Of a stretch of DNA of 55,256 nt, positions 1 through 55,256 are shown piece after piece (the stretch's first letter is position 1; every line of letters starts with the position of its first letter). The position numbers were made by a program, and so were the translations under genes. Source of the stretch: an uncultured Clostridia bacterium (lineage in GTDB: Bacteria > Bacillota > Clostridia > Christensenellales > Aristaeellaceae); assembly GCA_944362695.1 (NCBI GenBank), contig CALVTQ010000142.1:1-55256 (forward strand), given 5' to 3'. The notes beneath the pieces were generated by a model. That model saw only the letters and a list, made by a program, of their open reading frames with translations, ran no database searches and was not told where the DNA came from.

Positions 1-2
1 TC

Positions 3-206
3 GTGATGGATCCGATCTTCAAGGTCGCTGTGCCGACCACCTGCCCGAACGTTCCGGACGAGGTGCTCATCCCGCGCGACATGTGGGCTGACAAGGATGC
101 CTACGATGCGCAGGCCAAGAAGCTGGCGGGCATGTTCGTCAAGAACTTCGCCAAGTACGAGGGCATGGATCCGGCGATCGTCGCTGCCGGCCCGAACGCC
201 GACTGA
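3..206 (+). CDS. pckA: Phosphoenolpyruvate carboxykinase (ATP), C-terminal fragment
   Basis: Only the last 67 codons lie in the window; the gene begins upstream of base 1. The product would interconvert oxaloacetate and phosphoenolpyruvate with ATP in the cytoplasm. The tail carries the pattern typical of bacterial ATP-dependent PEPCK C-termini: a 'VPTTCPNVP' segment, 'PRDMWADKDAYD' and 'AKKLAGMFVKNF', ending shortly after. The catalytic P-loop and metal ligands are outside the window, so the call rests on this tail. No frame disturbance is visible. The next gene starts 140 bases later and looks unrelated. Confidence 0.85.
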   Translation: MMDPIFKVAVPTTCPNVPDEVLIPRDMWADKDAYDAQAKKLAGMFVKNFAKYEGMDPAIVAAGPNAD

Positions 207-219
207 TAAACGGCTATAC

Positions 220-252
220 AAAAGAGACGCTGGGTTGCTCTGCTCCTCTTTT
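220..252 (+). terminator. Possible weak terminator after pckA
   Basis: AAAAGAG (220-226) can pair with CTCTTTT (246-252), and the 3' arm runs into a T-rich stretch. The 19-base loop is large and the stem is AU-rich, so this is weak. Its position 14 bases after the stop codon fits a pckA terminator. Confidence 0.35.
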
Positions 253-345
253 TCTTTGCAGATGAGCAAAGGCATGCTTTGCAGGAATGGAAATTGCAGG
301 AAATAAAGGAATAATATCAATCACGAGGGGGGAAGCAGGGCCAAC

Positions 346-1152
346 ATGTTTCGAAAAATCTGTTTGACCGCTCTTGCTGCGCTGCTGTGCCTGAGCCTGA
401 CGGCTTCGGCACTGGCGGATGTGACGCTTGAAGGCTATACAAAAGAAAAAGGCTATCAATACGTCAGCCTCGGAAACTTCCCGCAGCTTGCGGACGGCAC
501 AAGACAGCCCATCCTTTGGCGCGTGCTTGACGTGAAGGATGGCTATGCCTATCTGCTCAGCGAATACATTCTATTCAACAACCGGATTCACCCGGACGAC
601 AGGGAATACATCGACTTCGGCGCGGCGTTCAACCAGACGGAGATGTTCAAGCTGCTCAACGGCCCGTTCGAGGGCGACCCGCTGCCCGCCGAGGAGCAGG
701 AGAAGCTCAAGGCCAAATGGCGCATCGGCCGCATCCACATCGCCGAGACGAGCTTCCGCGAGGAGGCCTTTACGCAGGCGGAGCAGGCGCTGCTCGTCGA
801 GGACGAGGAGCTGGGCATGGTGTTCCTCGTGGAAGGCGGCGACCTGTTCACGGAGGAATACGGCTTCACGTCGGACAAGAGCCGCAGAGGGTACGGCACG
901 GAATATGCGCTGGCGAACGGACTGTTCAAATACAGTAACGGCTCCAGCCCGTATTGGACGCGAAGCCAGTCGACCGCCAAGGCCTACGGCACGCGCTGCA
1001 CGAAGCAGAAGGGCAACATCGGCTACATTCGCTGCGTCGTGATGAACGAGGGGTGCCGCCCGGCGATTCGCCTGAAGCTCGATGCGCAGAGCGTGCTCGA
1101 GGGCAGCGGCACCATGGAGGAGCCGTTCAGAATCGCAGGTGACGCCGAATGA
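346..1152 (+). CDS. Secreted DUF6273-like protein
   Basis: 268 residues. The first 24 or so form a signal peptide: FRK, then a hydrophobic Ala/Leu core ending 'ASALA', so the protein is probably exported. The mature part resembles DUF6273 proteins of clostridia: a 'YVSLGNFPQ' strand, 'ILWRVLDVKDGYAYLLSEYIL' (the WRVL...LLS core) near residues 45-70, and 'PYWTRS' near residue 205, a short motif also seen in formylglycine-generating/C-type-lectin-like folds. The biochemical role is unknown. The stop codon overlaps the start of the next gene by ATGA, so the two are probably translationally coupled and may act together at the cell surface. An AGGGGGG purine run lies about 15 bases before the ATG. 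Confidence 0.6.
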   Translation: MFRKICLTALAALLCLSLTASALADVTLEGYTKEKGYQYVSLGNFPQLADGTRQPILWRVLDVKDGYAYLLSEYILFNNRIHPDDREYIDFGAAFNQTEMFKLLNGPFEGDPLPAEEQEKLKAKWRIGRIHIAETSFREEAFTQAEQALLVEDEELGMVFLVEGGDLFTEEYGFTSDKSRRGYGTEYALANGLFKYSNGSSPYWTRSQSTAKAYGTRCTKQKGNIGYIRCVVMNEGCRPAIRLKLDAQSVLEGSGTMEEPFRIAGDAE

Positions 1153-3266
1153 AGAAAGCCGTGATGATCGCGCTGCTGGCGGCGATGCTGCTGGCGGCAA
1201 GCTGCACGGGACTGGCGCAGACGGCGGAAAATATCACGGAAAAATGCGAGATCACCGCGCCGCGCAGCAAGACTACCAAGGTTCATGACGGGCTGTATAC
1301 GAGCTACTGGACAGGAATTGAGCAGGTCAACCCGTATCTTGAGATCAGGACGCCCGATGATGCGCCCGCGCACTATCTGTACATCTGCTTCGGCCTGATG
1401 CCGGATGCGTGGGCAATCGAGGAGGAGAGCGGCGGCGAATGGAAGACGCTCATCGAGGGCACGTATGAATTCGATCACGTGTGCCTCGAGCTGGGCGGCA
1501 AGACGCACTTTCGCCTGATCGACACGACGGGCAAGAAAACCAAGTTTAAGATCAACGACGTCTTCGTCTTCGGCGAGGGCGAGCTGCCGGACTGGGTTCA
1601 GCGCTGGGAGCCGACGCCGGAGAAGGCCAACCTGCTCGTGCTGTCGGCGCATCCCGACGACGAGCTGATCTTCATGGGCGGCACGATCCCCACGTACGCT
1701 GCGGAGAGGGGTATGAACGTCGTCGTGGCGTACATGACATACTCCAACACGACGCGCAAGAGCGAGCTGCTCAACGGCCTTTGGCACATGGGCGTGCGCC
1801 AGTACCCGGTGATCGGTACATTCAGGGACACGTATTTCAAGACGGCGAAGGAAGCTTACCGCTCTTGGAACAAGGACAAGGCGTACAGCTTTGTAACAGA
1901 AGTGATCCGCAAATACAGGCCGGAGGTCATCGTGACGCACGACGTGAACGGCGAATACGGCCACGGCGCGCACAAGGCCTGCGCGGAGATGGCGCTTGAG
2001 ATCGTGCCGAAGGCGGGCGACCCGGCCTATGACGAGGAATCGGCGGCGCTCTACGGCACATGGACGCCCAAGAAGCTGTATCTGCACCTGTATGCAGAAA
2101 ACAAGCTGACGATGGATTGGCGCAAGCCGCTCGAATCCTTCGGCGGCAAGACGGGTCTGGAGCTGGCGCAGGAGGCCTACGGGTTCCACGTCACGCAGCA
2201 CACGACGAAGTTCACCGTGACGGACGAGGGCGGGACGAGCTGCGCCGAATTCGGTCTGGCGTTCACGACGGTCGGTCAGGACGTGGAGAAGGACGACTTC
2301 TTTGAGAACGTCCCGGGCCTCAGCGAGGCCGCGACACCGGAGTCCAAGCCGGCCGCCGATGTGCAGTGGCCCATTGAGAAGCCGGAGCTCGACAGTTACG
2401 GCTACCCGGTCGAGGGCGAGCACGTGCTATCCGACGAGGAAGGCGGCGTGTGGTTCTACGCGTCCCCGACGCTGGTTGTGCGCGTGGACCGCGTGGCGGA
2501 CACGGAGAACGTCATCACACAGTACGAGGCGCAGATTTACTGTGACACGGAGAAGGAGCGCGTCGGCGCCGTGCTCTATAACGAGGAAAAGCCGCAGAAG
2601 GAGCACGTGCAGGCGGCGAAGATCGCGCGCGAGAAGCAGGTAGTCTTCGGCCTTAACACGGATTACTACACCTATCGGTTGGGCAGGAAGACGATCACCG
2701 GCATGGTGATCCGCGGCGGCAAGGTGTTCTTTGACCGCGTGCCCAACGCCAACCGCTCGTTGTTTCCGAATCTGGATACGCTCGCGATGTACGAGGACGG
2801 CTCGTGGAAGGTGTTCCTCTCCGACGAGCTGACGGCAGAGCAATATCTGGCCGACGGCGCGGTCGATGTGTTCTCCTTCGGCCCGTATCTGATCCGGGAC
2901 GGCGAGATCAACGGGTTCATCGACGAGATGAAAAGCGGCAAGACGGCGCAGCCGCGATGTGCGATCGGCATGGTCGAGCCGGGACACTACTACGCGCTGC
3001 TCGTCGAGGGGCGCAGCCGGCGCTACTCCGTGGGCTGCTCCATTGCGTATCTGGCCGAGGAGATGAAAGAGAAGGGCTGCGTGCAGGCGCTCAACCTCGA
3101 TGGCGGACAGACGGCGGTCTTCACGTTCATGGGCGACCAGATTTCGCGAATCGCCAAATATTCCGGCGGCAAGACGTACGCGCGGAAGACGACCGAGATC
3201 ATCGGCGTCGGACGCAGCGACCTGATCGACCCTACGCAGAAGCCGTATTACCCCAAGTTCCCATAA
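1149..3266 (+). CDS. Exported PIG-L (LmbE) deacetylase fused to a phosphodiester glycosidase (NAGPA-like) domain
   Basis: 705 residues with an N-terminal export signal; Cys19 at the end of the hydrophobic core could make it a lipoprotein, though the lipobox is imperfect. Residues of about 155-290 hold a PIG-L/LmbE zinc-dependent N-deacetylase: 'LSAHPDDE' (two metal ligands, catalytic Asp) near residue 164 and 'HDVNGEYGHGAH' near residue 262. Residues of about 510-700 resemble the NAGPA phosphodiester glycosidase family: 'GMVIRGGK', 'RCAIGMVEPGHYYALLVEG' and 'CVQALNLDGGQTAVF', the last matching the family's conserved N-L-D-G-G core. Together they suggest trimming of amino-sugar or sugar-phosphate substrates outside the membrane; the substrate is unknown. 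The start overlaps the previous gene by ATGA. Confidence 0.75.
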   Translation: MKKAVMIALLAAMLLAASCTGLAQTAENITEKCEITAPRSKTTKVHDGLYTSYWTGIEQVNPYLEIRTPDDAPAHYLYICFGLMPDAWAIEEESGGEWKTLIEGTYEFDHVCLELGGKTHFRLIDTTGKKTKFKINDVFVFGEGELPDWVQRWEPTPEKANLLVLSAHPDDELIFMGGTIPTYAAERGMNVVVAYMTYSNTTRKSELLNGLWHMGVRQYPVIGTFRDTYFKTAKEAYRSWNKDKAYSFVTEVIRKYRPEVIVTHDVNGEYGHGAHKACAEMALEIVPKAGDPAYDEESAALYGTWTPKKLYLHLYAENKLTMDWRKPLESFGGKTGLELAQEAYGFHVTQHTTKFTVTDEGGTSCAEFGLAFTTVGQDVEKDDFFENVPGLSEAATPESKPAADVQWPIEKPELDSYGYPVEGEHVLSDEEGGVWFYASPTLVVRVDRVADTENVITQYEAQIYCDTEKERVGAVLYNEEKPQKEHVQAAKIAREKQVVFGLNTDYYTYRLGRKTITGMVIRGGKVFFDRVPNANRSLFPNLDTLAMYEDGSWKVFLSDELTAEQYLADGAVDVFSFGPYLIRDGEINGFIDEMKSGKTAQPRCAIGMVEPGHYYALLVEGRSRRYSVGCSIAYLAEEMKEKGCVQALNLDGGQTAVFTFMGDQISRIAKYSGGKTYARKTTEIIGVGRSDLIDPTQKPYYPKFP

Positions 3267-3300
3267 AAAACAGCCCCTTGCGCGAGAACGCAGGGGGCTG
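3265..3300 (-). terminator. Intrinsic terminator for the minus-strand membrane protein gene
   Basis: A 12-bp stem (3271-3282 with 3289-3300, one wobble) closes a CGAGAA hexaloop. Read on the minus strand it is followed by six T residues (3265-3270). It sits between convergent genes; on the plus strand the T tract is missing, so it mainly serves the minus-strand gene. Confidence 0.8.
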
Positions 3301-3314
3301 ATGCTATGCTTGGG

Positions 3315-3872
3315 TCAGCGCAGGAAGCGCAGACGCGGGCGAAGGCGCTTGATATAGAGGATGGACAACGCGAAGACGAGCCTGTCGAAAACGAGCATGC
3401 AGGCGTTGAGCATCGCCATGAAGAAGATGAGCAGCACGATGCCCATTTCCTCAAACTCGGCGACGACGGCGTCCATATGCAGCAGGAAGCCGAGAACGGC
3501 GTACATCAGCACGGTCGCCAACGTGAAGACGGCGAGCTTGACGAGTATGCGCGGCGCGCGGCGGCGAATGCGTTTGTCGATGTCCCATTTGAGGATGGGA
3601 TAGTAGCCGAGGAAGAGATAGAAGAACGCGGCCTCCTTGTCAAGCCCCATGACCAGCGAGATGATTGACACGGCGGCGAAGGCCGTCCACGCGGTCTTCT
3701 TGCCGTACTCGATCATGATGGGCAGCAGCAGCACGCTCGCGAAGATCGGCGCGGCGTATGTGGCGACAGGGATGAGGCCGCCGGCGAGCATCAGCGCGAC
3801 GGACAGCGCGCAGAGCATGCCGCAGACAGCGGCTTTCGTGCTCTGACGGTGACTTTGGCGGCGGTTTGACAA
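3315..3872 (-). CDS. Six-helix integral membrane protein, unknown function
   Basis: About 185 residues with roughly six hydrophobic helices after a basic N-terminus (near residues 12-32, 37-55, 60-75, 81-95, 107-127, 141-165) and a basic tail 'KRLRPRLRFLR'. The overall look resembles small ECF-transporter S components or DUF2232-type proteins, but I see no specific ligand motif and do not assign a substrate. I chose the TTG at 3872 as start because GAGGAGG lies 7 bases before it. An in-frame ATG 60 bases further upstream would lie between the promoter -10 and that RBS, and would add a non-hydrophobic leader. A promoter lies just upstream at 3904-3932. Confidence 0.65.
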   Translation of the reverse strand: MSNRRQSHRQSTKAAVCGMLCALSVALMLAGGLIPVATYAAPIFASVLLLPIMIEYGKKTAWTAFAAVSIISLVMGLDKEAAFFYLFLGYYPILKWDIDKRIRRRAPRILVKLAVFTLATVLMYAVLGFLLHMDAVVAEFEEMGIVLLIFFMAMLNACMLVFDRLVFALSILYIKRLRPRLRFLR

Positions 3873-3903
3873 GGGAAATCCCTCCTCGATTGAGCATACG
3901 GAT

Positions 3904-3932
3904 ATTATAGCACACAAGCAAGGCACGGGCAA
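3904..3932 (-). promoter_or_regulatory. Sigma-A promoter for the 3315-3872 gene
   Basis: On the minus strand: -35 TTGCCC (3927-3932), a 17-bp spacer and a perfect -10 TATAAT (3904-3909). The start codon follows about 30 bases downstream. Confidence 0.75.
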
Positions 3933-4001
3933 CGGCGCGCACGGACGTGACGCATGGAATTAAAATGAAGTCAGTCTGCAAAGGAAACTGCATTTTAGCA
4001 C

Positions 4002-4030
4002 TTGACAAGAGCAAAGCGGCCATGTATATT
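4002..4030 (+). promoter_or_regulatory. Sigma-A promoter for the lysA-type gene
   Basis: -35 TTGACA (4002-4007), 17-bp spacer, -10 TATATT (4025-4030). The leader to the ATG at 4081 is only about 45 bases, too short for a lysine riboswitch. Confidence 0.85.
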
Positions 4031-4080
4031 GAATAAGTCATCATTTCAGACTCCGCATTTTGTGGGGAAAAGGGGAACAT

Positions 4081-5346
4081 ATGAGCGAAAAGAAGCCTTT
4101 TTTGACGCTTGAGCAGGCGAAGGAGATCACGGCGGTCTATCCGACACCTTTCCATATTTACGACGAGGCCGGCATCCGCGCCACGGCGCGCGCGGTCAAC
4201 AGCGCCTTCGCGTGGAATCCGGGCTTCCGGGAGTATTTCGCGGTGAAGGCCACGCCCAACCCGTACATCCTCAGGATTCTGCGCGAGGAGGGCTGCGGCG
4301 CGGACTGCTCATCCGACACGGAGCTGATGCTCAGCGAGGCCGTGGGCTTCGCGGGCGAGGAGATCATGTTCTCCTCAAACAACACGACCGAGGACGAGTT
4401 CGCGCGCGCGAACCGTCAGGGCGCGATCATCAACCTCGACGATATCACGCTGATCGAGACGCTGGAGGCCGCATGCGGCATCCCGGAGACGATCTGCTGC
4501 CGCTACACCCCCGGCGGGGATTTCGCCATCGGCAACGAGATCATGGATCAGCCGAAGGAAGCCAAATACGGCATGACGCGCGCGCAGCTGACCGAGGCAT
4601 ATAAGATCCTCAAGGGCAAGGGCGCCAGGCGCTTCGGCCTGCATGCGTTCCTGGCCAGCAACACGCTGACCAACGATTACTATCCGACGCTGGCGCGCAT
4701 CCTGTTTGAGACAGCGGTCGAGCTGAAAAAAGAGACGGGCGCGGACATCAAGTTCATCAACCTGTCCGGCGGCATCGGCCTAGCCTGCCGCCCGGAGGAG
4801 CCGGACAACGATATCATGGCCATCGGCGAGGGCGTGCGCAGGGCGTATGAGGAGGTGCTCGTCCCGGCTGGCATGGGCGATGTGACGCTGTATGCGGAGC
4901 TGGGCCGCTACATGCTTGGCGGAAACGGCGCGATTGTCACGCGTGCGCAGCACGAGAAGCACACCTACAAGGAGTACATCGGCGTGGACGCCTGCGCATG
5001 CAACCTGATGCGCCCGGCGATGTACGGCGCGTATCACCACATCACGGTGCTCGGCAAGGAAAATGCGCCCTGCGATCACGTGTATGACGTGGTGGGCAGC
5101 CTGTGCGAAAACAACGACAAATTCGCCATCGACCGCGCCATGCCGCAGGTTGATCGCGGCGACCTGCTCTACATCCACGACACGGGTGCGCACGGCTATT
5201 CGATGGGCTACAACTACAACGGCAAGCTGCGCAGCGCGGAGCTGCTGCTTGGCGAGGACGGCGGCATCAAGCTCATCCGCCGCGCGGAGACGCCGAAGGA
5301 CTACTTTGCGACGTTCGATTTCTCCGAGTTCGACATTCACGAGTGA
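4081..5346 (+). CDS. lysA: Diaminopimelate decarboxylase-family PLP enzyme
   Basis: 421 residues, an alanine-racemase-fold type III PLP decarboxylase. 'YFAVKATPNP' near residue 55 carries the Schiff-base lysine. 'NLSGGIG' near residue 228 is the glycine-rich phosphate-binding loop. 'ELGRYM' near residue 275 corresponds to the E-P-G-R region, with P replaced by L. 'CENNDKF' and 'HDTGAHGYSMGYNYNG' supply the cysteine/glutamate and the C-terminal tyrosine of the composite active site. It most likely makes L-lysine from meso-diaminopimelate; because the E-P-G-R and S-x-C regions are atypical, a different amino-acid substrate is possible. Start chosen at 4081 because AAAGGGG lies 7 bases upstream; an in-frame ATG at 4060 has no such site. 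Monocistronic. Confidence 0.75.
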   Translation: MSEKKPFLTLEQAKEITAVYPTPFHIYDEAGIRATARAVNSAFAWNPGFREYFAVKATPNPYILRILREEGCGADCSSDTELMLSEAVGFAGEEIMFSSNNTTEDEFARANRQGAIINLDDITLIETLEAACGIPETICCRYTPGGDFAIGNEIMDQPKEAKYGMTRAQLTEAYKILKGKGARRFGLHAFLASNTLTNDYYPTLARILFETAVELKKETGADIKFINLSGGIGLACRPEEPDNDIMAIGEGVRRAYEEVLVPAGMGDVTLYAELGRYMLGGNGAIVTRAQHEKHTYKEYIGVDACACNLMRPAMYGAYHHITVLGKENAPCDHVYDVVGSLCENNDKFAIDRAMPQVDRGDLLYIHDTGAHGYSMGYNYNGKLRSAELLLGEDGGIKLIRRAETPKDYFATFDFSEFDIHE

Positions 5347-5350
5347 GCAT

Positions 5351-5390
5351 AAAAAGGCGCAGAGCGTTTCCGGCGTTCTGCGCTTTACTT
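5351..5390. terminator. Bidirectional intrinsic terminator between convergent genes
   Basis: GCGCAGA (5357-5363) pairs with TCTGCGC (5377-5383), and the stem extends inward by three more pairs around a TTTCCGG loop. T-rich sequence follows on the plus strand and an AAAAA run precedes it (T tract on the minus strand). It separates the lysA-type gene from the serine hydrolase gene. Confidence 0.8.
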
Positions 5391-5425
5391 TTATGCGAGA
5401 ATTGGGTACAATGAGACGGAAGGCG

Positions 5426-6646
5426 TCACAGCCAGCCGAGCTCGCGCATGCGGCGCTCGATGGGCGCGTGGAGCATTTCGTCCTTGAAATAGACGTATTT
5501 GGCGGACGAGGGAACTTGTCTGCCGTCCGGCCATGCGACAATGCCAACGCCGCGCGCGTCGAGGCCGTAATCCGTAAGCGAACCGCCATCCGGCGGCTGG
5601 ATGTTGGAGACGCGCATGTGGCAGCGGTTGCCCAGAAACAGCACGAAGCGGCCCAGATTCGGCTCGAGCGACAGGTGATTGCCCGTGAAGCCGCTCAGGC
5701 CGATAGAGCGCTCGCTCATCCACGGCGGAACCTCGCTCAGGTGCTGGTTGGGATGCTTGGTGAAGCACAGGTAGCCCAGATATTGGCGGTGCGTGCCGTC
5801 GGCGTTGGGCCTGCCGGTGCGGTTTGTGCCGATGGCGAGCAGCGAATCGCGGGAGATGACCTTGCCGCGAAGGAGCGCCTGCGCAAAGCGGATCATGTCC
5901 GCCTGCGTGGAGAACAGGCCCGCGTGACCGCAGAGGTCGCGCCCGCCGTCGGAGAGCATGAGCGACTTGGGGTCGTGCGGCGCGCCGAGGGGTGTGTCCG
6001 TGCGCAGGATGTATTGATCTTTGGCAATGCGGTGCTCATAATTGTAGCAGACGCAGCGATTCTTGAGCGCGTCCGGCACGACGGCGAACGTCTCGCGCAT
6101 GCCGAGCGGATCGAGGATGCGCGTTTGCAGCGCCTCTGCTAGCGGCATGCCGGCGCGCGCCTCGATGACGTATTTGACGACCATGGCGTTGATGTCAGAA
6201 TACACGCGCACGGGCGGGAGCTCGCAGGGCGTCACGGCGAACAGACGGGCGAACGCCTCCTCGCGCGTGGGCGCGGTGTCAATGCGGCCCGGGGTTTGGA
6301 GGCTGACCGTGAAGCCGAGCACGTCGGCGACGGTGACGCCCGATAGATGGACAAAGCGCGGATCGACGGCGGTCACCGGCTCGTCAAGGGCGAGCTTGCC
6401 CTCCTCGACGAGCATCATGCACAGCACGGCGGCAAACAGCTTGGTCAGCGACGCGAGGTCGTATATGCTGTCCGGCTCGAGCGGGCGCACGCGGGGGACG
6501 AACGCGCCGTCCTCGAGCACGGCCTCCTGCGCGCGTCCGTAGCGGGCGGACTCACTTTGATCGGGCGTGCCGTAGGCGACGCTGACGCCGGTGAGCATGC
6601 GGGTCTCGTCGCAAAGAAAGCGCATGTTGCGTAGCAGGGTCTGCAT
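5426..6646 (-). CDS. Beta-lactamase/penicillin-binding-protein-fold serine hydrolase
   Basis: 406 residues. Motifs of the class C beta-lactamase/DD-peptidase/esterase superfamily are in order: S66-L-T-K69 (nucleophile and general base, in 'LASLTK'), Y149-S-D-I-N (the Y-x-N equivalent) and H241-A-G (the K-T-G equivalent). No signal peptide or membrane segment is evident, so a cytoplasmic esterase or peptidase of the broad COG1680 type seems more likely than a drug-inactivating enzyme. Substrate unknown. The ATG at 6646 follows AAGGAG by 6 bases; an in-frame ATG 24 bases upstream precedes that RBS and is less likely. Divergent from the M20 peptidase gene, 60 bases apart. Confidence 0.75.
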   Translation of the reverse strand: MQTLLRNMRFLCDETRMLTGVSVAYGTPDQSESARYGRAQEAVLEDGAFVPRVRPLEPDSIYDLASLTKLFAAVLCMMLVEEGKLALDEPVTAVDPRFVHLSGVTVADVLGFTVSLQTPGRIDTAPTREEAFARLFAVTPCELPPVRVYSDINAMVVKYVIEARAGMPLAEALQTRILDPLGMRETFAVVPDALKNRCVCYNYEHRIAKDQYILRTDTPLGAPHDPKSLMLSDGGRDLCGHAGLFSTQADMIRFAQALLRGKVISRDSLLAIGTNRTGRPNADGTHRQYLGYLCFTKHPNQHLSEVPPWMSERSIGLSGFTGNHLSLEPNLGRFVLFLGNRCHMRVSNIQPPDGGSLTDYGLDARGVGIVAWPDGRQVPSSAKYVYFKDEMLHAPIERRMRELGWL

Positions 6647-6706
6647 AATCGGCTCCTTACTGCTGTTCATTGCACAGCGATTGTATACGAAAGGAAGGTT
6701 GACCGT

Positions 6707-7864
6707 ATGACGGAAAAGAGTGAAATAGCGAATGTGATGCGCGAGATCGAGGCCATGCAGCCGGACGTCATCGCGCTCATCAAGCAGCTGTGCGCCATTC
6801 CCGCGCCGAGCCACAAAGAGGACAGGCGAGCCGCGTTCATCCGCGACTGGTTCACAGCGCGCGGCATGCACGCCGAGATCGACGAGGCGAAGAACGTGCG
6901 GATTCCGATGGGCCTTGACACGCATGAGGACATCGTCGTCGTCATGGCGCACACGGACACGGTCTTCCCGGACATGGAGCCCATGCCCATGCGCGAAGAG
7001 GGCGGCAGGCTGTACTGTCCCGGCGTCGGCGACGACACGACGAACGTCGCGGCGCTCATGTGCATCGCGGAGCTTGTGCACAGGCGCGGCTTTGAGCCCC
7101 GGTGCGGCGTGCTGTTCGTGGCGAATTCGTGCGAGGAGGGCCTGGGCAACCTCAAGGGTTCCAAGCATATTATGAATGTGTTTGGCCCGCGCGTCAAGGC
7201 ATTTCTGTCGCTGGACGGCGGTCAGACTTCGATTTGCGCGCACGCGGTCGGTTCCTCGCGCTACCGCATCACGGCGAACACGCAGGGCGGCCACAGCTTC
7301 GCGGACTTCGGCAGGCGCAACGCCATCGCCGTGCTCGCCGGGCTGATCGAGGGGTTCTACGGCCAGAGCGTACCCAAGGCGGGCGGCAGCGTGACGACAT
7401 ACAACGTCGGCGCGATATCCGGCGGCACATCGGTCAACACCATCGCGCAGAAGGCCGAAATGCTCTATGAATACCGATCGGACAACGCGGCCTGCCTTGA
7501 AAAGATGGAGCAGCAGATGCGCGCGGTCATTGCGCAGAGGACGCCGGAGGACGCGCAGGTGGACGTCGAGCTGATCGGCCTTCGTCCCTGTGGGAGCGGC
7601 GTGGACGCGGTCAAGCAGATGGAGCTCGTCAGGCTGTGCAGCGACGCGATCAAAACGCACGTCGGCGTGACCCCGTCGGTGTGCTCCGGCTCGACGGACT
7701 GCAACATCCCGCTGTCGATGGGTGTGCCGTCGGCGTGCTTCGGCGTATACACCGGCGAGGGCGAGCACACGCGCGAGGAGTGGGTTGAGCTTGGCTCTAT
7801 CGGCGCGGGCATGAAGGCGGCGGCCGATGTGATCCTGCACTGGTTTGAGGACGGCAAAAGATGA
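6707..7864 (+). CDS. M20-family metallopeptidase (tripeptidase T-like)
   Basis: 385 residues. Zinc ligands of the M20 clan are visible: H82-x-D84 in 'AHTDTVF', the bridging Asp in 'GVGDDTTN' (109-110), the catalytic and ligand Glu pair in 'CEEG' (143-144), D170 in 'SLDGG', and a C-terminal His in 'GEGEHTREEW' near residue 358. The lid/dimerisation domain lies around residues 185-300 ('TQGGHSF', 'ISGGTSVNTIA'). The family includes tripeptide aminopeptidases and carboxypeptidases; the sequence does not fix which. The ATG overlaps the next gene's start region by ATGA, so peptidase and ogt are probably one transcript. Confidence 0.8.
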   Translation: MTEKSEIANVMREIEAMQPDVIALIKQLCAIPAPSHKEDRRAAFIRDWFTARGMHAEIDEAKNVRIPMGLDTHEDIVVVMAHTDTVFPDMEPMPMREEGGRLYCPGVGDDTTNVAALMCIAELVHRRGFEPRCGVLFVANSCEEGLGNLKGSKHIMNVFGPRVKAFLSLDGGQTSICAHAVGSSRYRITANTQGGHSFADFGRRNAIAVLAGLIEGFYGQSVPKAGGSVTTYNVGAISGGTSVNTIAQKAEMLYEYRSDNAACLEKMEQQMRAVIAQRTPEDAQVDVELIGLRPCGSGVDAVKQMELVRLCSDAIKTHVGVTPSVCSGSTDCNIPLSMGVPSACFGVYTGEGEHTREEWVELGSIGAGMKAAADVILHWFEDGKR

Positions 7865-8343
7865 GCACGCGGGTGATACAGACGCCCGCGGGGATGCTGC
7901 GCCTCGAGGAAAACGGCGGTGCGCTTTGCCGCATCGCTCGCGTATACGAACAGGCGCTGGGCGCGGACGGGGAAAGCGCGCTGCTTGACGAGGCGCAGGC
8001 GCAGATTGAGGCGTATTTTGAAAAGAAATTGAGCGAATTTGATCTGCCGCTATGTATGGGAGCGGGCTCGGATTTTGACCGCAAGGTCTGGCGGGCGCTT
8101 TGCGGCATCGGGTACGGCGAAATCCGCAGCTACGGCGAATTGGCGCGCGAACTCGGCAGGCCGAAGGCGAGCCGGGCCGTGGGCGGCGCATGCTCGCGCA
8201 ATCCGCTGCTGATCGTCGTGCCGTGCCATCGCGTGGTGGCGTCAAGCGGCAGGCTCACGGGCTTCGCGGCGGGGCTTGACGCCAAGCGGGCGCTGCTGTC
8301 CCACGAAGGCTGGAATGTGACCGGAGATTGCGTCGTGCGCTGA
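7861..8343 (+). CDS. ogt: Methylated-DNA-[protein]-cysteine S-methyltransferase
   Basis: 160 residues. It transfers alkyl groups from O6-alkylguanine in DNA to its own cysteine, a suicide repair reaction. The C-terminal domain contains 'P-C122-H-R-V' (acceptor cysteine), 'SYGELAREL' (helix-turn-helix) with the arginine-finger region 'KASRAVGGA', and the closing 'GRLTGFAAGLDAKRALLSHEG'. The length is normal for Ogt proteins without an Ada regulatory domain. Four-base overlap (ATGA) with the peptidase gene suggests coupling. Confidence 0.9.
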   Translation: MSTRVIQTPAGMLRLEENGGALCRIARVYEQALGADGESALLDEAQAQIEAYFEKKLSEFDLPLCMGAGSDFDRKVWRALCGIGYGEIRSYGELARELGRPKASRAVGGACSRNPLLIVVPCHRVVASSGRLTGFAAGLDAKRALLSHEGWNVTGDCVVR

Positions 8344-8360
8344 AAGTCAACAATACAAAG

Positions 8361-8398
8361 AAAAATGCCCTCGGAAGCGTGGCCTCCGGGGGCGTTTT
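8361..8398. terminator. Bidirectional intrinsic terminator between convergent genes
   Basis: A 9-bp stem (8367-8375 with 8385-8393, one wobble) with a 9-base loop is followed by GTTTT on the plus strand; AAAAA (8361-8365) supplies the T tract for the minus strand. It lies between ogt and the zinc-ribbon protein gene. Confidence 0.8.
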
Positions 8399-8402
8399 GA
8401 TG

Positions 8403-10424
8403 CTATTCTTCCAGATAGGTGTAGCGGACGGTGAGGCGCGGCATGGTGTCATACAGACCGTAGGCCTCGCCGAAGATGAGGTACTTCTTGCCGACCTCCC
8501 ATGTCGTCTTGGAGCTGTTCTCGATGAGCACGAGCTTTTCCATATCCCCGGTGCCGAGGTTGAGGATGGCGAGCTGCGGAGCGGTGGAGATGATGCGTTC
8601 GACCGTGCCGACGCCGCGATAGATCGTGCCCTTGCGGATGTTGATGTAGTTGATCAGGTCGGTGTATTGGCTGTCCAGATCCCACGCGCGGCGGGTATAG
8701 ATATCGGCGTTGGGCATGTAATAGACCGTATGCGTGATGACGGAATCGCTCTTGCCGGGCATCGACGCGCGGATGACGACGTCGTTGTTGCCAAGCTCAG
8801 AGAAGATCGGGTGGAAGCTGAACTTGCCGGTCGTCTGGTCGACCTCAAGGCCCCAGTGCGGGAACTCGACGGTGACCTGCGCGCCGGGCTGCGTGATGCC
8901 GCTGATGGAGGGGACGTAGAGCGTCTGCTTCTCCTCGTCGGTGGCGTTGTTGTATTTTTCCTCGGTGACAGGCTCGTAGTTCCACTCCACGAGCACCGTG
9001 GCGTCCAGCTCCAGCGTGATATCCTGCGGCTCGCGGTAGAGGACGATCTCCTTCTTGTGCTCGCGGCAGTACTTGCTCTTGACGGAGATGGAGATTGTGT
9101 TTTCGCCCACGGGCAGCACGGAGACGTTTTTGGAGACGTTGCCGGTCTCGGCGCGGATGAGTGTGGAGACGTTCGTGCCGTCGATGATGACGGTGGAGCC
9201 GAGCTCGACGTTGATGCGCACCTCGAAGATGGAGACGCCGACCTGCTGATACTCCGTCGGCGGGTTGATCAGCGTGATCGGGGAGAGCGGCACGTCGATG
9301 GTGTAGTTGATGGGCTCGAGCTGGAACTGGTCGCCCTCCTGCGAATAGCGGATGAACGGGGTGACGGTCACGTCCATGGTGTCGGTCTCCACGGGCGTGG
9401 CGTACGTCGAGGACTCCGTGTCATACCACATGTAATCGGGAATGGTGATATCGACCTTTCCGTCGGCGATGACGTATGTGCTCTGCGTCTCGCGGATGTA
9501 GATGGTGGCATTCTCGTGGCCATAGATGGTGATGCGATGGGCCGGGTGGCCGTCGGCCGTGGTTTCGCTCAGCTCCACGCGCGTGTCGCTGCTGCTCACA
9601 GGGCTCATGCCTGCGCGCTCCGTGAACGTCTTGGCCATGAAGATGCCGCCCAGGGCGACGGCCACGCAGCACAGAAGGCTGAGCAGGATGCGCAGGATGA
9701 TGGCGGCGGCGCGGCGCTTTTTGCTGTGCACGGTGACCATGCCGCGATAGGTATCATCGCGCTGCGGTCGGTTCTGGATGCGCCGGGGCATGTATTCCTC
9801 GTCGGTGTATGCGCCGCTGTCGCCGGAATCGGGCGTGTAGCCGTCGTAGAAGATTGGGGCGTTTTCGTCCTCGACATAGGCGAGCTTGCGCTCGCTCAGC
9901 GGGTCGCCGAAGTAACCGGCGTTGTCACGGCGGTGCACGGCGCGGTAGACGGTGTCCTCCGGGTATTCGGGTGCGGTGTATTCGCGTTGGCGGTGCTTCT
10001 GGCGGTTCTGCGTGGGCGCGCTTCCCGTCTCCGGGCGTGGCGGGGGAACGTCGCCCTCCTCGGGCAGGGGGCGGATGATCTGCGCCTCCTGAATCGAGCG
10101 GCGGACGCGCGTGGCCTGCTCCTTCATCTGGTTGAGGCGGCGCTGGCCTTCCTCCTTGCGGCGCTGGAGCTCCTCGAGTTCGTCGGTGATTTCGGCGCGG
10201 TCGACCTGCTCGGGATCGTAGGCGACCGGCTTTTGTTCCGCCGCGGCGGTGATATCGTCATCCCCCTCGTCAAACTGCGTGATCTTGAGCTGGGGCTTTT
10301 TCTTGTGCAGCGACTCCTCCCATGACGCAGGACTGCCGCCAGTGTTGCCCTCCAGCGCGCAGCCGCAGCGCGTGCATTTGGGCAGATAGGCGGTATTCCA
10401 TGCGCCGCACTGCGGGCATTTCAT
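8403..10424 (-). CDS. Zinc-ribbon, coiled-coil, single-pass membrane protein with a large extracytoplasmic beta-rich region
   Basis: 673 residues. The first 25 hold a zinc ribbon: 'CPQCGAW' and 'CTRCG'. Residues of about 60-105 are Glu/Arg/Gln-rich and likely coiled coil ('ELEELQRRKEEGQRRLNQM'). A proline- and acid-rich linker follows to about residue 235, then one hydrophobic helix ('ILLSLLCCVAVALGG', near 242-265), so the N-terminus is cytoplasmic. The remaining 400 residues are beta-strand-rich and read like consecutive Ig-like or carbohydrate-binding-type modules ('VTVEFPHWGLEV', 'VEWNYEPVTEEKY'). Function unknown; the layout could couple a cytoplasmic sensor to an outer scaffold. Start at 10424: GGAGGT lies 10 bases upstream. 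Confidence 0.7.
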   Translation of the reverse strand: MKCPQCGAWNTAYLPKCTRCGCALEGNTGGSPASWEESLHKKKPQLKITQFDEGDDDITAAAEQKPVAYDPEQVDRAEITDELEELQRRKEEGQRRLNQMKEQATRVRRSIQEAQIIRPLPEEGDVPPPRPETGSAPTQNRQKHRQREYTAPEYPEDTVYRAVHRRDNAGYFGDPLSERKLAYVEDENAPIFYDGYTPDSGDSGAYTDEEYMPRRIQNRPQRDDTYRGMVTVHSKKRRAAAIILRILLSLLCCVAVALGGIFMAKTFTERAGMSPVSSSDTRVELSETTADGHPAHRITIYGHENATIYIRETQSTYVIADGKVDITIPDYMWYDTESSTYATPVETDTMDVTVTPFIRYSQEGDQFQLEPINYTIDVPLSPITLINPPTEYQQVGVSIFEVRINVELGSTVIIDGTNVSTLIRAETGNVSKNVSVLPVGENTISISVKSKYCREHKKEIVLYREPQDITLELDATVLVEWNYEPVTEEKYNNATDEEKQTLYVPSISGITQPGAQVTVEFPHWGLEVDQTTGKFSFHPIFSELGNNDVVIRASMPGKSDSVITHTVYYMPNADIYTRRAWDLDSQYTDLINYINIRKGTIYRGVGTVERIISTAPQLAILNLGTGDMEKLVLIENSSKTTWEVGKKYLIFGEAYGLYDTMPRLTVRYTYLEE

Positions 10425-10455
10425 AGGGCAGAAAACCTCCGAAAAAAGATTAAAC

Positions 10456-10484
10456 ATTATATATTTCGACAGGGTGCGCGAAAA
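10456..10484 (-). promoter_or_regulatory. Candidate promoter for the zinc-ribbon protein
   Basis: A perfect -10 TATAAT (10456-10461, minus strand) lies about 30 bases before the start codon. At 17-bp spacing the -35 is a poor TTTTCG (10479-10484), so this may be weak or need an activator. Confidence 0.4.
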
Positions 10485-10572
10485 TCCTTTATTTTGACGG
10501 AGCGGCGGCTTTGGCGCGCGTGAAAATCCACTGACTTTGCGGCGGAATTTGCAAGAAGTGGGCCGTAAACCC

Positions 10573-10601
10573 TTGTCCTTTTTCTGTATTTGGGGTATAA
10601 T
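10573..10601 (+). promoter_or_regulatory. Sigma-A promoter for the DUF6106-like gene
   Basis: -35 TTGTCC (10573-10578), 17-bp spacer, -10 TATAAT (10596-10601), then GGAGG at 10619-10623 in the leader. Confidence 0.8.
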
Positions 10602-10634
10602 AAACAGACGAATCATATGGAGGTTGTATGATCT

Positions 10635-11168
10635 ATGATGGATAACTTCAAGGAAGACATCGCGGCCAGCCGCAATCAGATGCTGCCGAACATTCTGTAC
10701 GTGCTGTGCTGGGTTTTTATCGTGTTTTTTGCGCTGCAGGCCGTGATGATGTTCAACCTGCTGTTCTACCAGTTTTCGCTTATGATGCTGGTGAACACGA
10801 TCGTGCCCGCGGCTGTTGCGGTGCTGCTGTTCTTCGTCAAGGACAATGTGAAGATCGAGTATGAATACACGTTCACCAACGGCTCGCTGGATTTTGCCAA
10901 GGTCATGCACGGCGCCAAGCGCAAGGAGTTGGGCTGCATGAACGTGGCGAACATCTCCGCCTGCGGACACGTGGCGCATCAGAGCTTCCAGAAGTTCCTG
11001 GCGATGAAGGACGTGGAGAAGAAGAACTGGTTCCTCAACCGCGATGGAAACCTCGTCTACTTCTACTACGTCAAGGACAACAAGAAGCACATGATCATCA
11101 TCGAGCCCAGCGAGGAAATGGTGGAAATGATCAAGCCGTACCTCGCGGTGGGCGTGTTCCAGGGTTAA
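10635..11168 (+). CDS. Small two-helix membrane protein, DUF6106-like
   Basis: 177 residues. Two adjacent hydrophobic helices ('LPNILYVLCWVFIVFFALQ' and 'LVNTIVPAAVAVLLFF', near residues 18-38 and 52-72) are followed by a cytoplasmic-looking globular part beginning 'YEYTFTNGSLDFAKV' that resembles a PH-like or bPH membrane domain. I recall similar clostridial proteins as DUF6106, of unknown function. The start is ambiguous between ATG codons at 10635 and 10638; GGAGG at 10619 favours the first. A terminator-like hairpin follows, so the gene may be transcribed alone. Confidence 0.65.
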   Translation: MMDNFKEDIAASRNQMLPNILYVLCWVFIVFFALQAVMMFNLLFYQFSLMMLVNTIVPAAVAVLLFFVKDNVKIEYEYTFTNGSLDFAKVMHGAKRKELGCMNVANISACGHVAHQSFQKFLAMKDVEKKNWFLNRDGNLVYFYYVKDNKKHMIIIEPSEEMVEMIKPYLAVGVFQG

Positions 11169-11178
11169 ACCAATGCCG

Positions 11179-11214
11179 TCTCCAGCATGGCTTGCCGTAC
11201 TGGAGATTTTCTTT
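11179..11214 (+). terminator. Intrinsic terminator after the DUF6106-like gene
   Basis: TCTCCAG (11179-11185) pairs with CTGGAGA (11200-11206), followed by TTTTCTTT. It lies 10 bases after the stop codon. Confidence 0.65.
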
Positions 11215-11249
11215 GCCCGAACGGGGCTATCGACAAAAGAGGGTTTAGC

Positions 11250-12401
11250 ATGATTTATCTTGACAACAGCGCGACGACACGGCCCTTTGACGGCGTGATC
11301 GACGTGATGAGCCGCAGCATGCGCGAGGCGTACTATAACGCATCCGCCGCATACAAGCCCGCCGTCGACGTGGACCGCGAGCTGCGCGCCTGCCGAAGGG
11401 CCATCGCCGCGGAGCTCGGCGCGCAGGAGGACGAGGTCATCTTCACCGCGGGCGGCACCGAGAGCGACAACATGGCGATTCTGGGCCTGGCGCAGACGAT
11501 CAAGCATCCGATGAACTTCGTATGCAGCGCCATCGAGCACCCCGCCGTCGCCGAGACGATCCGCCGCGTGGAGGCGCTGGGCCACGAGGTGCGCGTGCTT
11601 GACATCGACAGCCGGGGCGTCGTCGATCTGCAGAAAGCCGAAGGCGTCATCGACGAGCACACGGCGCTGGTGAGCTGCATGCAGGTGAGCAACGAGACGG
11701 GCGCCATTCAGCCGGTCGCCGAGCTCGCGCGCATCGTAAAGCGCAAAAACCCGCAGGCGCGCGTGCATGCGGACTGCGTGCAGGGCTTCATGCGCGTGCC
11801 GCTGAACATGGGCAAGGCGGGCGTCGACATGGTCGCCCTGAGCGCGCACAAGATCCACGGCCCCAAGGGCGTGGGCGCGCTGGTCGTCAAAAAGGGCGTG
11901 CGGCTGATCCCGCAGATCACCGGCGGCGGACAGGAGAAGAACACGCGCTCCGGCACGTACAATTCCCCGGCGATTCTGGGCATGGGCGAGGCCGTACGCG
12001 AGATGGCGAGCCGCAGGGACGAAGTTGCCCGCGTGACCGCGATGAAGGCGAGGCTGTGGGAGAACCTCTCGCAGATCGACGGCGTGCGGGTCAACGGCCC
12101 GATGCCCGGCGAGGCCGATTCCGCGCCGCACATCCTGAGCGTTTCGTTTGACGGCGTGCGCGGCGAGGTCATGCGCAACGCCCTGGAGGGAGAGGGCGTG
12201 CTGGTATCCACCGGCTCGGCCTGCGCATCGCACAAGCAGAAGGTCAGCGGGACGCTGCGCGCGATGGGCCTGACCGGCGAACAGGCGGACGGCACGATCC
12301 GCATCAGCCTGGGGCTCATGAATCAAATGGAAGAGATGGACGAGGCGGCGGAGAAGATGAAGAGGCTGTATCTGCTGCTGCGCCAGTTCAGGAGGAGATA
12401 A
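11250..12401 (+). CDS. Cysteine desulfurase (NifS/IscS family)
   Basis: 383 residues, a PLP-dependent aminotransferase class V enzyme that removes sulfur from cysteine. 'SAH-K201' is the PLP lysine; 'VHADCVQGF' carries the Asp and Gln that hold the pyridine ring; 'STGSA-C325-ASHKQ' carries the persulfide-forming cysteine on a short loop. Start set at ATG 11250 ('IYLDNSATT', the usual N-terminus), preceded by AAGAGGG; a longer frame from 11187 would read through terminator sequence. One base separates it from thiI, so it probably supplies sulfur for tRNA 4-thiouridine (the NifZ-type arrangement) rather than general Fe-S assembly. Confidence 0.9.
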   Translation: MIYLDNSATTRPFDGVIDVMSRSMREAYYNASAAYKPAVDVDRELRACRRAIAAELGAQEDEVIFTAGGTESDNMAILGLAQTIKHPMNFVCSAIEHPAVAETIRRVEALGHEVRVLDIDSRGVVDLQKAEGVIDEHTALVSCMQVSNETGAIQPVAELARIVKRKNPQARVHADCVQGFMRVPLNMGKAGVDMVALSAHKIHGPKGVGALVVKKGVRLIPQITGGGQEKNTRSGTYNSPAILGMGEAVREMASRRDEVARVTAMKARLWENLSQIDGVRVNGPMPGEADSAPHILSVSFDGVRGEVMRNALEGEGVLVSTGSACASHKQKVSGTLRAMGLTGEQADGTIRISLGLMNQMEEMDEAAEKMKRLYLLLRQFRRR

Positions 12402-12402
12402 G

Positions 12403-13551
12403 ATGAGGGAAATTCTGTTGGTTCGCTTCGGCGAGGTGTTCCTCAAGGGACAGAACAGGCCCTATTTCATGAAGAAGCTGACGAACCACATCAAGGACGC
12501 CGTGCGCGACGTGCAGGGCCGCGTGTGGATGAGCGAGGGGCGCATCTACGTGTCGGACTTCACGGACATGCAGGAGTGCATCCGCCGCGTGACGAAGGTC
12601 TTCGGCGTGCACAGCGTGAGCCCGGCGATCGAGATGGAGAAGGACGACTTCGAGGCGGTCTGTGCGCAGGCGGCCAAGATGATGGAGCCGCTGACCGGCA
12701 CATTCAAGGTGCTCGCGCGCCGCTCGGACAAGCGCTATCCGCTCGATTCCCCGGCGATCATGCGCGAGGCGGGCGGCTACATCCTCACACATGTGCCGCA
12801 TTTGACGGTGGACGTGAACAACCCCGACCACGTGATGATGATCGAGATGCGCGACCACTGCTATCTGTCGGTCGAGCGCGTGGAGGGCGTGCAGGGCATG
12901 CCGATGGGCACAAATGGCAAGGCCTGCCTGCTGCTCTCCGGCGGCATCGACAGCCCGGTCGCGGGATTCATGATCGCCAAGCGCGGCGTGGAGCTGTGCT
13001 GCGTGCACTACCACTCGTTCCCGTACACCAGCGAGCGCGCGAGGGAGAAGGTGCTCGAGCTGGCGCGGCTTCTGAGCGAATATTGCGGCAGGATGAAGGT
13101 CTACGTCGTGCCGTTCACCGAGATTCAGATGCAGATTCACCAGAAATGCCCGGAGAATTACACGACGCTCATCATGCGCCGCTTTATGATGCGCATCGCC
13201 GAGCGGCTTGCTGTGCAGGAAGGCGCGCAGGCGCTGATCACCGGCGAGTCGATCGGACAGGTCGCCAGCCAGACGATGGAGGCGCTGGGCTGCACGGACG
13301 AGGTCGTCGGCATGCCCATCTTCCGTCCGTGCATCGGCATGGACAAGAGCGAGATTGTCGACCGCGCGATCAAGATCGGCACGTTCGAGACGTCGTCGTT
13401 GCCCTACGAGGACTGCTGCACGGTCTTCACGCCCAAGCATCCGGCGACGCATCCGCGCAAGGATTTCATCCGCAAGGCCGAGACAAACCTCGACGGCGAC
13501 GCGCTGATTGAGGCGGCAATCGCGGGGACGGAAGTCGTGGAAGTGGGCTAA
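12403..13551 (+). CDS. thiI: tRNA 4-thiouridine synthase ThiI
   Basis: 382 residues. It adenylates U8 of tRNA and exchanges the oxygen for sulfur delivered by a cysteine desulfurase. Order: an N-terminal ferredoxin-like region and THUMP domain (to about residue 165), then a PP-loop ATP pyrophosphatase with 'LLLSGGIDSPVAG' (SGGIDSP at 179-185), 'GESIGQVASQT' and 'YEDCCTVFTPKHP'. It ends there and so lacks the C-terminal rhodanese domain of the enterobacterial protein, as in Bacillus and archaea. The partner desulfurase is immediately upstream. Confidence 0.93.
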   Translation: MREILLVRFGEVFLKGQNRPYFMKKLTNHIKDAVRDVQGRVWMSEGRIYVSDFTDMQECIRRVTKVFGVHSVSPAIEMEKDDFEAVCAQAAKMMEPLTGTFKVLARRSDKRYPLDSPAIMREAGGYILTHVPHLTVDVNNPDHVMMIEMRDHCYLSVERVEGVQGMPMGTNGKACLLLSGGIDSPVAGFMIAKRGVELCCVHYHSFPYTSERAREKVLELARLLSEYCGRMKVYVVPFTEIQMQIHQKCPENYTTLIMRRFMMRIAERLAVQEGAQALITGESIGQVASQTMEALGCTDEVVGMPIFRPCIGMDKSEIVDRAIKIGTFETSSLPYEDCCTVFTPKHPATHPRKDFIRKAETNLDGDALIEAAIAGTEVVEVG

Positions 13552-13575
13552 AATCGCGGACAGGTTCATATGATG

Positions 13576-13604
13576 AACGCAGAGTGAAACGCTCTGCGTT
13601 TTTT
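13576..13604 (+). terminator. Intrinsic terminator of the desulfurase-thiI operon
   Basis: AACGCAGAG (13576-13584) pairs with CTCTGCGTT (13592-13600), followed by TTTTTT. An in-frame GTG for the next gene (13584) lies inside this stem, which argues against using it as a start. Confidence 0.85.
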
Positions 13605-13625
13605 GTATGGGCAGGTGATGCGGCG

Positions 13626-14528
13626 ATGTGGCGGGAGACGCTTTACCCGAATCTGACGCCTGGGGCGGCGGCCATGCTGCGCGGTCTCAGCAACCGGGAG
13701 GCGGACGGCGTCGAGGAGATTCGGTTCTATCTGGGCAGGCCGGCCGAGCTGACGATACGCGGGAAAAACGTGGACAGGCCGCTCGTCTTGGACGGCGCGG
13801 GCATGGACGAGCTTGTCGCGGCGCTGTGCGGCTATGCGCGATACGCCTACGAGCGGGAGATGGCGATGGGCTACATTCCGCTGGAGGGCGGTCACAGGGC
13901 GGGCGTATGCGGCAGGCAGACGGTCGACGAGAGCGGCAATGTGCACATGAGCGGCGTCACGTCGGTGTGCCTGCGCATTGCGAGGCCGATGCCCGGCACA
14001 AGCGCGGAAATTCGCTGTCACCTATTTGGTGACGGACGGGCGAGGCGCGTGCTTGTCATCGGACCGCCGGGCTGCGGCAAGACGACCGTGCTGCGCGACG
14101 CGGCGGTGTATCTGTCGGATGAGGCCGGGCTGCACGTGGCTGTGGCGGACGAGCGGGACGAGCTGTTTCCGGCGGGCTGGACGGGCGATCGCGGGCGGCG
14201 CATCGACGTGATGAGCGGCATGAACAAGGCGCGGATAATGGCGCTGATGCTGCGCACAATGGCCCCGCAGGCGATTGTGACCGACGAGATCGGCAGGCCG
14301 GAAGATGCCGGGGCGATTCTTAACATCGCGCGCTGTGGCGTCGGGCTGCTGGCGAGCGCGCACGGGGACGGGATCGGCGATCTGCAAAGGCCGATGCTGC
14401 GGGCGATGCACGAAGCGCGTGTGTTCGAGCGGTACATCGTCATGGAAGGGCGCGGACGGTTCCGCATATACGATGGGAATGGATGCGAGCTATGCGGGCG
14501 CATGCAGAGCGTGAAGATCATCGGATAG
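13626..14528 (+). CDS. spoIIIAA: Stage III sporulation protein AA (SpoIIIA ATPase)
   Basis: 300 residues. A secretion-type AAA ATPase thought to power the SpoIIIA-SpoIIQ channel between mother cell and forespore. Walker A 'GPPGCGKTT' at residues 146-154; the acidic 'VTDEIGRPED' box and 'SAHGDG' follow. The N-terminal part ('EEIRFYLGRPAEL', 'GYIPLEGGHRAGVCG') is characteristic of SpoIIIAA. I chose ATG 13626, preceded by AGGTGAT; a frame-open GTG at 13584 lies in the preceding terminator. First gene of an eight-gene operon. Confidence 0.93.
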   Translation: MWRETLYPNLTPGAAAMLRGLSNREADGVEEIRFYLGRPAELTIRGKNVDRPLVLDGAGMDELVAALCGYARYAYEREMAMGYIPLEGGHRAGVCGRQTVDESGNVHMSGVTSVCLRIARPMPGTSAEIRCHLFGDGRARRVLVIGPPGCGKTTVLRDAAVYLSDEAGLHVAVADERDELFPAGWTGDRGRRIDVMSGMNKARIMALMLRTMAPQAIVTDEIGRPEDAGAILNIARCGVGLLASAHGDGIGDLQRPMLRAMHEARVFERYIVMEGRGRFRIYDGNGCELCGRMQSVKIIG

Positions 14529-14540
14529 GGAGGCATACAC

Positions 14541-15065
14541 ATGGCATGGAACACGGCGATGACGGCGCTCATCGGCATGGGCGCGGCGGGCGTGCTGCTG
14601 GCGGACGGCGAACGGCAGAGGGTGGACTGGATACGGGCGATGCGGCGGTGCCTGCTGCGCATGAACGGCCTGATCCGCTACGAGCGGCCGGCGCTGACGG
14701 AGATGCTGCGGAGGATCGACCTGCGCGCCACGAAGCAGGAGCGGGAGCTGACGCGGCTTCTGCATGCGAGCGCGGAGCGTATGGAGAACAGCGCGAATCC
14801 GCAGCTGACGATGATCTTCATGGGCGAGAGCGCGCGGCTTGCGGGCTACAGCGTGCTCAGCGAGGAGGACAGGTCGTCGTTTGAGGCGGTGCTCGGCGAG
14901 CTGGGCAGGACGGGCCTTGCCGAGCAGATTCGCCTGATCGACAGCGCCGACGAGCGGCTTCGGGCGCGGGAGGAGGCGCTGGCCAGGGAGGCCGGACGGC
15001 GGGCGCAGCTCATCCGCACGCTGGGATTGGCGGGCGGCGCGGCGGCGTTCCTGCTGTTAGTGTGA
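14541..15065 (+). CDS. spoIIIAB: Stage III sporulation protein AB
   Basis: 174 residues, bitopic: a hydrophobic N-terminus, a long amphipathic helical middle ('RRCLLRMNGLIRYERPALTEML', with the conserved L-I-R-Y-x-R-P-x-L pattern) and a C-terminal hydrophobic helix ('LGLAGGAAAFLLLV'). SpoIIIAB resembles GspF-type membrane components that contact the SpoIIIAA ATPase. Twelve bases after spoIIIAA with GGGAGG upstream. Confidence 0.9.
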   Translation: MAWNTAMTALIGMGAAGVLLADGERQRVDWIRAMRRCLLRMNGLIRYERPALTEMLRRIDLRATKQERELTRLLHASAERMENSANPQLTMIFMGESARLAGYSVLSEEDRSSFEAVLGELGRTGLAEQIRLIDSADERLRAREEALAREAGRRAQLIRTLGLAGGAAAFLLLV

Positions 15066-15084
15066 ATAGAAGGGGTTGGAGCGA

Positions 15085-15282
15085 GTGAACATCGATCTGC
15101 TGTTTCAGATTGCGGGCGTGGGCATCCTGATCTTCGCGGTCAATCAGGTGCTGACCAAGGCAGGGCGCGAGGACATCGCCGTGCTGGCGTCAGTCGCGGG
15201 TCTTGTGGTCGTGCTGTTTCTGGTGGTCGACTTGATTGCACAGCTGCTCAACAACGTCAAGAGCATATTCGGACTGTATTAG
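15085..15282 (+). CDS. spoIIIAC: Stage III sporulation protein AC
   Basis: 65 residues, two hydrophobic helices separated by the conserved 'LTKAGREDIA' turn; size and sequence match SpoIIIAC. The start is GTG at 15085 ('NIDLLFQIAGVG'); an in-frame TTG at 15076 is possible but would place the RBS (AAGGGG, 15070-15075) inside or before it. Membrane component of the mother-cell side of the feeding channel. Confidence 0.92.
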   Translation: MNIDLLFQIAGVGILIFAVNQVLTKAGREDIAVLASVAGLVVVLFLVVDLIAQLLNNVKSIFGLY

Positions 15283-15294
15283 GGGTGTGGGAGG

Positions 15295-15681
15295 ATGCAG
15301 TGGATACGGCTGATCGGCTGCTGCCTGCTGGCGGCGGCGCTGGTGACGATTCTGCGGCAGATGAACATGCCCGCTGCGGCGCTGCTGACGACGGCGTTCG
15401 GCGTGCTGGTGCTCGGCGCGGTGCTGCCGGATATGGGGCGCTATTTTCAGACGATACGGACGTTCCTTTCGTCGTTGGCGCTGGAGGGCGAGTATTACCG
15501 CGTGATGCTCAAGGCGCTGGGGATCATGGTGACGACGCAGGCGGCTGTGCAGGTCTGTCAGGACCTCGAGGCGCCGGGCGTGGCGCGCAAGGCCGAGCTG
15601 CTGGGGCGGGTGGCGATGCTGGGCGTCGCACTGCCCGTGTTCGTCTCGCTCGCGCAGATGGCCGTGGACATGCTTGGCTGA
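15295..15681 (+). CDS. spoIIIAD: Stage III sporulation protein AD
   Basis: 128 residues with about four membrane helices. 'ALGIMVTTQAAVQVCQDL' and 'LPVFVSLAQMAVDMLG' at the C-terminus follow the SpoIIIAD pattern. GGGAGG is 5 bases from the ATG. Its stop codon overlaps the probable start of spoIIIAE. Confidence 0.92.
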   Translation: MQWIRLIGCCLLAAALVTILRQMNMPAAALLTTAFGVLVLGAVLPDMGRYFQTIRTFLSSLALEGEYYRVMLKALGIMVTTQAAVQVCQDLEAPGVARKAELLGRVAMLGVALPVFVSLAQMAVDMLG

Positions 15682-16832
15682 CGCTGCTGTGCGCGGCGCT
15701 GCTGTGCATGGCGTCCGTTAGCGCGATGGCCGAGGATGCGCGGCGCGTGCAGGAGGAGATGACGCAGGCGGTCGACGAGGTCATCGCGGGCGTCGATTTT
15801 TCCGCTGTGGACGAGCTGATGCTCGCCATGCCCGGCTGGCCGGAGCCCGTGAGCGTCAAGGTTTTTGTCCGCGCGCTGGCGAACGGCGAAGGGATCGACG
15901 CGCAGGCGGCTGTCGAGGCGGTGATGCGCTCGTTCTTTGACGCGCTCTCGGGCATGGGGCGCGTGATGCTGGCGCTGATGCTGCCCGTGCTGCTGATGAG
16001 CACGCTGTCGGCGATGGCGATGCCCAAAGGCGGCGCGCTCAGCGGACTCGGTCGCAGCGTGGGCTTCATGCTGATGCTGATCCCAGCTGTGACGCTTGTG
16101 ATGGGCGAGCTGGCGCACACGAAGGAGACGATCGTCGCGCTGACCACGCGCATGGAGGGCATGCTGCCGATGCTGCTGACGCTGCTCACGGCGCTGGGCG
16201 GCAATGCGAGCTCGGCGTTCTTTCATCCGGTGGTCGCGGCGGCGTCGGGCAGCATGGTCTTTCTGGCAAAGGAGGTCATCCTGCGGCTGGTGATGTGTAC
16301 GTGCGCGGTCACGACGGTCAACCATCTGACGGACAGGGTGCACCTCACGCGCATGGCGCAGCTTCTGCGCAGCATCGTATGCTGGCTGCTGGGCGTGAGC
16401 TTCACGGTGTTTCTGGGCGCGATGTCGATGCAGGGCGTGTGCAGCGCGTCGGTCGACGGCGTGGCGATCCGCGCTGCGAAATACGCTGTGGACAACTTCG
16501 TTCCGATTGTCGGCGGCATGTTTTCCGACACGATGGACACGCTGATCGGCTGCACGCTGATCGTCAAGAACGCGCTGGGCGTGGCGGCGATGGTCGTGCT
16601 CGTCTCGGTGACCCTCGCGCCGATGATGCGCACGGTCGCGGTAATTTTCATGATGAAACTGAGCCTCGCGCTTCTGGAGCCCGTGGCCGACGGCGAGGTG
16701 ATCGCGGCGATTGGCGATTTTTCGAGGATCATCGTGCTGTTCTTCGTGACAATGCTCTGCGTGGCGGCGATGTATTTTCTGTTGATCGTGCAGCTCATTC
16801 TCGTGGGGAACCTTACGGTGATGCTCAGATAA
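15678..16832 (+). CDS. spoIIIAE: Stage III sporulation protein AE (start uncertain)
   Basis: 384 residues if started at CTG 15678. A polytopic membrane protein of the SpoIIIA complex; conserved segments include 'FFHPVVAAASGS', 'VHLTRMAQLLRSIVCW' and 'SMQGVCSASVDGVAIRAAKYAVDNFVPIVGG', the last region diagnostic of SpoIIIAE. The start is odd: no in-frame ATG, GTG or TTG lies between GTG codons at 15285/15300 (deep inside spoIIIAD) and ATG 15708, and starting at 15708 would leave an implausibly short signal sequence. CTG 15678-15680 overlaps the spoIIIAD stop as CTGA and gives a full hydrophobic signal ending 'SVSAMA'. The C-terminal boundary is firm. Confidence 0.85.
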   Translation: MTLLCAALLCMASVSAMAEDARRVQEEMTQAVDEVIAGVDFSAVDELMLAMPGWPEPVSVKVFVRALANGEGIDAQAAVEAVMRSFFDALSGMGRVMLALMLPVLLMSTLSAMAMPKGGALSGLGRSVGFMLMLIPAVTLVMGELAHTKETIVALTTRMEGMLPMLLTLLTALGGNASSAFFHPVVAAASGSMVFLAKEVILRLVMCTCAVTTVNHLTDRVHLTRMAQLLRSIVCWLLGVSFTVFLGAMSMQGVCSASVDGVAIRAAKYAVDNFVPIVGGMFSDTMDTLIGCTLIVKNALGVAAMVVLVSVTLAPMMRTVAVIFMMKLSLALLEPVADGEVIAAIGDFSRIIVLFFVTMLCVAAMYFLLIVQLILVGNLTVMLR

Positions 16833-16847
16833 GCGGGAGGCGAGGCA

Positions 16848-17054
16848 GTGATTCGGCTGATTGCGCAGCTGTGCGGCATGTGTGCGATGCTGGGATTGGC
16901 CCAGATGATCGTGCCGGAGGACAGGGACGGCGGCATGAAGGCAATCGGCGGCATGCTGATGCTGCATCTGACGCTGTCGGGTCTTTGCGAGCTGTGCGCG
17001 GAGCTGGCAGCGCAGCAAAACATCGGCGCGATGTGGCAGATTCTGATCCGGTAA
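16848..17054 (+). CDS. spoIIIAF: Short SpoIIIAF-like protein
   Basis: 68 residues from a GTG start. Two hydrophobic segments flank 'MIVPEDRDGGMKAIGGMLMLHLTLS', matching the SpoIIIAF membrane region (a V-P-E/x-x-x-x-K-x-I/V-x-G-L/M-L motif). Classical SpoIIIAF is about 200 residues with a soluble ring-forming domain after the second helix; here the protein stops directly after it. Assignment rests on position between AE and AG plus this motif. No downstream remnant of a soluble domain is visible in the 24 bases before spoIIIAG. Confidence 0.75.
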   Translation: MIRLIAQLCGMCAMLGLAQMIVPEDRDGGMKAIGGMLMLHLTLSGLCELCAELAAQQNIGAMWQILIR

Positions 17055-17078
17055 GCGGCGGGAAAGGAAGGAAGAGGC

Positions 17079-17462
17079 ATGCGGGAGGCGATGGCGAGGC
17101 TGCGGGCAGCGATGACGCCGAAGGCGCTGCTCGTGCTGGGCGCGGTTTTGCTGATCGTCGGGATGATGCGCCGCGAGACGGGTGCGGGCGGATACACCGA
17201 TCTGGAACAGCGCACGGCGAGGACGCTCTCGACGATGGACGGCGCGGGCGATGTGAGCGTGGTGATCCTGACCAGAGCGGTGGGCAGCGCGGGGACGGGC
17301 ATCGGGCTCTCCGGCGGGCAGGAGGCGCAGACACCGGTCGGGGCGATTGCCGTGGCGCAGGGCGCGGGCGATCCGCTCGTGCGCATGGAGCTGGAGGCGG
17401 CGCTGTGCGCGCTGTTGGGACTGCCGGGGACGGCTGTAAGCGTGATGGCGGGAGGCGAATAG
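17079..17462 (+). CDS. spoIIIAG: Stage III sporulation protein AG
   Basis: 127 residues: one N-terminal membrane helix ('ALLVLGAVLLIVGMM'), a short linker, and the ring-building motif region with 'PVGAIAVAQGAGDPLVRMELEAA' and 'LLGLPGTAVSVM' at the C-terminus, as in SpoIIIAG/FliF-like ring domains. It is much shorter than the 229-residue Bacillus protein, mainly in the linker region. GGAAAGGAAGG precedes the ATG. Confidence 0.88.
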   Translation: MREAMARLRAAMTPKALLVLGAVLLIVGMMRRETGAGGYTDLEQRTARTLSTMDGAGDVSVVILTRAVGSAGTGIGLSGGQEAQTPVGAIAVAQGAGDPLVRMELEAALCALLGLPGTAVSVMAGGE

Positions 17463-17984
17463 ATGGAAAATCCGGCGAAAAAAAACAGACCATCGGTCGG
17501 TTTGCGGATTTCGACCGGCGTTCTGTTTCTGGGCATACTGGCCGTGAGTGGGTACATGGGAGCGAAACAGCAAAACCGACCGGCGGTCGGTGTGCCGGTG
17601 TCCTATACGGTGATGGCTTCGGCAGGCGCACAGGACGAAGCAATGGCCGATGTGCGCGCGAGGCTCAAGGGCGAGCGGGAGCAGGAACTTGCGCTGCTTG
17701 ACAGCGTGATCGAGCACCCGGACACGGACAGCGCGACGCGCACGGATGCGCTGGCACAGAAGGCGCAAATCGTCCGTAGAATGGAGATGGAAGCGCAGAT
17801 CGAGGCCGTGATGCTGGGAATGGGCATAGACGGCGAGGCCGTCGGCGGCGAGACGGGCGTGACGATGATGGCAAATGCGCAGGATTTGGCGGACGAACAG
17901 GCCCAAATGCGCCTGATTTCCGCCGCAAGTTCGCAGACGGGTCTTGATCCGAGCAAAATGAAAATCATTCTTGTAAAAAAATAA
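17463..17984 (+). CDS. spoIIIAH: Stage III sporulation protein AH
   Basis: 173 residues: a basic N-terminus, one membrane helix ('ISTGVLFLGILAVSGYM'), then a helical-plus-ring domain with 'ARLKGEREQELALLDSVIE' and 'KMKIILVKK' at the end, matching the SpoIIIAH/YscJ-like domain that pairs with SpoIIQ in the forespore membrane. The ATG follows the spoIIIAG stop directly. Last gene of the operon; a new promoter follows. Confidence 0.92.
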   Translation: MENPAKKNRPSVGLRISTGVLFLGILAVSGYMGAKQQNRPAVGVPVSYTVMASAGAQDEAMADVRARLKGEREQELALLDSVIEHPDTDSATRTDALAQKAQIVRRMEMEAQIEAVMLGMGIDGEAVGGETGVTMMANAQDLADEQAQMRLISAASSQTGLDPSKMKIILVKK

Positions 17985-17995
17985 ACAAGAAAGAA

Positions 17996-18024
17996 TTGTG
18001 CGCGCGGCAAAAATCTGCTATACT
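17996..18024 (+). promoter_or_regulatory. Sigma-A promoter for the gls24-amaP-nusB cluster
   Basis: -35 TTGTGC (17996-18001), 17-bp spacer, -10 TATACT (18019-18024), with GGGAGGTG in the leader before ATG 18054. Confidence 0.7.
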
Positions 18025-18053
18025 ATTGAGTATCCATAGGGAGGTGTTTGAAA

Positions 18054-18767
18054 ATGAACGAAAATTTGACCATTGATATGGAAAAGGATCAGGAAAGCGG
18101 TCAGATCACATATGCCAACGAGGTGATCTCCACCATCGTCAGCGTCGCCACGACGGAAGTCGAAGGCATCGCCGGCATCGTGGGCTCCGGCAGCCTGACC
18201 GGCCTGCTCGGCAAGGGCAGGACGCCGCGCGGCGTGAAGGTGGACATGAACGGGCAGAACGTCAGCGTCGACGTCAGCGTGACTGTCGATTACGGCATCC
18301 CGATTCAGAAGGTCGGCCGCAATGTGCAGGAGAACATCCGCAAGTCTGTGGAATCCATGACCGGACTGCACGTCGTCAAAGTTGACCTGCACGTGGTCGG
18401 CGTGAGCTTTGAGAAGGAAAACCAGGAGATGCAGCAGAGCCAGAAGCTGGCGACCCTGCCGCATGCCGAGGAAGAGCATCCCGCCGTTGAGGAAGCGCCC
18501 GCCGCTGCCGACGAGGAGCAGGTCGAGCCGGAGCTCGTCGAGGATGAGGAGATTGCCGCGGACGAGGAAACCGCTGCGGATGTGGAGCTCGTCGAGGATG
18601 AGGAGACCGCTGCGGACGAGGAGACCGACGCGGAGGAGACCGAGGACGAGACCGAGATCGAAGCGGACGAGGATGACGTGACCGTCGAGGACGAGGCGCA
18701 GGAAGAAGCTGAGGCCGCGGACGATGCGGACGGCGAGAGCGCCGAAGAGCCCGAGAAGGAAGAGTAA
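18054..18767 (+). CDS. Asp23/Gls24 family envelope stress protein with long acidic tail
   Basis: 237 residues. The first 125 form the Gls24 domain: 'ITYANEVISTIVSVATTEVEGI' at the start and 'GMHVVKVDLHVVGVSF'-like closing strands (here 'GLHVVKVDLHVVGVSF'). The remaining 110 residues are almost all Glu, Asp and Ala, including a tandem repeat of 18 codons. Gls24-type proteins are cytoplasmic and held at the membrane by AmaP, encoded next; they are linked to envelope stress tolerance. A TTG at 18048 is also open, but ATG 18054 is better placed after GGGAGGTG. Position before nusB matches yqhY of Bacillus. Confidence 0.9.
   Translation: MNENLTIDMEKDQESGQITYANEVISTIVSVATTEVEGIAGIVGSGSLTGLLGKGRTPRGVKVDMNGQNVSVDVSVTVDYGIPIQKVGRNVQENIRKSVESMTGLHVVKVDLHVVGVSFEKENQEMQQSQKLATLPHAEEEHPAVEEAPAAADEEQVEPELVEDEEIAADEETAADVELVEDEETAADEETDAEETEDETEIEADEDDVTVEDEAQEEAEAADDADGESAEEPEKEE
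18531..18638 (+). repeat. Tandem 54-bp repeat in the acidic tail of the Gls24 protein
   Basis: Two head-to-tail copies of a 54-base unit (18531-18584 and 18585-18638), each opening GAGCTCGTCGAGGATGAGGA, encode the related 18-residue blocks starting 'ELVEDEE'. The second copy has diverged slightly. In-frame duplication is the simplest origin. Confidence 0.75.
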
Positions 18768-18814
18768 TCGTATCATTTCATTGAGGATTTCATATCTAAA
18801 AGGAGGAGATACGC

Positions 18815-19630
18815 TTGAAACATCCCGTGAGAGACCGGGCGCTGATTCTGCTGTGCGCACTGGTCGCGCTGCTTGGCGGCGCCGGATGTGCCGCTGTTGT
18901 GTTGGGAAAGATCAGTCTGACTCCGGTGATTGAGCTGATGACGCGGCTGTCGCAGAACGACGTCAAGGCCCGCGCCGCGCTGATCATTGCGGCCGTGGTG
19001 CTTGTGCTGCTCGGTCTGCTGCTGTTCTTTGTCACGCTGCCGGCCAAGAAGAAGCGTTCCAGCAATTTCGCGATTCAGCAGAATGAGAACGGCATGGTCC
19101 GCATCTCGCTCAAGGCGCTCGAGGCGCTCGTGCAGCGCTGCCTGAACCAGCATGCCGAGCTGAAGGTGATCACCTCCTCGCTGTTCAGCGATGAGGAGAC
19201 CGTCCGCGTGGATGTTCACATCGCGCTGCAGTCGGACATCAGCATGCCGCTGGCCGTCTCCGCGCTGCAGAAGCAGATCAAGCGCTATCTGGAAGCCTGC
19301 TCCGGCGTGGCCGTGAAGGAGGTTCGCGTGTTCGTGGACGGCACGACCGCCCCGAGCCCGAGCACCGAGCCCTCGCCCTATGCCATCCCGCAGTCGCTGC
19401 TGGGCATCGGCGCTGAGGCGCTGCCTGCCGCGCAGGACGGCGAGAAGGCCAAGGCCGAGACGCCTGCCAGTGAGGAGAAGCCCGCCGAGCCGGAAGCTCC
19501 GGCCGCGAGCGCAAGCACCGAGGAAACCGCTGACGCGCCCAAGGACGATGCGCCTGCCGCTGAGCAGGAGGCTTCCGATGCCAAGGACGCCGAGGAAGAG
19601 ACGAAGGACGAGGTTGAAGCGACATGGTAA
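18815..19630 (+). CDS. amaP: AmaP-like alkaline-shock membrane anchor protein
   Basis: 271 residues from a TTG start preceded by AGGAGGAG. Two membrane helices (near residues 9-31 and 52-75) flank a short loop, as in AmaP. A Gls24-like cytoplasmic domain follows ('GMVRISLKALEALVQRCLNQ', 'VDVHIALQSDISMPLAVSALQ'), then an 80-residue Pro/Ala/Glu-rich tail. AmaP-type proteins recruit Asp23/Gls24 proteins to the membrane; the partner is the preceding gene. The tail is again low-complexity and acidic. Confidence 0.85.
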   Translation: MKHPVRDRALILLCALVALLGGAGCAAVVLGKISLTPVIELMTRLSQNDVKARAALIIAAVVLVLLGLLLFFVTLPAKKKRSSNFAIQQNENGMVRISLKALEALVQRCLNQHAELKVITSSLFSDEETVRVDVHIALQSDISMPLAVSALQKQIKRYLEACSGVAVKEVRVFVDGTTAPSPSTEPSPYAIPQSLLGIGAEALPAAQDGEKAKAETPASEEKPAEPEAPAASASTEETADAPKDDAPAAEQEASDAKDAEEETKDEVEATW

Positions 19631-19866
19631 ATTGGAAGACATTTTTCTCGCAGCTGCTCACGCCCGGTACGGCGCCCTGCGCGGTGTTCGGCGCGGCCAT
19701 CGGCATTGTGTTTGCCGTGCTCTGCCTGACCATCGGTGCGGCCAAGACGCTGCTCATCGGCATTTTCTGCCTGATCGGCGCGTTCCTGGGCGGCGTGAAG
19801 GATAAAGCGGGCTTCATCAGGAAGATCATCCTCTTTTTCCATCGCGAGGACAGCGACGCGATGTAA
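19624..19866 (+). CDS. DUF2273-type small membrane protein
   Basis: 80 residues, overlapping the end of amaP by 7 bases. Two hydrophobic helices ('AVFGAAIGIVFAVLCLTIG' and 'LIGIFCLIGAFLGG') followed by 'KDKAGF', the usual DUF2273 pattern. These proteins regularly accompany Gls24 and AmaP and are presumed part of the same membrane complex; molecular role unknown. Confidence 0.85.
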   Translation: MVNWKTFFSQLLTPGTAPCAVFGAAIGIVFAVLCLTIGAAKTLLIGIFCLIGAFLGGVKDKAGFIRKIILFFHREDSDAM

Positions 19867-19882
19867 GCGACAAACATCACAT

Positions 19883-19922
19883 GCAGTTCATTCTCCCGGC
19901 GATTGTCGAGAGAATGAATTGC
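19883..19922 (+). other. Long hairpin in the nusB leader
   Basis: A 13-base arm (19883-19895) pairs with 19910-19922 with a single G-U pair and a 14-base loop. It starts 16 bases after the DUF2273 stop and ends 33 bases before the nusB ATG. No T tract follows, so it is not an ordinary terminator; it could be a processing or stability site, or a site affecting nusB translation. Confidence 0.6.
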
Positions 19923-19955
19923 GTACATTCTGAATTGATCGGAGTAAGAACGAAC

Positions 19956-20360
19956 ATGGCACGTCCTATTGCACGAGAGGCCGCGATGCAGCTCGTCTTC
20001 GAGCAGCTCTTCGGCGGAGATGACACGAGCGAGACGCTGGTGGATTTGATCGATTATCAGCCGGGCGAGGCAGACCGTCACTACATTGACGATGTGGTTC
20101 TCGGCGTTCACGAGCATGCGCAGGAGATCGACCGCGAGATCGCGGCGTGTCTGCGCGGCTGGACGCTGGCGCGCATTTCCCGCGTGGATCACGCGATTCT
20201 GCGCCTGTCCGTCTATGAAATGAAGTACGCCAAGCTGCCGCCCGCCGTCTCGATCAACGAGGCCGTGGAGCTGACGCGCAAGTATTCCGGCGAGGAATCC
20301 TGCGGGTTTGTCAACGGCGTGCTGGGCACCATAAGCAGAAAGCTGGCTGCACAGGCATGA
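19956..20360 (+). CDS. nusB: Transcription antitermination factor NusB
   Basis: 134 residues, all-helical. NusB with NusE binds boxA RNA to promote antitermination, mainly on rRNA operons. Seen: 'REAAMQLVFEQLF' near the start, 'WTLARISRVDHAILRLSVYEM', 'SINEAVELTRKYSGEESCGFVNGVLGTI' at the end (core of the family). Start set at ATG 19956 ('ARPIAREAA'); a longer frame from 19881 would include the leader hairpin. Stop overlaps the next gene by ATGA. Confidence 0.92.
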   Translation: MARPIAREAAMQLVFEQLFGGDDTSETLVDLIDYQPGEADRHYIDDVVLGVHEHAQEIDREIAACLRGWTLARISRVDHAILRLSVYEMKYAKLPPAVSINEAVELTRKYSGEESCGFVNGVLGTISRKLAAQA

Positions 20361-21325
20361 GGGCTGTTCTGGGCATCGACACGAGCTGCTACACGACATC
20401 GGCGGCGCTCGTGTCCACATCCGGCAGGTTGATCGCCTCCTCGCGAAGACTCCTCGTGGTCAAGGAGGGCGCACGCGGGCTCATGCAGTCCGAGGGCGTA
20501 TTTCAGCATGTCAAGAATCTGCCGGATATGATCCGCGAGGTGATGGATCAGGCGGGCGATGCGCAGATCTGCGCGGTGTGCGCGAGCGTGCGTCCGCGTC
20601 CGGCGGAGGAGTCGTATATGCCCGTTTTCCGAACAGGAGAAGGCCAGGCACGCGCAGCGGCGGCACTGCTGCGCGTTCCTTTTTATGCGACGAACCATCA
20701 ACAGGGTCACGTGCGCGCAGCGATGGTCGACTCCGGCATTGAGGGAGGCGAGCCGTTTCTGGCGCTGCATCTGTCGGGCGGCACGACGGAGCTGCTGTAC
20801 TGCGAGGGCGAGAAGCTGACGCTGCTGGGCGGCAGTCTCGATCTGCACGCAGGGCAGCTCGTGGATCGCACGGGTGTGCGCTTGAAGATGCCGTTCCCGG
20901 CGGGACCGTATCTGGAAAAGCTGGCGATGCAGGGCAAGGCGCAGGGACTGATCGGCGTATCGGTCAAGGGCGTCAACTGCTGCCTGGCGGGCGCGGAGAA
21001 CAAGACGGCGAAATGGATCGAGGCGGGCGAGATGACGCGCGAGCAGATTGCCGCCGAGGTGTTCGACTTTTTGGCGCGCACGATCGAGCGTACGATCGAG
21101 GCGGCCTGCAAGCAGACGGGCGCGAAGCAGGCGCTGCTTGCGGGCGGCGTGGCGAGCTCGACGCTGCTGCGCGATATGCTGCGTGAGCGGGCGAAAAAGC
21201 GCAGGCTCGATTGCAGGCTGTGCTTCGCGAGGCCCGAGCTCTCCGGCGACAACGCGGTGGGCGTTGCGCTGCTGGGCGCGCAGGCATATAATAAGGAAAG
21301 AAAACAGAGCGCAGACGCGCTTTGA
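20357..21325 (+). CDS. TsaD/Kae1-like protein (glycoprotease M22 family paralogue)
   Basis: 322 residues with an ASKHA ATPase fold. 'GIDTSCYTTSAALV' is the phosphate-1 loop; H114-x-x-x-H118 in 'NHQQGHVRAA' is the metal pair; 'LHLSGGTTELL' and 'LLAGGVASSTLLRD' are the further nucleotide loops. Genuine TsaD has 'GIETSCDETS' and 'HxxGHxxS', so this is a divergent clostridial relative, not clearly the t6A enzyme. It might replace or modify TsaD function, but that is inference. Four-base overlap with nusB. Confidence 0.75.
   Translation: MRAVLGIDTSCYTTSAALVSTSGRLIASSRRLLVVKEGARGLMQSEGVFQHVKNLPDMIREVMDQAGDAQICAVCASVRPRPAEESYMPVFRTGEGQARAAAALLRVPFYATNHQQGHVRAAMVDSGIEGGEPFLALHLSGGTTELLYCEGEKLTLLGGSLDLHAGQLVDRTGVRLKMPFPAGPYLEKLAMQGKAQGLIGVSVKGVNCCLAGAENKTAKWIEAGEMTREQIAAEVFDFLARTIERTIEAACKQTGAKQALLAGGVASSTLLRDMLRERAKKRRLDCRLCFARPELSGDNAVGVALLGAQAYNKERKQSADAL
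21264..21292 (+). promoter_or_regulatory. Candidate internal promoter ahead of folD
   Basis: -35 TTGCGC (21264-21269), 17-bp spacer, -10 TATAAT (21287-21292), inside the 3' end of the TsaD-like gene. It would drive folD-xseAB-ispA independently. Confidence 0.5.
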
Positions 21326-21361
21326 CATACTTAATACTGCGGATAACAGGAGGAATGGACG

Positions 21362-22210
21362 ATGGCGGCGACGCTGATCGATGGACGTGCCGTGGCACGC
21401 GATGTAAAGGAACGCATTGCAGTCAAGACTGCGGAGATGATCGCCTGGGGCATCACGCCCCATCTGGCTGTCGTGCTGGTGGGCGAGAACCCGGCCAGCC
21501 AGGTCTATGTGCGCAACAAGGAGAACGCCTGCATCAAGGCGGGCATCCGCTCCACGGTGATTCGCCTTGACGAGGACTGCACGCAGCAGACCCTCGAGGA
21601 CACGGTCAAGAAGCTCAACGACGACGAGAGCGTGCACGGCATTCTCGTGCAGCTCCCGCTGCCGAAGCACCTCGACGAAGCGAGCGTGCTGCGCCTGATC
21701 GACCCGGACAAGGATGTCGACGGCTTCCACGCGATGAACTCCGGCAGGCTGATGAACGGCCAGCCCGCGTTCGTGCCGTGCACGCCGCTGGGCGTCATGG
21801 AACTGCTCAAGGCATATGACATCGACCCGAACGGCAAGCGCGCTGTGGTCATCGGCAGGAGCAACATCGTCGGCAAGCCGATGGCGATGCTGCTGCTGGC
21901 GGCGAACGCGACGGTCACCATCTGCCATTCGCGCACGCAGAATCTCGCCGAGATCACGCGCGATGCGGACATCCTCGTTGCCGCTGTGGGCAGGGCGAAT
22001 TTCGTGAAGGCCGATATGGTCAAGCCCGGCGCGGCGGTCATCGACGTGGGCATCAACCGCGTGGACGGCAAGCTCGTGGGCGACGTGGATTTCGACGCGG
22101 TTTCCGAGGTCGCGGGCCACATCACGCCTGTGCCGGGCGGTGTCGGCCAGATGACCATCGCGATGCTGCTGTGCAACACGCTGGACGCGGCGGCCAAGCG
22201 TGGCCGGTAA
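21362..22210 (+). CDS. folD: Methylenetetrahydrofolate dehydrogenase/cyclohydrolase
   Basis: 282 residues. A bifunctional one-carbon enzyme that oxidises 5,10-methylene-THF with NADP and hydrolyses the product to 10-formyl-THF. 'QVY49VRNK53' carries the catalytic tyrosine and lysine; '[13 protein letters not shown]', 'DVDGFHAMN', '[13 protein letters not shown]' (dinucleotide fold) and the closing '[16 protein letters not shown]' are all present. Normal length. Overlaps xseA by 11 bases. Confidence 0.96.
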
Positions 22211-23414
22211 GCTGTCGCTGAGCGTCACTCAGCTCAACGAATACGTCAGACGCCTGTTTCAGATGGACCCGATGCTGCGCAGCGTCGAGGTTAAGGGCGA
22301 GATCAGCAACCTGAAATTTCACCAGACAGGCGCGATTTTCTTTACATTAAAGGACGAAAACGCGGCGATTTCCTGCGTGATGTACGCGCAGGACACGCTC
22401 AATCTTCAGACCGAGCCGTTTGAGGGCATGCGCGTGATCGTATCGGGCAGCGTCAGCCTGTACACAAAGGGCGGACAATACCAGCTCTACGCGAAAAACA
22501 TCCGCGCGGAGGGCATGGGCGTGCTCTACGAACGGCTGCTCGCGCTGAAGGCAAAGCTGTCATCGGAGGGGCTGTTCGAAGCGGAGCGCAAGCGTCCCAT
22601 CCGGCAGTTCATCGACACGATCGGCGTGGTCTCCTCGCCGACGGGCGCGGTCATACACGACATCATGAACGTATCGCTGCGGCGTGACCCGCAGGCGAGA
22701 ATCCTGCTCTGCCCGGTTCGCGTGCAGGGCATGGGCGCGGCGGACGAGGTCGCCGAGGCGATTCGTCTGCTCGAGCAGGTCGGCAGCGTCAGCGTCATCA
22801 TCGTGGCGCGCGGCGGCGGGTCGATGGAGGATCTGTGGACATTCAACGAGGAGCGCGTCGTGCGGGCGGTCGCAGCCTGCACAAAGCCCATCGTGTCGGC
22901 TGTCGGCCATGAGACCGATGTGACGCTCTGCGACCTTGCGGCCGATCTGCGCGCGCCGACGCCGTCCGCTGCGGCGGAATGTGTAGTCACGCGGCGCGAG
23001 GAGATTCTTGGCTGGATCGCCGATGCGAAGGACGCGCTAGGCAGGGAGATTCGCCGGAGGATCGAGCAGGCAGAGGGCGAGCTGCATTTGGCGCAGGCGA
23101 GGCTTGCGGCGTGCAGTCCGCAGGCGTATATATATAAGGAAGAGGAACGATTGGCACGCTCGAAGGCGGCGCTTCGTCAGGCGGCTGCGACGCAGATGAC
23201 GCGCTGCACAGAGCGGCTCGTACAGAAACGGCGCGAGCTCGAATTGCTCAGTCCGTATCAAGTGCTCGCACGCGGATACGCCATCGTCATGCGGGACGGC
23301 GCGCCCGTCGAATCGGCGGCGATGCTCGCTGCGGGCGATCACGTGACGCTGAAATTGAAGGATGGCAGCGTGCGTGCGGAGGTTCTTGCCGAACAAAAGG
23401 AGGATGCGAAGTGA
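22200..23414 (+). CDS. xseA: Exodeoxyribonuclease VII large subunit
   Basis: 404 residues from GTG 22200. N-terminal OB fold ('[14 protein letters not shown]', '[20 protein letters not shown]'), the catalytic core ('[17 protein letters not shown]', '[16 protein letters not shown]', '[17 protein letters not shown]', '[23 protein letters not shown]') and a C-terminal coiled coil. With XseB it degrades single-stranded DNA to oligonucleotides. Normal length, intact motifs. Confidence 0.95.
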
Positions 23415-23641
23415 CGGCGAAGAAAAAGACGAAGCTCTCCTTTGAGGAAGGCATGGACGCGCTGGACGCGATGACGCAGAAACTCAGCGACGGCGGGCTG
23501 ACGCTCGAGGATTCGATCAAGACATACGAGGAGGGCATGCAGCTCGCAGCCCGGCTCGAGGAAATGCTCGCCGCGCAGAAGAAGCGCATCGAGCAGATAG
23601 ACAGAGAGACAGCGGAGATCACACCGTTTGAAGAGGAGTGA
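23411..23641 (+). CDS. xseB: Exodeoxyribonuclease VII small subunit
   Basis: 76 residues from GTG 23411, overlapping xseA by GTGA. 'LSFEEGMDALDAMTQKL' and 'LTLEDSIKTYEEGMQLA' are the two conserved helices that pack around the large subunit. Confidence 0.94.
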   Translation: MTAKKKTKLSFEEGMDALDAMTQKLSDGGLTLEDSIKTYEEGMQLAARLEEMLAAQKKRIEQIDRETAEITPFEEE

Positions 23642-23647
23642 AAGACG

Positions 23648-24559
23648 ATGTATCAGGAGCAATACAGCCGGTACGTGAGCATGGTTGAGGAAGCGCTGGA
23701 AAGCCTTCTGCCGCAGACTGCGGACGCATGCCCGGCGAAGGGGCACGCGATTCCGGCGTACCTGTGCGAGACGATGCGTTACAGCCTGCTGGCGGGCGGC
23801 AAGCGCGTGAGGCCCGTGCTGCTGCTGGCGGCGTGCGATATGCTCGGCGGCGACATGGAGCAGGCGAAGACGGCGGCGGGCGCGCTGGAGATGATCCACA
23901 CGTATTCGCTGATTCACGACGATCTGCCGGGCATGGACGACGACGATTACCGCCGGGGCAGGCTCACCAACCACAAGGTTTACGGCGTGGGCCACGCGAT
24001 TCTGGCGGGCGACGGCCTGCTCAACTACGCCTACGAGTGCCTGCTCAAGAACGCGCTCGATCATCCGCAGAACATGGAGGGCCTGGTGCGCGCGGCGAGC
24101 GTGATTGCGGGGCGTGCGGGCGTGGGCGGCATGGTCGCGGGCCAGAGCCTCGACCTGCTCAGCGAGCACACGGAGCCGGATGCGGATCGCCTTTCCTACA
24201 TCCACACGCACAAGACGGCGGATCTTTTGACCGCGCCGCTTCTGGCCGCCGGCCACATTGCGGGCGCGACGAAGGCGGAATTCGAGGCGCTGGAAGCGTT
24301 CGGCATGAGTCTGGGCATCGCGTTCCAGATCGACGACGACCTGCTGGACGTGGAGGGCGACGCGGCGCAGCTGGGCAAGCAGACGGGCATGGACGCGCAG
24401 CGCGGCAAGATGACGTGGCCGTCGCTCGTTGGCGTGGAGCGCTCGCGCGAAAAGAGCGCGCAGCTTTGGACGCAGGCGGAGGAGGCGCTCGGCGTCTTCG
24501 GCGAGAAGGCGTGGTTCCTGCGCGCGTTCGCTGAGGGCCTTCGCGGCAGAAAGAAATAA
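23648..24559 (+). CDS. ispA: Polyprenyl (farnesyl) diphosphate synthase
   Basis: 303 residues. Condenses isopentenyl diphosphate with allylic diphosphates. First aspartate-rich motif 'HDDLPGMDDDD' (residues 90-100) with a two-residue insertion typical of bacterial FPP synthases, 'GGKRVRP' substrate lysine/arginine region, and second motif 'FQIDDDLLD' near residue 230. Together with dxs 2.6 kb downstream it frames the OLE RNA region. GAGTGAAAGACG before the ATG. Confidence 0.93.
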   Translation: MYQEQYSRYVSMVEEALESLLPQTADACPAKGHAIPAYLCETMRYSLLAGGKRVRPVLLLAACDMLGGDMEQAKTAAGALEMIHTYSLIHDDLPGMDDDDYRRGRLTNHKVYGVGHAILAGDGLLNYAYECLLKNALDHPQNMEGLVRAASVIAGRAGVGGMVAGQSLDLLSEHTEPDADRLSYIHTHKTADLLTAPLLAAGHIAGATKAEFEALEAFGMSLGIAFQIDDDLLDVEGDAAQLGKQTGMDAQRGKMTWPSLVGVERSREKSAQLWTQAEEALGVFGEKAWFLRAFAEGLRGRKK

Positions 24560-24598
24560 GGCGCACAGGGGCAAAAGGTATTCTTGGAGGGACATCCT

Positions 24599-25045
24599 TT
24601 GAACATTTTCATTGAGATCATCAGCAACCGGGTGATACAGGCTGCGGCCATCGCATGGGCGATCGCACAGGCACTCAAGGTGATTCTGACGCTCGCGGTC
24701 AGCAAGCGGTTTGACAGCTCGCGCGTGCTCGGCTCCGGCGGCATGCCAAGCTCCCATTCGGCGATGGCCTGCGCGATGGTGATGACGATCGGATACACGG
24801 ACGGCTTCAGCTCGCCGATCTTTGCGCTCGCGTTCTGCTTTGCATGCGTGGTGATGTATGACGCGGCGGGCGTGCGCCGCTCCACCGGCAAAAATGCGGC
24901 TGTGCTCAACCACATTCTGGACGGCCTGTCCGGCAATGGATATGTGTTTGACGAGGAGAGGCTCAAGGAGCTGGTCGGCCATACGCCGCTTCAGGTCATG
25001 GCGGGCGCGCTGCTGGGCATTCTGGTCGGCACGCTGATTGCATAA
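24599..25045 (+). CDS. Divergent PAP2-family (DUF212/YuiD-like) membrane protein
   Basis: 148 residues, about four membrane helices. 'GSGGMPSSHSAMACAM' matches the phosphate-contacting S-S-H-S region, and 'VVMYDAAGVRRSTGKNA' the R-x-x-x-G-K-x-A motif of the family. Members may dephosphorylate prenyl or lipid phosphates, which would suit a neighbour of ispA; no member-specific activity can be read here. The TTG at 24599 has GGAGGG 7 bases upstream and is preferred to an in-frame TTG at 24584. Confidence 0.83.
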   Translation: MNIFIEIISNRVIQAAAIAWAIAQALKVILTLAVSKRFDSSRVLGSGGMPSSHSAMACAMVMTIGYTDGFSSPIFALAFCFACVVMYDAAGVRRSTGKNAAVLNHILDGLSGNGYVFDEERLKELVGHTPLQVMAGALLGILVGTLIA

Positions 25046-25081
25046 AATCACGGCGTATGCATAAATGATGGATGATGGGAC

Positions 25082-25110
25082 TTGCGTAAAGATTGGGAAT
25101 ATGCTATAAT
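25082..25110 (+). promoter_or_regulatory. Sigma-A promoter of the OLE RNA
   Basis: -35 TTGCGT (25082-25087), 17-bp spacer, perfect -10 TATAAT (25105-25110). Predicted transcript start about 25117, one base before the 5' arm of the long-range closing helix. Confidence 0.8.
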
Positions 25111-25116
25111 GCGCAT

Positions 25117-25719
25117 TAGGTGGTGCAGTATTCTAGTCAGCACAGTTCTTTCTGAAGACGGGGCTAAAAATCCGTTAAAGGGCATATCGATGAAGTTTCT
25201 GGCGGTGGCTGCTGACGCCCAGTCGGGGGTCTCCGCTGGAAGTAAGAATTATGGGCGCCCGCCAATGGCATGGCGGTGTCCGACCCATTTTTCGTGGAGG
25301 CATGGCGAGCAATCGTCATGAAAACCTGCATGGTGGTACAAAAGCTGCCTGCAGTGTAGCCTGCCTTGAGTGGTTGTGGTGGATCATGGAACAACGCACG
25401 GTGACCAAAGGCTCACGGAAACCGCGGCGATCGCCATGTGAAACCAGGACTGCAAAAGAGGCTAGGAGGGAACCGAGGCTGCCGAGGAAAGCTCCTAGAC
25501 TGTCCCTGTGGATATGGCAGAGATTACAGTGTGGACTCAGTGGTAATTCGGTCGTGCGTACGGAAACGGCGTGACGTTCGTTTTCAAGGGAAACCGCTCC
25601 TATGGCGACAGGGAGTAACGGACGGGGAAATCCTACCGAACCTATGCCGCAAGGTTTATTTGCCGTATCACCACCTTTATGAAAAGAATCAGCCCACGTC
25701 GTCGAGCGTGGGCTTTTTT
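25117..25719 (+). ncRNA. ole: OLE RNA (ornate, large, extremophilic RNA)
   Basis: About 600 nt without a credible reading frame, bounded by a strong promoter and an intrinsic terminator. The ends pair: AGGTGGTG (25118-25125) with CACCACCT (25669-25676). Internal helices by eye include ATGGG/CCCAT (25251-25255 with 25284-25288) enclosing CGCCA/TGGCG (25260-25264 with 25271-25275); CATGGCGA/TCGTCATG (25301-25308 with 25313-25320) capped by a GCAA tetraloop; and CTAGGAG/CTCCTAG (25462-25468 with 25492-25498). OLE RNAs are about 600 nt, lie in the isoprenoid/folate/recombination cluster between ispA and dxs, and directly precede oapA; all three hold here. OLE forms a membrane-associated RNP with OapA and other Oap proteins and has been tied to ethanol, cold and metal stress. 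I could not align it to the consensus. Confidence 0.88.
25691..25719 (+). terminator. Intrinsic terminator of the OLE RNA
   Basis: AGCCCACG (25691-25698) pairs with CGTGGGCT (25707-25714), followed by a six-T run to 25719. It stands only 15 bases before the oapA start codon. Confidence 0.9.
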
Positions 25720-25734
25720 AAGGCACGGAGTTGA

Positions 25735-26307
25735 ATGAATTTGACGAAAAAAGAAAAGGCGAAACAACAGCAGCAGCGCTGGGTTTTGACCGTGGTGTGC
25801 CTGTCCTTCGGCCTTTCCGTCATTATGTCCCTGCTGACCAGCCTGTTTGTGGAATCGGCGGGGCTGTTTGTGGCGCTGATGTCGCTGATCGTGCTGGTCA
25901 TGATCGGCATCATCACCGATGTCGTCGGCACGGCAGTGACCTCCGCGGTCGAGCAGCCGTTCATCGCGATGGCGAGCAAGCGCATACGCGGCGCGAAGCA
26001 GGCGCTGCGGCTGGTGCGCATGGCCGAGCGCGTGTCGAGCCTGCTCAACGACGTCGTGGGCGACATCGTGGGCATCATATCCGGTTCGGCGGGCTCCGTC
26101 ATCGCGCTGTACCTGGTGTCGCTGGGCGCGCCGAGCGCAATTGCCTCGATGCTCATCACGGCGTTCACGTCGGCGTTCATGATCGGCGGCAAGGCATACG
26201 GCAAGGGACTGGCCATCGCCAACAGCGAGAAGATCGTGCTGTACGTGGGCAGCATCATGGCGCTTTTTGAAAGAAAGGGTAAGCCGAAAAAGAAAAAGAA
26301 ATCGTGA
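25735..26307 (+). CDS. oapA: OLE RNA-associated membrane protein OapA
   Basis: 190 residues. Four predicted membrane helices in two pairs (near 17-38, 43-63, 112-132, 135-155) with basic segments between and a strongly basic C-terminus 'KGKPKKKKKS'. 'ITDVVGTAVTSAVEQP' after helix 2 and 'NDVVGDIVGIISGSAGSV' before helix 3 are near-repeats, hinting at internal duplication. The size (about 20 kDa), topology, basic tail and place directly after OLE RNA and before dxs match OapA, which binds OLE RNA and brings it to the membrane. ATG 25735 follows GGAG by 4 bases. With a terminator just upstream, expression probably depends on read-through. Confidence 0.9.
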   Translation: MNLTKKEKAKQQQQRWVLTVVCLSFGLSVIMSLLTSLFVESAGLFVALMSLIVLVMIGIITDVVGTAVTSAVEQPFIAMASKRIRGAKQALRLVRMAERVSSLLNDVVGDIVGIISGSAGSVIALYLVSLGAPSAIASMLITAFTSAFMIGGKAYGKGLAIANSEKIVLYVGSIMALFERKGKPKKKKKS

Positions 26308-26319
26308 GGAGGCACTTGA

Positions 26320-28218
26320 ATGAAGATATTGCACGAAATTCATGGGCCTGATGATGTGAAGAAGCTGAGCGCGGAGGAATGTGCCGCGCTGGCGAGCGAA
26401 ATTCGGCAGACCATTATCGATACGGTGTCGCGGCAGGGCGGCCATCTGGCGAGCAATCTGGGCGACGTGGAGCTGACCATCGCGCTGCACAGGGCGTTTG
26501 ACAGCCCGCGCGACAAGATCATATTCGACGTCGGCCATCAGGTGTACGCGCACAAGCTGCTCACCGGCAGACAGGAACAGTTCGGCACGCTGCGCTCGTA
26601 TCACGGCATGAGCGGGTTCCCCTGCCGCGCGGAGAGCGAGCACGACTGGTTTGACACGGGCCACTCGTCCACGGCGATCTCAATGGCGCTGGGCATAGCG
26701 CGGGCGCGGGATTTGCAGGGCGAAAACTACAACGTGGTGGCGGTCGTGGGCGACGGCGCGCTGACCGGCGGCATGTGCTATGAGGCGATGAATGACGCGG
26801 GCAACGGCAAAAACCGCCTGATCGTCGTGCTCAACGACAACGAGATGTCGATCTCCAAGAACGTGGGCGCGCTTTCTAACTATTTCAAGCATCTGCGCGC
26901 AAGCGCTTCCTGGTACGACAGCAAGAAAAAAATCCGCATGAGCCTCGAGCGTATACCGGGCGTGGGCAAGCCTGTCGCGCGGGTCGTCGAATCGGCGAAG
27001 AATCTGGTGAAATGGATCGTATCGGACGACGGCGCGCTGTTTGAGTCGCTTGGCTTTCGCTATCTCGGCCCGTTCAACGGACATAATATCGAGGAAATGA
27101 CGCGCGTCTTTGAGGACGCGAAAAAGGTGGACGACATGCCGCTGCTCATCCACGTGGTGACGCAGAAGGGCCACGGCTACGACCTGGCCGAGCGGCAGCC
27201 GGAGAAATTCCACGGCGTGGCGCCGTTCCGCGTGGAAAACGGTATGAAGCGCAATCTGAGCGGCAAGGAAAGCGCCGCGCAGGTTGCGGGCAAGACGCTC
27301 GCGGATATGGCCGCCGAGGACGAGCACGTCGTGGCGATCACGGCGGCGATGACGAGCGGCACGGGTTTGACCGATTTTGCGGCGTATTACCCGACGCGGT
27401 TCTTCGACGTGGGCATCGCCGAGCAGCATGCCGTGAGCATGGCGGCGGGCCTGGCGCGCATGGGCCTGCGCCCGTATTTCGCGGTGTACGCGACGTTTTT
27501 ACAGCGCGCCTACGACCAGATCGTGCACGATGTGTGCTTGCAGAATCTGCCGGTGCGCATCCTGTCGGATCACGTGGGCCTCGTCGGCGACGACGGCAAG
27601 ACGCATCACGGCGTGTTGAGCGTGCCGATGCTCTTGAGCATGCCGAATCTCACGCTGCTCACCCCGCGCGACACGCAGGCGATTCGTGAGGCCGTGCGCG
27701 CGTCGCTTGACGTCGAGGGGCCGTGCATCATCCAATACTCCAAGGACGGCATCGAGCGATACGCCGAAAGCGTGGATGGAAAGCCGTTTGCCGTGGGCAA
27801 GTGGGACGTGCTGCGCGAAGGCGGCGACGTGGCGATTCTGACGTGGGGACGCATGGGCCACACGGCGCTTGAGGCGGCGAAGCTGCTCGAAAAGCAGGGT
27901 GTGCAGGCGGGCGTCATCGATTGCTGCTCGCTGCGCCCGATGGATATGGACTGCCTGCGCGGGCTGTTCGCGCGCGGGACGAAGCTCGTGACGCTGGAGG
28001 AAGGCGAGCTGATCGGCGGCTTCGGATCGGAGATCGCCAGACTGTGCGTGCAGGAAGGCGCGAGGGAGCCGGTTGCGGTTCTTGGCCTGCCCAACAGATT
28101 CATCACGCACGGCGGCGTGGATCAGCTGCTGGAGGAATGTGGCCTGACGCCGGAGAATGTCGCGGCGAAAATCAAGGCTGCGCTTGAAAAAGGCGGCAGG
28201 CAGACCGATACGAAATAA
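26320..28218 (+). CDS. dxs: 1-deoxy-D-xylulose-5-phosphate synthase
   Basis: 632 residues. A thiamine-diphosphate enzyme joining pyruvate and glyceraldehyde 3-phosphate at the first step of the MEP isoprenoid route. 'GGHLASNLGDVELTIALH', 'DVGHQVYAHKLLTGR', 'VVGDGALTGGMCYEAMNDAGN' (ThDP/Mg site), 'DVGIAEQHAVSMAAGLA' (catalytic Glu) and 'DHVGLVGDDGKTHHG' are all intact; the C-terminal transketolase domain is complete. GAGGAGG-type site before the ATG; 12 bases after oapA. Confidence 0.96.
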   Translation: MKILHEIHGPDDVKKLSAEECAALASEIRQTIIDTVSRQGGHLASNLGDVELTIALHRAFDSPRDKIIFDVGHQVYAHKLLTGRQEQFGTLRSYHGMSGFPCRAESEHDWFDTGHSSTAISMALGIARARDLQGENYNVVAVVGDGALTGGMCYEAMNDAGNGKNRLIVVLNDNEMSISKNVGALSNYFKHLRASASWYDSKKKIRMSLERIPGVGKPVARVVESAKNLVKWIVSDDGALFESLGFRYLGPFNGHNIEEMTRVFEDAKKVDDMPLLIHVVTQKGHGYDLAERQPEKFHGVAPFRVENGMKRNLSGKESAAQVAGKTLADMAAEDEHVVAITAAMTSGTGLTDFAAYYPTRFFDVGIAEQHAVSMAAGLARMGLRPYFAVYATFLQRAYDQIVHDVCLQNLPVRILSDHVGLVGDDGKTHHGVLSVPMLLSMPNLTLLTPRDTQAIREAVRASLDVEGPCIIQYSKDGIERYAESVDGKPFAVGKWDVLREGGDVAILTWGRMGHTALEAAKLLEKQGVQAGVIDCCSLRPMDMDCLRGLFARGTKLVTLEEGELIGGFGSEIARLCVQEGAREPVAVLGLPNRFITHGGVDQLLEECGLTPENVAAKIKAALEKGGRQTDTK

Positions 28219-28251
28219 ACGACAGGGGCGGCAGGCCCGACGGAGCATACA

Positions 28252-29073
28252 TTGGAAAGCAAGACGAAAAAGCGCGTGGATGTCGCGCTGGTGGAACGCG
28301 GACTCGCCCCGAGCCGGGAGAAGGCGCAGGCGATGGTCATGAGCGGCGTCGTATACATCGGAGAAAACAAGGTGGAGAAGGCCTCCACGAGCGTCACGGA
28401 CGCGGACGAGCTGATCGTGCGCCAGACGGGCACAGGCTACGTCAGCCGAGGCGCGCTCAAGCTGGAAAAGGGCCTCAAGGTCTTTGGCGTCGATGTGACC
28501 GGCGTGGTCGCGATGGATTTGGGCGCCTCCACGGGCGGATTCACCGACGTGCTGCTGCAAAACGGCGCGGCGCACGTGTACTCGATCGACGTGGGCTATG
28601 GCCAGCTCGACTGGAAGCTGCGCAACGACCCGCGCGTGACGGTCATGGAGCGCACGAACGCGCGCTATCTGAAGGCGGAGGATCTGCCGCAGAAGCCGAC
28701 GCTCGGCGTGATGGACGTGTCGTTCATCTCGATCACGAAGATTTTGCCGGCGGCGGCGCAGATCATGGGCGAAGAAGGCGCGTTCATATCGCTCATCAAG
28801 CCGCAGTTTGAGGCGGGGCGCGACCGCGTGGGCAAGAAGGGCGTCGTCCGCGATGCGCAGGTGCACAGGGACGTCGTCACGGAGATCATCGGTTTCATCG
28901 AAAATGAGCTCGGCTGGGCGGCACAGGCGCTGTCCTTTTCGCCGATCAAGGGGCCGGAGGGCAACATCGAGTTTCTGGTACATATCCTGCCCAAGAGCCG
29001 CGCCACGCACCATGTGACGCAGGAGGAAATCGCGCGCGTGGTCGACGAGGCGCACGCCAGTCTGAAGGAATAA
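28252..29073 (+). CDS. tlyA: TlyA-family rRNA 2'-O-methyltransferase
   Basis: 273 residues from TTG 28252 (GGAG 7 bases upstream). An N-terminal S4 RNA-binding domain ('RVDVALVERGLAPSREKAQ', residues of about 8-66) precedes an FtsJ-type methyltransferase with 'DLGASTGGFTDVLLQNGA' (SAM loop), 'DVSFISITKILPA' and 'KPQFEAGRDRVGKKGVVRD'. Relatives methylate 16S/23S rRNA cytidines; the exact targets here are inferred. Its place between dxs and argR is standard for Bacillota (yqxC). Confidence 0.92.
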   Translation: MESKTKKRVDVALVERGLAPSREKAQAMVMSGVVYIGENKVEKASTSVTDADELIVRQTGTGYVSRGALKLEKGLKVFGVDVTGVVAMDLGASTGGFTDVLLQNGAAHVYSIDVGYGQLDWKLRNDPRVTVMERTNARYLKAEDLPQKPTLGVMDVSFISITKILPAAAQIMGEEGAFISLIKPQFEAGRDRVGKKGVVRDAQVHRDVVTEIIGFIENELGWAAQALSFSPIKGPEGNIEFLVHILPKSRATHHVTQEEIARVVDEAHASLKE

Positions 29074-29100
29074 ATCGGAAGCAATAAAGGAGGGACGGCC

Positions 29101-29985
29101 ATGATGAAGCACATTCTGTTCAACATGAATGTGAGTAAGCCGTCCATCTATGACGACGTGGAAAAATGCGCGCGGCTGTGCATGGAGCGCGGGCTTGAGA
29201 TCGGGTTTCTTGCGCAGGATGCGGCGGCTGTCGCGGCGAACATGCCGGGCCTCGCGGGACGATATTGCATCGTCGATGCGCCGGAAAAGGGATTATTTGA
29301 CGTGATCCTCGTCTTCGGCGGGGACGGCACGGTGCTGCGCGCACTGGATAAATACGTGGCGTGCGACATTCCTATGCTCGGCGTCAACCTCGGACGGCTT
29401 GGCTTTCTGCTTGAGACCGAGGTCTGGGAGCTGCCGCAGGCGCTTGATATGCTCTGCCGCGGTGAATACGAGATCGAGCGGCGCATCATGCTCGAGGTCG
29501 AGGGCTGCTGCGGCGGGAAGAACGTCCACGCCTACGCGACCAACGAGGTCTCGATCTCGCGCGGCCTGTCCCAGCGAATGATCGCGGTGAGCGCATACGT
29601 CGGCAGGACGCATGTGGATCACTACATTGCAGACGGCGTCGTGCTCGCCAGCCCGACGGGCTCCACGGCGTATTCGCTGTCCGCGGGCGGGCCGATCGTC
29701 AGCCCCGACGTGCCGTGCTTCGTGCTCAACCCGATCTGTCCGCACTCGCTGCAGTCTCGGCCGATCGTGCTGCCGGCGAGCGAGCAGGTGACGCTTGAAA
29801 TCAACATGAAGGAAATGCGCAGCGGCATACAGCTCTCGCTGGACGGAAACGCCGTGTGCGAAATGCATAACCACGAGCGGATCGTCATCAGGCGCTCGGC
29901 GCACGACGCGCAGCTGATCCGCTTCCCCAAGGAGAGAAACTTTTTCACATTGCTTAAAGATAAGCTTTCACAGTGGAGTTTGTAA
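29101..29985 (+). CDS. nadK: NAD kinase
   Basis: 294 residues. Phosphorylates NAD to NADP. 'VFGGDGTVLRA' (GGDG at about 74-77, with catalytic Asp), 'PMLGVNLGRLGFL', 'TNEVSISRG', 'DGVVLASPTGSTAYSLSAGGP' and 'NPICPHSLQSRPIVLP' are the conserved blocks. AAGGAGGG lies 6 bases before ATG 29101. Confidence 0.95.
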   Translation: MMKHILFNMNVSKPSIYDDVEKCARLCMERGLEIGFLAQDAAAVAANMPGLAGRYCIVDAPEKGLFDVILVFGGDGTVLRALDKYVACDIPMLGVNLGRLGFLLETEVWELPQALDMLCRGEYEIERRIMLEVEGCCGGKNVHAYATNEVSISRGLSQRMIAVSAYVGRTHVDHYIADGVVLASPTGSTAYSLSAGGPIVSPDVPCFVLNPICPHSLQSRPIVLPASEQVTLEINMKEMRSGIQLSLDGNAVCEMHNHERIVIRRSAHDAQLIRFPKERNFFTLLKDKLSQWSL

Positions 29986-30006
29986 TCAAGGAGGATCAGA
30001 TCGAAC

Positions 30007-30456
30007 ATGAAAGCGAAGCGACAGGCGCTGATCCGCGAGATCGTGGAGAGCCAGAACATCCAGACGCAGGAGGAGCTGGCGGATGCGCTGCGCGTTCACG
30101 GGCTGAACGTGACGCAGGCGACGGTTTCGCGCGACATCAAGGAAATGCATCTGCTCAAGGTGCTTGCCGAGGACGGCAGCTACCGCTATGCGACGATGGA
30201 CAAAGAGGAGATGGGCACAAGCGACCGGCTGATCCGCATGCTGGCCGATTCCGTGCTCGAGCTCAACAGCGCCAACAACCTCATCGTCATCCGCACGCTG
30301 TCCGGCAGCGCGCATGTGGCGGGCGAGGCCGTGGACAGCCTGCGCTGGCCGGAGGTGCTGGGCACGATCGCAGGAGACAACCCGATTCTGGTGATCGTGC
30401 GCTCCAACGAAGAGGTTGAGACGATCATTGAGCGCTTCCGCAGCATCATCAAATGA
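30007..30456 (+). CDS. argR: Arginine repressor
   Basis: 149 residues. N-terminal winged helix-turn-helix ('RQALIREIVESQNIQTQEEL', 'GLNVTQATVSRDIKEMHLLKV' with the S-R-D recognition helix) and C-terminal hexamerising arginine-binding domain ('GTIAGDNPILVIVRSNEE', carrying the G-T-I-A-G-D-D/N arginine site; the second Asp is Asn here). It would repress arginine synthesis when arginine is plentiful; a candidate operator overlaps the argF promoter at 34293. Normal place between tlyA/nadK and recN. Confidence 0.95.
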   Translation: MKAKRQALIREIVESQNIQTQEELADALRVHGLNVTQATVSRDIKEMHLLKVLAEDGSYRYATMDKEEMGTSDRLIRMLADSVLELNSANNLIVIRTLSGSAHVAGEAVDSLRWPEVLGTIAGDNPILVIVRSNEEVETIIERFRSIIK

Positions 30457-30467
30457 GCGTTTTTTCT

Positions 30468-30504
30468 GCGCGATGCGCGGGCTTTTGCGGGCTGCGTATC
30501 GCGC
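30468..30504 (+). other. Hairpin between argR and recN
   Basis: GCGCGAT (30468-30474) pairs with ATCGCGC (30498-30504), with a few more pairs inside. No T tract follows, so it is probably not a terminator; the recN RBS (AAGGAGG) lies 10 bases beyond. Confidence 0.4.
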
Positions 30505-30529
30505 TAAAATCTGCCAAGGAGGAACGAAC

Positions 30530-32275
30530 ATGCTTCTGCAGCTGAGCATCGACAATCTGGCGCTGATCGACTCGATGACCATCGACTTTGCGCCGGGCAT
30601 GAACGTGATGACGGGCGAAACCGGCGCGGGCAAGTCCATCGTCGTGGACGCCGTGAATCTGGTGCTCGGCGAGCGCGCGGACCGCGACCTGATCCAAAAC
30701 GGCAAGAGCAAGGCGCGCGTGGAGGCCGTGTTCGACATCGCGGACAACGAAAAGGTGAAGGCGCTGCTGGGCGAAATGGAGCTTGAGGGCGACGAGGATG
30801 TGGCGTCGATCTCCCGCGAGCTGACCGCCACAGGCAAGAACATATGCCGCATCAATGGCACGGTCGTGCCGCTCGCCACGCTCAAGCAGGTTTCCGCGCA
30901 GCTGCTGGACATTCACGGACAGCACGAACACCAGCTTCTTTTGGACAGCAAGAATCACATCAGCTATCTGGATGAATACGCGGCGGACGAGATCCGTCCG
31001 CTGCTCGGCGAGACGGGCAGACGCTACGCCGTCTGGCGCGAGATCGCCCAGAAGCTCAGCCGCCTGCGCAAGAACGTCGCCGAGCGCGAGCAGCGCATCG
31101 ATATGCTGCGCTTCCAGCTCGAGGAGCTGCGGGGCGCTCACCTCGTCGAGGGCGAGGAAGAGGAGCTCGAGCGCCAGAAGGTCTTCTACCGCAACGCGGG
31201 CAAGATCACGGCGGCGTTTGACGAGGCGCGCGCGATGCTGGTGGACGGCACGGAGGAATCGTCCTCGGCGATCGATATGCTGCGCGAGGGCATCGACGCG
31301 CTGGCGTCCGTGGCGACGCTCGACGAGCGATACGAGGCGGTATATGCGCGGCTGGACGGCCTGTTCTACGAAATCGAGGACGCGGCAAACGATGTGTGCA
31401 GCCTGCGCGAGGATATGGACTACGATGAGGATGAGGCCGAGCGCGTGGAGAGCAGACTCGACCTTCTGCGCAGGCTGACGCGCAAATACGGTGCGACGAC
31501 GAAGGATATGATCCGCTACCGCGACAAGATCGCCGCGGAACTGGGCGAGCTGGAGGATTCCGACGAGGCCGTCGAGCGGCTCGAGAAGGAATACCGCGCT
31601 GCCGGGAAGTCGCTCGAGGAGATCAGCGTGAAGCTGACGCATGCACGCGAGGCGGCGGCCAAGAAATTCGAAAAGAGCATGGAAGCTCAGCTGCACGACT
31701 TGGGCATGAAGAACGCAAAGCTGTCGATGGCGTTCCTGCCGCTCGGCGCGGGGGAAAAGCTGAGCGAGCGATTCAGCGCGCAGGGCGTGGACCGGATGGA
31801 AATGATGTTCTGCGCGAACCTCGGCCAGCCGCTCAAGCCGCTGGCGCGCGTGGCGTCGGGCGGTGAGCTCTCGCGCATCATGCTCGCGCTCAAAAACCTG
31901 TCCGCGCAGAAGCCGGGTATCCCGCGCAGCATGGTCTTTGACGAGATCGACACGGGCATCAGCGGACGCATGGCGCAGGTCGTGTCCGAAAAGATGTCGC
32001 AGATCGGCGACCACCATCAGGTCATCTGCGTGACGCATCTGCCGCAGATTGCCGCGATGGCCGACGAGCAGTTCCTCGTGCGCAAATACGACGAAAACGG
32101 CGTGACACGCACCGAGGTGACGCGGCTTGACCGCGAGCAGCGCGCCCACGAGCTGGCCCGCATGGTCGGCGGCGCGGCGAGTGACAACGAGAGCAGCGTG
32201 CGCCATGCGTTTACGATGCTCGATGACGCCGATGCCCGAAAGAAGGAGCTTCGCGCGGCGTACCACAATGGCTGA
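30530..32275 (+). CDS. recN: DNA repair protein RecN
   Basis: 581 residues, SMC-like ATPase for double-strand break repair. Walker A 'TGETGAGKSIVVDA' (GETGAGKS at 29-36), the 'DIHGQHEHQLLL' motif, central coiled coils (residues of about 155-375), signature 'ARVASGGELSRIMLALK', Walker B 'SMVFDEIDTGISG' and 'VICVTHLPQIAAMAD'. Start at ATG 30530 after AAGGAGG; the frame is open further upstream into argR but has no RBS there. In Bacillus recN is followed by spoIVB and spo0A; here map follows instead. Confidence 0.95.
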   Translation: MLLQLSIDNLALIDSMTIDFAPGMNVMTGETGAGKSIVVDAVNLVLGERADRDLIQNGKSKARVEAVFDIADNEKVKALLGEMELEGDEDVASISRELTATGKNICRINGTVVPLATLKQVSAQLLDIHGQHEHQLLLDSKNHISYLDEYAADEIRPLLGETGRRYAVWREIAQKLSRLRKNVAEREQRIDMLRFQLEELRGAHLVEGEEEELERQKVFYRNAGKITAAFDEARAMLVDGTEESSSAIDMLREGIDALASVATLDERYEAVYARLDGLFYEIEDAANDVCSLREDMDYDEDEAERVESRLDLLRRLTRKYGATTKDMIRYRDKIAAELGELEDSDEAVERLEKEYRAAGKSLEEISVKLTHAREAAAKKFEKSMEAQLHDLGMKNAKLSMAFLPLGAGEKLSERFSAQGVDRMEMMFCANLGQPLKPLARVASGGELSRIMLALKNLSAQKPGIPRSMVFDEIDTGISGRMAQVVSEKMSQIGDHHQVICVTHLPQIAAMADEQFLVRKYDENGVTRTEVTRLDREQRAHELARMVGGAASDNESSVRHAFTMLDDADARKKELRAAYHNG

Positions 32276-32293
32276 CTAAGAGGTGTTTGATAT

Positions 32294-33166
32294 ATGAAGA
32301 TTCTGACGGAGAACGCGCGCTGCTGGTGCGGCAGCAAGAAGCGCTACGGCGACTGTCACAAGGCGTTTGACGAGCAATTAGCCGCGCTCAAACGCAAGGG
32401 CGCGACCGTGCCGCCGCACAAGATCATCAAAAACCGCGAGCAGATCGAGGGCATCCGCGAGAGCGGCAAGATCAATATCGCGGTGCTTGACTACGTGGCC
32501 GAGCACATCAAGGCGGGCGTCACGACGGCGCAGATTGACCTGTGGGTCTACGAGCAGACGGTGAGACGGGGCGGCATCCCTGCGCCGCTGGGCTATGAGG
32601 GCTTCCCGCGCAGCGTGTGCACGTCGGTCAACGATCAGGTCTGCCACGGCATCCCGAGCGAGGACGTCGTGCTTCATGATGGCGACATCGTGAACGTCGA
32701 CGTGTCCACGATCTACAACGGCTACTACTCCGATTCCTCGCGCATGTTCTGCATCGGCGAGGTGTCCGAGGAGAAAAAGCGCCTCGTCGAGGTCGCCAGA
32801 AGGTGCCTTGAAGTGGGCCTTGAGCAGGTCAAGCCGTGGGGCTTCCTGGGCGATATGGGCCAGGCGATCAACGACTTCGCGCGCGCCAACGGATACAGCG
32901 TCGTGCGCGAGATCGGCGGCCACGGCGTGGGTCTCGAATTCCACGAGGAGCCGTGGGTCAGCTACGTGTCCAAGCGCGGCACGGAGATGGTCATGGCGCC
33001 GGGCATGTGCTTCACCATCGAGCCGATGGTCAACATGGGCGGCGCGGGCGTCTACATCGACGACGACAACGGCTGGACGATCTACACCGACGACGGAAAG
33101 CCCTCTGCGCAGTGGGAGATTCAGGTGTTGGTAACCGAGGAAGGATACGAGATTCTGGCGCGGTAA
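32294..33166 (+). CDS. map: Type I methionine aminopeptidase with N-terminal SEC-C zinc motif
   Basis: 290 residues. The first 25 carry a SEC-C motif, C10-x-C12-x8-C21-H22, which in related clostridial enzymes is a small zinc module thought to help ribosome contact. The catalytic pita-bread domain follows, with metal ligands in 'VNVDVSTIYNGYYSDSS' (two Asp), 'GGHGVGLEFHEEP' (His), 'FTIEPM' (Glu) and 'QWEIQVLV' (Glu). Removes N-terminal methionine from new proteins. Last gene of the plus-strand cluster before a convergent terminator. Confidence 0.93.
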   Translation: MKILTENARCWCGSKKRYGDCHKAFDEQLAALKRKGATVPPHKIIKNREQIEGIRESGKINIAVLDYVAEHIKAGVTTAQIDLWVYEQTVRRGGIPAPLGYEGFPRSVCTSVNDQVCHGIPSEDVVLHDGDIVNVDVSTIYNGYYSDSSRMFCIGEVSEEKKRLVEVARRCLEVGLEQVKPWGFLGDMGQAINDFARANGYSVVREIGGHGVGLEFHEEPWVSYVSKRGTEMVMAPGMCFTIEPMVNMGGAGVYIDDDNGWTIYTDDGKPSAQWEIQVLVTEEGYEILAR

Positions 33167-33213
33167 ATTCGGCGTATATTGAACAAACAAATTCGTACAA
33201 CATAATAAAATGA

Positions 33214-33240
33214 CCCTGCCGGGCGAGCTGCCTGACAGGG
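33214..33240. terminator. Bidirectional terminator between map and argF
   Basis: An 11-bp stem (33214-33224 with 33230-33240, one mismatch and one wobble) around a GAGCT loop; T-rich sequence follows on both strands (TTTTATTATG on the minus side, TTTGTATTTGTTTT on the plus side). Confidence 0.75.
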
Positions 33241-33268
33241 CCTGTTTGTATTTGTTTTGATGACGGGA

Positions 33269-34246
33269 TTACGCCTTGCCGCCGCCCATGAGCAGGGCCA
33301 TGACGGCCTTCTGTGCGTGCAGGCGGTTCTCGGCCTCGTCGAAGATCACGCTGTGCGGTCCGTCGATGACCTCGGCGGTCACCTCCTCGCCGCGATGGGC
33401 GGGCAGGCAGTGCAGGAAGATGCAGTCGGGCTTGGAGACCTCGAGCACCTTATCGTTGATCTGATAGACGCCCTCAAACGCGGCGCGGCGCTGTGCGGCT
33501 TCGCCCTCCTGGCCCATGCTGGCCCACACGTCGGTGTAGAGCACGTCGGCGTCCTTGCAGGCCTCCAGCGGGTCGGTGCAGACGGTGACCTTGCTGCCGT
33601 GCTTCTCGGCATTGGCGACGGCCCACGCGGTGTAGGTCGGGTTCGGCTTGTAGCCGTCGGGGCTGGCGATGGCCACGTCGATGCCGAGTTTGGAGCAGCC
33701 GAGCATCAGGGAATGGGCCATGTTGTTGCCGTCGCCGACGAATGCGAGCTTGAGGCCCTTGAGCGTGCCCTTGTGCTCGTAGATGGTTAGCAGGTCGGCG
33801 AGCACCTGGCAGGGGTGGAACTCGTCGGTCAGGCCGTTGATGATCGGGATGGAGCCGTGCTTGGCGAGCTCCTCGAGGTCGCTCTGCTTGAACGTGCGGA
33901 TCATGATGCCGTCGACCATGCGGGAAAGCACCTGCGCGGTGTCGCTGATGGGCTCACCACGGCCGAGCTGGATGTCCGCCGTGGACAGGAAGAGCGCGGA
34001 GCCGCCCAGCTGCGTCGCGCCGACCTCGAAGGACACGCGCGTGCGGGTGGAGGACTTGGCGAAGATCATCGCCAGCGTCTTGCCGGAGAGGCAGGTTTGC
34101 TTCTGGCCGGCCTTCTGCATGGCCTTGATCTTCAGCGCCAGAGACAGGCACTGGAGGATTTCATCTTCGCTCCAATCCTGAAGGGTGAGCAGGTGCTTCT
34201 GCGTGAAAGGCTCCTTGGCCTGATAATTCATAAGATCCATGGGCAT
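33269..34246 (-). CDS. argF: Ornithine carbamoyltransferase
   Basis: 325 residues. Makes citrulline from ornithine and carbamoyl phosphate. 'SSTRTR' (65-70) is the carbamoyl-phosphate loop, 'MIRTF', 'FHPCQVLADL', 'VGDGNNMAHSL' and 'FLHCLPAHRGEE' (the H-C-L-P ornithine motif) follow in order. Start: two ATGs (34246, 34240) lie after GGAGG; the first is 4 bases from it, the second 10. The promoter (34278-34306) carries an ARG-box-like palindrome over its -35, so ArgR repression is likely. Anabolic use fits the single-gene arrangement. Confidence 0.95.
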   Translation of the reverse strand: MPMDLMNYQAKEPFTQKHLLTLQDWSEDEILQCLSLALKIKAMQKAGQKQTCLSGKTLAMIFAKSSTRTRVSFEVGATQLGGSALFLSTADIQLGRGEPISDTAQVLSRMVDGIMIRTFKQSDLEELAKHGSIPIINGLTDEFHPCQVLADLLTIYEHKGTLKGLKLAFVGDGNNMAHSLMLGCSKLGIDVAIASPDGYKPNPTYTAWAVANAEKHGSKVTVCTDPLEACKDADVLYTDVWASMGQEGEAAQRRAAFEGVYQINDKVLEVSKPDCIFLHCLPAHRGEEVTAEVIDGPHSVIFDEAENRLHAQKAVMALLMGGGKA

Positions 34247-34277
34247 ATAGCCTCCTTCATTGAAATGCATGATGATA

Positions 34278-34306
34278 ATTATACATCGAACCTGAATAAT
34301 ATTCAA
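34278..34306 (-). promoter_or_regulatory. argF promoter
   Basis: On the minus strand: -35 TTGAAT (34301-34306), 17-bp spacer, perfect -10 TATAAT (34278-34283), about 30 bases before the argF start codon. Confidence 0.8.
34293..34305. promoter_or_regulatory. Candidate ARG box (ArgR operator)
   Basis: TGAATAATATTCA is a near-perfect 13-bp palindrome resembling the ArgR box core (TGAAT, A/T spacer, ATTCA), one base shorter than the usual 14. It overlaps the argF -35, a repressing position. argR is at 30007 in this window. Confidence 0.6.
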
Positions 34307-34385
34307 TAGTCATGGTAAATTTTGTATAGACTGACTTCAGACGGGCGCGGCGGCATGCTTTTTTTCACGAATATTTGAATTAGAC

Positions 34386-34414
34386 TTGAAAAACATCTGT
34401 TGTCAGGATAAAAT
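34386..34414 (+). promoter_or_regulatory. Sigma-A promoter for aroK
   Basis: -35 TTGAAA (34386-34391), 17-bp spacer, -10 TAAAAT (34409-34414); aroK ATG at 34447. Confidence 0.75.
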
Positions 34415-34446
34415 ATACAGGGATTTTGTGCAGAGAGAAGGATTCT

Positions 34447-34968
34447 ATGTCGAATATCGTTTTGATCGGCATGCCGGGCTGCGGCAAGAGCACGGTGGGT
34501 GTGCTGCTGGCCAAAGCGCTGGGATATGCCTTTATGGATACGGACGTGGTGCTGCAGGAGCGCCGCAAAAAGAAGCTGCAGCAGATCATCAACGAAAAGG
34601 GCATCGATGGATTTCTGGCTATTGAAGAAGACACGATCGCGGGAGTCGATTGCGAGCACACCGTGATCGCCACAGGCGGCAGCGTCGTCTACGGCAAGCG
34701 CGCGATGGCGCATCTTCACGAGAACGGCACGGTCGTCTACATTAAACTGCCGTACGCCGAGATTGAGCGCAGGCTTGACAATCTGGCGACGCGCGGCGTG
34801 ACGCTGCGCAAGGGGCAGACGCTGCGCATGCTCTACGACGAACGCGTGCCGCTGTACGAGGCGGAGGCCGACGTCGTCTTTGACGCATCGGGCAATCAGA
34901 TCGAACAGACCGTCGCGGGAATCGCCAGGGCGCTTGCGGCCCGGAACGGAGACGCGCATGGCCTGTGA
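34447..34968 (+). CDS. aroK: Shikimate kinase
   Basis: 173 residues. Phosphorylates shikimate on O3 in the aromatic amino-acid route. P-loop 'GMPGCGKST' (8-16), 'D31-T-D33' for Mg and shikimate, 'VIATGGSVVYG' for shikimate, and the lid-region arginine in 'TRGVTLRKGQTLRMLYDER'. ATG 34447 follows GAAGGAT. Overlaps the Nudix gene by 11 bases. The other aromatic gene in the window, aroE, lies 15 kb away. Confidence 0.92.
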   Translation: MSNIVLIGMPGCGKSTVGVLLAKALGYAFMDTDVVLQERRKKKLQQIINEKGIDGFLAIEEDTIAGVDCEHTVIATGGSVVYGKRAMAHLHENGTVVYIKLPYAEIERRLDNLATRGVTLRKGQTLRMLYDERVPLYEAEADVVFDASGNQIEQTVAGIARALAARNGDAHGL

Positions 34969-35482
34969 AACTTGGGATCTCTACGACGGACATGGCATGC
35001 TGACCGGCAGGACGATGCGCCGGGGCGAGAGCGTGCCGCGCGGACTGTATCATCTGGGCGTGCACATCTGGCCGATCAACAGCCGGGGCGAGTTTCTGAT
35101 TCAGCAGCGCTCGCCGACTGTGCAATGGAAGCCGAACATGTGGGCCTGCACGGGCGGCTGCGCGCTGGCGGGCGAGGATTCGCTGGCGGCGGCCCGGCGC
35201 GAGCTTCGAGAGGAAATCGGTTACGACGCCAGAGAGGACGAGCTGCACGTCGTCGCGCATCTGAGGCGAACCAACGCGTTCTGCGGCGTCTATGCGCTGC
35301 ATACGGACAGGGCGGCGGAGGAATTCGTCCTCCAAAAAGAAGAGGTCAGTGCCGTGAAGTGGTGCTCCATGCAGGAGCTTTCGCGCATGGTGGCGCGCAA
35401 TCAGCTGTATAATTATGGTGAATCGTATTTCAGGATGCTGCGCAGATACGGCAATGAGATGGCTGCACAGTTCGCCGAATAA
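34958..35482 (+). CDS. Nudix hydrolase
   Basis: 174 residues. The Nudix box is complete: G-x5-E-x7-R-E-L-R-E-E-I-G in 'GCALAGEDSLAAARRELREE', near residues 67-90. The N-terminal 'WDLYDGHGMLTG' and 'IWPINSRGEFLIQQRS' resemble the YfcD/IPP-isomerase-like Nudix group, which hydrolyse nucleoside or other diphosphates; substrate not assignable. Start at ATG 34958 with CGGAGA upstream; overlap with aroK implies coupling. Confidence 0.85.
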   Translation: MACETWDLYDGHGMLTGRTMRRGESVPRGLYHLGVHIWPINSRGEFLIQQRSPTVQWKPNMWACTGGCALAGEDSLAAARRELREEIGYDAREDELHVVAHLRRTNAFCGVYALHTDRAAEEFVLQKEEVSAVKWCSMQELSRMVARNQLYNYGESYFRMLRRYGNEMAAQFAE

Positions 35483-35499
35483 GAAAGAAAAGGAATCGC

Positions 35500-36477
35500 A
35501 TGAAGAAGCTTTATTTTTCCACATTCATTCCAGGGCTTGAAAAGCCTGTCGAGGCTATGCTGCGCAAGGAAGGCGGCGTGGCCGTGGAGCGCGTGGTCAG
35601 CGGCGCGGCGCTCTACCGCAGCGTGCGCGAGCCGTCGCTGAATTTTGTGCATCAGACGTTCAGCGTGCTGTTTCAGATGAAGCCGATGAAGGACGTCAAC
35701 GAGGCCGTCAAGCGGCTGCTGGCGACGGGCGGCTGGCTCGACCGCTTCCCGTATGAGGAGACGGAGGGCAAGCGCTTTCGCATCGTGACATCGCAGGACG
35801 GGCAGCTCGTCAGCGCGAACATGCGCTATGTGGACATGCTGGAAAAGGCGATCTGCGAGCACACGGGCATGCGCACGCAGCGCGAGAAGCCGGATGTGGA
35901 GCTGTGGGTGCTGCTGCGCCCGGAGGCGGCATATTTCCTCTGGCGCATCGGCAAGAGCCCGGCGAGCCGTCAGGACGGCCAGCTTCGCCCGGACGTCTGC
36001 GCGGTGGCGTCGTTCCTCGTGCAGAGCGGCGGAAAGAATGTGGCGCTGCTGGGCAACGCAGGCGCGTCGATGGCGATGGCGATGAAGCAGGGCGGCGCGC
36101 GGATGATCAGCTGCGTCTGCCCGGATAAGGCCTCCGTGCGGGCTCTCGAAGGTAAGATCAAGGGCGTGCGCGCGGTCGAGGGGTCCAGCGGCTACACCGA
36201 TCTGGCCGACATGAGCCAGGGCGCGGTCGTGCTGTATCTGCCTGTGAAGGCGGAAAAGACGGCCAACACCGAGGCCGAGCTGCGCAACGCCATGTTCGAG
36301 GCGAAGCGAATCGCACAGAGCGACGCGCGCATCGTGGTGATCGCAAACGTCTCCCACGCGGAGAGCACGCTGCGCAAGACGCAGGGTGTGCGCATGCTGG
36401 GCCGATACGACGTGACGCTCAGCGGGCAGAAGAGCGCAATCTGGCTGATGACGCCCAAGGCGGACGATGAACAGTGA
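35500..36477 (+). CDS. THUMP/UPF0020-like protein with a degenerate methyltransferase region
   Basis: 325 residues. The N-terminal half ('YFSTFIPGLEKPVEAMLRKEG', 'DRFPYEETEGKRFRIVTSQDGQLV', 'DVELWVLLRPEAAYFLWRIG') resembles the ferredoxin-like plus THUMP region of TrmN/RlmL-type RNA methyltransferases. The C-terminal half keeps the L-R-P-D-V-C-A entry helix and a Rossmann-like 'VALLGNAGASMAMAMKQGG', but lacks the D-P-x-C-G-S-G SAM loop and the N-P-P-Y catalytic motif. It may be a non-catalytic RNA-binding relative. Function unknown; probably cotranscribed with aroK and the Nudix gene. Confidence 0.65.
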   Translation: MKKLYFSTFIPGLEKPVEAMLRKEGGVAVERVVSGAALYRSVREPSLNFVHQTFSVLFQMKPMKDVNEAVKRLLATGGWLDRFPYEETEGKRFRIVTSQDGQLVSANMRYVDMLEKAICEHTGMRTQREKPDVELWVLLRPEAAYFLWRIGKSPASRQDGQLRPDVCAVASFLVQSGGKNVALLGNAGASMAMAMKQGGARMISCVCPDKASVRALEGKIKGVRAVEGSSGYTDLADMSQGAVVLYLPVKAEKTANTEAELRNAMFEAKRIAQSDARIVVIANVSHAESTLRKTQGVRMLGRYDVTLSGQKSAIWLMTPKADDEQ

Positions 36478-36512
36478 CACATCCGGCGGCCTGAAGGAGG
36501 GATTCGGCAGAG

Positions 36513-37742
36513 ATGGCGACGAAGAAGAAAAAGAGAAAAAAGAAGAATAATCAGGCGATGGTGGTCGTGATCCTGCTGATTTCCGTTGTGGTGGTCGTGC
36601 TGCTGGCCGTGGGTATTTTGAAACTGCGCAGCATTTTGCAGGGCAGCGCGGCAACAGCTATCGCGGTCGAGGACACGCTGGGCAGCTATTACAGCGGCAC
36701 GGTGGTCATCGCTAGGGACGAGACGCTCGTCTCATCGGAAAACATGACAAGCATCGACTTTGTGGCCGACGAGGGCAGCAAGGTCTCGCGCGGCAGCGTG
36801 ATCTGCAAGGTGTATTCGTCCGGCTTCAACCAGACGGAGATCAACCGCCTTGCCGAAAACAGGGAGAAGATTCAGAATTTCCACGTCAATCAGGTGTTCA
36901 GCGACTACGTGGACGCAGAGCTTGACAACGAGAACGCGGAGATCTTCTCGCTGGCGCAACAGGTGCGCACGCTCGTGCAGGATCGCGGCGTGGGCAGCCT
37001 GAGCAATCTGGAAAAGCAGCTGGAGAGCGCGCTGTCCGTGCGCAAGAGCTATCTGCGCCAGAAATACCCGGACGATCAGGAGCTCTCCCAGCTCTATAAA
37101 GAGGAAAGCGACCAGCTCAAGAAGATCGAGAGCTGGACGACGACGCACACTGCGACTGAGGACTGCCTGATCAGCTTCTACACAGACGGATACGAGAATC
37201 AGATCAACGCATCGACCGTGGCGCAGCTGACGCCGAGCGACGTGCGCAACGTCATTCGCGGCGTCGCGCCGGAGCAGGACACGGTCGCCAGGGCGAGCAG
37301 TCCGATCTACCGCACGGTTGATGAAAACGGATGGTACGCGCTGTTCCTGTGCAGCGACAAGGATTGGAACCCGGTCATCGGCGAGACGTATCAGCTTCAG
37401 CTCACGGGCTTTGACAACTACGTGCGCGACGCACAGGTGGAGTACTTCACGCGCATCGGCAACGATCTGCTGCTACGCATGTATGTCGATTCGAGCGTGG
37501 AGCCGGTGCTCAACATCCGTTCCAGCGGCGCGACGGTTGGCGACTTCGTGCAGGGCTTCCGTGTGCCGATCAACGCCATTTACACGATGGACAACATGAT
37601 CGGCGTGGTCGTGCTCGAGGGCGGTGTGCAGACGTTCGTCGAGGTCATCGTCGTGTCCTACATCGACGAGAACACCGCGCTGGTGCGGCCCAAGCTGACT
37701 GACTCGCCGCTTGAGCACGGCAAGACGCTGCTGCTGTTCTGA
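36513..37742 (+). CDS. HlyD-like single-pass membrane protein near the division genes
   Basis: 409 residues: a very basic N-terminus ('ATKKKKRKKKNNQ'), one membrane helix ('VVVILLISVVVVVLLAVGIL', near residues 17-38), then an outer part with a lipoyl-like half-motif ('IDFVADEGSKVSRGSVICKV', near 86-105), a helical hairpin (residues of about 110-220) and barrel-like strands ending 'LRPKLTDSPLEHGKTLLLF'. This resembles membrane-fusion (HlyD) adaptors, but no transporter is nearby. In clostridia a similar protein commonly sits beside yggS-sepF-ylmH-divIVA, which hints at an envelope or division role. Confidence 0.7.
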   Translation: MATKKKKRKKKNNQAMVVVILLISVVVVVLLAVGILKLRSILQGSAATAIAVEDTLGSYYSGTVVIARDETLVSSENMTSIDFVADEGSKVSRGSVICKVYSSGFNQTEINRLAENREKIQNFHVNQVFSDYVDAELDNENAEIFSLAQQVRTLVQDRGVGSLSNLEKQLESALSVRKSYLRQKYPDDQELSQLYKEESDQLKKIESWTTTHTATEDCLISFYTDGYENQINASTVAQLTPSDVRNVIRGVAPEQDTVARASSPIYRTVDENGWYALFLCSDKDWNPVIGETYQLQLTGFDNYVRDAQVEYFTRIGNDLLLRMYVDSSVEPVLNIRSSGATVGDFVQGFRVPINAIYTMDNMIGVVVLEGGVQTFVEVIVVSYIDENTALVRPKLTDSPLEHGKTLLLF

Positions 37743-37758
37743 TGAAAAGAGGCTAAGC

Positions 37759-38451
37759 ATGGAAAATGAGATTTGTGAGCGCGTGGCACGCATCCGCCGC
37801 GAGCTCGAGGAAGCGGCCTGCGAGCGCTGGGGCCGTGCGCCGGAGATCATCGCCGTGAGCAAAACGGTGGCGGCGCCGGTCGTCAATCTGGCAAAACAGG
37901 CGGGCATCAAGCGCCTGGGCGAGAACCGCGTGCAGGAAATTCTTGAAAAAATGCCGTATCTCGACGCATCTTTTCAAATTGACCTCATTGGACGGTTGCA
38001 ATCTAACAAAGTTAAATATATAATAGATAAGGTATCGCAGATACAATCGCTTGACCGGGAGAGTCTGGCGCAGGAGATCGACAGGCGTGCTGGTCAGCGC
38101 GGCGTGCGCATGCCCGTGCTTGTCCAGGTCAACATTGGCAATGAACCGCAGAAGGGCGGCGTCGCCGTGGAGGACACGCTGACCTTCGCCAGATGGGCTG
38201 CCTCTCTGCCGGGCATCAAGGTCCGCGGGCTGATGGCGGTCATGCCGGATATCGACGATGAGCAGGCGCTGCGGCCGTACTTTACGCGCATGCGCAGGCT
38301 GTTTGAGGCGCTGCGCGACGAGGCGATTACGAGCACGGAGATCGAGGAGCTTTCTATGGGCATGTCCGGCGACTATCTGCTGGCAGCGCAGGAGGGCGCG
38401 ACGCACGTTCGCATCGGCTCGGCCATTTTCGGTGCGCGCACATACGCATGA
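37759..38451 (+). CDS. yggS: PLP homeostasis protein (YggS/PLPBP family)
   Basis: 230 residues, alanine-racemase-like barrel that binds PLP without known catalysis. 'IIAVSKTVAAP' has the PLP lysine, 'RLGENRVQEIL', 'IDLIGRLQSNKVKYI' (family H-x-I-G-x-L-Q-x-N-K, with D-L in place of H-F), 'VQVNIGNEPQKGG', 'GLMAVMP', 'ELSMGMSGDYLLAAQEGATHVRIGSAIFG' are seen. Start at ATG 37759 after AAAAGAGG. Known neighbour of sepF in Bacillota. It contains an AT-rich internal promoter. Confidence 0.92.
   Translation: MENEICERVARIRRELEEAACERWGRAPEIIAVSKTVAAPVVNLAKQAGIKRLGENRVQEILEKMPYLDASFQIDLIGRLQSNKVKYIIDKVSQIQSLDRESLAQEIDRRAGQRGVRMPVLVQVNIGNEPQKGGVAVEDTLTFARWAASLPGIKVRGLMAVMPDIDDEQALRPYFTRMRRLFEALRDEAITSTEIEELSMGMSGDYLLAAQEGATHVRIGSAIFGARTYA
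37996..38024 (+). promoter_or_regulatory. Internal promoter within yggS
   Basis: -35 TTGCAA (37996-38001), 17-bp spacer, perfect -10 TATAAT (38019-38024), in a distinctly AT-rich patch of an otherwise GC-rich gene. It would drive sepF, ylmH and divIVA. Confidence 0.6.
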
Positions 38452-38507
38452 GGATGCAGCGAACGTCGTTCGCCAAACAGAGTTAATCTCAAGGGGGATA
38501 CGCTTTC

Positions 38508-39092
38508 ATGGGTTTTTTCGATAATCTTTCCAGAAAACTGGGTTTCATAGACGCGGATGACGATCGCGAGGATGAGCTCGACGAGGACGAAATCGAGGAA
38601 GACGACGAGGAAGAAGAGGAAGGCGGCAAATTCCGTCTTCCGCTGAACAACCCGTTCAAGGGCAGAAACCGTCAGCGCGCCGAAAGTCAGCAGGAACCGG
38701 AGGAGGACGAGGAGCCCGAACCGCAGCCCCGTGCGCGCAAGGCCGCGAGCAATGTGATCCGCGATGCGCGGATGGAGGCGCGCTCGGAAGGGCGCGCGGC
38801 GCAGGAGACGGAATATGCGCACGTCGAGCGCATCATCAATGTCCGCCAGATCGAGGAATGCGGCGAGATCATTCAGTATCTTTTGCACGGGGACAGCGTG
38901 CTCTTGAATCTTGAAAACGTCGAGCCCAAGGACTGCGGCCGCGTGGTCGATCTGCTCAGCGGCGCTGCGTTCGCGCTATCGGGCCGCATGATCAAGGTGG
39001 CGCATCTTTCCTATCTGCTCGCGCCGGAGCATGTGCTCATCGTCGAGGAGGACAGCTTCCGCGCAGGCGGGATGGGCTACGGCAGGCAGTGA
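38508..39092 (+). CDS. sepF: Cell division protein SepF
   Basis: 194 residues. An N-terminal membrane-binding amphipathic helix ('GFFDNLSRKLGF'), a long acidic linker (residues of about 17-40, nearly all Asp/Glu, then more to about 75), and the C-terminal SepF domain (from about residue 105: 'GDSVLLNLENVEPKDCGRVVDLLSGAAFALSG'). SepF polymerises at the Z-ring and ties FtsZ to the membrane. The linker is longer and more acidic than in Bacillus. Confidence 0.93.
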   Translation: MGFFDNLSRKLGFIDADDDREDELDEDEIEEDDEEEEEGGKFRLPLNNPFKGRNRQRAESQQEPEEDEEPEPQPRARKAASNVIRDARMEARSEGRAAQETEYAHVERIINVRQIEECGEIIQYLLHGDSVLLNLENVEPKDCGRVVDLLSGAAFALSGRMIKVAHLSYLLAPEHVLIVEEDSFRAGGMGYGRQ

Positions 39093-39094
39093 CG

Positions 39095-39832
39095 ATGGAC
39101 GAGGTCGGAAAAATACTTGAAAACGCCGCGCGAATGGCTGCCGGAAAGGGCCTCGTGCGGTTTACCCGTTTTCTGGACCCCGCACAGGCTGCGGCGGCGA
39201 CGGGCGTGGCGCGCGAATACGGCGCGGCGTTTTCGTCGTTCGGCGGATACGACGGGGCTGAGCGCGTGATCGGATGCTTTCATCCGCACGGAGAGGCGCC
39301 GCAGGACGGGGATTATCCGCTGGTTTGCCTTCATTCGCGGTTCTCCGATAAGTTTTGTTCGCTTTCTCACCGTGATCTTCTCGGGGCTTTTATGGCTTTG
39401 GGGTTGACAAGAGACTGCATCGGAGATATTATAATAGATGATGCAGATATCTATCTATTTTCTGTATCGAACACAGCGGATTACATTTGTCAGATGATGA
39501 CGTCCGCGGGACGCGTGCCGCTCAGATGGAGCGAAGCGTATCCCATTCCGGCGATGCCGCAGCCCCGTGGAACGCAGTTTGGCGCAGTGGTCAGTTCTCT
39601 GCGGCTGGATGCGGTCGCTGCGGCGGCGTACAGGCTATCAAGAAGCGAGGCGTCCGAGCTGATTCGCGCGGGACTGGTCAAGCTCGACCACCTGCCCTGC
39701 GACAGGACAGACGCACAGCTGCGTGAGGGCGCGCTGCTCTCCGTGCGCGGCAAGGGACGCGTTCGCCTCACGCACATCGACGGTCTGACAAAGAAAGGCC
39801 GAATTGGAATCAAATTATTCCGATACGAATAA
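39095..39832 (+). CDS. ylmH: YlmH-family S4-domain RNA-binding protein
   Basis: 245 residues. N-terminal YlmH domain ('RFLDPAQAAAATGV', 'LVCLHSRFSDKFCSLSHRDLLGAFMALGLTRDCIGDI') and C-terminal S4 domain ('SSLRLDAVAAAAYRLSRSEASELIRAGLVKLDH'). YlmH acts on ribosome-associated RNA/quality control and lies between sepF and divIVA in Bacillota. Start is ATG 39095 or GTG 39089 (overlapping the sepF stop). The coding sequence carries a strong promoter-like patch near its middle. Confidence 0.88.
   Translation: MDEVGKILENAARMAAGKGLVRFTRFLDPAQAAAATGVAREYGAAFSSFGGYDGAERVIGCFHPHGEAPQDGDYPLVCLHSRFSDKFCSLSHRDLLGAFMALGLTRDCIGDIIIDDADIYLFSVSNTADYICQMMTSAGRVPLRWSEAYPIPAMPQPRGTQFGAVVSSLRLDAVAAAAYRLSRSEASELIRAGLVKLDHLPCDRTDAQLREGALLSVRGKGRVRLTHIDGLTKKGRIGIKLFRYE
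39404..39432 (+). promoter_or_regulatory. Internal promoter within ylmH, ahead of divIVA
   Basis: -35 TTGACA (39404-39409, perfect), 17-bp spacer, -10 TATTAT (39427-39432); an overlapping TATAAT (39430-39435) would sit at 20-bp spacing. The surrounding stretch is markedly AT-rich. Confidence 0.6.
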
Positions 39833-39861
39833 GAAAAAGTCGCTTGAAAGGAGCTCTTCTC

Positions 39862-40386
39862 ATGGCTATCACTCTGGACGATATCGTCAATAAGGAATTT
39901 AAGGTCGTCAAGAACGGTTACGATCATCAGGAGGTCGAAGCCTTCCTGGATGAGATTCTGGCGGAGATGGAAGCGCGCGAGGCGCAGACCGAGCAGCTCA
40001 AGCAGCAGGTGGCCAACCTGACGAGCGAGCTGGAGGAAGCCCGCAGCAAGACGCAGGTCGTCGTGCCGCCCGTTCCGGCTGCACCGGCCCCGGTGAAGAG
40101 CGCCGCCGACGAGCGCTATTCTGCTGAGAGCTTTGAGCTCGTGCTGACCAAGGCGAAGAGCGCCTACGAGGAGATCGTCGCCGCTGCGGACACCCGCGCC
40201 GCCGAGATCGTGGAAAAGGCGAATCAGGACGCCGCCGCCATCCGCGTGGGCACGCAGACCCAGATTGCCGAGCTGACGGAGAAGCTGAGCGCACTGCGCA
40301 AGCAGACCGGCGATTTCTATGCGAACGTCAAGAAGCTGATGGACGAGCAGAGCGCGTCCATGGAGAAGGTCAAGAAGCTGCTCTGA
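39862..40386 (+). CDS. divIVA: DivIVA-domain cell division/polarity protein
   Basis: 174 residues. 'ITLDDIVNKEFKVVKNGYDHQEVEAFLDEI' is the DivIVA N-terminal lipid-binding domain with its first coiled coil; a Pro/Ala hinge (residues of about 75-88) and a second coiled coil (from about 100) follow. It marks curved membranes at poles and septa. ATG 39862 is preceded by AAAGGAG. Terminated by a strong hairpin. Confidence 0.92.
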   Translation: MAITLDDIVNKEFKVVKNGYDHQEVEAFLDEILAEMEAREAQTEQLKQQVANLTSELEEARSKTQVVVPPVPAAPAPVKSAADERYSAESFELVLTKAKSAYEEIVAAADTRAAEIVEKANQDAAAIRVGTQTQIAELTEKLSALRKQTGDFYANVKKLMDEQSASMEKVKKLL

Positions 40387-40400
40387 TTCTACGGCATTTC

Positions 40401-40425
40401 AGGCAGGGGTATCCCTGCCTTTTTT
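40401..40425 (+). terminator. Intrinsic terminator after divIVA
   Basis: AGGCAGGG (40401-40408) pairs with CCCTGCCT (40413-40420) around a GTAT loop, followed by TTTTTT. Confidence 0.92.
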
Positions 40426-40500
40426 CGTCTGCCGCCCGATATGAGGGAGGATAAATTTGCTTTGCCCGGTCACGATAAAGCGTGAAAGGGTGAGGCGAAC

Positions 40501-40779
40501 ATGAACGAAGGCGAAGAATGGCAGCGCCAGCTGATCGAGGCCGTCGGGCGATTGGAGAAGACCGTCTGTCAGGCGAATCCGCGCCACAGATGGGACATCA
40601 GGAAGCGGCTGGTTATCGAATTTGTCAGCGGCATCGCGCGCGGAATCGGCTTCTCGATCGGCTTTACGCTGCTGGGCGCGCTGCTTTTGTATGCGCTGCG
40701 CAACATCGCGCTGGCAAATCTGCCGGTGATCGGCAAGTTTCTGGCGGATATCGTGCGCATCGTAGAAAATTATCTGTGA
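40501..40779 (+). CDS. DUF5665-type small membrane protein
   Basis: 92 residues. A soluble N-terminal half ('EWQRQLIEAVGRLEKTV') leads to a basic stretch and one or two hydrophobic helices with 'GIARGIGFSIGFTLLGALLLY' and 'LPVIGKFLADIV', the recurring pattern of DUF5665 proteins in clostridia. Function unknown. AAAGGGTGAGG precedes the ATG; lspA follows 21 bases later. Confidence 0.75.
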   Translation: MNEGEEWQRQLIEAVGRLEKTVCQANPRHRWDIRKRLVIEFVSGIARGIGFSIGFTLLGALLLYALRNIALANLPVIGKFLADIVRIVENYL

Positions 40780-40800
40780 CGAGCGGGGAGGTAAGCGGCA

Positions 40801-41289
40801 ATGCTGTGGATGCTCGGACTGGCGGCGCTGCTGGCTGCCTGCGACCAGGGGATCAAGGTGCTCATCAGGCGGCTGCCGCTGTATGCAACGGCCTTCAGGA
40901 TCGACGGGATTGTGGAGATCACGCACGTGAGCAACACGGGTGCGGCGTTCAGCCTGCTCAGCGGACACACCGCTCTGCTGGCGCTGCTTTCGGTCGCGCT
41001 GGTGGCGGCAATCCTCTGGTATGTCGAAAAGAGGATGAAGCCGGCGCGTGCTGCGCGTTTTGCCGTGGCGATGCTGCTGGGCGGCGCGCTGGGCAACCTG
41101 ATCGACCGCGTGCGGCTGGGCGCTGTGACGGATTACATCCGCGCGCTGTTTATCAACTTTCCGGTATTCAACTTTGCGGACATCCTGATCACGGTAGCGG
41201 CGGGCTTGCTCATGCTGCTGACGCTGACCGATAAACTCGAAGAAAACGGCAATGCGGACAAACGAAATGGTGGAAGAAAAAATGGATGA
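40801..41289 (+). CDS. lspA: Lipoprotein signal peptidase (signal peptidase II)
   Basis: 162 residues, four membrane helices. Cleaves signal peptides of lipidated prolipoproteins. 'CDQGIKVL' near the N-terminus, 'VSNTGAAFSLL', and the two catalytic aspartates in 'GGALGNLIDRVRLG' and 'FPVFNFADILI'. Ends in a basic, Asn-rich tail that overlaps the rluD start by 8 bases. Confidence 0.94.
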   Translation: MLWMLGLAALLAACDQGIKVLIRRLPLYATAFRIDGIVEITHVSNTGAAFSLLSGHTALLALLSVALVAAILWYVEKRMKPARAARFAVAMLLGGALGNLIDRVRLGAVTDYIRALFINFPVFNFADILITVAAGLLMLLTLTDKLEENGNADKRNGGRKNG

Positions 41290-42202
41290 GATTCTGGAGC
41301 GGATCGAGCTGACCGCCGGCGAGGAGGAAGCCGGACTGCGCGCGGATGCGGCGCTCGTTAAGCATATCGACCTGTCGCGCTCGCGCATCGCAGCGCTGAT
41401 CGGCGAAGGCGCCATGCGCGTGGATGGCGAGATTCAAAACAAGCCCGCGTTCAAGCTCGAAGCCGGACAGCACATCGAATTCACGCTGCCCAAGGCGAAG
41501 CCGGTTGCCATCGAGCCGCAGAATATTCCGCTTGACATCATCTATCAGGACAGCGACGTCGTGATCGTCAACAAACCCTGCGGCATGGTGGTGCATCCGG
41601 CGGCGGGCAACGAGGACAGGACGCTCGTCAATGCGCTGATGTATCACGTGCGCGACCTGTCCGGCATTGGCGGTGAGCTGCGGCCCGGTATCGTGCACAG
41701 GCTCGATAAGGATACATCGGGTCTCATCCTGATCGCCAAAAACGACAAAGCACACGCGGCGATGAGCGAGCAATTCAAGTCGCGGAGCATGGAGAAGCAC
41801 TACCGCGCGGTGGCGTTCGGCAGTTTTTCCGAGGAAAGCGGGCTGATCGACAGGCCGATTGCGCGCCACCCGGTCGACAGGAAGAAGATGGCGATCGTCG
41901 AGGGCGGCAAACCGTCGCAGACCGAATGGCGCGTGCTGGAGAGGCTCAAGGGCGCGACGTATCTGGACGTGCATCTGCTCACGGGCAGGACACACCAGAT
42001 CCGCGTGCACATGCATTCCGTCGGCCATCCGCTGCTGGGCGACCGCATCTATGCGCCCAACATCAAGACCGCCGTGCACATTCCGCGCCTGATGCTGCAC
42101 GCGTACAGCCTGGAATTTACGCACCCCACGACGCTCGAGCGCATGAAATTCGAAGCGCCCTTGCCCGAAAAATTCACAACCACGCTCGACAAGCTGTCCT
42201 GA
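41282..42202 (+). CDS. rluD: RluD-type 23S rRNA pseudouridine synthase
   Basis: 306 residues. N-terminal S4 domain ('RADAALVKHIDLSRSRIAALIGEGAMRVDG') and RluA-family catalytic domain with 'HRLDKDTSGLIL' (catalytic D142), 'VVHPAAGN', 'RTHQIRVHMHSVGHPLLGD'. By family it makes pseudouridines in helix 69 of 23S rRNA; target inferred. Start at ATG 41282 after GGTGGA; upstream in-frame ATGs at 41252 and 41267 lie inside lspA without clear RBS. lspA-rluD order is typical of Bacillota. Confidence 0.9.
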   Translation: MDEILERIELTAGEEEAGLRADAALVKHIDLSRSRIAALIGEGAMRVDGEIQNKPAFKLEAGQHIEFTLPKAKPVAIEPQNIPLDIIYQDSDVVIVNKPCGMVVHPAAGNEDRTLVNALMYHVRDLSGIGGELRPGIVHRLDKDTSGLILIAKNDKAHAAMSEQFKSRSMEKHYRAVAFGSFSEESGLIDRPIARHPVDRKKMAIVEGGKPSQTEWRVLERLKGATYLDVHLLTGRTHQIRVHMHSVGHPLLGDRIYAPNIKTAVHIPRLMLHAYSLEFTHPTTLERMKFEAPLPEKFTTTLDKLS

Positions 42203-42223
42203 ATTTCCGGGACAGCCTTTTTT
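42193..42223 (+). terminator. Intrinsic terminator overlapping the rluD stop
   Basis: GCTGTCC (42193-42199) pairs with GGACAGC (42210-42216), followed by CTTTTTT. The rluD stop codon lies in the loop. Confidence 0.88.
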
Positions 42224-42310
42224 ATGAAAATGCGGCCCGCTTATTGCCAGCATGCTTTGCGCCGCCGCCGTCCACGTTAAGGGCAGCTCACGGCGAACGG
42301 GGGATTGACG

Positions 42311-42799
42311 ATGGTTCGAATGAGCGCTCTTCGAAATTATCCGGTGATATGCGGCAGGAAAAACGTCGGCCTTTTGCAGAGCGTATGCCTTGACACGGCG
42401 CAAAAACGGGTTAGCGCGCTGATCGTGGCATGCGGGCTGCGCGGGAAGAAGATGATTCTGCCGCAGGATGTGATTTCGCTGGCAAAGGACTTCATCCTCG
42501 TGGAGCGGGTCAGGAAATTCCGCAGAGGGATGGAGGGTGAGGCTGGCATGTTCATCCGGGACACAACGGGCCTTCTGGCCGGGCGCGCGGTCGATTATGC
42601 GATAGACGAGAACGATATGACGGTGAAGGCGATCGAGATGATCGCGGGTTATCTGCCGGGCGAACGCAGAAGGCGAATCTGGGTGTTTTCCTATGAGCGG
42701 ACAGAGGAGACACAGGCGGAACTGATCGTGCCTGCGTGTCTGGGCTGTGAGCAGATTTTTTTCAGGGAGGGGATTTTACCATGCGAATCTCCACAATGA
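42311..42799 (+). CDS. PRC-barrel domain protein
   Basis: 162 residues from ATG 42311 (GGGGG 7-8 bases upstream; a TTG at 42305 is also open). The N-terminal 'LRNYPVICGRKNVGLLQSVCLDTAQKRVSALIVAC' and the later 'VRKFRRGMEGEAGMFIRDTTGLLAGRAVDYAI' look like two PRC-barrel strand sets, as in YlmC/YmxH-type and photosynthetic-reaction-centre-like barrels. Two Cys near the C-terminus ('PACLGCEQI') stand out. Function unknown. Confidence 0.6.
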   Translation: MVRMSALRNYPVICGRKNVGLLQSVCLDTAQKRVSALIVACGLRGKKMILPQDVISLAKDFILVERVRKFRRGMEGEAGMFIRDTTGLLAGRAVDYAIDENDMTVKAIEMIAGYLPGERRRRIWVFSYERTEETQAELIVPACLGCEQIFFREGILPCESPQ

Positions 42800-42942
42800 A
42801 GGGCCTTGCGGCGGGCGGGCTGCTCGGTTTGGCGGCCGGCGCGAGCCTGATGATGATGCCGCAGGGCAAAAAGATGAAGCGCGTGCTGATGAAAAACGGT
42901 TCGCAGCTGGCCAAACAGGTGGCCGACTGCTGGACGAGATAA
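42781..42942 (+). CDS. Small glycine-rich hydrophobic protein (53 residues)
   Basis: A 53-codon frame with a very good RBS (GGGAGGGG, 8 bases before ATG 42781), overlapping the preceding gene by 19 bases and followed directly by a terminator. Sequence: a short start, a glycine/alanine-rich hydrophobic helix ('GLAAGGLLGLAAGASLMMM'), then a basic amphipathic stretch ('QGKKMKRVLMKNGSQLAKQV') ending 'DCWTR'. It resembles short YtxH-like membrane proteins. RBS, coupling and terminator make it a probable real gene; function unknown. Confidence 0.65.
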   Translation: MRISTMKGLAAGGLLGLAAGASLMMMPQGKKMKRVLMKNGSQLAKQVADCWTR

Positions 42943-42951
42943 GACGAGCTG

Positions 42952-42987
42952 GCCGCAGGGAGAGCGATGTCGCGCCCTGCGGCTTTT
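42952..42987 (+). terminator. Intrinsic terminator after the 53-residue ORF
   Basis: GCCGCAGGG (42952-42960) pairs perfectly with CCCTGCGGC (42975-42983), followed by TTTT. Confidence 0.85.
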
Positions 42988-43009
42988 GTAAATAAAGGGG
43001 GTGAACGCG

Positions 43010-44041
43010 ATGGGCATCACGCGCGGGCGGATTGCATCGGGCATAGCGCTGCTGGCGGCGGCGTTGTGGGCATACAAAATGCGCGAAACGATCGGCGATA
43101 TCGCGATGGTTTTCGTGTTTGCCGGGGTGTTTGCGGCGCTGCTGAGCCCGATGTCCCGAAAGCTGAGGACACGCGGGTTATCGCCTGCTGCGGCGGCGGG
43201 CATCTGCGTGGCAGCGGTGATCCTGCTGCTCGTGCTGGCGCTGGCGGCGTTCGTGCCGTACCTGATCGCACATTCTGTCGATTTGCTGCGCAGCATGACG
43301 CCGACGGTCGTTCGGCTCATCGAGCGGGCTGGCGAGCTCGCCGCGCAGGGCGGATGGCAGGGCGCGCAGCAGGGCAGGCTTGCGGATGTCATTGCGTCGG
43401 TGATGTCGCGGGCGACGGCGAAGCTGGCGAGCGGCGGCGTAGCGTTTGCGGCGCAGGCCGGACGAGTGGCGTTTGCGCTGGTGATCGCCTACTATATATT
43501 ATGCGAACGCGAGGCCGTCGGGCGGCATATGACGCTCTGCCTGCCGATGAAATGGCGCACGGGCATGCTCGCCGCGCTCAAGAGCTGCAAGCTGGCGCTG
43601 CTTGGCTACATCTCCGGTGTACTCAAGACGAGCGCGTTCGTGTCGGCGGCGACGTTTGTGGGCTTGCTGATTCTCGGCGTGCGCGATGCGCTGCTTTTGT
43701 CGCTTTTTATGGGGATATTCGAGGTGCTGCCGTATATCGGGCCCGTGCTGGCAGCGGTGCCGATCGTGCTGGCGGCGCTGACGCAGAGCGGGCATCAGGC
43801 TCTGCTCGCGCTGGGGCTGGTGATCCTCGTGCAGCAGATCGAGGGAAACTTCGTCAGCCCGTACTTTGCGGCCTCCAGCACGTCGATTCACCCGCTGCTG
43901 GCGCTGACCAGCGTGTTCATTCTGGGCAGCCTTTTTGGGCTTTGGGGCATCATGCTGGCGATTCCGGCGGTCGTGACGGCGCGAAGCCTGCTCTGGTCGC
44001 TGCGCAGGGAGGGCTTGACGCTGCGTGGAGCGCTGACATAA
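43010..44041 (+). CDS. AI-2E (UPF0118) family transporter
   Basis: 343 residues, about eight hydrophobic helices. '[29 protein letters not shown]' early, '[18 protein letters not shown]' and '[18 protein letters not shown]...IHPLLAL' late follow the family pattern. Members export AI-2, act as Na/H antiporters, or have unknown substrates; nothing here decides. ATG 43010 preferred over GTG 43001 because GGGGG ends 8 bases upstream of the ATG. Confidence 0.85.
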
Positions 44042-44074
44042 ACGGCTACGGCGAAAGAATTGCGCAAGAAGGCG

Positions 44075-44103
44075 TTGAAACTCTGGCGATGATCGTGTAT
44101 AAT
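44075..44103 (+). promoter_or_regulatory. Sigma-A promoter for ireB-ruvX
   Basis: -35 TTGAAA (44075-44080), 17-bp spacer, perfect -10 TATAAT (44098-44103); GGAGGGGG precedes the ireB ATG. Confidence 0.85.
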
Positions 44104-44136
44104 AAGAACGCCATAATATTGGAGGGGGTCTTGGCC

Positions 44137-44397
44137 ATGATCAATTCGGATATGGGGACGCAGCATTTCAAATCCATCAGCGAGAACCCGCAGGACGCGC
44201 AGACGATTCTTTTGTGCGTCTATCATGCGCTGTCTGCGAAGGGGTATGACCCGATCACGCAGATCGTGGGCTACCTGATCAGTGGCGACCCGACGTACAT
44301 CACCAGCTATCAGAACGCGCGCGCCCTGATCTGCCGCATCGACCGCGACGAGCTGCTCGAGGAGCTTGTGCAGTTCTATCTGTCCAAGAACGTGTGA
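44137..44397 (+). CDS. ireB: IreB-family regulatory phosphoprotein
   Basis: 86 residues, the usual IreB/UPF0297 length. '[45 protein letters not shown]' style sequence is highly conserved across Bacillota (here read as consecutive blocks [31 protein letters not shown]). In enterococci IreB is a substrate of the IreK Ser/Thr kinase and dampens cephalosporin resistance; the Thr near the N-terminus is present. Start at ATG 44137. Confidence 0.93.
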
Positions 44398-44408
44398 GGT
44401 TGCGCGGG

Positions 44409-45116
44409 ATGGACGAGAGAATTGTCGCGCTGGACGTGGGTAACCGCCGCATCGGCATCGCCGTGAGCGACCCGCTTGGGCTGACCGCACAGCCGCTTGA
44501 GACATACACCCGTGTGGGCTACGGTCCGGACGTCAAACACATCAAGGCGATTTGCGAAAAGTACGAAACCGGCCGCATCCTTTGCGGTCTGCCGCGCAAC
44601 ATGGACGGCAGCGAGGGCTTTCAGGTGGACAAGGTTCGCGAGTTCGCCGCCAAGCTCGAGGAAGCTGGTCTGTCCGTGGATTATTATGACGAGCGGATGA
44701 CCACGATGGTGGCCGAGGGCGCGCTGCTGGAGGCCAATATGCGCCGGGAGAACCGCAAGCAGAAGGTCGATATGGTCGCAGCGGTCGTGATCCTGCAATC
44801 CTACCTCGACGCCCAAAGCGCGCAGAGTGCGCCCTTGATCGAAGACGAGGACGATGAGGATGAGGACGACGGCATCATGGAGATGGAGGACGAGGACGGC
44901 AATGTGCTGCGCTTTGTTTTGAGCGCGACCATCCATTATGCGGGCGAGGAGTATGTGCTGCTCAGCGCAGCGGAGGCCAGCGGCGACATCGAGCAGGACG
45001 AGAGCTTCATCATGCGCGCGACGGCGGATGATGAAGGCAACCCGTGCTATCAGTCGCTTGAAGATGAGGCGCTGATCGCGGCGGTGTATGACGCGTATCT
45101 CAAACAGAACGAATAA
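44409..45116 (+). CDS. ruvX: RuvX (YqgF) Holliday junction resolvase-like protein fused to a DUF1292 domain
   Basis: 235 residues. Residues of about 1-140 are RuvX: 'IVALDVGNRRIGIAVSDPLG' (first catalytic Asp), 'ILCGLPRNMDGSEGF', 'DERMTT', 'QKVDMVAAVVILQSYL' (last Asp). RuvX takes part in 16S rRNA 5'-end maturation and resolvase-like activity. An acidic linker (about 141-155) joins it to a C-terminal DUF1292 domain ('MEDEDGNVLRFVLSATIHYAGEEYVLLSAAE'). In most Bacillota ruvX and the DUF1292 protein are separate neighbours; here they are one frame. No frameshift signature at the join. Start at ATG 44409, after GAGG. Confidence 0.88.
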   Translation: MDERIVALDVGNRRIGIAVSDPLGLTAQPLETYTRVGYGPDVKHIKAICEKYETGRILCGLPRNMDGSEGFQVDKVREFAAKLEEAGLSVDYYDERMTTMVAEGALLEANMRRENRKQKVDMVAAVVILQSYLDAQSAQSAPLIEDEDDEDEDDGIMEMEDEDGNVLRFVLSATIHYAGEEYVLLSAAEASGDIEQDESFIMRATADDEGNPCYQSLEDEALIAAVYDAYLKQNE

Positions 45117-45148
45117 CATATTTCATATCACATATCGAAAGGATCATC

Positions 45149-45535
45149 ATGTCAAATTCACGTGATATCGACGACGGCGAATGGGTGGAGATCAGCGACG
45201 CATCAGGCAACAGGGCGGCGCTTCGCCATCTGGGTACCGTCAAATTCAACGACAAGAAATATTACGTGCTGGGCGCTGTGAAGCTCAATGACGACGGCGA
45301 GGACGAGGGCGGCTTTGTGCTCGTGCGTCAGGACCAGATCGGCGACGGCGCGCAGCAATACGTGATCACGAGCGACGAAACAGAGGTCGAAAATGTGATC
45401 GGACGCTTTATCATGAACGAAATCATCTCGCAGTTCGGCGCGGCGCCCTACGAGGACGACGGCATGTGTCATTGCGGCCTGCCGCACGAGTCGGGCGCTT
45501 TCTGCTACTGCGATGACCCGGAATTTTTGCAGTGA
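45149..45535 (+). CDS. DUF1292 domain protein
   Basis: 128 residues. 'WVEISDASGNRAALRHLGTVKFNDKKYYVLGAVKLND' is a DUF1292 domain, a small beta-rich acidic fold. The C-terminus adds 'CHCGLPHESGAFCYC', a Cys/His cluster (four Cys, one His) that could bind metal. It is the second DUF1292 copy in the operon, after the fused one in ruvX. Function unknown. AAAGGATC before the ATG. Confidence 0.8.
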   Translation: MSNSRDIDDGEWVEISDASGNRAALRHLGTVKFNDKKYYVLGAVKLNDDGEDEGGFVLVRQDQIGDGAQQYVITSDETEVENVIGRFIMNEIISQFGAAPYEDDGMCHCGLPHESGAFCYCDDPEFLQ

Positions 45536-45571
45536 TTTGCTCGTTTGGGACAAAAAATGCGCTTTTTCCGC

Positions 45572-45600
45572 TTGCCATACGCGGGAGAATCATGTATAAT
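45572..45600 (+). promoter_or_regulatory. Promoter of the pheS leader
   Basis: -35 TTGCCA (45572-45577), 17-bp spacer, perfect -10 TATAAT (45595-45600). Confidence 0.85.
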
Positions 45601-45606
45601 ATCGGC

Positions 45607-45853
45607 TAAAGGCGAAGAATGAGACAACGCCCGGCAAAGGCAGCCTTGCAGAGAGCGCGCGGCAGCTGGAATGTGCGCAGGTTTGCTTCGGGAAATTCAC
45701 TCAGGAGCTGCTCCGCTGACATGTAGGCGGGGACGGACGACCCGTTATCGAATCAGAGGTCTTACTGCGCGTCTTTTCGTGCGCACGAGACGAAAATTGG
45801 GTGGTACCACGAGGAATTCAGCCTCGTCCCTTTTGCGGGGACGCGGCTTTTTT
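45607..45853 (+). promoter_or_regulatory. T-box leader controlling pheST (phenylalanine-responsive)
   Basis: The T-box consensus TGGGTGGTACCACG is at 45798-45811. It is followed by a terminator whose stem pairs GCCTCGTCCC (45821-45830) with GGGGAC...GGC, ending in a T run at about 45848-45853. Upstream, AGAGAG and GCGGCAGCTGG resemble the Stem I distal module. By gene context the specifier should be UUC (Phe): a TTC at 45696-45698 followed by A, and another at 45687-45689, are candidates. Uncharged tRNA-Phe would stabilise the antiterminator and raise pheST expression. Confidence 0.93.
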
Positions 45854-45877
45854 CATTGAAAAGGAGGAAATACCGGG

Positions 45878-46912
45878 ATGGACATGCAGGAACAACTTCG
45901 CAAAATCCAGGAGGACGCGAAGCAGCAGATCGAGAAGATCACCGACAAGGCAGGACTTGACGCACTGCGCCTGAAGATGCTGGGCAAGAAGGGCGATCTG
46001 ACGCTGCTGCTGCGCTCGATGGGCCAGGTGCCCGCCGAGGAGCGCCCGAAGGTCGGCCAGATGATCAACGTCGTGCGCGAGCACCTGACGGCGCAGATGG
46101 ACGAGCTGGACGCGAAGATCAAGAAGATGGAACAGGAAAAGAAGCTTGCGCGCGAGTCGATTGACGTGACCGAGCCGCGCGAGCACACGGCGATAGGCTG
46201 CGTGCATCCCGTATCGCTGGTGCAGGATCAGCTGTGCAAGGTCTTCACCGGCATGGGCTTTGACGTGGTCGAGGGCCCGGAGGTCGAGCTCGACCTGTTC
46301 AACTTCGAGCTGCTGAATCTGCCCAAGAACCATCCGGCGCGCGACGCGCAGGACACCTTCTACATCGAGGACAACATCGTGCTGCGCACGCACACCTCGC
46401 CTGTTCAGGCCAGAACGATGCTCTCGCGCAAGCCGCCGATCCGCATTGTCTGCCCGGGCCGCGTGTATCGCGCGGACGAGGTTGACGCGACACATTCCCC
46501 GGTCTTCCATCAGATGGAGGGCCTTGTCATCGACGAGGACGTGACGATGGCCGACCTCAAGGGCACGCTGGACGCGTTCGCCAAGAACCTGTATGGCGAC
46601 GACGTGACCACGCGCTTCCGCCCGTCGTTCTTCCCGTTCACCGAGCCGTCCGCCGAGGTCGACCTGACCTGCGTGAACTGCCACGGCAAGGGCTGCCGCG
46701 TGTGCAAGGGCACGGGCTGGATCGAGGTGCTCGGCGCGGGCATGGTCAACCCGAAGGTGCTGGATATGTGCGGCATCGACAGCAAGAAATACAGCGGATT
46801 TGCGTTCGGCGTGGGCCTTGAGCGCATCGCGATGCTGCGCTACGGCATCACCGACCTGCGCCTGTTCTACGAGGGAGACGTCCGTTTCCTGTCCCAGTTC
46901 CGCGATGACTAA
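45878..46912 (+). CDS. pheS: Phenylalanyl-tRNA synthetase alpha subunit
   Basis: 344 residues, class II synthetase core. N-terminal coiled coil (about 1-85) contacts tRNA. 'HPVSLVQDQLCKVFTGMGFDVVEGPEVE' (motif 1), 'LRTHTSPVQARTM' and 'GRVYRADEVDATHSPVFHQMEGLVID' (motif 2), 'FRPSFFPFTEPSAEVD' and 'GFAFGVGLERIAMLRYGI' (motif 3). A Cys cluster 'CVNCHGKGCRVCKG' lies near residue 266. Normal length. Confidence 0.96.
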   Translation: MDMQEQLRKIQEDAKQQIEKITDKAGLDALRLKMLGKKGDLTLLLRSMGQVPAEERPKVGQMINVVREHLTAQMDELDAKIKKMEQEKKLARESIDVTEPREHTAIGCVHPVSLVQDQLCKVFTGMGFDVVEGPEVELDLFNFELLNLPKNHPARDAQDTFYIEDNIVLRTHTSPVQARTMLSRKPPIRIVCPGRVYRADEVDATHSPVFHQMEGLVIDEDVTMADLKGTLDAFAKNLYGDDVTTRFRPSFFPFTEPSAEVDLTCVNCHGKGCRVCKGTGWIEVLGAGMVNPKVLDMCGIDSKKYSGFAFGVGLERIAMLRYGITDLRLFYEGDVRFLSQFRDD

Positions 46913-46930
46913 TGTTGGAGGAATGCAGCA

Positions 46931-49324
46931 ATGAAAGTACCGATGCAATGGATGAAGCAGTACACGGAGATTCCGGTCTCCGCGGAGGCTTTTCAGGATG
47001 CGATGATCATGCACGGAACGGGCGTGGAGGGCATTGAGGACCAGAACGACGCCGTGCAGAACGTGGTCGTGGGCAAGATTCTCACCGTCCGCAAGCATGA
47101 GAATTCCGATCACATGGTGATCTGCGATGTGGATGTCGGCGAGGCCGAGACGGTACAGATCGTTACCGGTGCGCCGAACGTGCACGAGGGCGATCTCGTC
47201 CCCGTGGCGAAGGTCGGCGCGAAGCTGCCCGGCGGCATCACCATCAAAAAGGGCAAGCTGCGCGGCGTGGATTCCTGCGGCATGTGCTGCTCCGGTCCGG
47301 AGCTTGGCGTGCCGGAGTATCTGTATCCGTCCGTGGGCGACAAGGGTCTGCTGATCTTCCACGAGGACTACAAGCCCGGCACCGACGTGCGCAGCATTCT
47401 CGGCGTGGACGACCAGATCGTCGATTTCGAGATTCTGGCCAATCGCCCGGACTGCCTGAGCGTCTGGGGCGTGGCGCGCGAGGCTGCGGCGACGCTCGAT
47501 AAGCCGTTCAACAAGCCGGAGATCAAGGTGGAGACCGTGCCGGGCAAAATGGAGGACTTTGTCCACATCGACGTGCAGGATACCGACCTCTGCCCGCGTT
47601 ACTGCGCCCGCATTGTCAAGAACGTGAAGATCGGTCCGTCCCCGATGTGGATGCGCAAGGCGCTGCATGCGGCGGGCGTGCGCGCGATTAACAACATCGT
47701 CGACATCACCAACTACGTGATGCTGGAGACCGGTCACCCGATGCATGCCTTTGATCTTGCCAAGGTCAAGGACAGCCACATCATCGTGCGCCGCGCCTAC
47801 GAGGGCGAGAAGATTGTCACGCTCGACGGCAAGGAGCGCGCGCTGACGCCCGACATGCTGATGATCTGCGACCAGAACAACGCGACCGGCATTGCGGGCG
47901 TCATGGGCGGCGAGGAATCCGAGATCACCGACGAGACCACGACGGTCATGTTCGAAATTGCGAGCTTTGACCGCACGAGCATCCGCCTGACGACCCGCGC
48001 GCTGGGCCTGCGCACCGAGGCGTCCGGCCGTTACGAGCGCGGCGTCTGCGCGGCGACCTGCCGTGAGGCTGCGGATCGCGCCTGCCAGCTGGTCAACATG
48101 CTGGGCGCGGGCGAGGTCATCGAGGACGTCTACGACTGCTATCCGAACCCGAAGCCCGAGGTCGTCGTCGAGGCGAGCGTCGCGGGCATTAACCGCCGCA
48201 TCGGCATGCAGATTCCGGGCGAGGAGATGGTTTCCATCCTCAAGCGCCTGCACATGGATGCCAAGCTCGATGGCGACAAGCTGACCGTCGTCGCGCCGAA
48301 CTACCGCGAGGACATCGAGAACGAGGCGGACATCTCCGAGGAGGTGCTGCGCATCTATGGCTATGAGCACATCGACTCGACGCTGCTGCGCGGCCAGACA
48401 GCCCCCGGCACCCGCAATGCGCACATGGAGCTGACCGATAAGGTGCAGCGCATCCTGACCGGCAAGGGCCTCTACGAGATCCGCAATTTCTCGTTCGTCA
48501 GCCCGAAGATCATCGAGAAGCTTGGCCTGGACGAAGGCGACAATCGCCTCAATCTGCTCAAGGTCACCAACCCGCTGGGCGAGGACACGAGCGTGATGCG
48601 CTCGACGCTGGTTCCGTCCGTGCTGGGCACCGTGGCGCTCAACCAGAACCGCAACAACGAGACGGCCATGCTCTACGAGATCGCGCCTGTGTTTGACAAC
48701 GTGGGCCGCGAGGAGGGCAAGCTGCCGCACGAGATGCCCATGCTGTGCATCGGCGCGTACGGCGCGAAGGTCGACTTCTACCTGATCCGCGATATCGTGA
48801 TGGATATGCTCGCGCGCTTCGGCGTGAAGTGCGACGTCGTGCGCGGCGCGCAGCCGTATCATCATCCGGGCCGCGCGGCCGAGCTGATGGTGAACGGCGA
48901 GTGCATCGGCAACGTCGCCGAGGTGCATCCCGACGTCATGGCGGCCTTCGAGCTGAGCAAGCGCACGATCATCGCCGAGGTCAACCTCGAGAAGCTCGCC
49001 GCCTTGCGTACCAAGATGACCGACGTGCGCAGCCTGCCCAAGTTCCCGGCCGTCACGCGCGATATTGCGCTGGTGATGGACGAGAGCGTCATGGTCGGCG
49101 ATGTGCTGTCCTGCATCAGGAAGGCGGGCGGCGCGATGCTCGAGAGCGCGCAGATGTTCGACATCTATCGCGGCGCGCAGCTGCTGACGGGCAAGAAGTC
49201 CGTGGCGTTCTCGCTGGTGTTCCGCAACGCCGAGCGCACGCTGTCCGATGACGACGTGAACCCGGTGGTTAAGAAGATCCTCGAGGCGTGCGAGAAGAAT
49301 TGCGGCGCGGCGCTGCGTCTGTAA
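46931..49324 (+). CDS. pheT: Phenylalanyl-tRNA synthetase beta subunit
   Basis: 797 residues. tRNA-binding OB fold near the N-terminus ('VVGKILTVRKHENSDHMVICDVDVG', about 40-150), B3/B4 editing domain ('HPMHAFDLAKVKDSHIIVRRA', 'GIAGVMGGEESEI'), B5 domain, class II-like core and C-terminal ferredoxin-like anticodon-binding fold ('FPAVTRDIALVMDESVMVGDV'). Complete and standard. 18 bases after pheS; same T-box control. Confidence 0.96.
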   Translation: MKVPMQWMKQYTEIPVSAEAFQDAMIMHGTGVEGIEDQNDAVQNVVVGKILTVRKHENSDHMVICDVDVGEAETVQIVTGAPNVHEGDLVPVAKVGAKLPGGITIKKGKLRGVDSCGMCCSGPELGVPEYLYPSVGDKGLLIFHEDYKPGTDVRSILGVDDQIVDFEILANRPDCLSVWGVAREAAATLDKPFNKPEIKVETVPGKMEDFVHIDVQDTDLCPRYCARIVKNVKIGPSPMWMRKALHAAGVRAINNIVDITNYVMLETGHPMHAFDLAKVKDSHIIVRRAYEGEKIVTLDGKERALTPDMLMICDQNNATGIAGVMGGEESEITDETTTVMFEIASFDRTSIRLTTRALGLRTEASGRYERGVCAATCREAADRACQLVNMLGAGEVIEDVYDCYPNPKPEVVVEASVAGINRRIGMQIPGEEMVSILKRLHMDAKLDGDKLTVVAPNYREDIENEADISEEVLRIYGYEHIDSTLLRGQTAPGTRNAHMELTDKVQRILTGKGLYEIRNFSFVSPKIIEKLGLDEGDNRLNLLKVTNPLGEDTSVMRSTLVPSVLGTVALNQNRNNETAMLYEIAPVFDNVGREEGKLPHEMPMLCIGAYGAKVDFYLIRDIVMDMLARFGVKCDVVRGAQPYHHPGRAAELMVNGECIGNVAEVHPDVMAAFELSKRTIIAEVNLEKLAALRTKMTDVRSLPKFPAVTRDIALVMDESVMVGDVLSCIRKAGGAMLESAQMFDIYRGAQLLTGKKSVAFSLVFRNAERTLSDDDVNPVVKKILEACEKNCGAALRL

Positions 49325-49360
49325 TCCGGCACATAGAATACGAAGAAAGGGTGAGGCACG

Positions 49361-50224
49361 ATGCTGGACACGCGAATCGGCCCGAACACGCTGCGTTATG
49401 CCGTGCTCGGCGAAAAACTGGGGCATACGTGGGCGCCCTCCACCCATAATTCCATCTTCCCGGCGGCGGGCATGGACGCGGTGTACATTCCCGTGACCAT
49501 CCCGCGCGAGAAGCTCGCCTCCGTCGTGGACGTGTTCCGCGACTGCTTCGGCGGCTTCAACGTCACGATTCCGTACAAGGAGCGCATCATGCCGCTGCTC
49601 GATGAGATCGACGACGCGGCGAGGGCGTGCGGCGCGGTCAACACGGTCGAAAACCGCGACGGCAGGCTCATCGGCCACATCACCGACGGGCTGGGCTTGC
49701 TGCGCGCCATCGAGGAGCAGGGCGTATCCACGGACAAGAAGGATGTGCTGATCCTCGGCGGCGGCGGCGCGGCGCGCGCGGCGGCGGTTGCGTTCTTGCA
49801 GCGCGGCGGGCGCGTGACGTTCGCTCTGCGCGATACGGCAAAGGGCGAGGCACTTGTCGGCGATCTGGCGAAGTTCCTGCCCGACGGCGCATCGAGGCTC
49901 GGCGTCGTATCACTCTGCGGCATCGAGGGCGCGCACGACATTCTGGTCAACTGCACGCCCGTGGGCATGTATCCGCACGCGGACGCCTCACCGGTCAGTG
50001 ATGACGTGGTCGCGCGCTGCGGGGCTGTGTTCGATGCAGTGTATAATCCGAGGGAAACGCGGCTGATCGCGGCGGCGAAGCGGCTTGGCGTGCCTGCCGT
50101 GGAGGGCTTGGGCATGCTGTATTATCAGGCCGTGGAGGCCGAAAAGATCTGGCTTGGCGGAGAACCGGCTGCTAAAGATGTGCTTGATTCGGTCTATGGC
50201 GACCTTCAGGCACAGCTTACATAA
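49361..50224 (+). CDS. aroE: Shikimate dehydrogenase
   Basis: 287 residues. Reduces 3-dehydroshikimate with NADPH. 'GFNVTIPYKERIMPLLDEID' has the catalytic lysine, 'GAVNTV', 'DGLGLLRAI', the dinucleotide loop 'LILGGGGAARAAA', 'NCTPVGMYP' and 'GLGMLYYQA' are all in place. The N-terminal shikimate loop reads 'GEKLGHTWAPSTHN', so the first of the two usual serines is Thr and the second is Ala, which is unusual. A YdiB- or quinate-type specificity cannot be excluded. Confidence 0.88.
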   Translation: MLDTRIGPNTLRYAVLGEKLGHTWAPSTHNSIFPAAGMDAVYIPVTIPREKLASVVDVFRDCFGGFNVTIPYKERIMPLLDEIDDAARACGAVNTVENRDGRLIGHITDGLGLLRAIEEQGVSTDKKDVLILGGGGAARAAAVAFLQRGGRVTFALRDTAKGEALVGDLAKFLPDGASRLGVVSLCGIEGAHDILVNCTPVGMYPHADASPVSDDVVARCGAVFDAVYNPRETRLIAAAKRLGVPAVEGLGMLYYQAVEAEKIWLGGEPAAKDVLDSVYGDLQAQLT

Positions 50225-50248
50225 ACGACAATCAAAGGGGGAATTGCG

Positions 50249-50812
50249 ATGAACATTTGGCATGACATTGATCCCGCGCTGATTACTTCCGATCGTTTTA
50301 TGGCCGTCATCGAGATCAAGAAGGGCGGCAAGAACAAGTACGAGATGGACAAGGCCACCGGCATGCTGCGCCTTGACCGCGTGCTCTACACGTCCACGCA
50401 TTATCCGGCCAACTACGGCTTCATCCCGCGCACGTTCGCCGATGACGGCGACCCGCTCGATGTGCTGGTGCTCTGCTCGGAGGCCATTGAGCCGATGACG
50501 CTCGTGCAGTGCCGTCCGATCGGCATGATCCAGATGAATGACAGCGACGCGCGCGACGAGAAGATCATCGCTGTGCCGCTGGGCGACCCGAACTACAATT
50601 TCATGTTCGACATCAGCCAGCTCCCGGAGCATGTGATCGACGAGATTCGCCACTTCTTCACGGTCTACAAGGAGCTGGAGGGCCGCACGACGGTCGTCAG
50701 CAACGCCGAGAACCGCGAGGTTGCCACGAAGGTCATCGCGGAATGCATCGAGGCGTACAATGCCAAATACGGCAGCAAAAAGGAAAACAAGGAAAAGAGC
50801 AAGAAGGTTTAA
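50249..50812 (+). CDS. ppa: Inorganic pyrophosphatase (family I)
   Basis: 187 residues. Hydrolyses pyrophosphate. 'YPANYGFIPRTFADDGDPLDVLVL' is the family I signature with three metal-binding aspartates; 'EIKKGGKNKYEMDKATG' holds the substrate lysines. A C-terminal Lys/Glu-rich tail ('GSKKENKEKSKKV') is the only extra. GGGGG upstream; follows aroE by 24 bases and immediately precedes the amidotransferase. Confidence 0.94.
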   Translation: MNIWHDIDPALITSDRFMAVIEIKKGGKNKYEMDKATGMLRLDRVLYTSTHYPANYGFIPRTFADDGDPLDVLVLCSEAIEPMTLVQCRPIGMIQMNDSDARDEKIIAVPLGDPNYNFMFDISQLPEHVIDEIRHFFTVYKELEGRTTVVSNAENREVATKVIAECIEAYNAKYGSKKENKEKSKKV

Positions 50813-50815
50813 TTG

Positions 50816-51550
50816 ATGAAAAAACGTCCCTTGATCGGCGTGTCCGGCTCGCACGACGGCGAAAAGCGCACGGTTTTCGTGCGCGAGAACTACATGGATT
50901 CCATCATCAACGCCGGCGGCATCCCGGTGCTCCTACCCGAAACCTGCGACAAGGAGACGGTGCAGGCGTATCTCGAGCGGCTGGACGGCCTGCTGCTGGC
51001 GGGCGGTGTGGACATCAATCCCGCACGCTTTGGCGAGGAGAAACTGCCCGAGTGCGGCGAGATCGACGAGAAGCGCGATGCGTTTGAGCTGATGATCACG
51101 CCGATGGCGATTGAGATGGGCATGCCGGTGTTCGGCATTTGCCGCGGAATTCAGACGCTCGGCGTCGCGCTGGGCGGCACGCTCATTCAGGATATCCAGA
51201 GCCAAAAGGACATTCCCGCCGTGACGCATGACCAGAAGCCGCCGTACTCCGACGACACACATGAGGTCATCTTCGAGGAGGGCGGCCTGCTCGAGCGCAT
51301 TGTGGGAGAACGCCGCGTGCGCGTGAACAGCATGCACCACCAGTGCGTCAAGACGCTCAGCGAGAAGATGAAGCTCGAGGGCATATCGGATGACGGCTTG
51401 ATCGAAGCGATCAGCATGATCGGGCGCAAGGATGTGTTCGCGGTGCAGTATCACCCGGAATATCTCACGGCGGAGCGCGAGCAGGCGCGCAGGCTGTTCG
51501 AGTATTTCGTCGAGTGCGCCAAGGCGTATCAGGTCAAAAAAGCCGAGTGA
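50816..51550 (+). CDS. Class I glutamine amidotransferase-like hydrolase (PuuD family)
   Basis: 244 residues. The nucleophile is C109 in 'VFGICRGIQTLGVALGG'; the His and Glu of the triad are in 'AVQYHPEYL' near residue 215. 'LLLAGGVDINPARFGEE' is typical of the gamma-glutamyl-GABA hydrolase family; substrate here unknown. ATG 50816 follows the ppa stop after 3 bases (an in-frame TTG at 50813 is also open). Confidence 0.86.
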   Translation: MKKRPLIGVSGSHDGEKRTVFVRENYMDSIINAGGIPVLLPETCDKETVQAYLERLDGLLLAGGVDINPARFGEEKLPECGEIDEKRDAFELMITPMAIEMGMPVFGICRGIQTLGVALGGTLIQDIQSQKDIPAVTHDQKPPYSDDTHEVIFEEGGLLERIVGERRVRVNSMHHQCVKTLSEKMKLEGISDDGLIEAISMIGRKDVFAVQYHPEYLTAEREQARRLFEYFVECAKAYQVKKAE

Positions 51551-51592
51551 GCCAACGCGGCAAACGATTCATAAAACATAAGGGCAGCGGGC

Positions 51593-51613
51593 GAGCAGTC
51601 TGCTGCTCTTTTT
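51593..51613 (+). terminator. Intrinsic terminator after the amidotransferase gene
   Basis: GAGCAG (51593-51598) pairs with CTGCTC (51603-51608) around a TCTG loop, followed by TTTTT. It closes the pheST-aroE-ppa group. Confidence 0.8.
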
Positions 51614-51642
51614 GTGTGCCGTGTTTGAGAGAATATGGCCGG

Positions 51643-51671
51643 TTGAAATGAGGATGTTTCTTTGGTATAAT
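51643..51671 (+). promoter_or_regulatory. Sigma-A promoter for the HExxH membrane protein
   Basis: -35 TTGAAA (51643-51648), 17-bp spacer, perfect -10 TATAAT (51666-51671), giving a leader of about 120 bases. Confidence 0.85.
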
Positions 51672-51680
51672 AACAAGGAA

Positions 51681-51717
51681 GAAACATGGGATGCGGTCAT
51701 CTTCCCGTGCATGTTTC
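51681..51717 (+). other. Hairpin at the 5' end of the HExxH gene transcript
   Basis: GAAACATG (51681-51688) pairs perfectly with CATGTTTC (51710-51717), and inner GGGA/TCCC pairs can extend it. It begins within a few bases of the predicted transcript start. No T tract follows, so a 5' stability structure or protein-binding site is more likely than a terminator. The remaining leader up to 51797 shows no other clear element. Confidence 0.55.
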
Positions 51718-51797
51718 ATGACGAATGTCACTGGCATCGTGCATGATGCGAAAATAAAGATGTTCACCGAACGGAAAACGATATTAAGGAAACGGAT

Positions 51798-52259
51798 ATG
51801 AACGGGATTCTATACAGAATTTGTCAGTGTACATGGGGCATTTTTCAAACTCTTTTGGGGTTTGCCGTCTATATGATGTGCGGCGGATGCGAGCATTTCA
51901 ACTATCACGGTTCGATCGTCACCATATGGAAAATGAGATCCAGCGTATCGCTGGGAATGTTTGTTTTTATCACGTCAGAACCGTTTTTTGCGCCCAAGTT
52001 TGAAGGGCAGTTCAGCGCTGAGGAGCTGTCTGAACGCCTGCTGGTGCATGAATACGGGCACACGATTCAGTCTATGATTCTGGGGCCGCTTTATCTGCTT
52101 GTCATCGGAATCCCGTCTATGCTGTGGGGATTTCTGGGCGGTAAAAGGCGCAGAGAGAAGCAAATTCCGTACGGTGCCTTCTTCACGGAACGCTGGGCCA
52201 ACCGGCTTGGCGAGCGGGCAACAGGCGAATTGTCCATAGGCAATCTCGCCTTGGAATAA
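51798..52259 (+). CDS. Membrane-associated HExxH (zincin-like) protein
   Basis: 153 residues. H84-E-Y-G-H88 in 'LLVHEYGHTIQSMIL' is a zinc-metallopeptidase motif; E131 in 'FFTERWANRLGER' is a plausible third ligand, as in short HExxH...E zincins. Hydrophobic segments at residues of about 12-30, 50-62 and 93-112 suggest membrane association. The motif sits at a membrane boundary. A peptidase role is possible, but residues 118-123 are basic and no family name is recalled. The gene is less GC-rich than its neighbours, which hints at transfer. AAGGAAACGG before the ATG. Confidence 0.65.
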   Translation: MNGILYRICQCTWGIFQTLLGFAVYMMCGGCEHFNYHGSIVTIWKMRSSVSLGMFVFITSEPFFAPKFEGQFSAEELSERLLVHEYGHTIQSMILGPLYLLVIGIPSMLWGFLGGKRRREKQIPYGAFFTERWANRLGERATGELSIGNLALE

Positions 52260-52321
52260 GCGAGCCGTTATGCTGTGTTTTGTGTATATGAACATAACCG
52301 ACGCCAAAAAGGAGAGCGCAT

Positions 52322-54040
52322 ATGAATCAACGCCGAATCAAAGCGATTTTGCTTGCCGTGGTGCTGCTGGCACTCATGTTTGTTTCCGCGCGTGCGGAGA
52401 TTGAGACGACCGTGCGTGTGTGGCTGCGGCGGCTTGACGTCACCGATTCGCTGCGCATCGAGGTGCAGGGCGAGTACATGCTCGAGGACGGCACGATGCG
52501 CTTTGGCGACGGCACGGTGATGGACGTCGTGCTGCGCGGGGACAAGCTGGTCCTGCACAGCGGACAGATCGCCGTGGTCGTCGGGCCGAGCATGAAGCTG
52601 ATGCGCTGCGAAAGCGAGGTTTCGGGTGCGCTGAAGCTGGCGGGAAATGATGGGCTTTACGAGGGCGATCTGGCGCTGGACATCAGCGATGGCGTGATTC
52701 GGCCCATTCTGCACATTCACGTCGAGGACTACCTGCTGGGCGTCGTGCCATATGAGATGGGCGACAGCTTCCCGCTTGAGGCGCTCAAGGCGCAGGCCAT
52801 CGCCGCGCGCACGTATGCGCTGCAAAAGAGCGGCTCGTCCGGCGCATACGACGTGGAGGATACGACAAACGATCAGGCCTACCGCGGGCGCAACACGTAT
52901 AGCCCGCTTTCCGAGCAGGCCGTGCGCGATACGGAGCGCATGGTGGGCACGTACAACGGAAGCCTCGTACAGTGCTTTTATAGCGCGAGCAACGGCGGAC
53001 AGACGGAGCTGGGCCAGCACGTGTGGCCGACGGACGACCCCAACGCGTATGCGTATATGGACATGCGCGACGACCCGTACGACCTCGAAAACGACGCCAG
53101 CAGCGTCAAACGCTTCACGCTCCCCAAAAAGCCTGGGGACGGCGAGCTTGCGCCGGCTCTGCACAATGTGCTCGTAAACGGCCTGGCCGATCAGCTGAAG
53201 GCGCAGAGTCTGCCCGCGATGCCGGATCAGGTGCGCTTTGACGAGTTCGTCAAGGTCGAGGCGCTGACGCCCAAGTTCGAGGGCGGTTCGCGCTTGATGA
53301 CGCAGATGCGCTTCGAGGTGAAGCTCTCCGTGCGCGACTGCCTGTACAGCGCGCCGCAGGTCACGCCGGGCCCGACGCCCGCGCCCTCCTCAACGCCGGG
53401 CCCGACACCCGCGCCGACGGCGACGCCCGCATTTTCCGATTACCGCGCGGTCAGCCAGACGTTCAGCGTGACGCTGCCGATCTTCACGGAGGTCGAGCAG
53501 GCGATGGGCCTGAGCATCAACGTATACCAAAACGAGCTGATTACCGTGACGGACGTCGGCAGTGCATACATGATCGAATCGAGGCGGTTTGGTCACGGTG
53601 TGGGCATGAGCCAGCGCGGTGCGCAGCAGATGGCCGAAAAATACGGCATGACCTGCCGGGACATCCTGAGCTTCTACTATCCTGGGCTGGTGCTCATGCA
53701 GTACACGGCGCAGAGGGAGCCGCTGCCCACGATCAACATGGACGTGATGGCCACGCCCGCGCCGACGCCCAGCCCGACGCCGAGACCCACGCTGATGCCC
53801 GTGACGCACACAAGCCTCAAGGAGGGCGAATACGTGGCGGTGGTCTCCAACATCGACGACGATTCCTCGCTCAATCTGCGCGTGGAGCCGAGCATGTCCT
53901 CCGACGTGCTGCGCAGGCTGCTCAAAAATCAGGAGCTGATCGTCATGCAGACGATGCCCGACGGCTGGTCGCACGTGTGCACAGATGTCATTGAGGGGTA
54001 CGTGAGGAGCGAGTTTTTGCAGACGGCGGGCGAAGAATGA
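52322..54040 (+). CDS. SpoIID/LytB-domain secreted protein with C-terminal SH3-like domain
   Basis: 572 residues. Signal peptide (about 1-25, ending 'SARA'). The SpoIID lytic-transglycosylase-like domain has 'EDYLLGVVPYEMGDSFPLEALKAQAIAARTYAL' (catalytic E145 by analogy), 'CFYSASNGGQT' and 'GFGHGVGMSQRGAQQMA'-type closing block (here 'RFGHGVGMSQRGAQQMA'). A Pro/Thr linker (about 348-370, 'TPGPTPAP...') splits the domain, and a second Pro/Thr linker (about 475-490) leads to a bacterial SH3 domain (about 500-565, 'LNLRVEPSMSSDVLRRLLKN'). It probably cleaves or binds peptidoglycan stem-free glycans. Whether it serves sporulation engulfment or vegetative wall turnover is not clear. Confidence 0.87.
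   Translation: MNQRRIKAILLAVVLLALMFVSARAEIETTVRVWLRRLDVTDSLRIEVQGEYMLEDGTMRFGDGTVMDVVLRGDKLVLHSGQIAVVVGPSMKLMRCESEVSGALKLAGNDGLYEGDLALDISDGVIRPILHIHVEDYLLGVVPYEMGDSFPLEALKAQAIAARTYALQKSGSSGAYDVEDTTNDQAYRGRNTYSPLSEQAVRDTERMVGTYNGSLVQCFYSASNGGQTELGQHVWPTDDPNAYAYMDMRDDPYDLENDASSVKRFTLPKKPGDGELAPALHNVLVNGLADQLKAQSLPAMPDQVRFDEFVKVEALTPKFEGGSRLMTQMRFEVKLSVRDCLYSAPQVTPGPTPAPSSTPGPTPAPTATPAFSDYRAVSQTFSVTLPIFTEVEQAMGLSINVYQNELITVTDVGSAYMIESRRFGHGVGMSQRGAQQMAEKYGMTCRDILSFYYPGLVLMQYTAQREPLPTINMDVMATPAPTPSPTPRPTLMPVTHTSLKEGEYVAVVSNIDDDSSLNLRVEPSMSSDVLRRLLKNQELIVMQTMPDGWSHVCTDVIEGYVRSEFLQTAGEE
53363..53422 (+). repeat. Imperfect 30-bp tandem repeat in the Pro/Thr linker
   Basis: Units 53363-53392 and 53393-53422 both start ACGCCGGGCCCGAC and encode 'TPGPTPAP'. 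The second copy diverges at its end. Confidence 0.65.
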
Positions 54041-54144
54041 GAAAAAACAGGAAAAAGGTTCGCGAATTTTGTCCCGAATGGCGTGCAGCAGAATAATTAT
54101 TTCACAAAAATCCCATTTTTCTTGACAAAATCATAGAGAAGGAC

Positions 54145-54173
54145 TTGAAAAAAAGGGGCGAGTTGGGTACAAT
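54145..54173 (+). promoter_or_regulatory. Sigma-A promoter for gap
   Basis: -35 TTGAAA (54145-54150), 17-bp spacer, -10 TACAAT (54168-54173). A second TTGACA lies at 54122-54127 without a fitting -10. The AT-rich stretch 54041-54234 contains nothing else I can name. Confidence 0.7.
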
Positions 54174-54234
54174 ATATATGAGCCTCTGCTCAGTCAATAT
54201 TCTATTGGCAAATTGTTTTTAGGAGGAGTTTCCA

Positions 54235-55256
54235 ATGGTTAGAGTTGCGATTAATGGTTTCGGTCGCATCGGTCGTCTTGCTTTCCGCCAGATGTTTGGC
54301 GCTGAGGGCTATGAGGTTGTCGCCATCAACGACCTGACCAGCCCGGCCATGCTGGCCCACCTGCTCAAGTATGACACCGCTCAGGGCGCTTACTGCGGCC
54401 ACATCGGCGAGAACAAGCACACCGTCTCCGCCACCGAGGACAGCATCGTTGTCGACGGCAAGGAGATCAAGATCTACGCCGAGAAGGACGCCAACAACTG
54501 CCCGTGGGGCAAGCTGGACGTCGACGTCGTGCTCGAGTGCACCGGCTTCTACTGCTCCAAGGATAAGTCTATGGCGCACATCAACGCCGGCGCCAAGAAG
54601 GTCGTCATTTCCGCTCCGGCCGGCAACGACCTGAAGACCATCGTGTACTCCGTCAACGAGAAGACCCTGACCACCGAGGATCAGATCATCTCCGCCGCGA
54701 GCTGCACCACCAACTGCCTGGCTCCGATGGCGAAGGCTCTGAACGACGTGTATCCGGTGCAGAGCGGCATCATGACCACCGTGCATGCGTACACCGGCGA
54801 CCAGATGATCCTGGACGGCCCGCATCGCAAGGGTGATCTCCGTCGTGCCCGCGCTGGCGCTCAGAACATCGTTCCGAACTCCACCGGCGCTGCGAAGGCC
54901 ATCGGCCTGGTTATCCCGGAGCTGAACAAGAAGCTGATCGGCTCTGCTCAGCGTGTTCCGGTTTGCACCGGCTCCACCACCATCCTGGTTGCCGTCGTGA
55001 AGGGCAAGGATGTCACCAAGGAGTCCATCAACGCCGCGATGAAGGCTGCTGCCTCTGAGAGCTTCGGCTACAACGAGGAGCCGATCGTTTCTTCCGACGT
55101 CATCGGCATGAAGTATGGCTCCCTGTTCGACGCCACCCAGACCATGGTTGCGCAGCTGGACGAGGACACCTATCAGGTGCAGGTCGTGTCCTGGTACGAC
55201 AACGAGAACAGCTACACCTCTCAGATGGTCCGCACCATCAAGTACTTCGCGGAGCT
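54235..55256 (+). CDS. gap: Glyceraldehyde-3-phosphate dehydrogenase, 3'-truncated by the window
   Basis: 340 codons are visible before the window ends; no stop is reached. The enzyme oxidises glyceraldehyde 3-phosphate with phosphate and NAD. '[16 protein letters not shown]' is the Rossmann loop, 'INDLTS' has the Asp that selects NAD, '[11 protein letters not shown]' holds the catalytic Cys near residue 157, 'TVHAYTGDQ' the His, and '[20 protein letters not shown]' the phosphate sites. '[14 protein letters not shown]' is near the C-terminus, so only a few residues are missing. Codon choice (many AAG, CTG, ATC, GCT) looks like that of a highly expressed gene. AGGAGGAG before ATG 54235. Confidence 0.96.

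Follow-up and report, generated by a model that had tools for sequence, protein, structure and literature searches.

The window, as we call the whole stretch of 55,256 nucleotides analyzed here, comes from an uncultured Clostridia bacterium and carries, as read from open reading frames (ORFs) and Pfam matches, the gene order xseA, xseB, ispA, a PAP2-like gene (DUF212), OLE, oapA, dxs and an FtsJ/S4 gene (Table 1). The Pfam matches agree with an initial annotation of this DNA, which had placed ispA/PAP2 upstream and dxs downstream of the interval of interest. Of the structured bacterial RNAs that still lack an assigned biochemical role, OLE is one of the largest, and OapA is its most constant partner. 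In the window, oapA starts directly downstream of OLE, 44 nt past the end of the model match. The tandem order is not universal: a contig with ole and a separate one with oapA were found in one genus (g20 of family f13; genomes G047, G098 and G152). Elsewhere in the window is a T-box leader (45606-45834, 105.9 bits), directly followed by two ORFs (45878-46912 and 46931-49324) that we take to be pheS-like and pheT-like.

Table 1. Features of the ispA-OLE-oapA-dxs locus, in coordinates of the window.
Feature	Position	Strand	Evidence or remark
ispA (polyprenyl synthetase)	23648-24559	+	PF00348, E 4.3e-58
Divergent PAP2 protein (DUF212)	24584-25045	+	PF02681, E 2e-48
Promoter-like site: TTGCGT (25082-25087), 17 nt, TATAAT (25105-25110)	25082-25110	+	start would be near 25118
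OLE RNA (Rfam RF01071), full length	25104-25690	+	cmscan, 462.3 bits; covariation
5' arm of closing helix P1 (partner 25669-25676)	25118-25125	+	8 perfect pairs; six counted, kept in 15/15
AUCGAUGAAG, within the reported OapC k-turn region (J4a/5)	25186-25195	+	invariant in 15/15; placed by a probable map correspondence
Probable P7, reduced to a GCAA-capped hairpin of 8 bp where the consensus has a longer stem before P8	25301-25320	+	
L9.3 loop GGCU, reported dimer kissing loop	25410-25413	+	self-complementary with G-U
P12.2/P13 with GGCGAC, reported OapB-binding region	25575-25624	+	helices 19 and 20; stem names presumptive
Intrinsic terminator in the ole-oapA interval, followed by a T run	25691-25714	+	terminator scan
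oapA, 190 aa, CNNM-like membrane protein	25735-26307	+	genus co-occurrence, DxxxD, predicted fold
Proposed OLE-docking segment, OapA 75-83 (PFIAMASKR)	25957-25983	+	signature in 163/172 vs 0/33
DxxxD, OapA residues 106-110 (DVVGD)	26050-26064	+	both D in 172/172 OLE-linked rows (by construction in the named rows, which were fetched with the pattern DVxGDI) and 33/33 OLE-less rows
dxs	26320-28218	+	PF13292, E 1.1e-114

Searching the whole window with cmscan, we found one OLE match and no other. At 462.3 bits (E 1.4e-132) against a gathering score of 50, and covering positions 1 to 616 of the 616 in the RF01071 model, this match confirms that the interval encodes OLE RNA, as the initial annotation had proposed. 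We rejected a coding reading of the interval because the ORFs inside it (76 to 107 aa) are short and overlapping and the RF01071 match is decisive. The same ORFs might suggest that these 600 nt hold an operon leader or a decayed coding sequence in place of OLE, but that reading is refuted by the cmscan match over the full model, together with the covariation described below, and its probability is negligible. One OLE copy was found in the window's genome (G000), an 83.3% complete metagenome-assembled genome in 174 contigs. The annotation described the RNA as sequence divergent, but at 462 bits it is not strongly so, and its rarity was overstated, since published surveys count thousands of OLE sequences: 2,822 matches in Bacillota (PMC11332333) and, in a cryo-EM paper, 8,585 nonredundant sequences (PMC12286853). 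By itself, the OLE RNA of the window is one more member of this published class.

The promoter claimed for the RNA stood in part. Two hexamers are present at the 17-nt spacing described, but TTGCGT matches at three of six positions, and a strict promoter scan called no promoter at the site; the presence of TATAAT at the same place in 24 of 30 loci favors a promoter. In 13 genus mates TTGACA lies 7 nt before TATAAT, too close for a -35 element, and this hexamer is absent from the window. At the other end, the intrinsic terminator that had been described was recovered as a stem followed by a T run. The scan found four terminator-like sites in 900 bases on both strands, where 0.7 would be expected, and similar terminator stems occur in most of the genus mates.

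To follow the fold through the lineage, we built an alignment of 15 sequences (the window, its 13 genus mates and G035, from another genus of the family) and mapped the window's Rfam structure onto it with P7 corrected and P1 added. Two-sided changes occurred in 41 of the 154 modeled pairs; shuffled alignments gave 17.4 +/- 2.7, and none of 500 reached 41. Overall, 90.0% of alignment cells were paired, compared with 35-50% when the partners were slid by 1-3 columns, a contrast that favors the window because the structure was taken from it. In the window itself, 131 of 147 modeled pairs are standard. The least well paired helices were 14 (45.5% of cells), 12 (64.9%), 4 (78.5%), 18 (81.7%) and 8 (84.4%). 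We concluded that the OLE fold is upheld in the window's lineage by compensatory changes. The initial annotation had been prepared to give up its reading for lack of a covariance-model hit or of compensatory changes in relatives; what we found was a decisive RF01071 match and two-sided changes of pairs.

Individual elements of the fold bear this out. The two ends of the RNA, which had been predicted to pair, do so through eight perfect pairs; the six of these that we counted as P1 are kept in all 15 aligned sequences, the window included, and one of them shows a two-sided change. The helix with a GNRA tetraloop noted earlier is also real. It is an 8-bp hairpin with a GCAA loop, and in the cmscan alignment model positions ~204-240 are largely absent from the window; from the published order of stems, we take this hairpin to be P7. 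All eight of its pairs are present in 9 of the 13 genus mates and seven of them in the other 4, the hairpin is not kept in G035, and helix 7, its main part, has four pairs with two-sided changes. The region of J4a/5 has a reported role as the OapC k-turn (PMC9723947), and that of P12.2/P13 in OapB binding is from the same source; helices 19 and 20, which probably correspond to the latter, have 96.7 and 98.3% of their cells paired. The L9.3 loop, which the cryo-EM paper describes as a self-kissing dimer contact (PMC12286853), reads GGCU or AGCU in every genus mate but G007 (12 of 13), which has neither, and GGCC in G035 of the same family.

Searches of the 190-aa protein encoded downstream against Pfam (E 0.001) and NCBIfam (family cut-offs) assigned it to no family. 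An NCBIfam match to GspG (E 0.0047, 16.9 bits against a cut-off of 88.85) was rejected, and a PDB sequence search gave nothing useful. The initial annotation had taken this protein to be OapA, and the identification is supported by its co-occurrence with OLE in 15 of 15 OLE-bearing members of the genus, by its DxxxD motif and by a CNNM-like fold, so that OapA homology of the neighbor, whose absence would have spoken against the reading, is present. Invariant columns in an alignment with 13 relatives include W16, D62, D106, G109, D110, G117, K153 and K157. An AlphaFold2 model made from an alignment of the window protein with 54 relatives (54 of 80 named loci) had a mean pLDDT of 91.1, with helices at 5-70, 73-81, 87-95, 97-129, 134-162 and 164-180. 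In Foldseek, its six best PDB matches were all CNNM proteins (probability 0.97-1.00), with weak E values (7.5e-3 to 0.51, none below 0.001) and TM scores of 0.46-0.54 by query length. The predicted fold is CNNM-like, in agreement with the published comparison to CNNM proteins (PMC11332333).

We also looked for the other known protein partners. L7Ae-family proteins were present in 26 of 29 genus members, none of them in the incomplete G000, by a family search that does not tell OapC from a paralogue. We found infA in 16 of 20 genomes searched (that of G000 lies at a contig end), and 13 of these 16 loci have a KOW gene directly upstream of infA, recognized by eye; the one KOW protein compared, from G027, matches the PDB entry for OapB (7k9b) with E 1.1e-8. 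Relatives of the window have candidates for these parts; G000 itself is incomplete, with gaps.

OLE is found in 15 of the 29 genus members (G000 counted). OapA is found in all 15 of these and in none of the 14 others, bar one weak match in G019 (E 2.5e-4) that falls on its CNNM protein. In 27 OLE-less relatives, including 14 from the genus, a laxer OLE search gave none at E up to 10, in a run that scored some but not all candidates and in which no control matched. In eight OLE-less members with a readable locus, the ORF that stops just upstream of dxs is PAP2-like (GGMPSSHS), and in a ninth it is ispA; these OLE-less loci of the genus are empty sites, not assembly gaps. On a Dxs tree these nine members fall in about two groups, with G003 and G019 among OLE-bearing species (95/91); the placement of G012 is weak. 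Strong CNNM-domain proteins (E < 1e-30) occur in 12 of the 14 OLE-less and 5 of the 15 OLE-bearing members, G000 being among the five (Fisher p 0.008, with kinship ignored and the OLE-less members making up only about two groups). These counts echo at close range the published anticorrelation of OLE with MpfA (PMC11332333). The genus of the window is thus a close-range case of clean ole-oapA absence in which CNNM proteins are commoner where the pair is absent.

Across the order, we found a different pattern. It has been stated that oapA occurs only with ole (PMC9723947) and that one may never be present without the other (PMC11332333). Among 297 genomes of the order, a strong OapA (E < 1e-40) was present in 169 and OLE in 135; 132 genomes had both, 3 had OLE without a strong OapA, and 37 had a strong OapA without OLE. 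We counted 33 of these 37 as OLE-less, with G194 outside the count and three others set aside, G136 and G140 after their segment (see below) was seen. In G324, OLE is cut by a contig end and its tail matches at E 1.6e-44; in G140 it is likewise cut, leaving a weak 32-base tail (E 0.004) not seen by cmscan; and G136, 84% complete and with no OLE found, belongs to the genus with separate ole and oapA contigs. The 33 comprise 17 genomes of family f5 (six genera), 2 of f7, 2 of f24 and 12 of f28. With lax filters, cmscan of 35 loci (G136 and G140 included) gave no OLE at E up to 5 in 33 loci or up to 1 in two. A sequence-profile search of the loci at E up to 10 gave no OLE except in G140 and the control L146. 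A whole-genome OLE search showed nothing above noise in 31 of the 33, in runs where three controls matched, and likewise nothing above noise in G039 and G041, in a run where no control matched; apart from G072 and G326, each of the 33 had all its OLE candidates scored. A search of the open literature, with the OapA papers of 2011 and 2018 outside its scope, brought up no title dealing with an OapA that lacks OLE.

We built an OapA tree from 116 rows, leaving out 12 OLE-bearing rows of the window's genus. In it the f5 proteins make up a single clade (99/79), to which f7 is joined (85/70). The two f24 proteins, of G172 and G230, stand apart, and that of G230 groups with those of OLE-bearing G107 and G270 (100/86). 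The twelve f28 rows form one clade with a second OapA of G087 (94/83). In this last genome, which is small and bears OLE (L150; L302:14113-14811), the OLE-linked OapA has AMASKK, and another OapA, encoded elsewhere, lacks the segment with DVVGD kept; because this second copy falls with all 12 f28 rows, we rejected a simple loss of OLE with retention of OapA in f28 in favor of a paralogue. OapA is intact, with no OLE found, in 33 genomes and in about four events, one of which is a gene copy and not a loss. In 9 of the 12 f28 loci (L131-L135, L137, L138, L140 and L143), the OLE-free oapA lies beside an element resembling an L20 leader, at 27-49 bits and below the family cut-off of 58.7. G289, 75% complete, has OLE and OapA matches on contigs C15 and C22, reflecting either two copies or mixed strains.

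Comparison of the OLE-linked and OLE-less proteins pointed to one short stretch. The segment pattern P-F-x-[AS]-M-[AS]-[AS]-[KR]-[KR] at residues 75-83 is decayed in OLE-less OapA. Our OLE-linked set of 172 rows, at least six of them repeats, combined 92 from OLE-bearing genomes of the order with 80 named loci, in 79 of which OLE was seen, the remaining one being cut by its contig. A first motif, M[AS][AS][KRN][KRHN], was found in 89 of the 92 order rows but in 50 of 79 named OLE loci, and was widened after H was seen at 82 and T at 81. The resulting signature, [AS]M[ASC][AST][KRHN][KRN] at 78-83, fixed post hoc after the columns had been read, occurs in 163 of 172 OLE-linked rows (nine lack it) and in 0 of 33 OLE-less rows. 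G136, G140 and G324 all carry it, making 1 of 34 if G136 is counted as OLE-less; its presence in G324 and G140, where OLE is cut by a contig end, counts in favor of the link between segment and RNA. Singly, M79 is present in 168 of 172 OLE-linked but 2 of 33 OLE-less rows, and P75 in 158 of 172 but 2 of 33. When 92 OLE-linked and 33 OLE-less proteins were compared, the mean column entropy of the two 8-residue blocks spanning 72-87 rose, in the first from 1.70 to 2.82 bits and in the second from 1.22 to 2.90, whereas among the other 19 blocks it did not rise in 16 and rose by at most 0.22 in three. Outside the segment, single columns differ as well, among them 36 (E/S to Q), 178 (F, 92% to 29%) and 115. 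Decay is only partial in some lineages, namely, IMSNKK in G172, ALSAKK in G230 and ALAARK in f7. Averaged over the OLE-linked proteins, the net charge of residues 74-90 is +3.1, against +1.7 in the OLE-less ones. The segment follows TM2 and, should the lysine-rich ends point inward, would lie on the cytoplasmic face, where according to a review a conserved basic cluster has been speculated to bind OLE (PMC12265935). Our comparison would narrow this published cluster to one short helix, the rest of OapA being kept where no OLE was found. We conclude that segment 75-83 is a likely OLE-docking site and, judging from the conservation of the remainder, that OapA probably works without OLE.

Two other readings of the OLE-less proteins have to be weighed. 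The OLE-less OapA proteins might act with a diverged RNA encoded elsewhere, unseen by the Rfam model, with which the segment has coevolved. Variant OLE RNAs do exist (PMC11332333), ole and oapA are on separate contigs in genus g20 of f13, and G245 (E 7.6) and G313 (E 0.3) have subthreshold matches. At the oapA locus itself, however, there is no room for such an RNA in the ispA-oapA gaps of 33-177 nt in the 11 loci read at both ends; the cmscan of the 35 loci and the whole-genome searches of the 33 also stand against it, and the OLE-bearing relatives within f28 score 345-420 bits, so we consider a hidden RNA quite improbable.

Alternatively, the segment could have another job, such as a dimer contact or the binding of a protein partner, and have been lost with OLE only indirectly. 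That OapA carries extra duties would fit the few MpfA proteins of OLE-bearing species, as published (PMC11332333) and as seen in our CNNM counts for the genus. Against this, the G230 protein, though grouped with OLE-bearing G107 and G270, is already without M79, and the drop in charge over 74-90 is what would be expected for an RNA contact. We regard this explanation as unlikely and favor docking of OLE by the segment.

Taken together, these results suggest the following account, which we hold with good confidence as a whole. An OLE RNA of ~570-600 nt would be transcribed, probably from its own promoter, and ended by the intrinsic terminator; oapA would be expressed through leakage past this terminator or as part of a longer operon transcript. 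The RNA would fold into its two-domain form and probably dimerize through L9.3, and OapA, a CNNM-like protein of four helices, would keep it at the membrane; the membrane localization, OapA binding, dimer and stress phenotypes of OLE are taken from the published papers. OapA may be divisible into two parts. One, a polar core (D62, D106, D110, K153 and K157), would do the membrane work for which the RNA is not needed, most likely the handling of divalent metals, and the other, a short helix after TM2 (73-81, then K82 and R83; PFIAMASKR) on the cytoplasmic face would dock OLE. The ribonucleoprotein could then tune OapA and tie it to stress signals.

On balance, we lean toward regarding OapA as a free-standing CNNM-like device and OLE as a detachable module that plugs into one cytoplasmic helix, with about four lineages having dropped the RNA or evolved an RNA-free copy, in which the plug decayed and the core stayed. 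An RNA-free OapA goes against the published statement that oapA is found only where ole is and, if real, would provide a natural knockout series that separates the role of the protein from that of the RNA. If OapA works without OLE, its core activity could be assayed in an RNA-free background, and the nine-residue segment would be the first place to seek the RNA contact.

OapA shares its fold with the CNNM domain (PF01595) of MpfA, CorB and CorC, but its 190 aa leave no room for CBS and CorC domains and it belongs to no Pfam family at E 0.001, for which reason we rejected the window protein as an MpfA/CNNM exporter (CNNM plus CBS plus CorC); OapA has also been described as having four helices against three in CNNM (PMC11332333). 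Like published OapA, the window protein is a predicted helical membrane protein encoded beside ole, with DxxxD and a basic TM2-TM3 segment, and it differs in its lysine-rich C-terminal tail, which several genus mates also have. The RNA resembles OLE of, for example, Halalkalibacterium halodurans in its match to the full model, its closing helix, the reported OapC and OapB regions, its tandem arrangement with oapA and the ispA-dxs neighborhood. It departs from RF01071 in having only the 8-bp hairpin at P7 and in an L9.3 loop of GGCU instead of one of the published palindromes (GGCC, GAUC or AGCU). A shortened P7 is shared with OLE variant 1 of the TANB77 clade (PMC11332333), but that variant often lacks the P12.2/P13 region for OapB (PMC11332333), which the OLE RNA of the window keeps.
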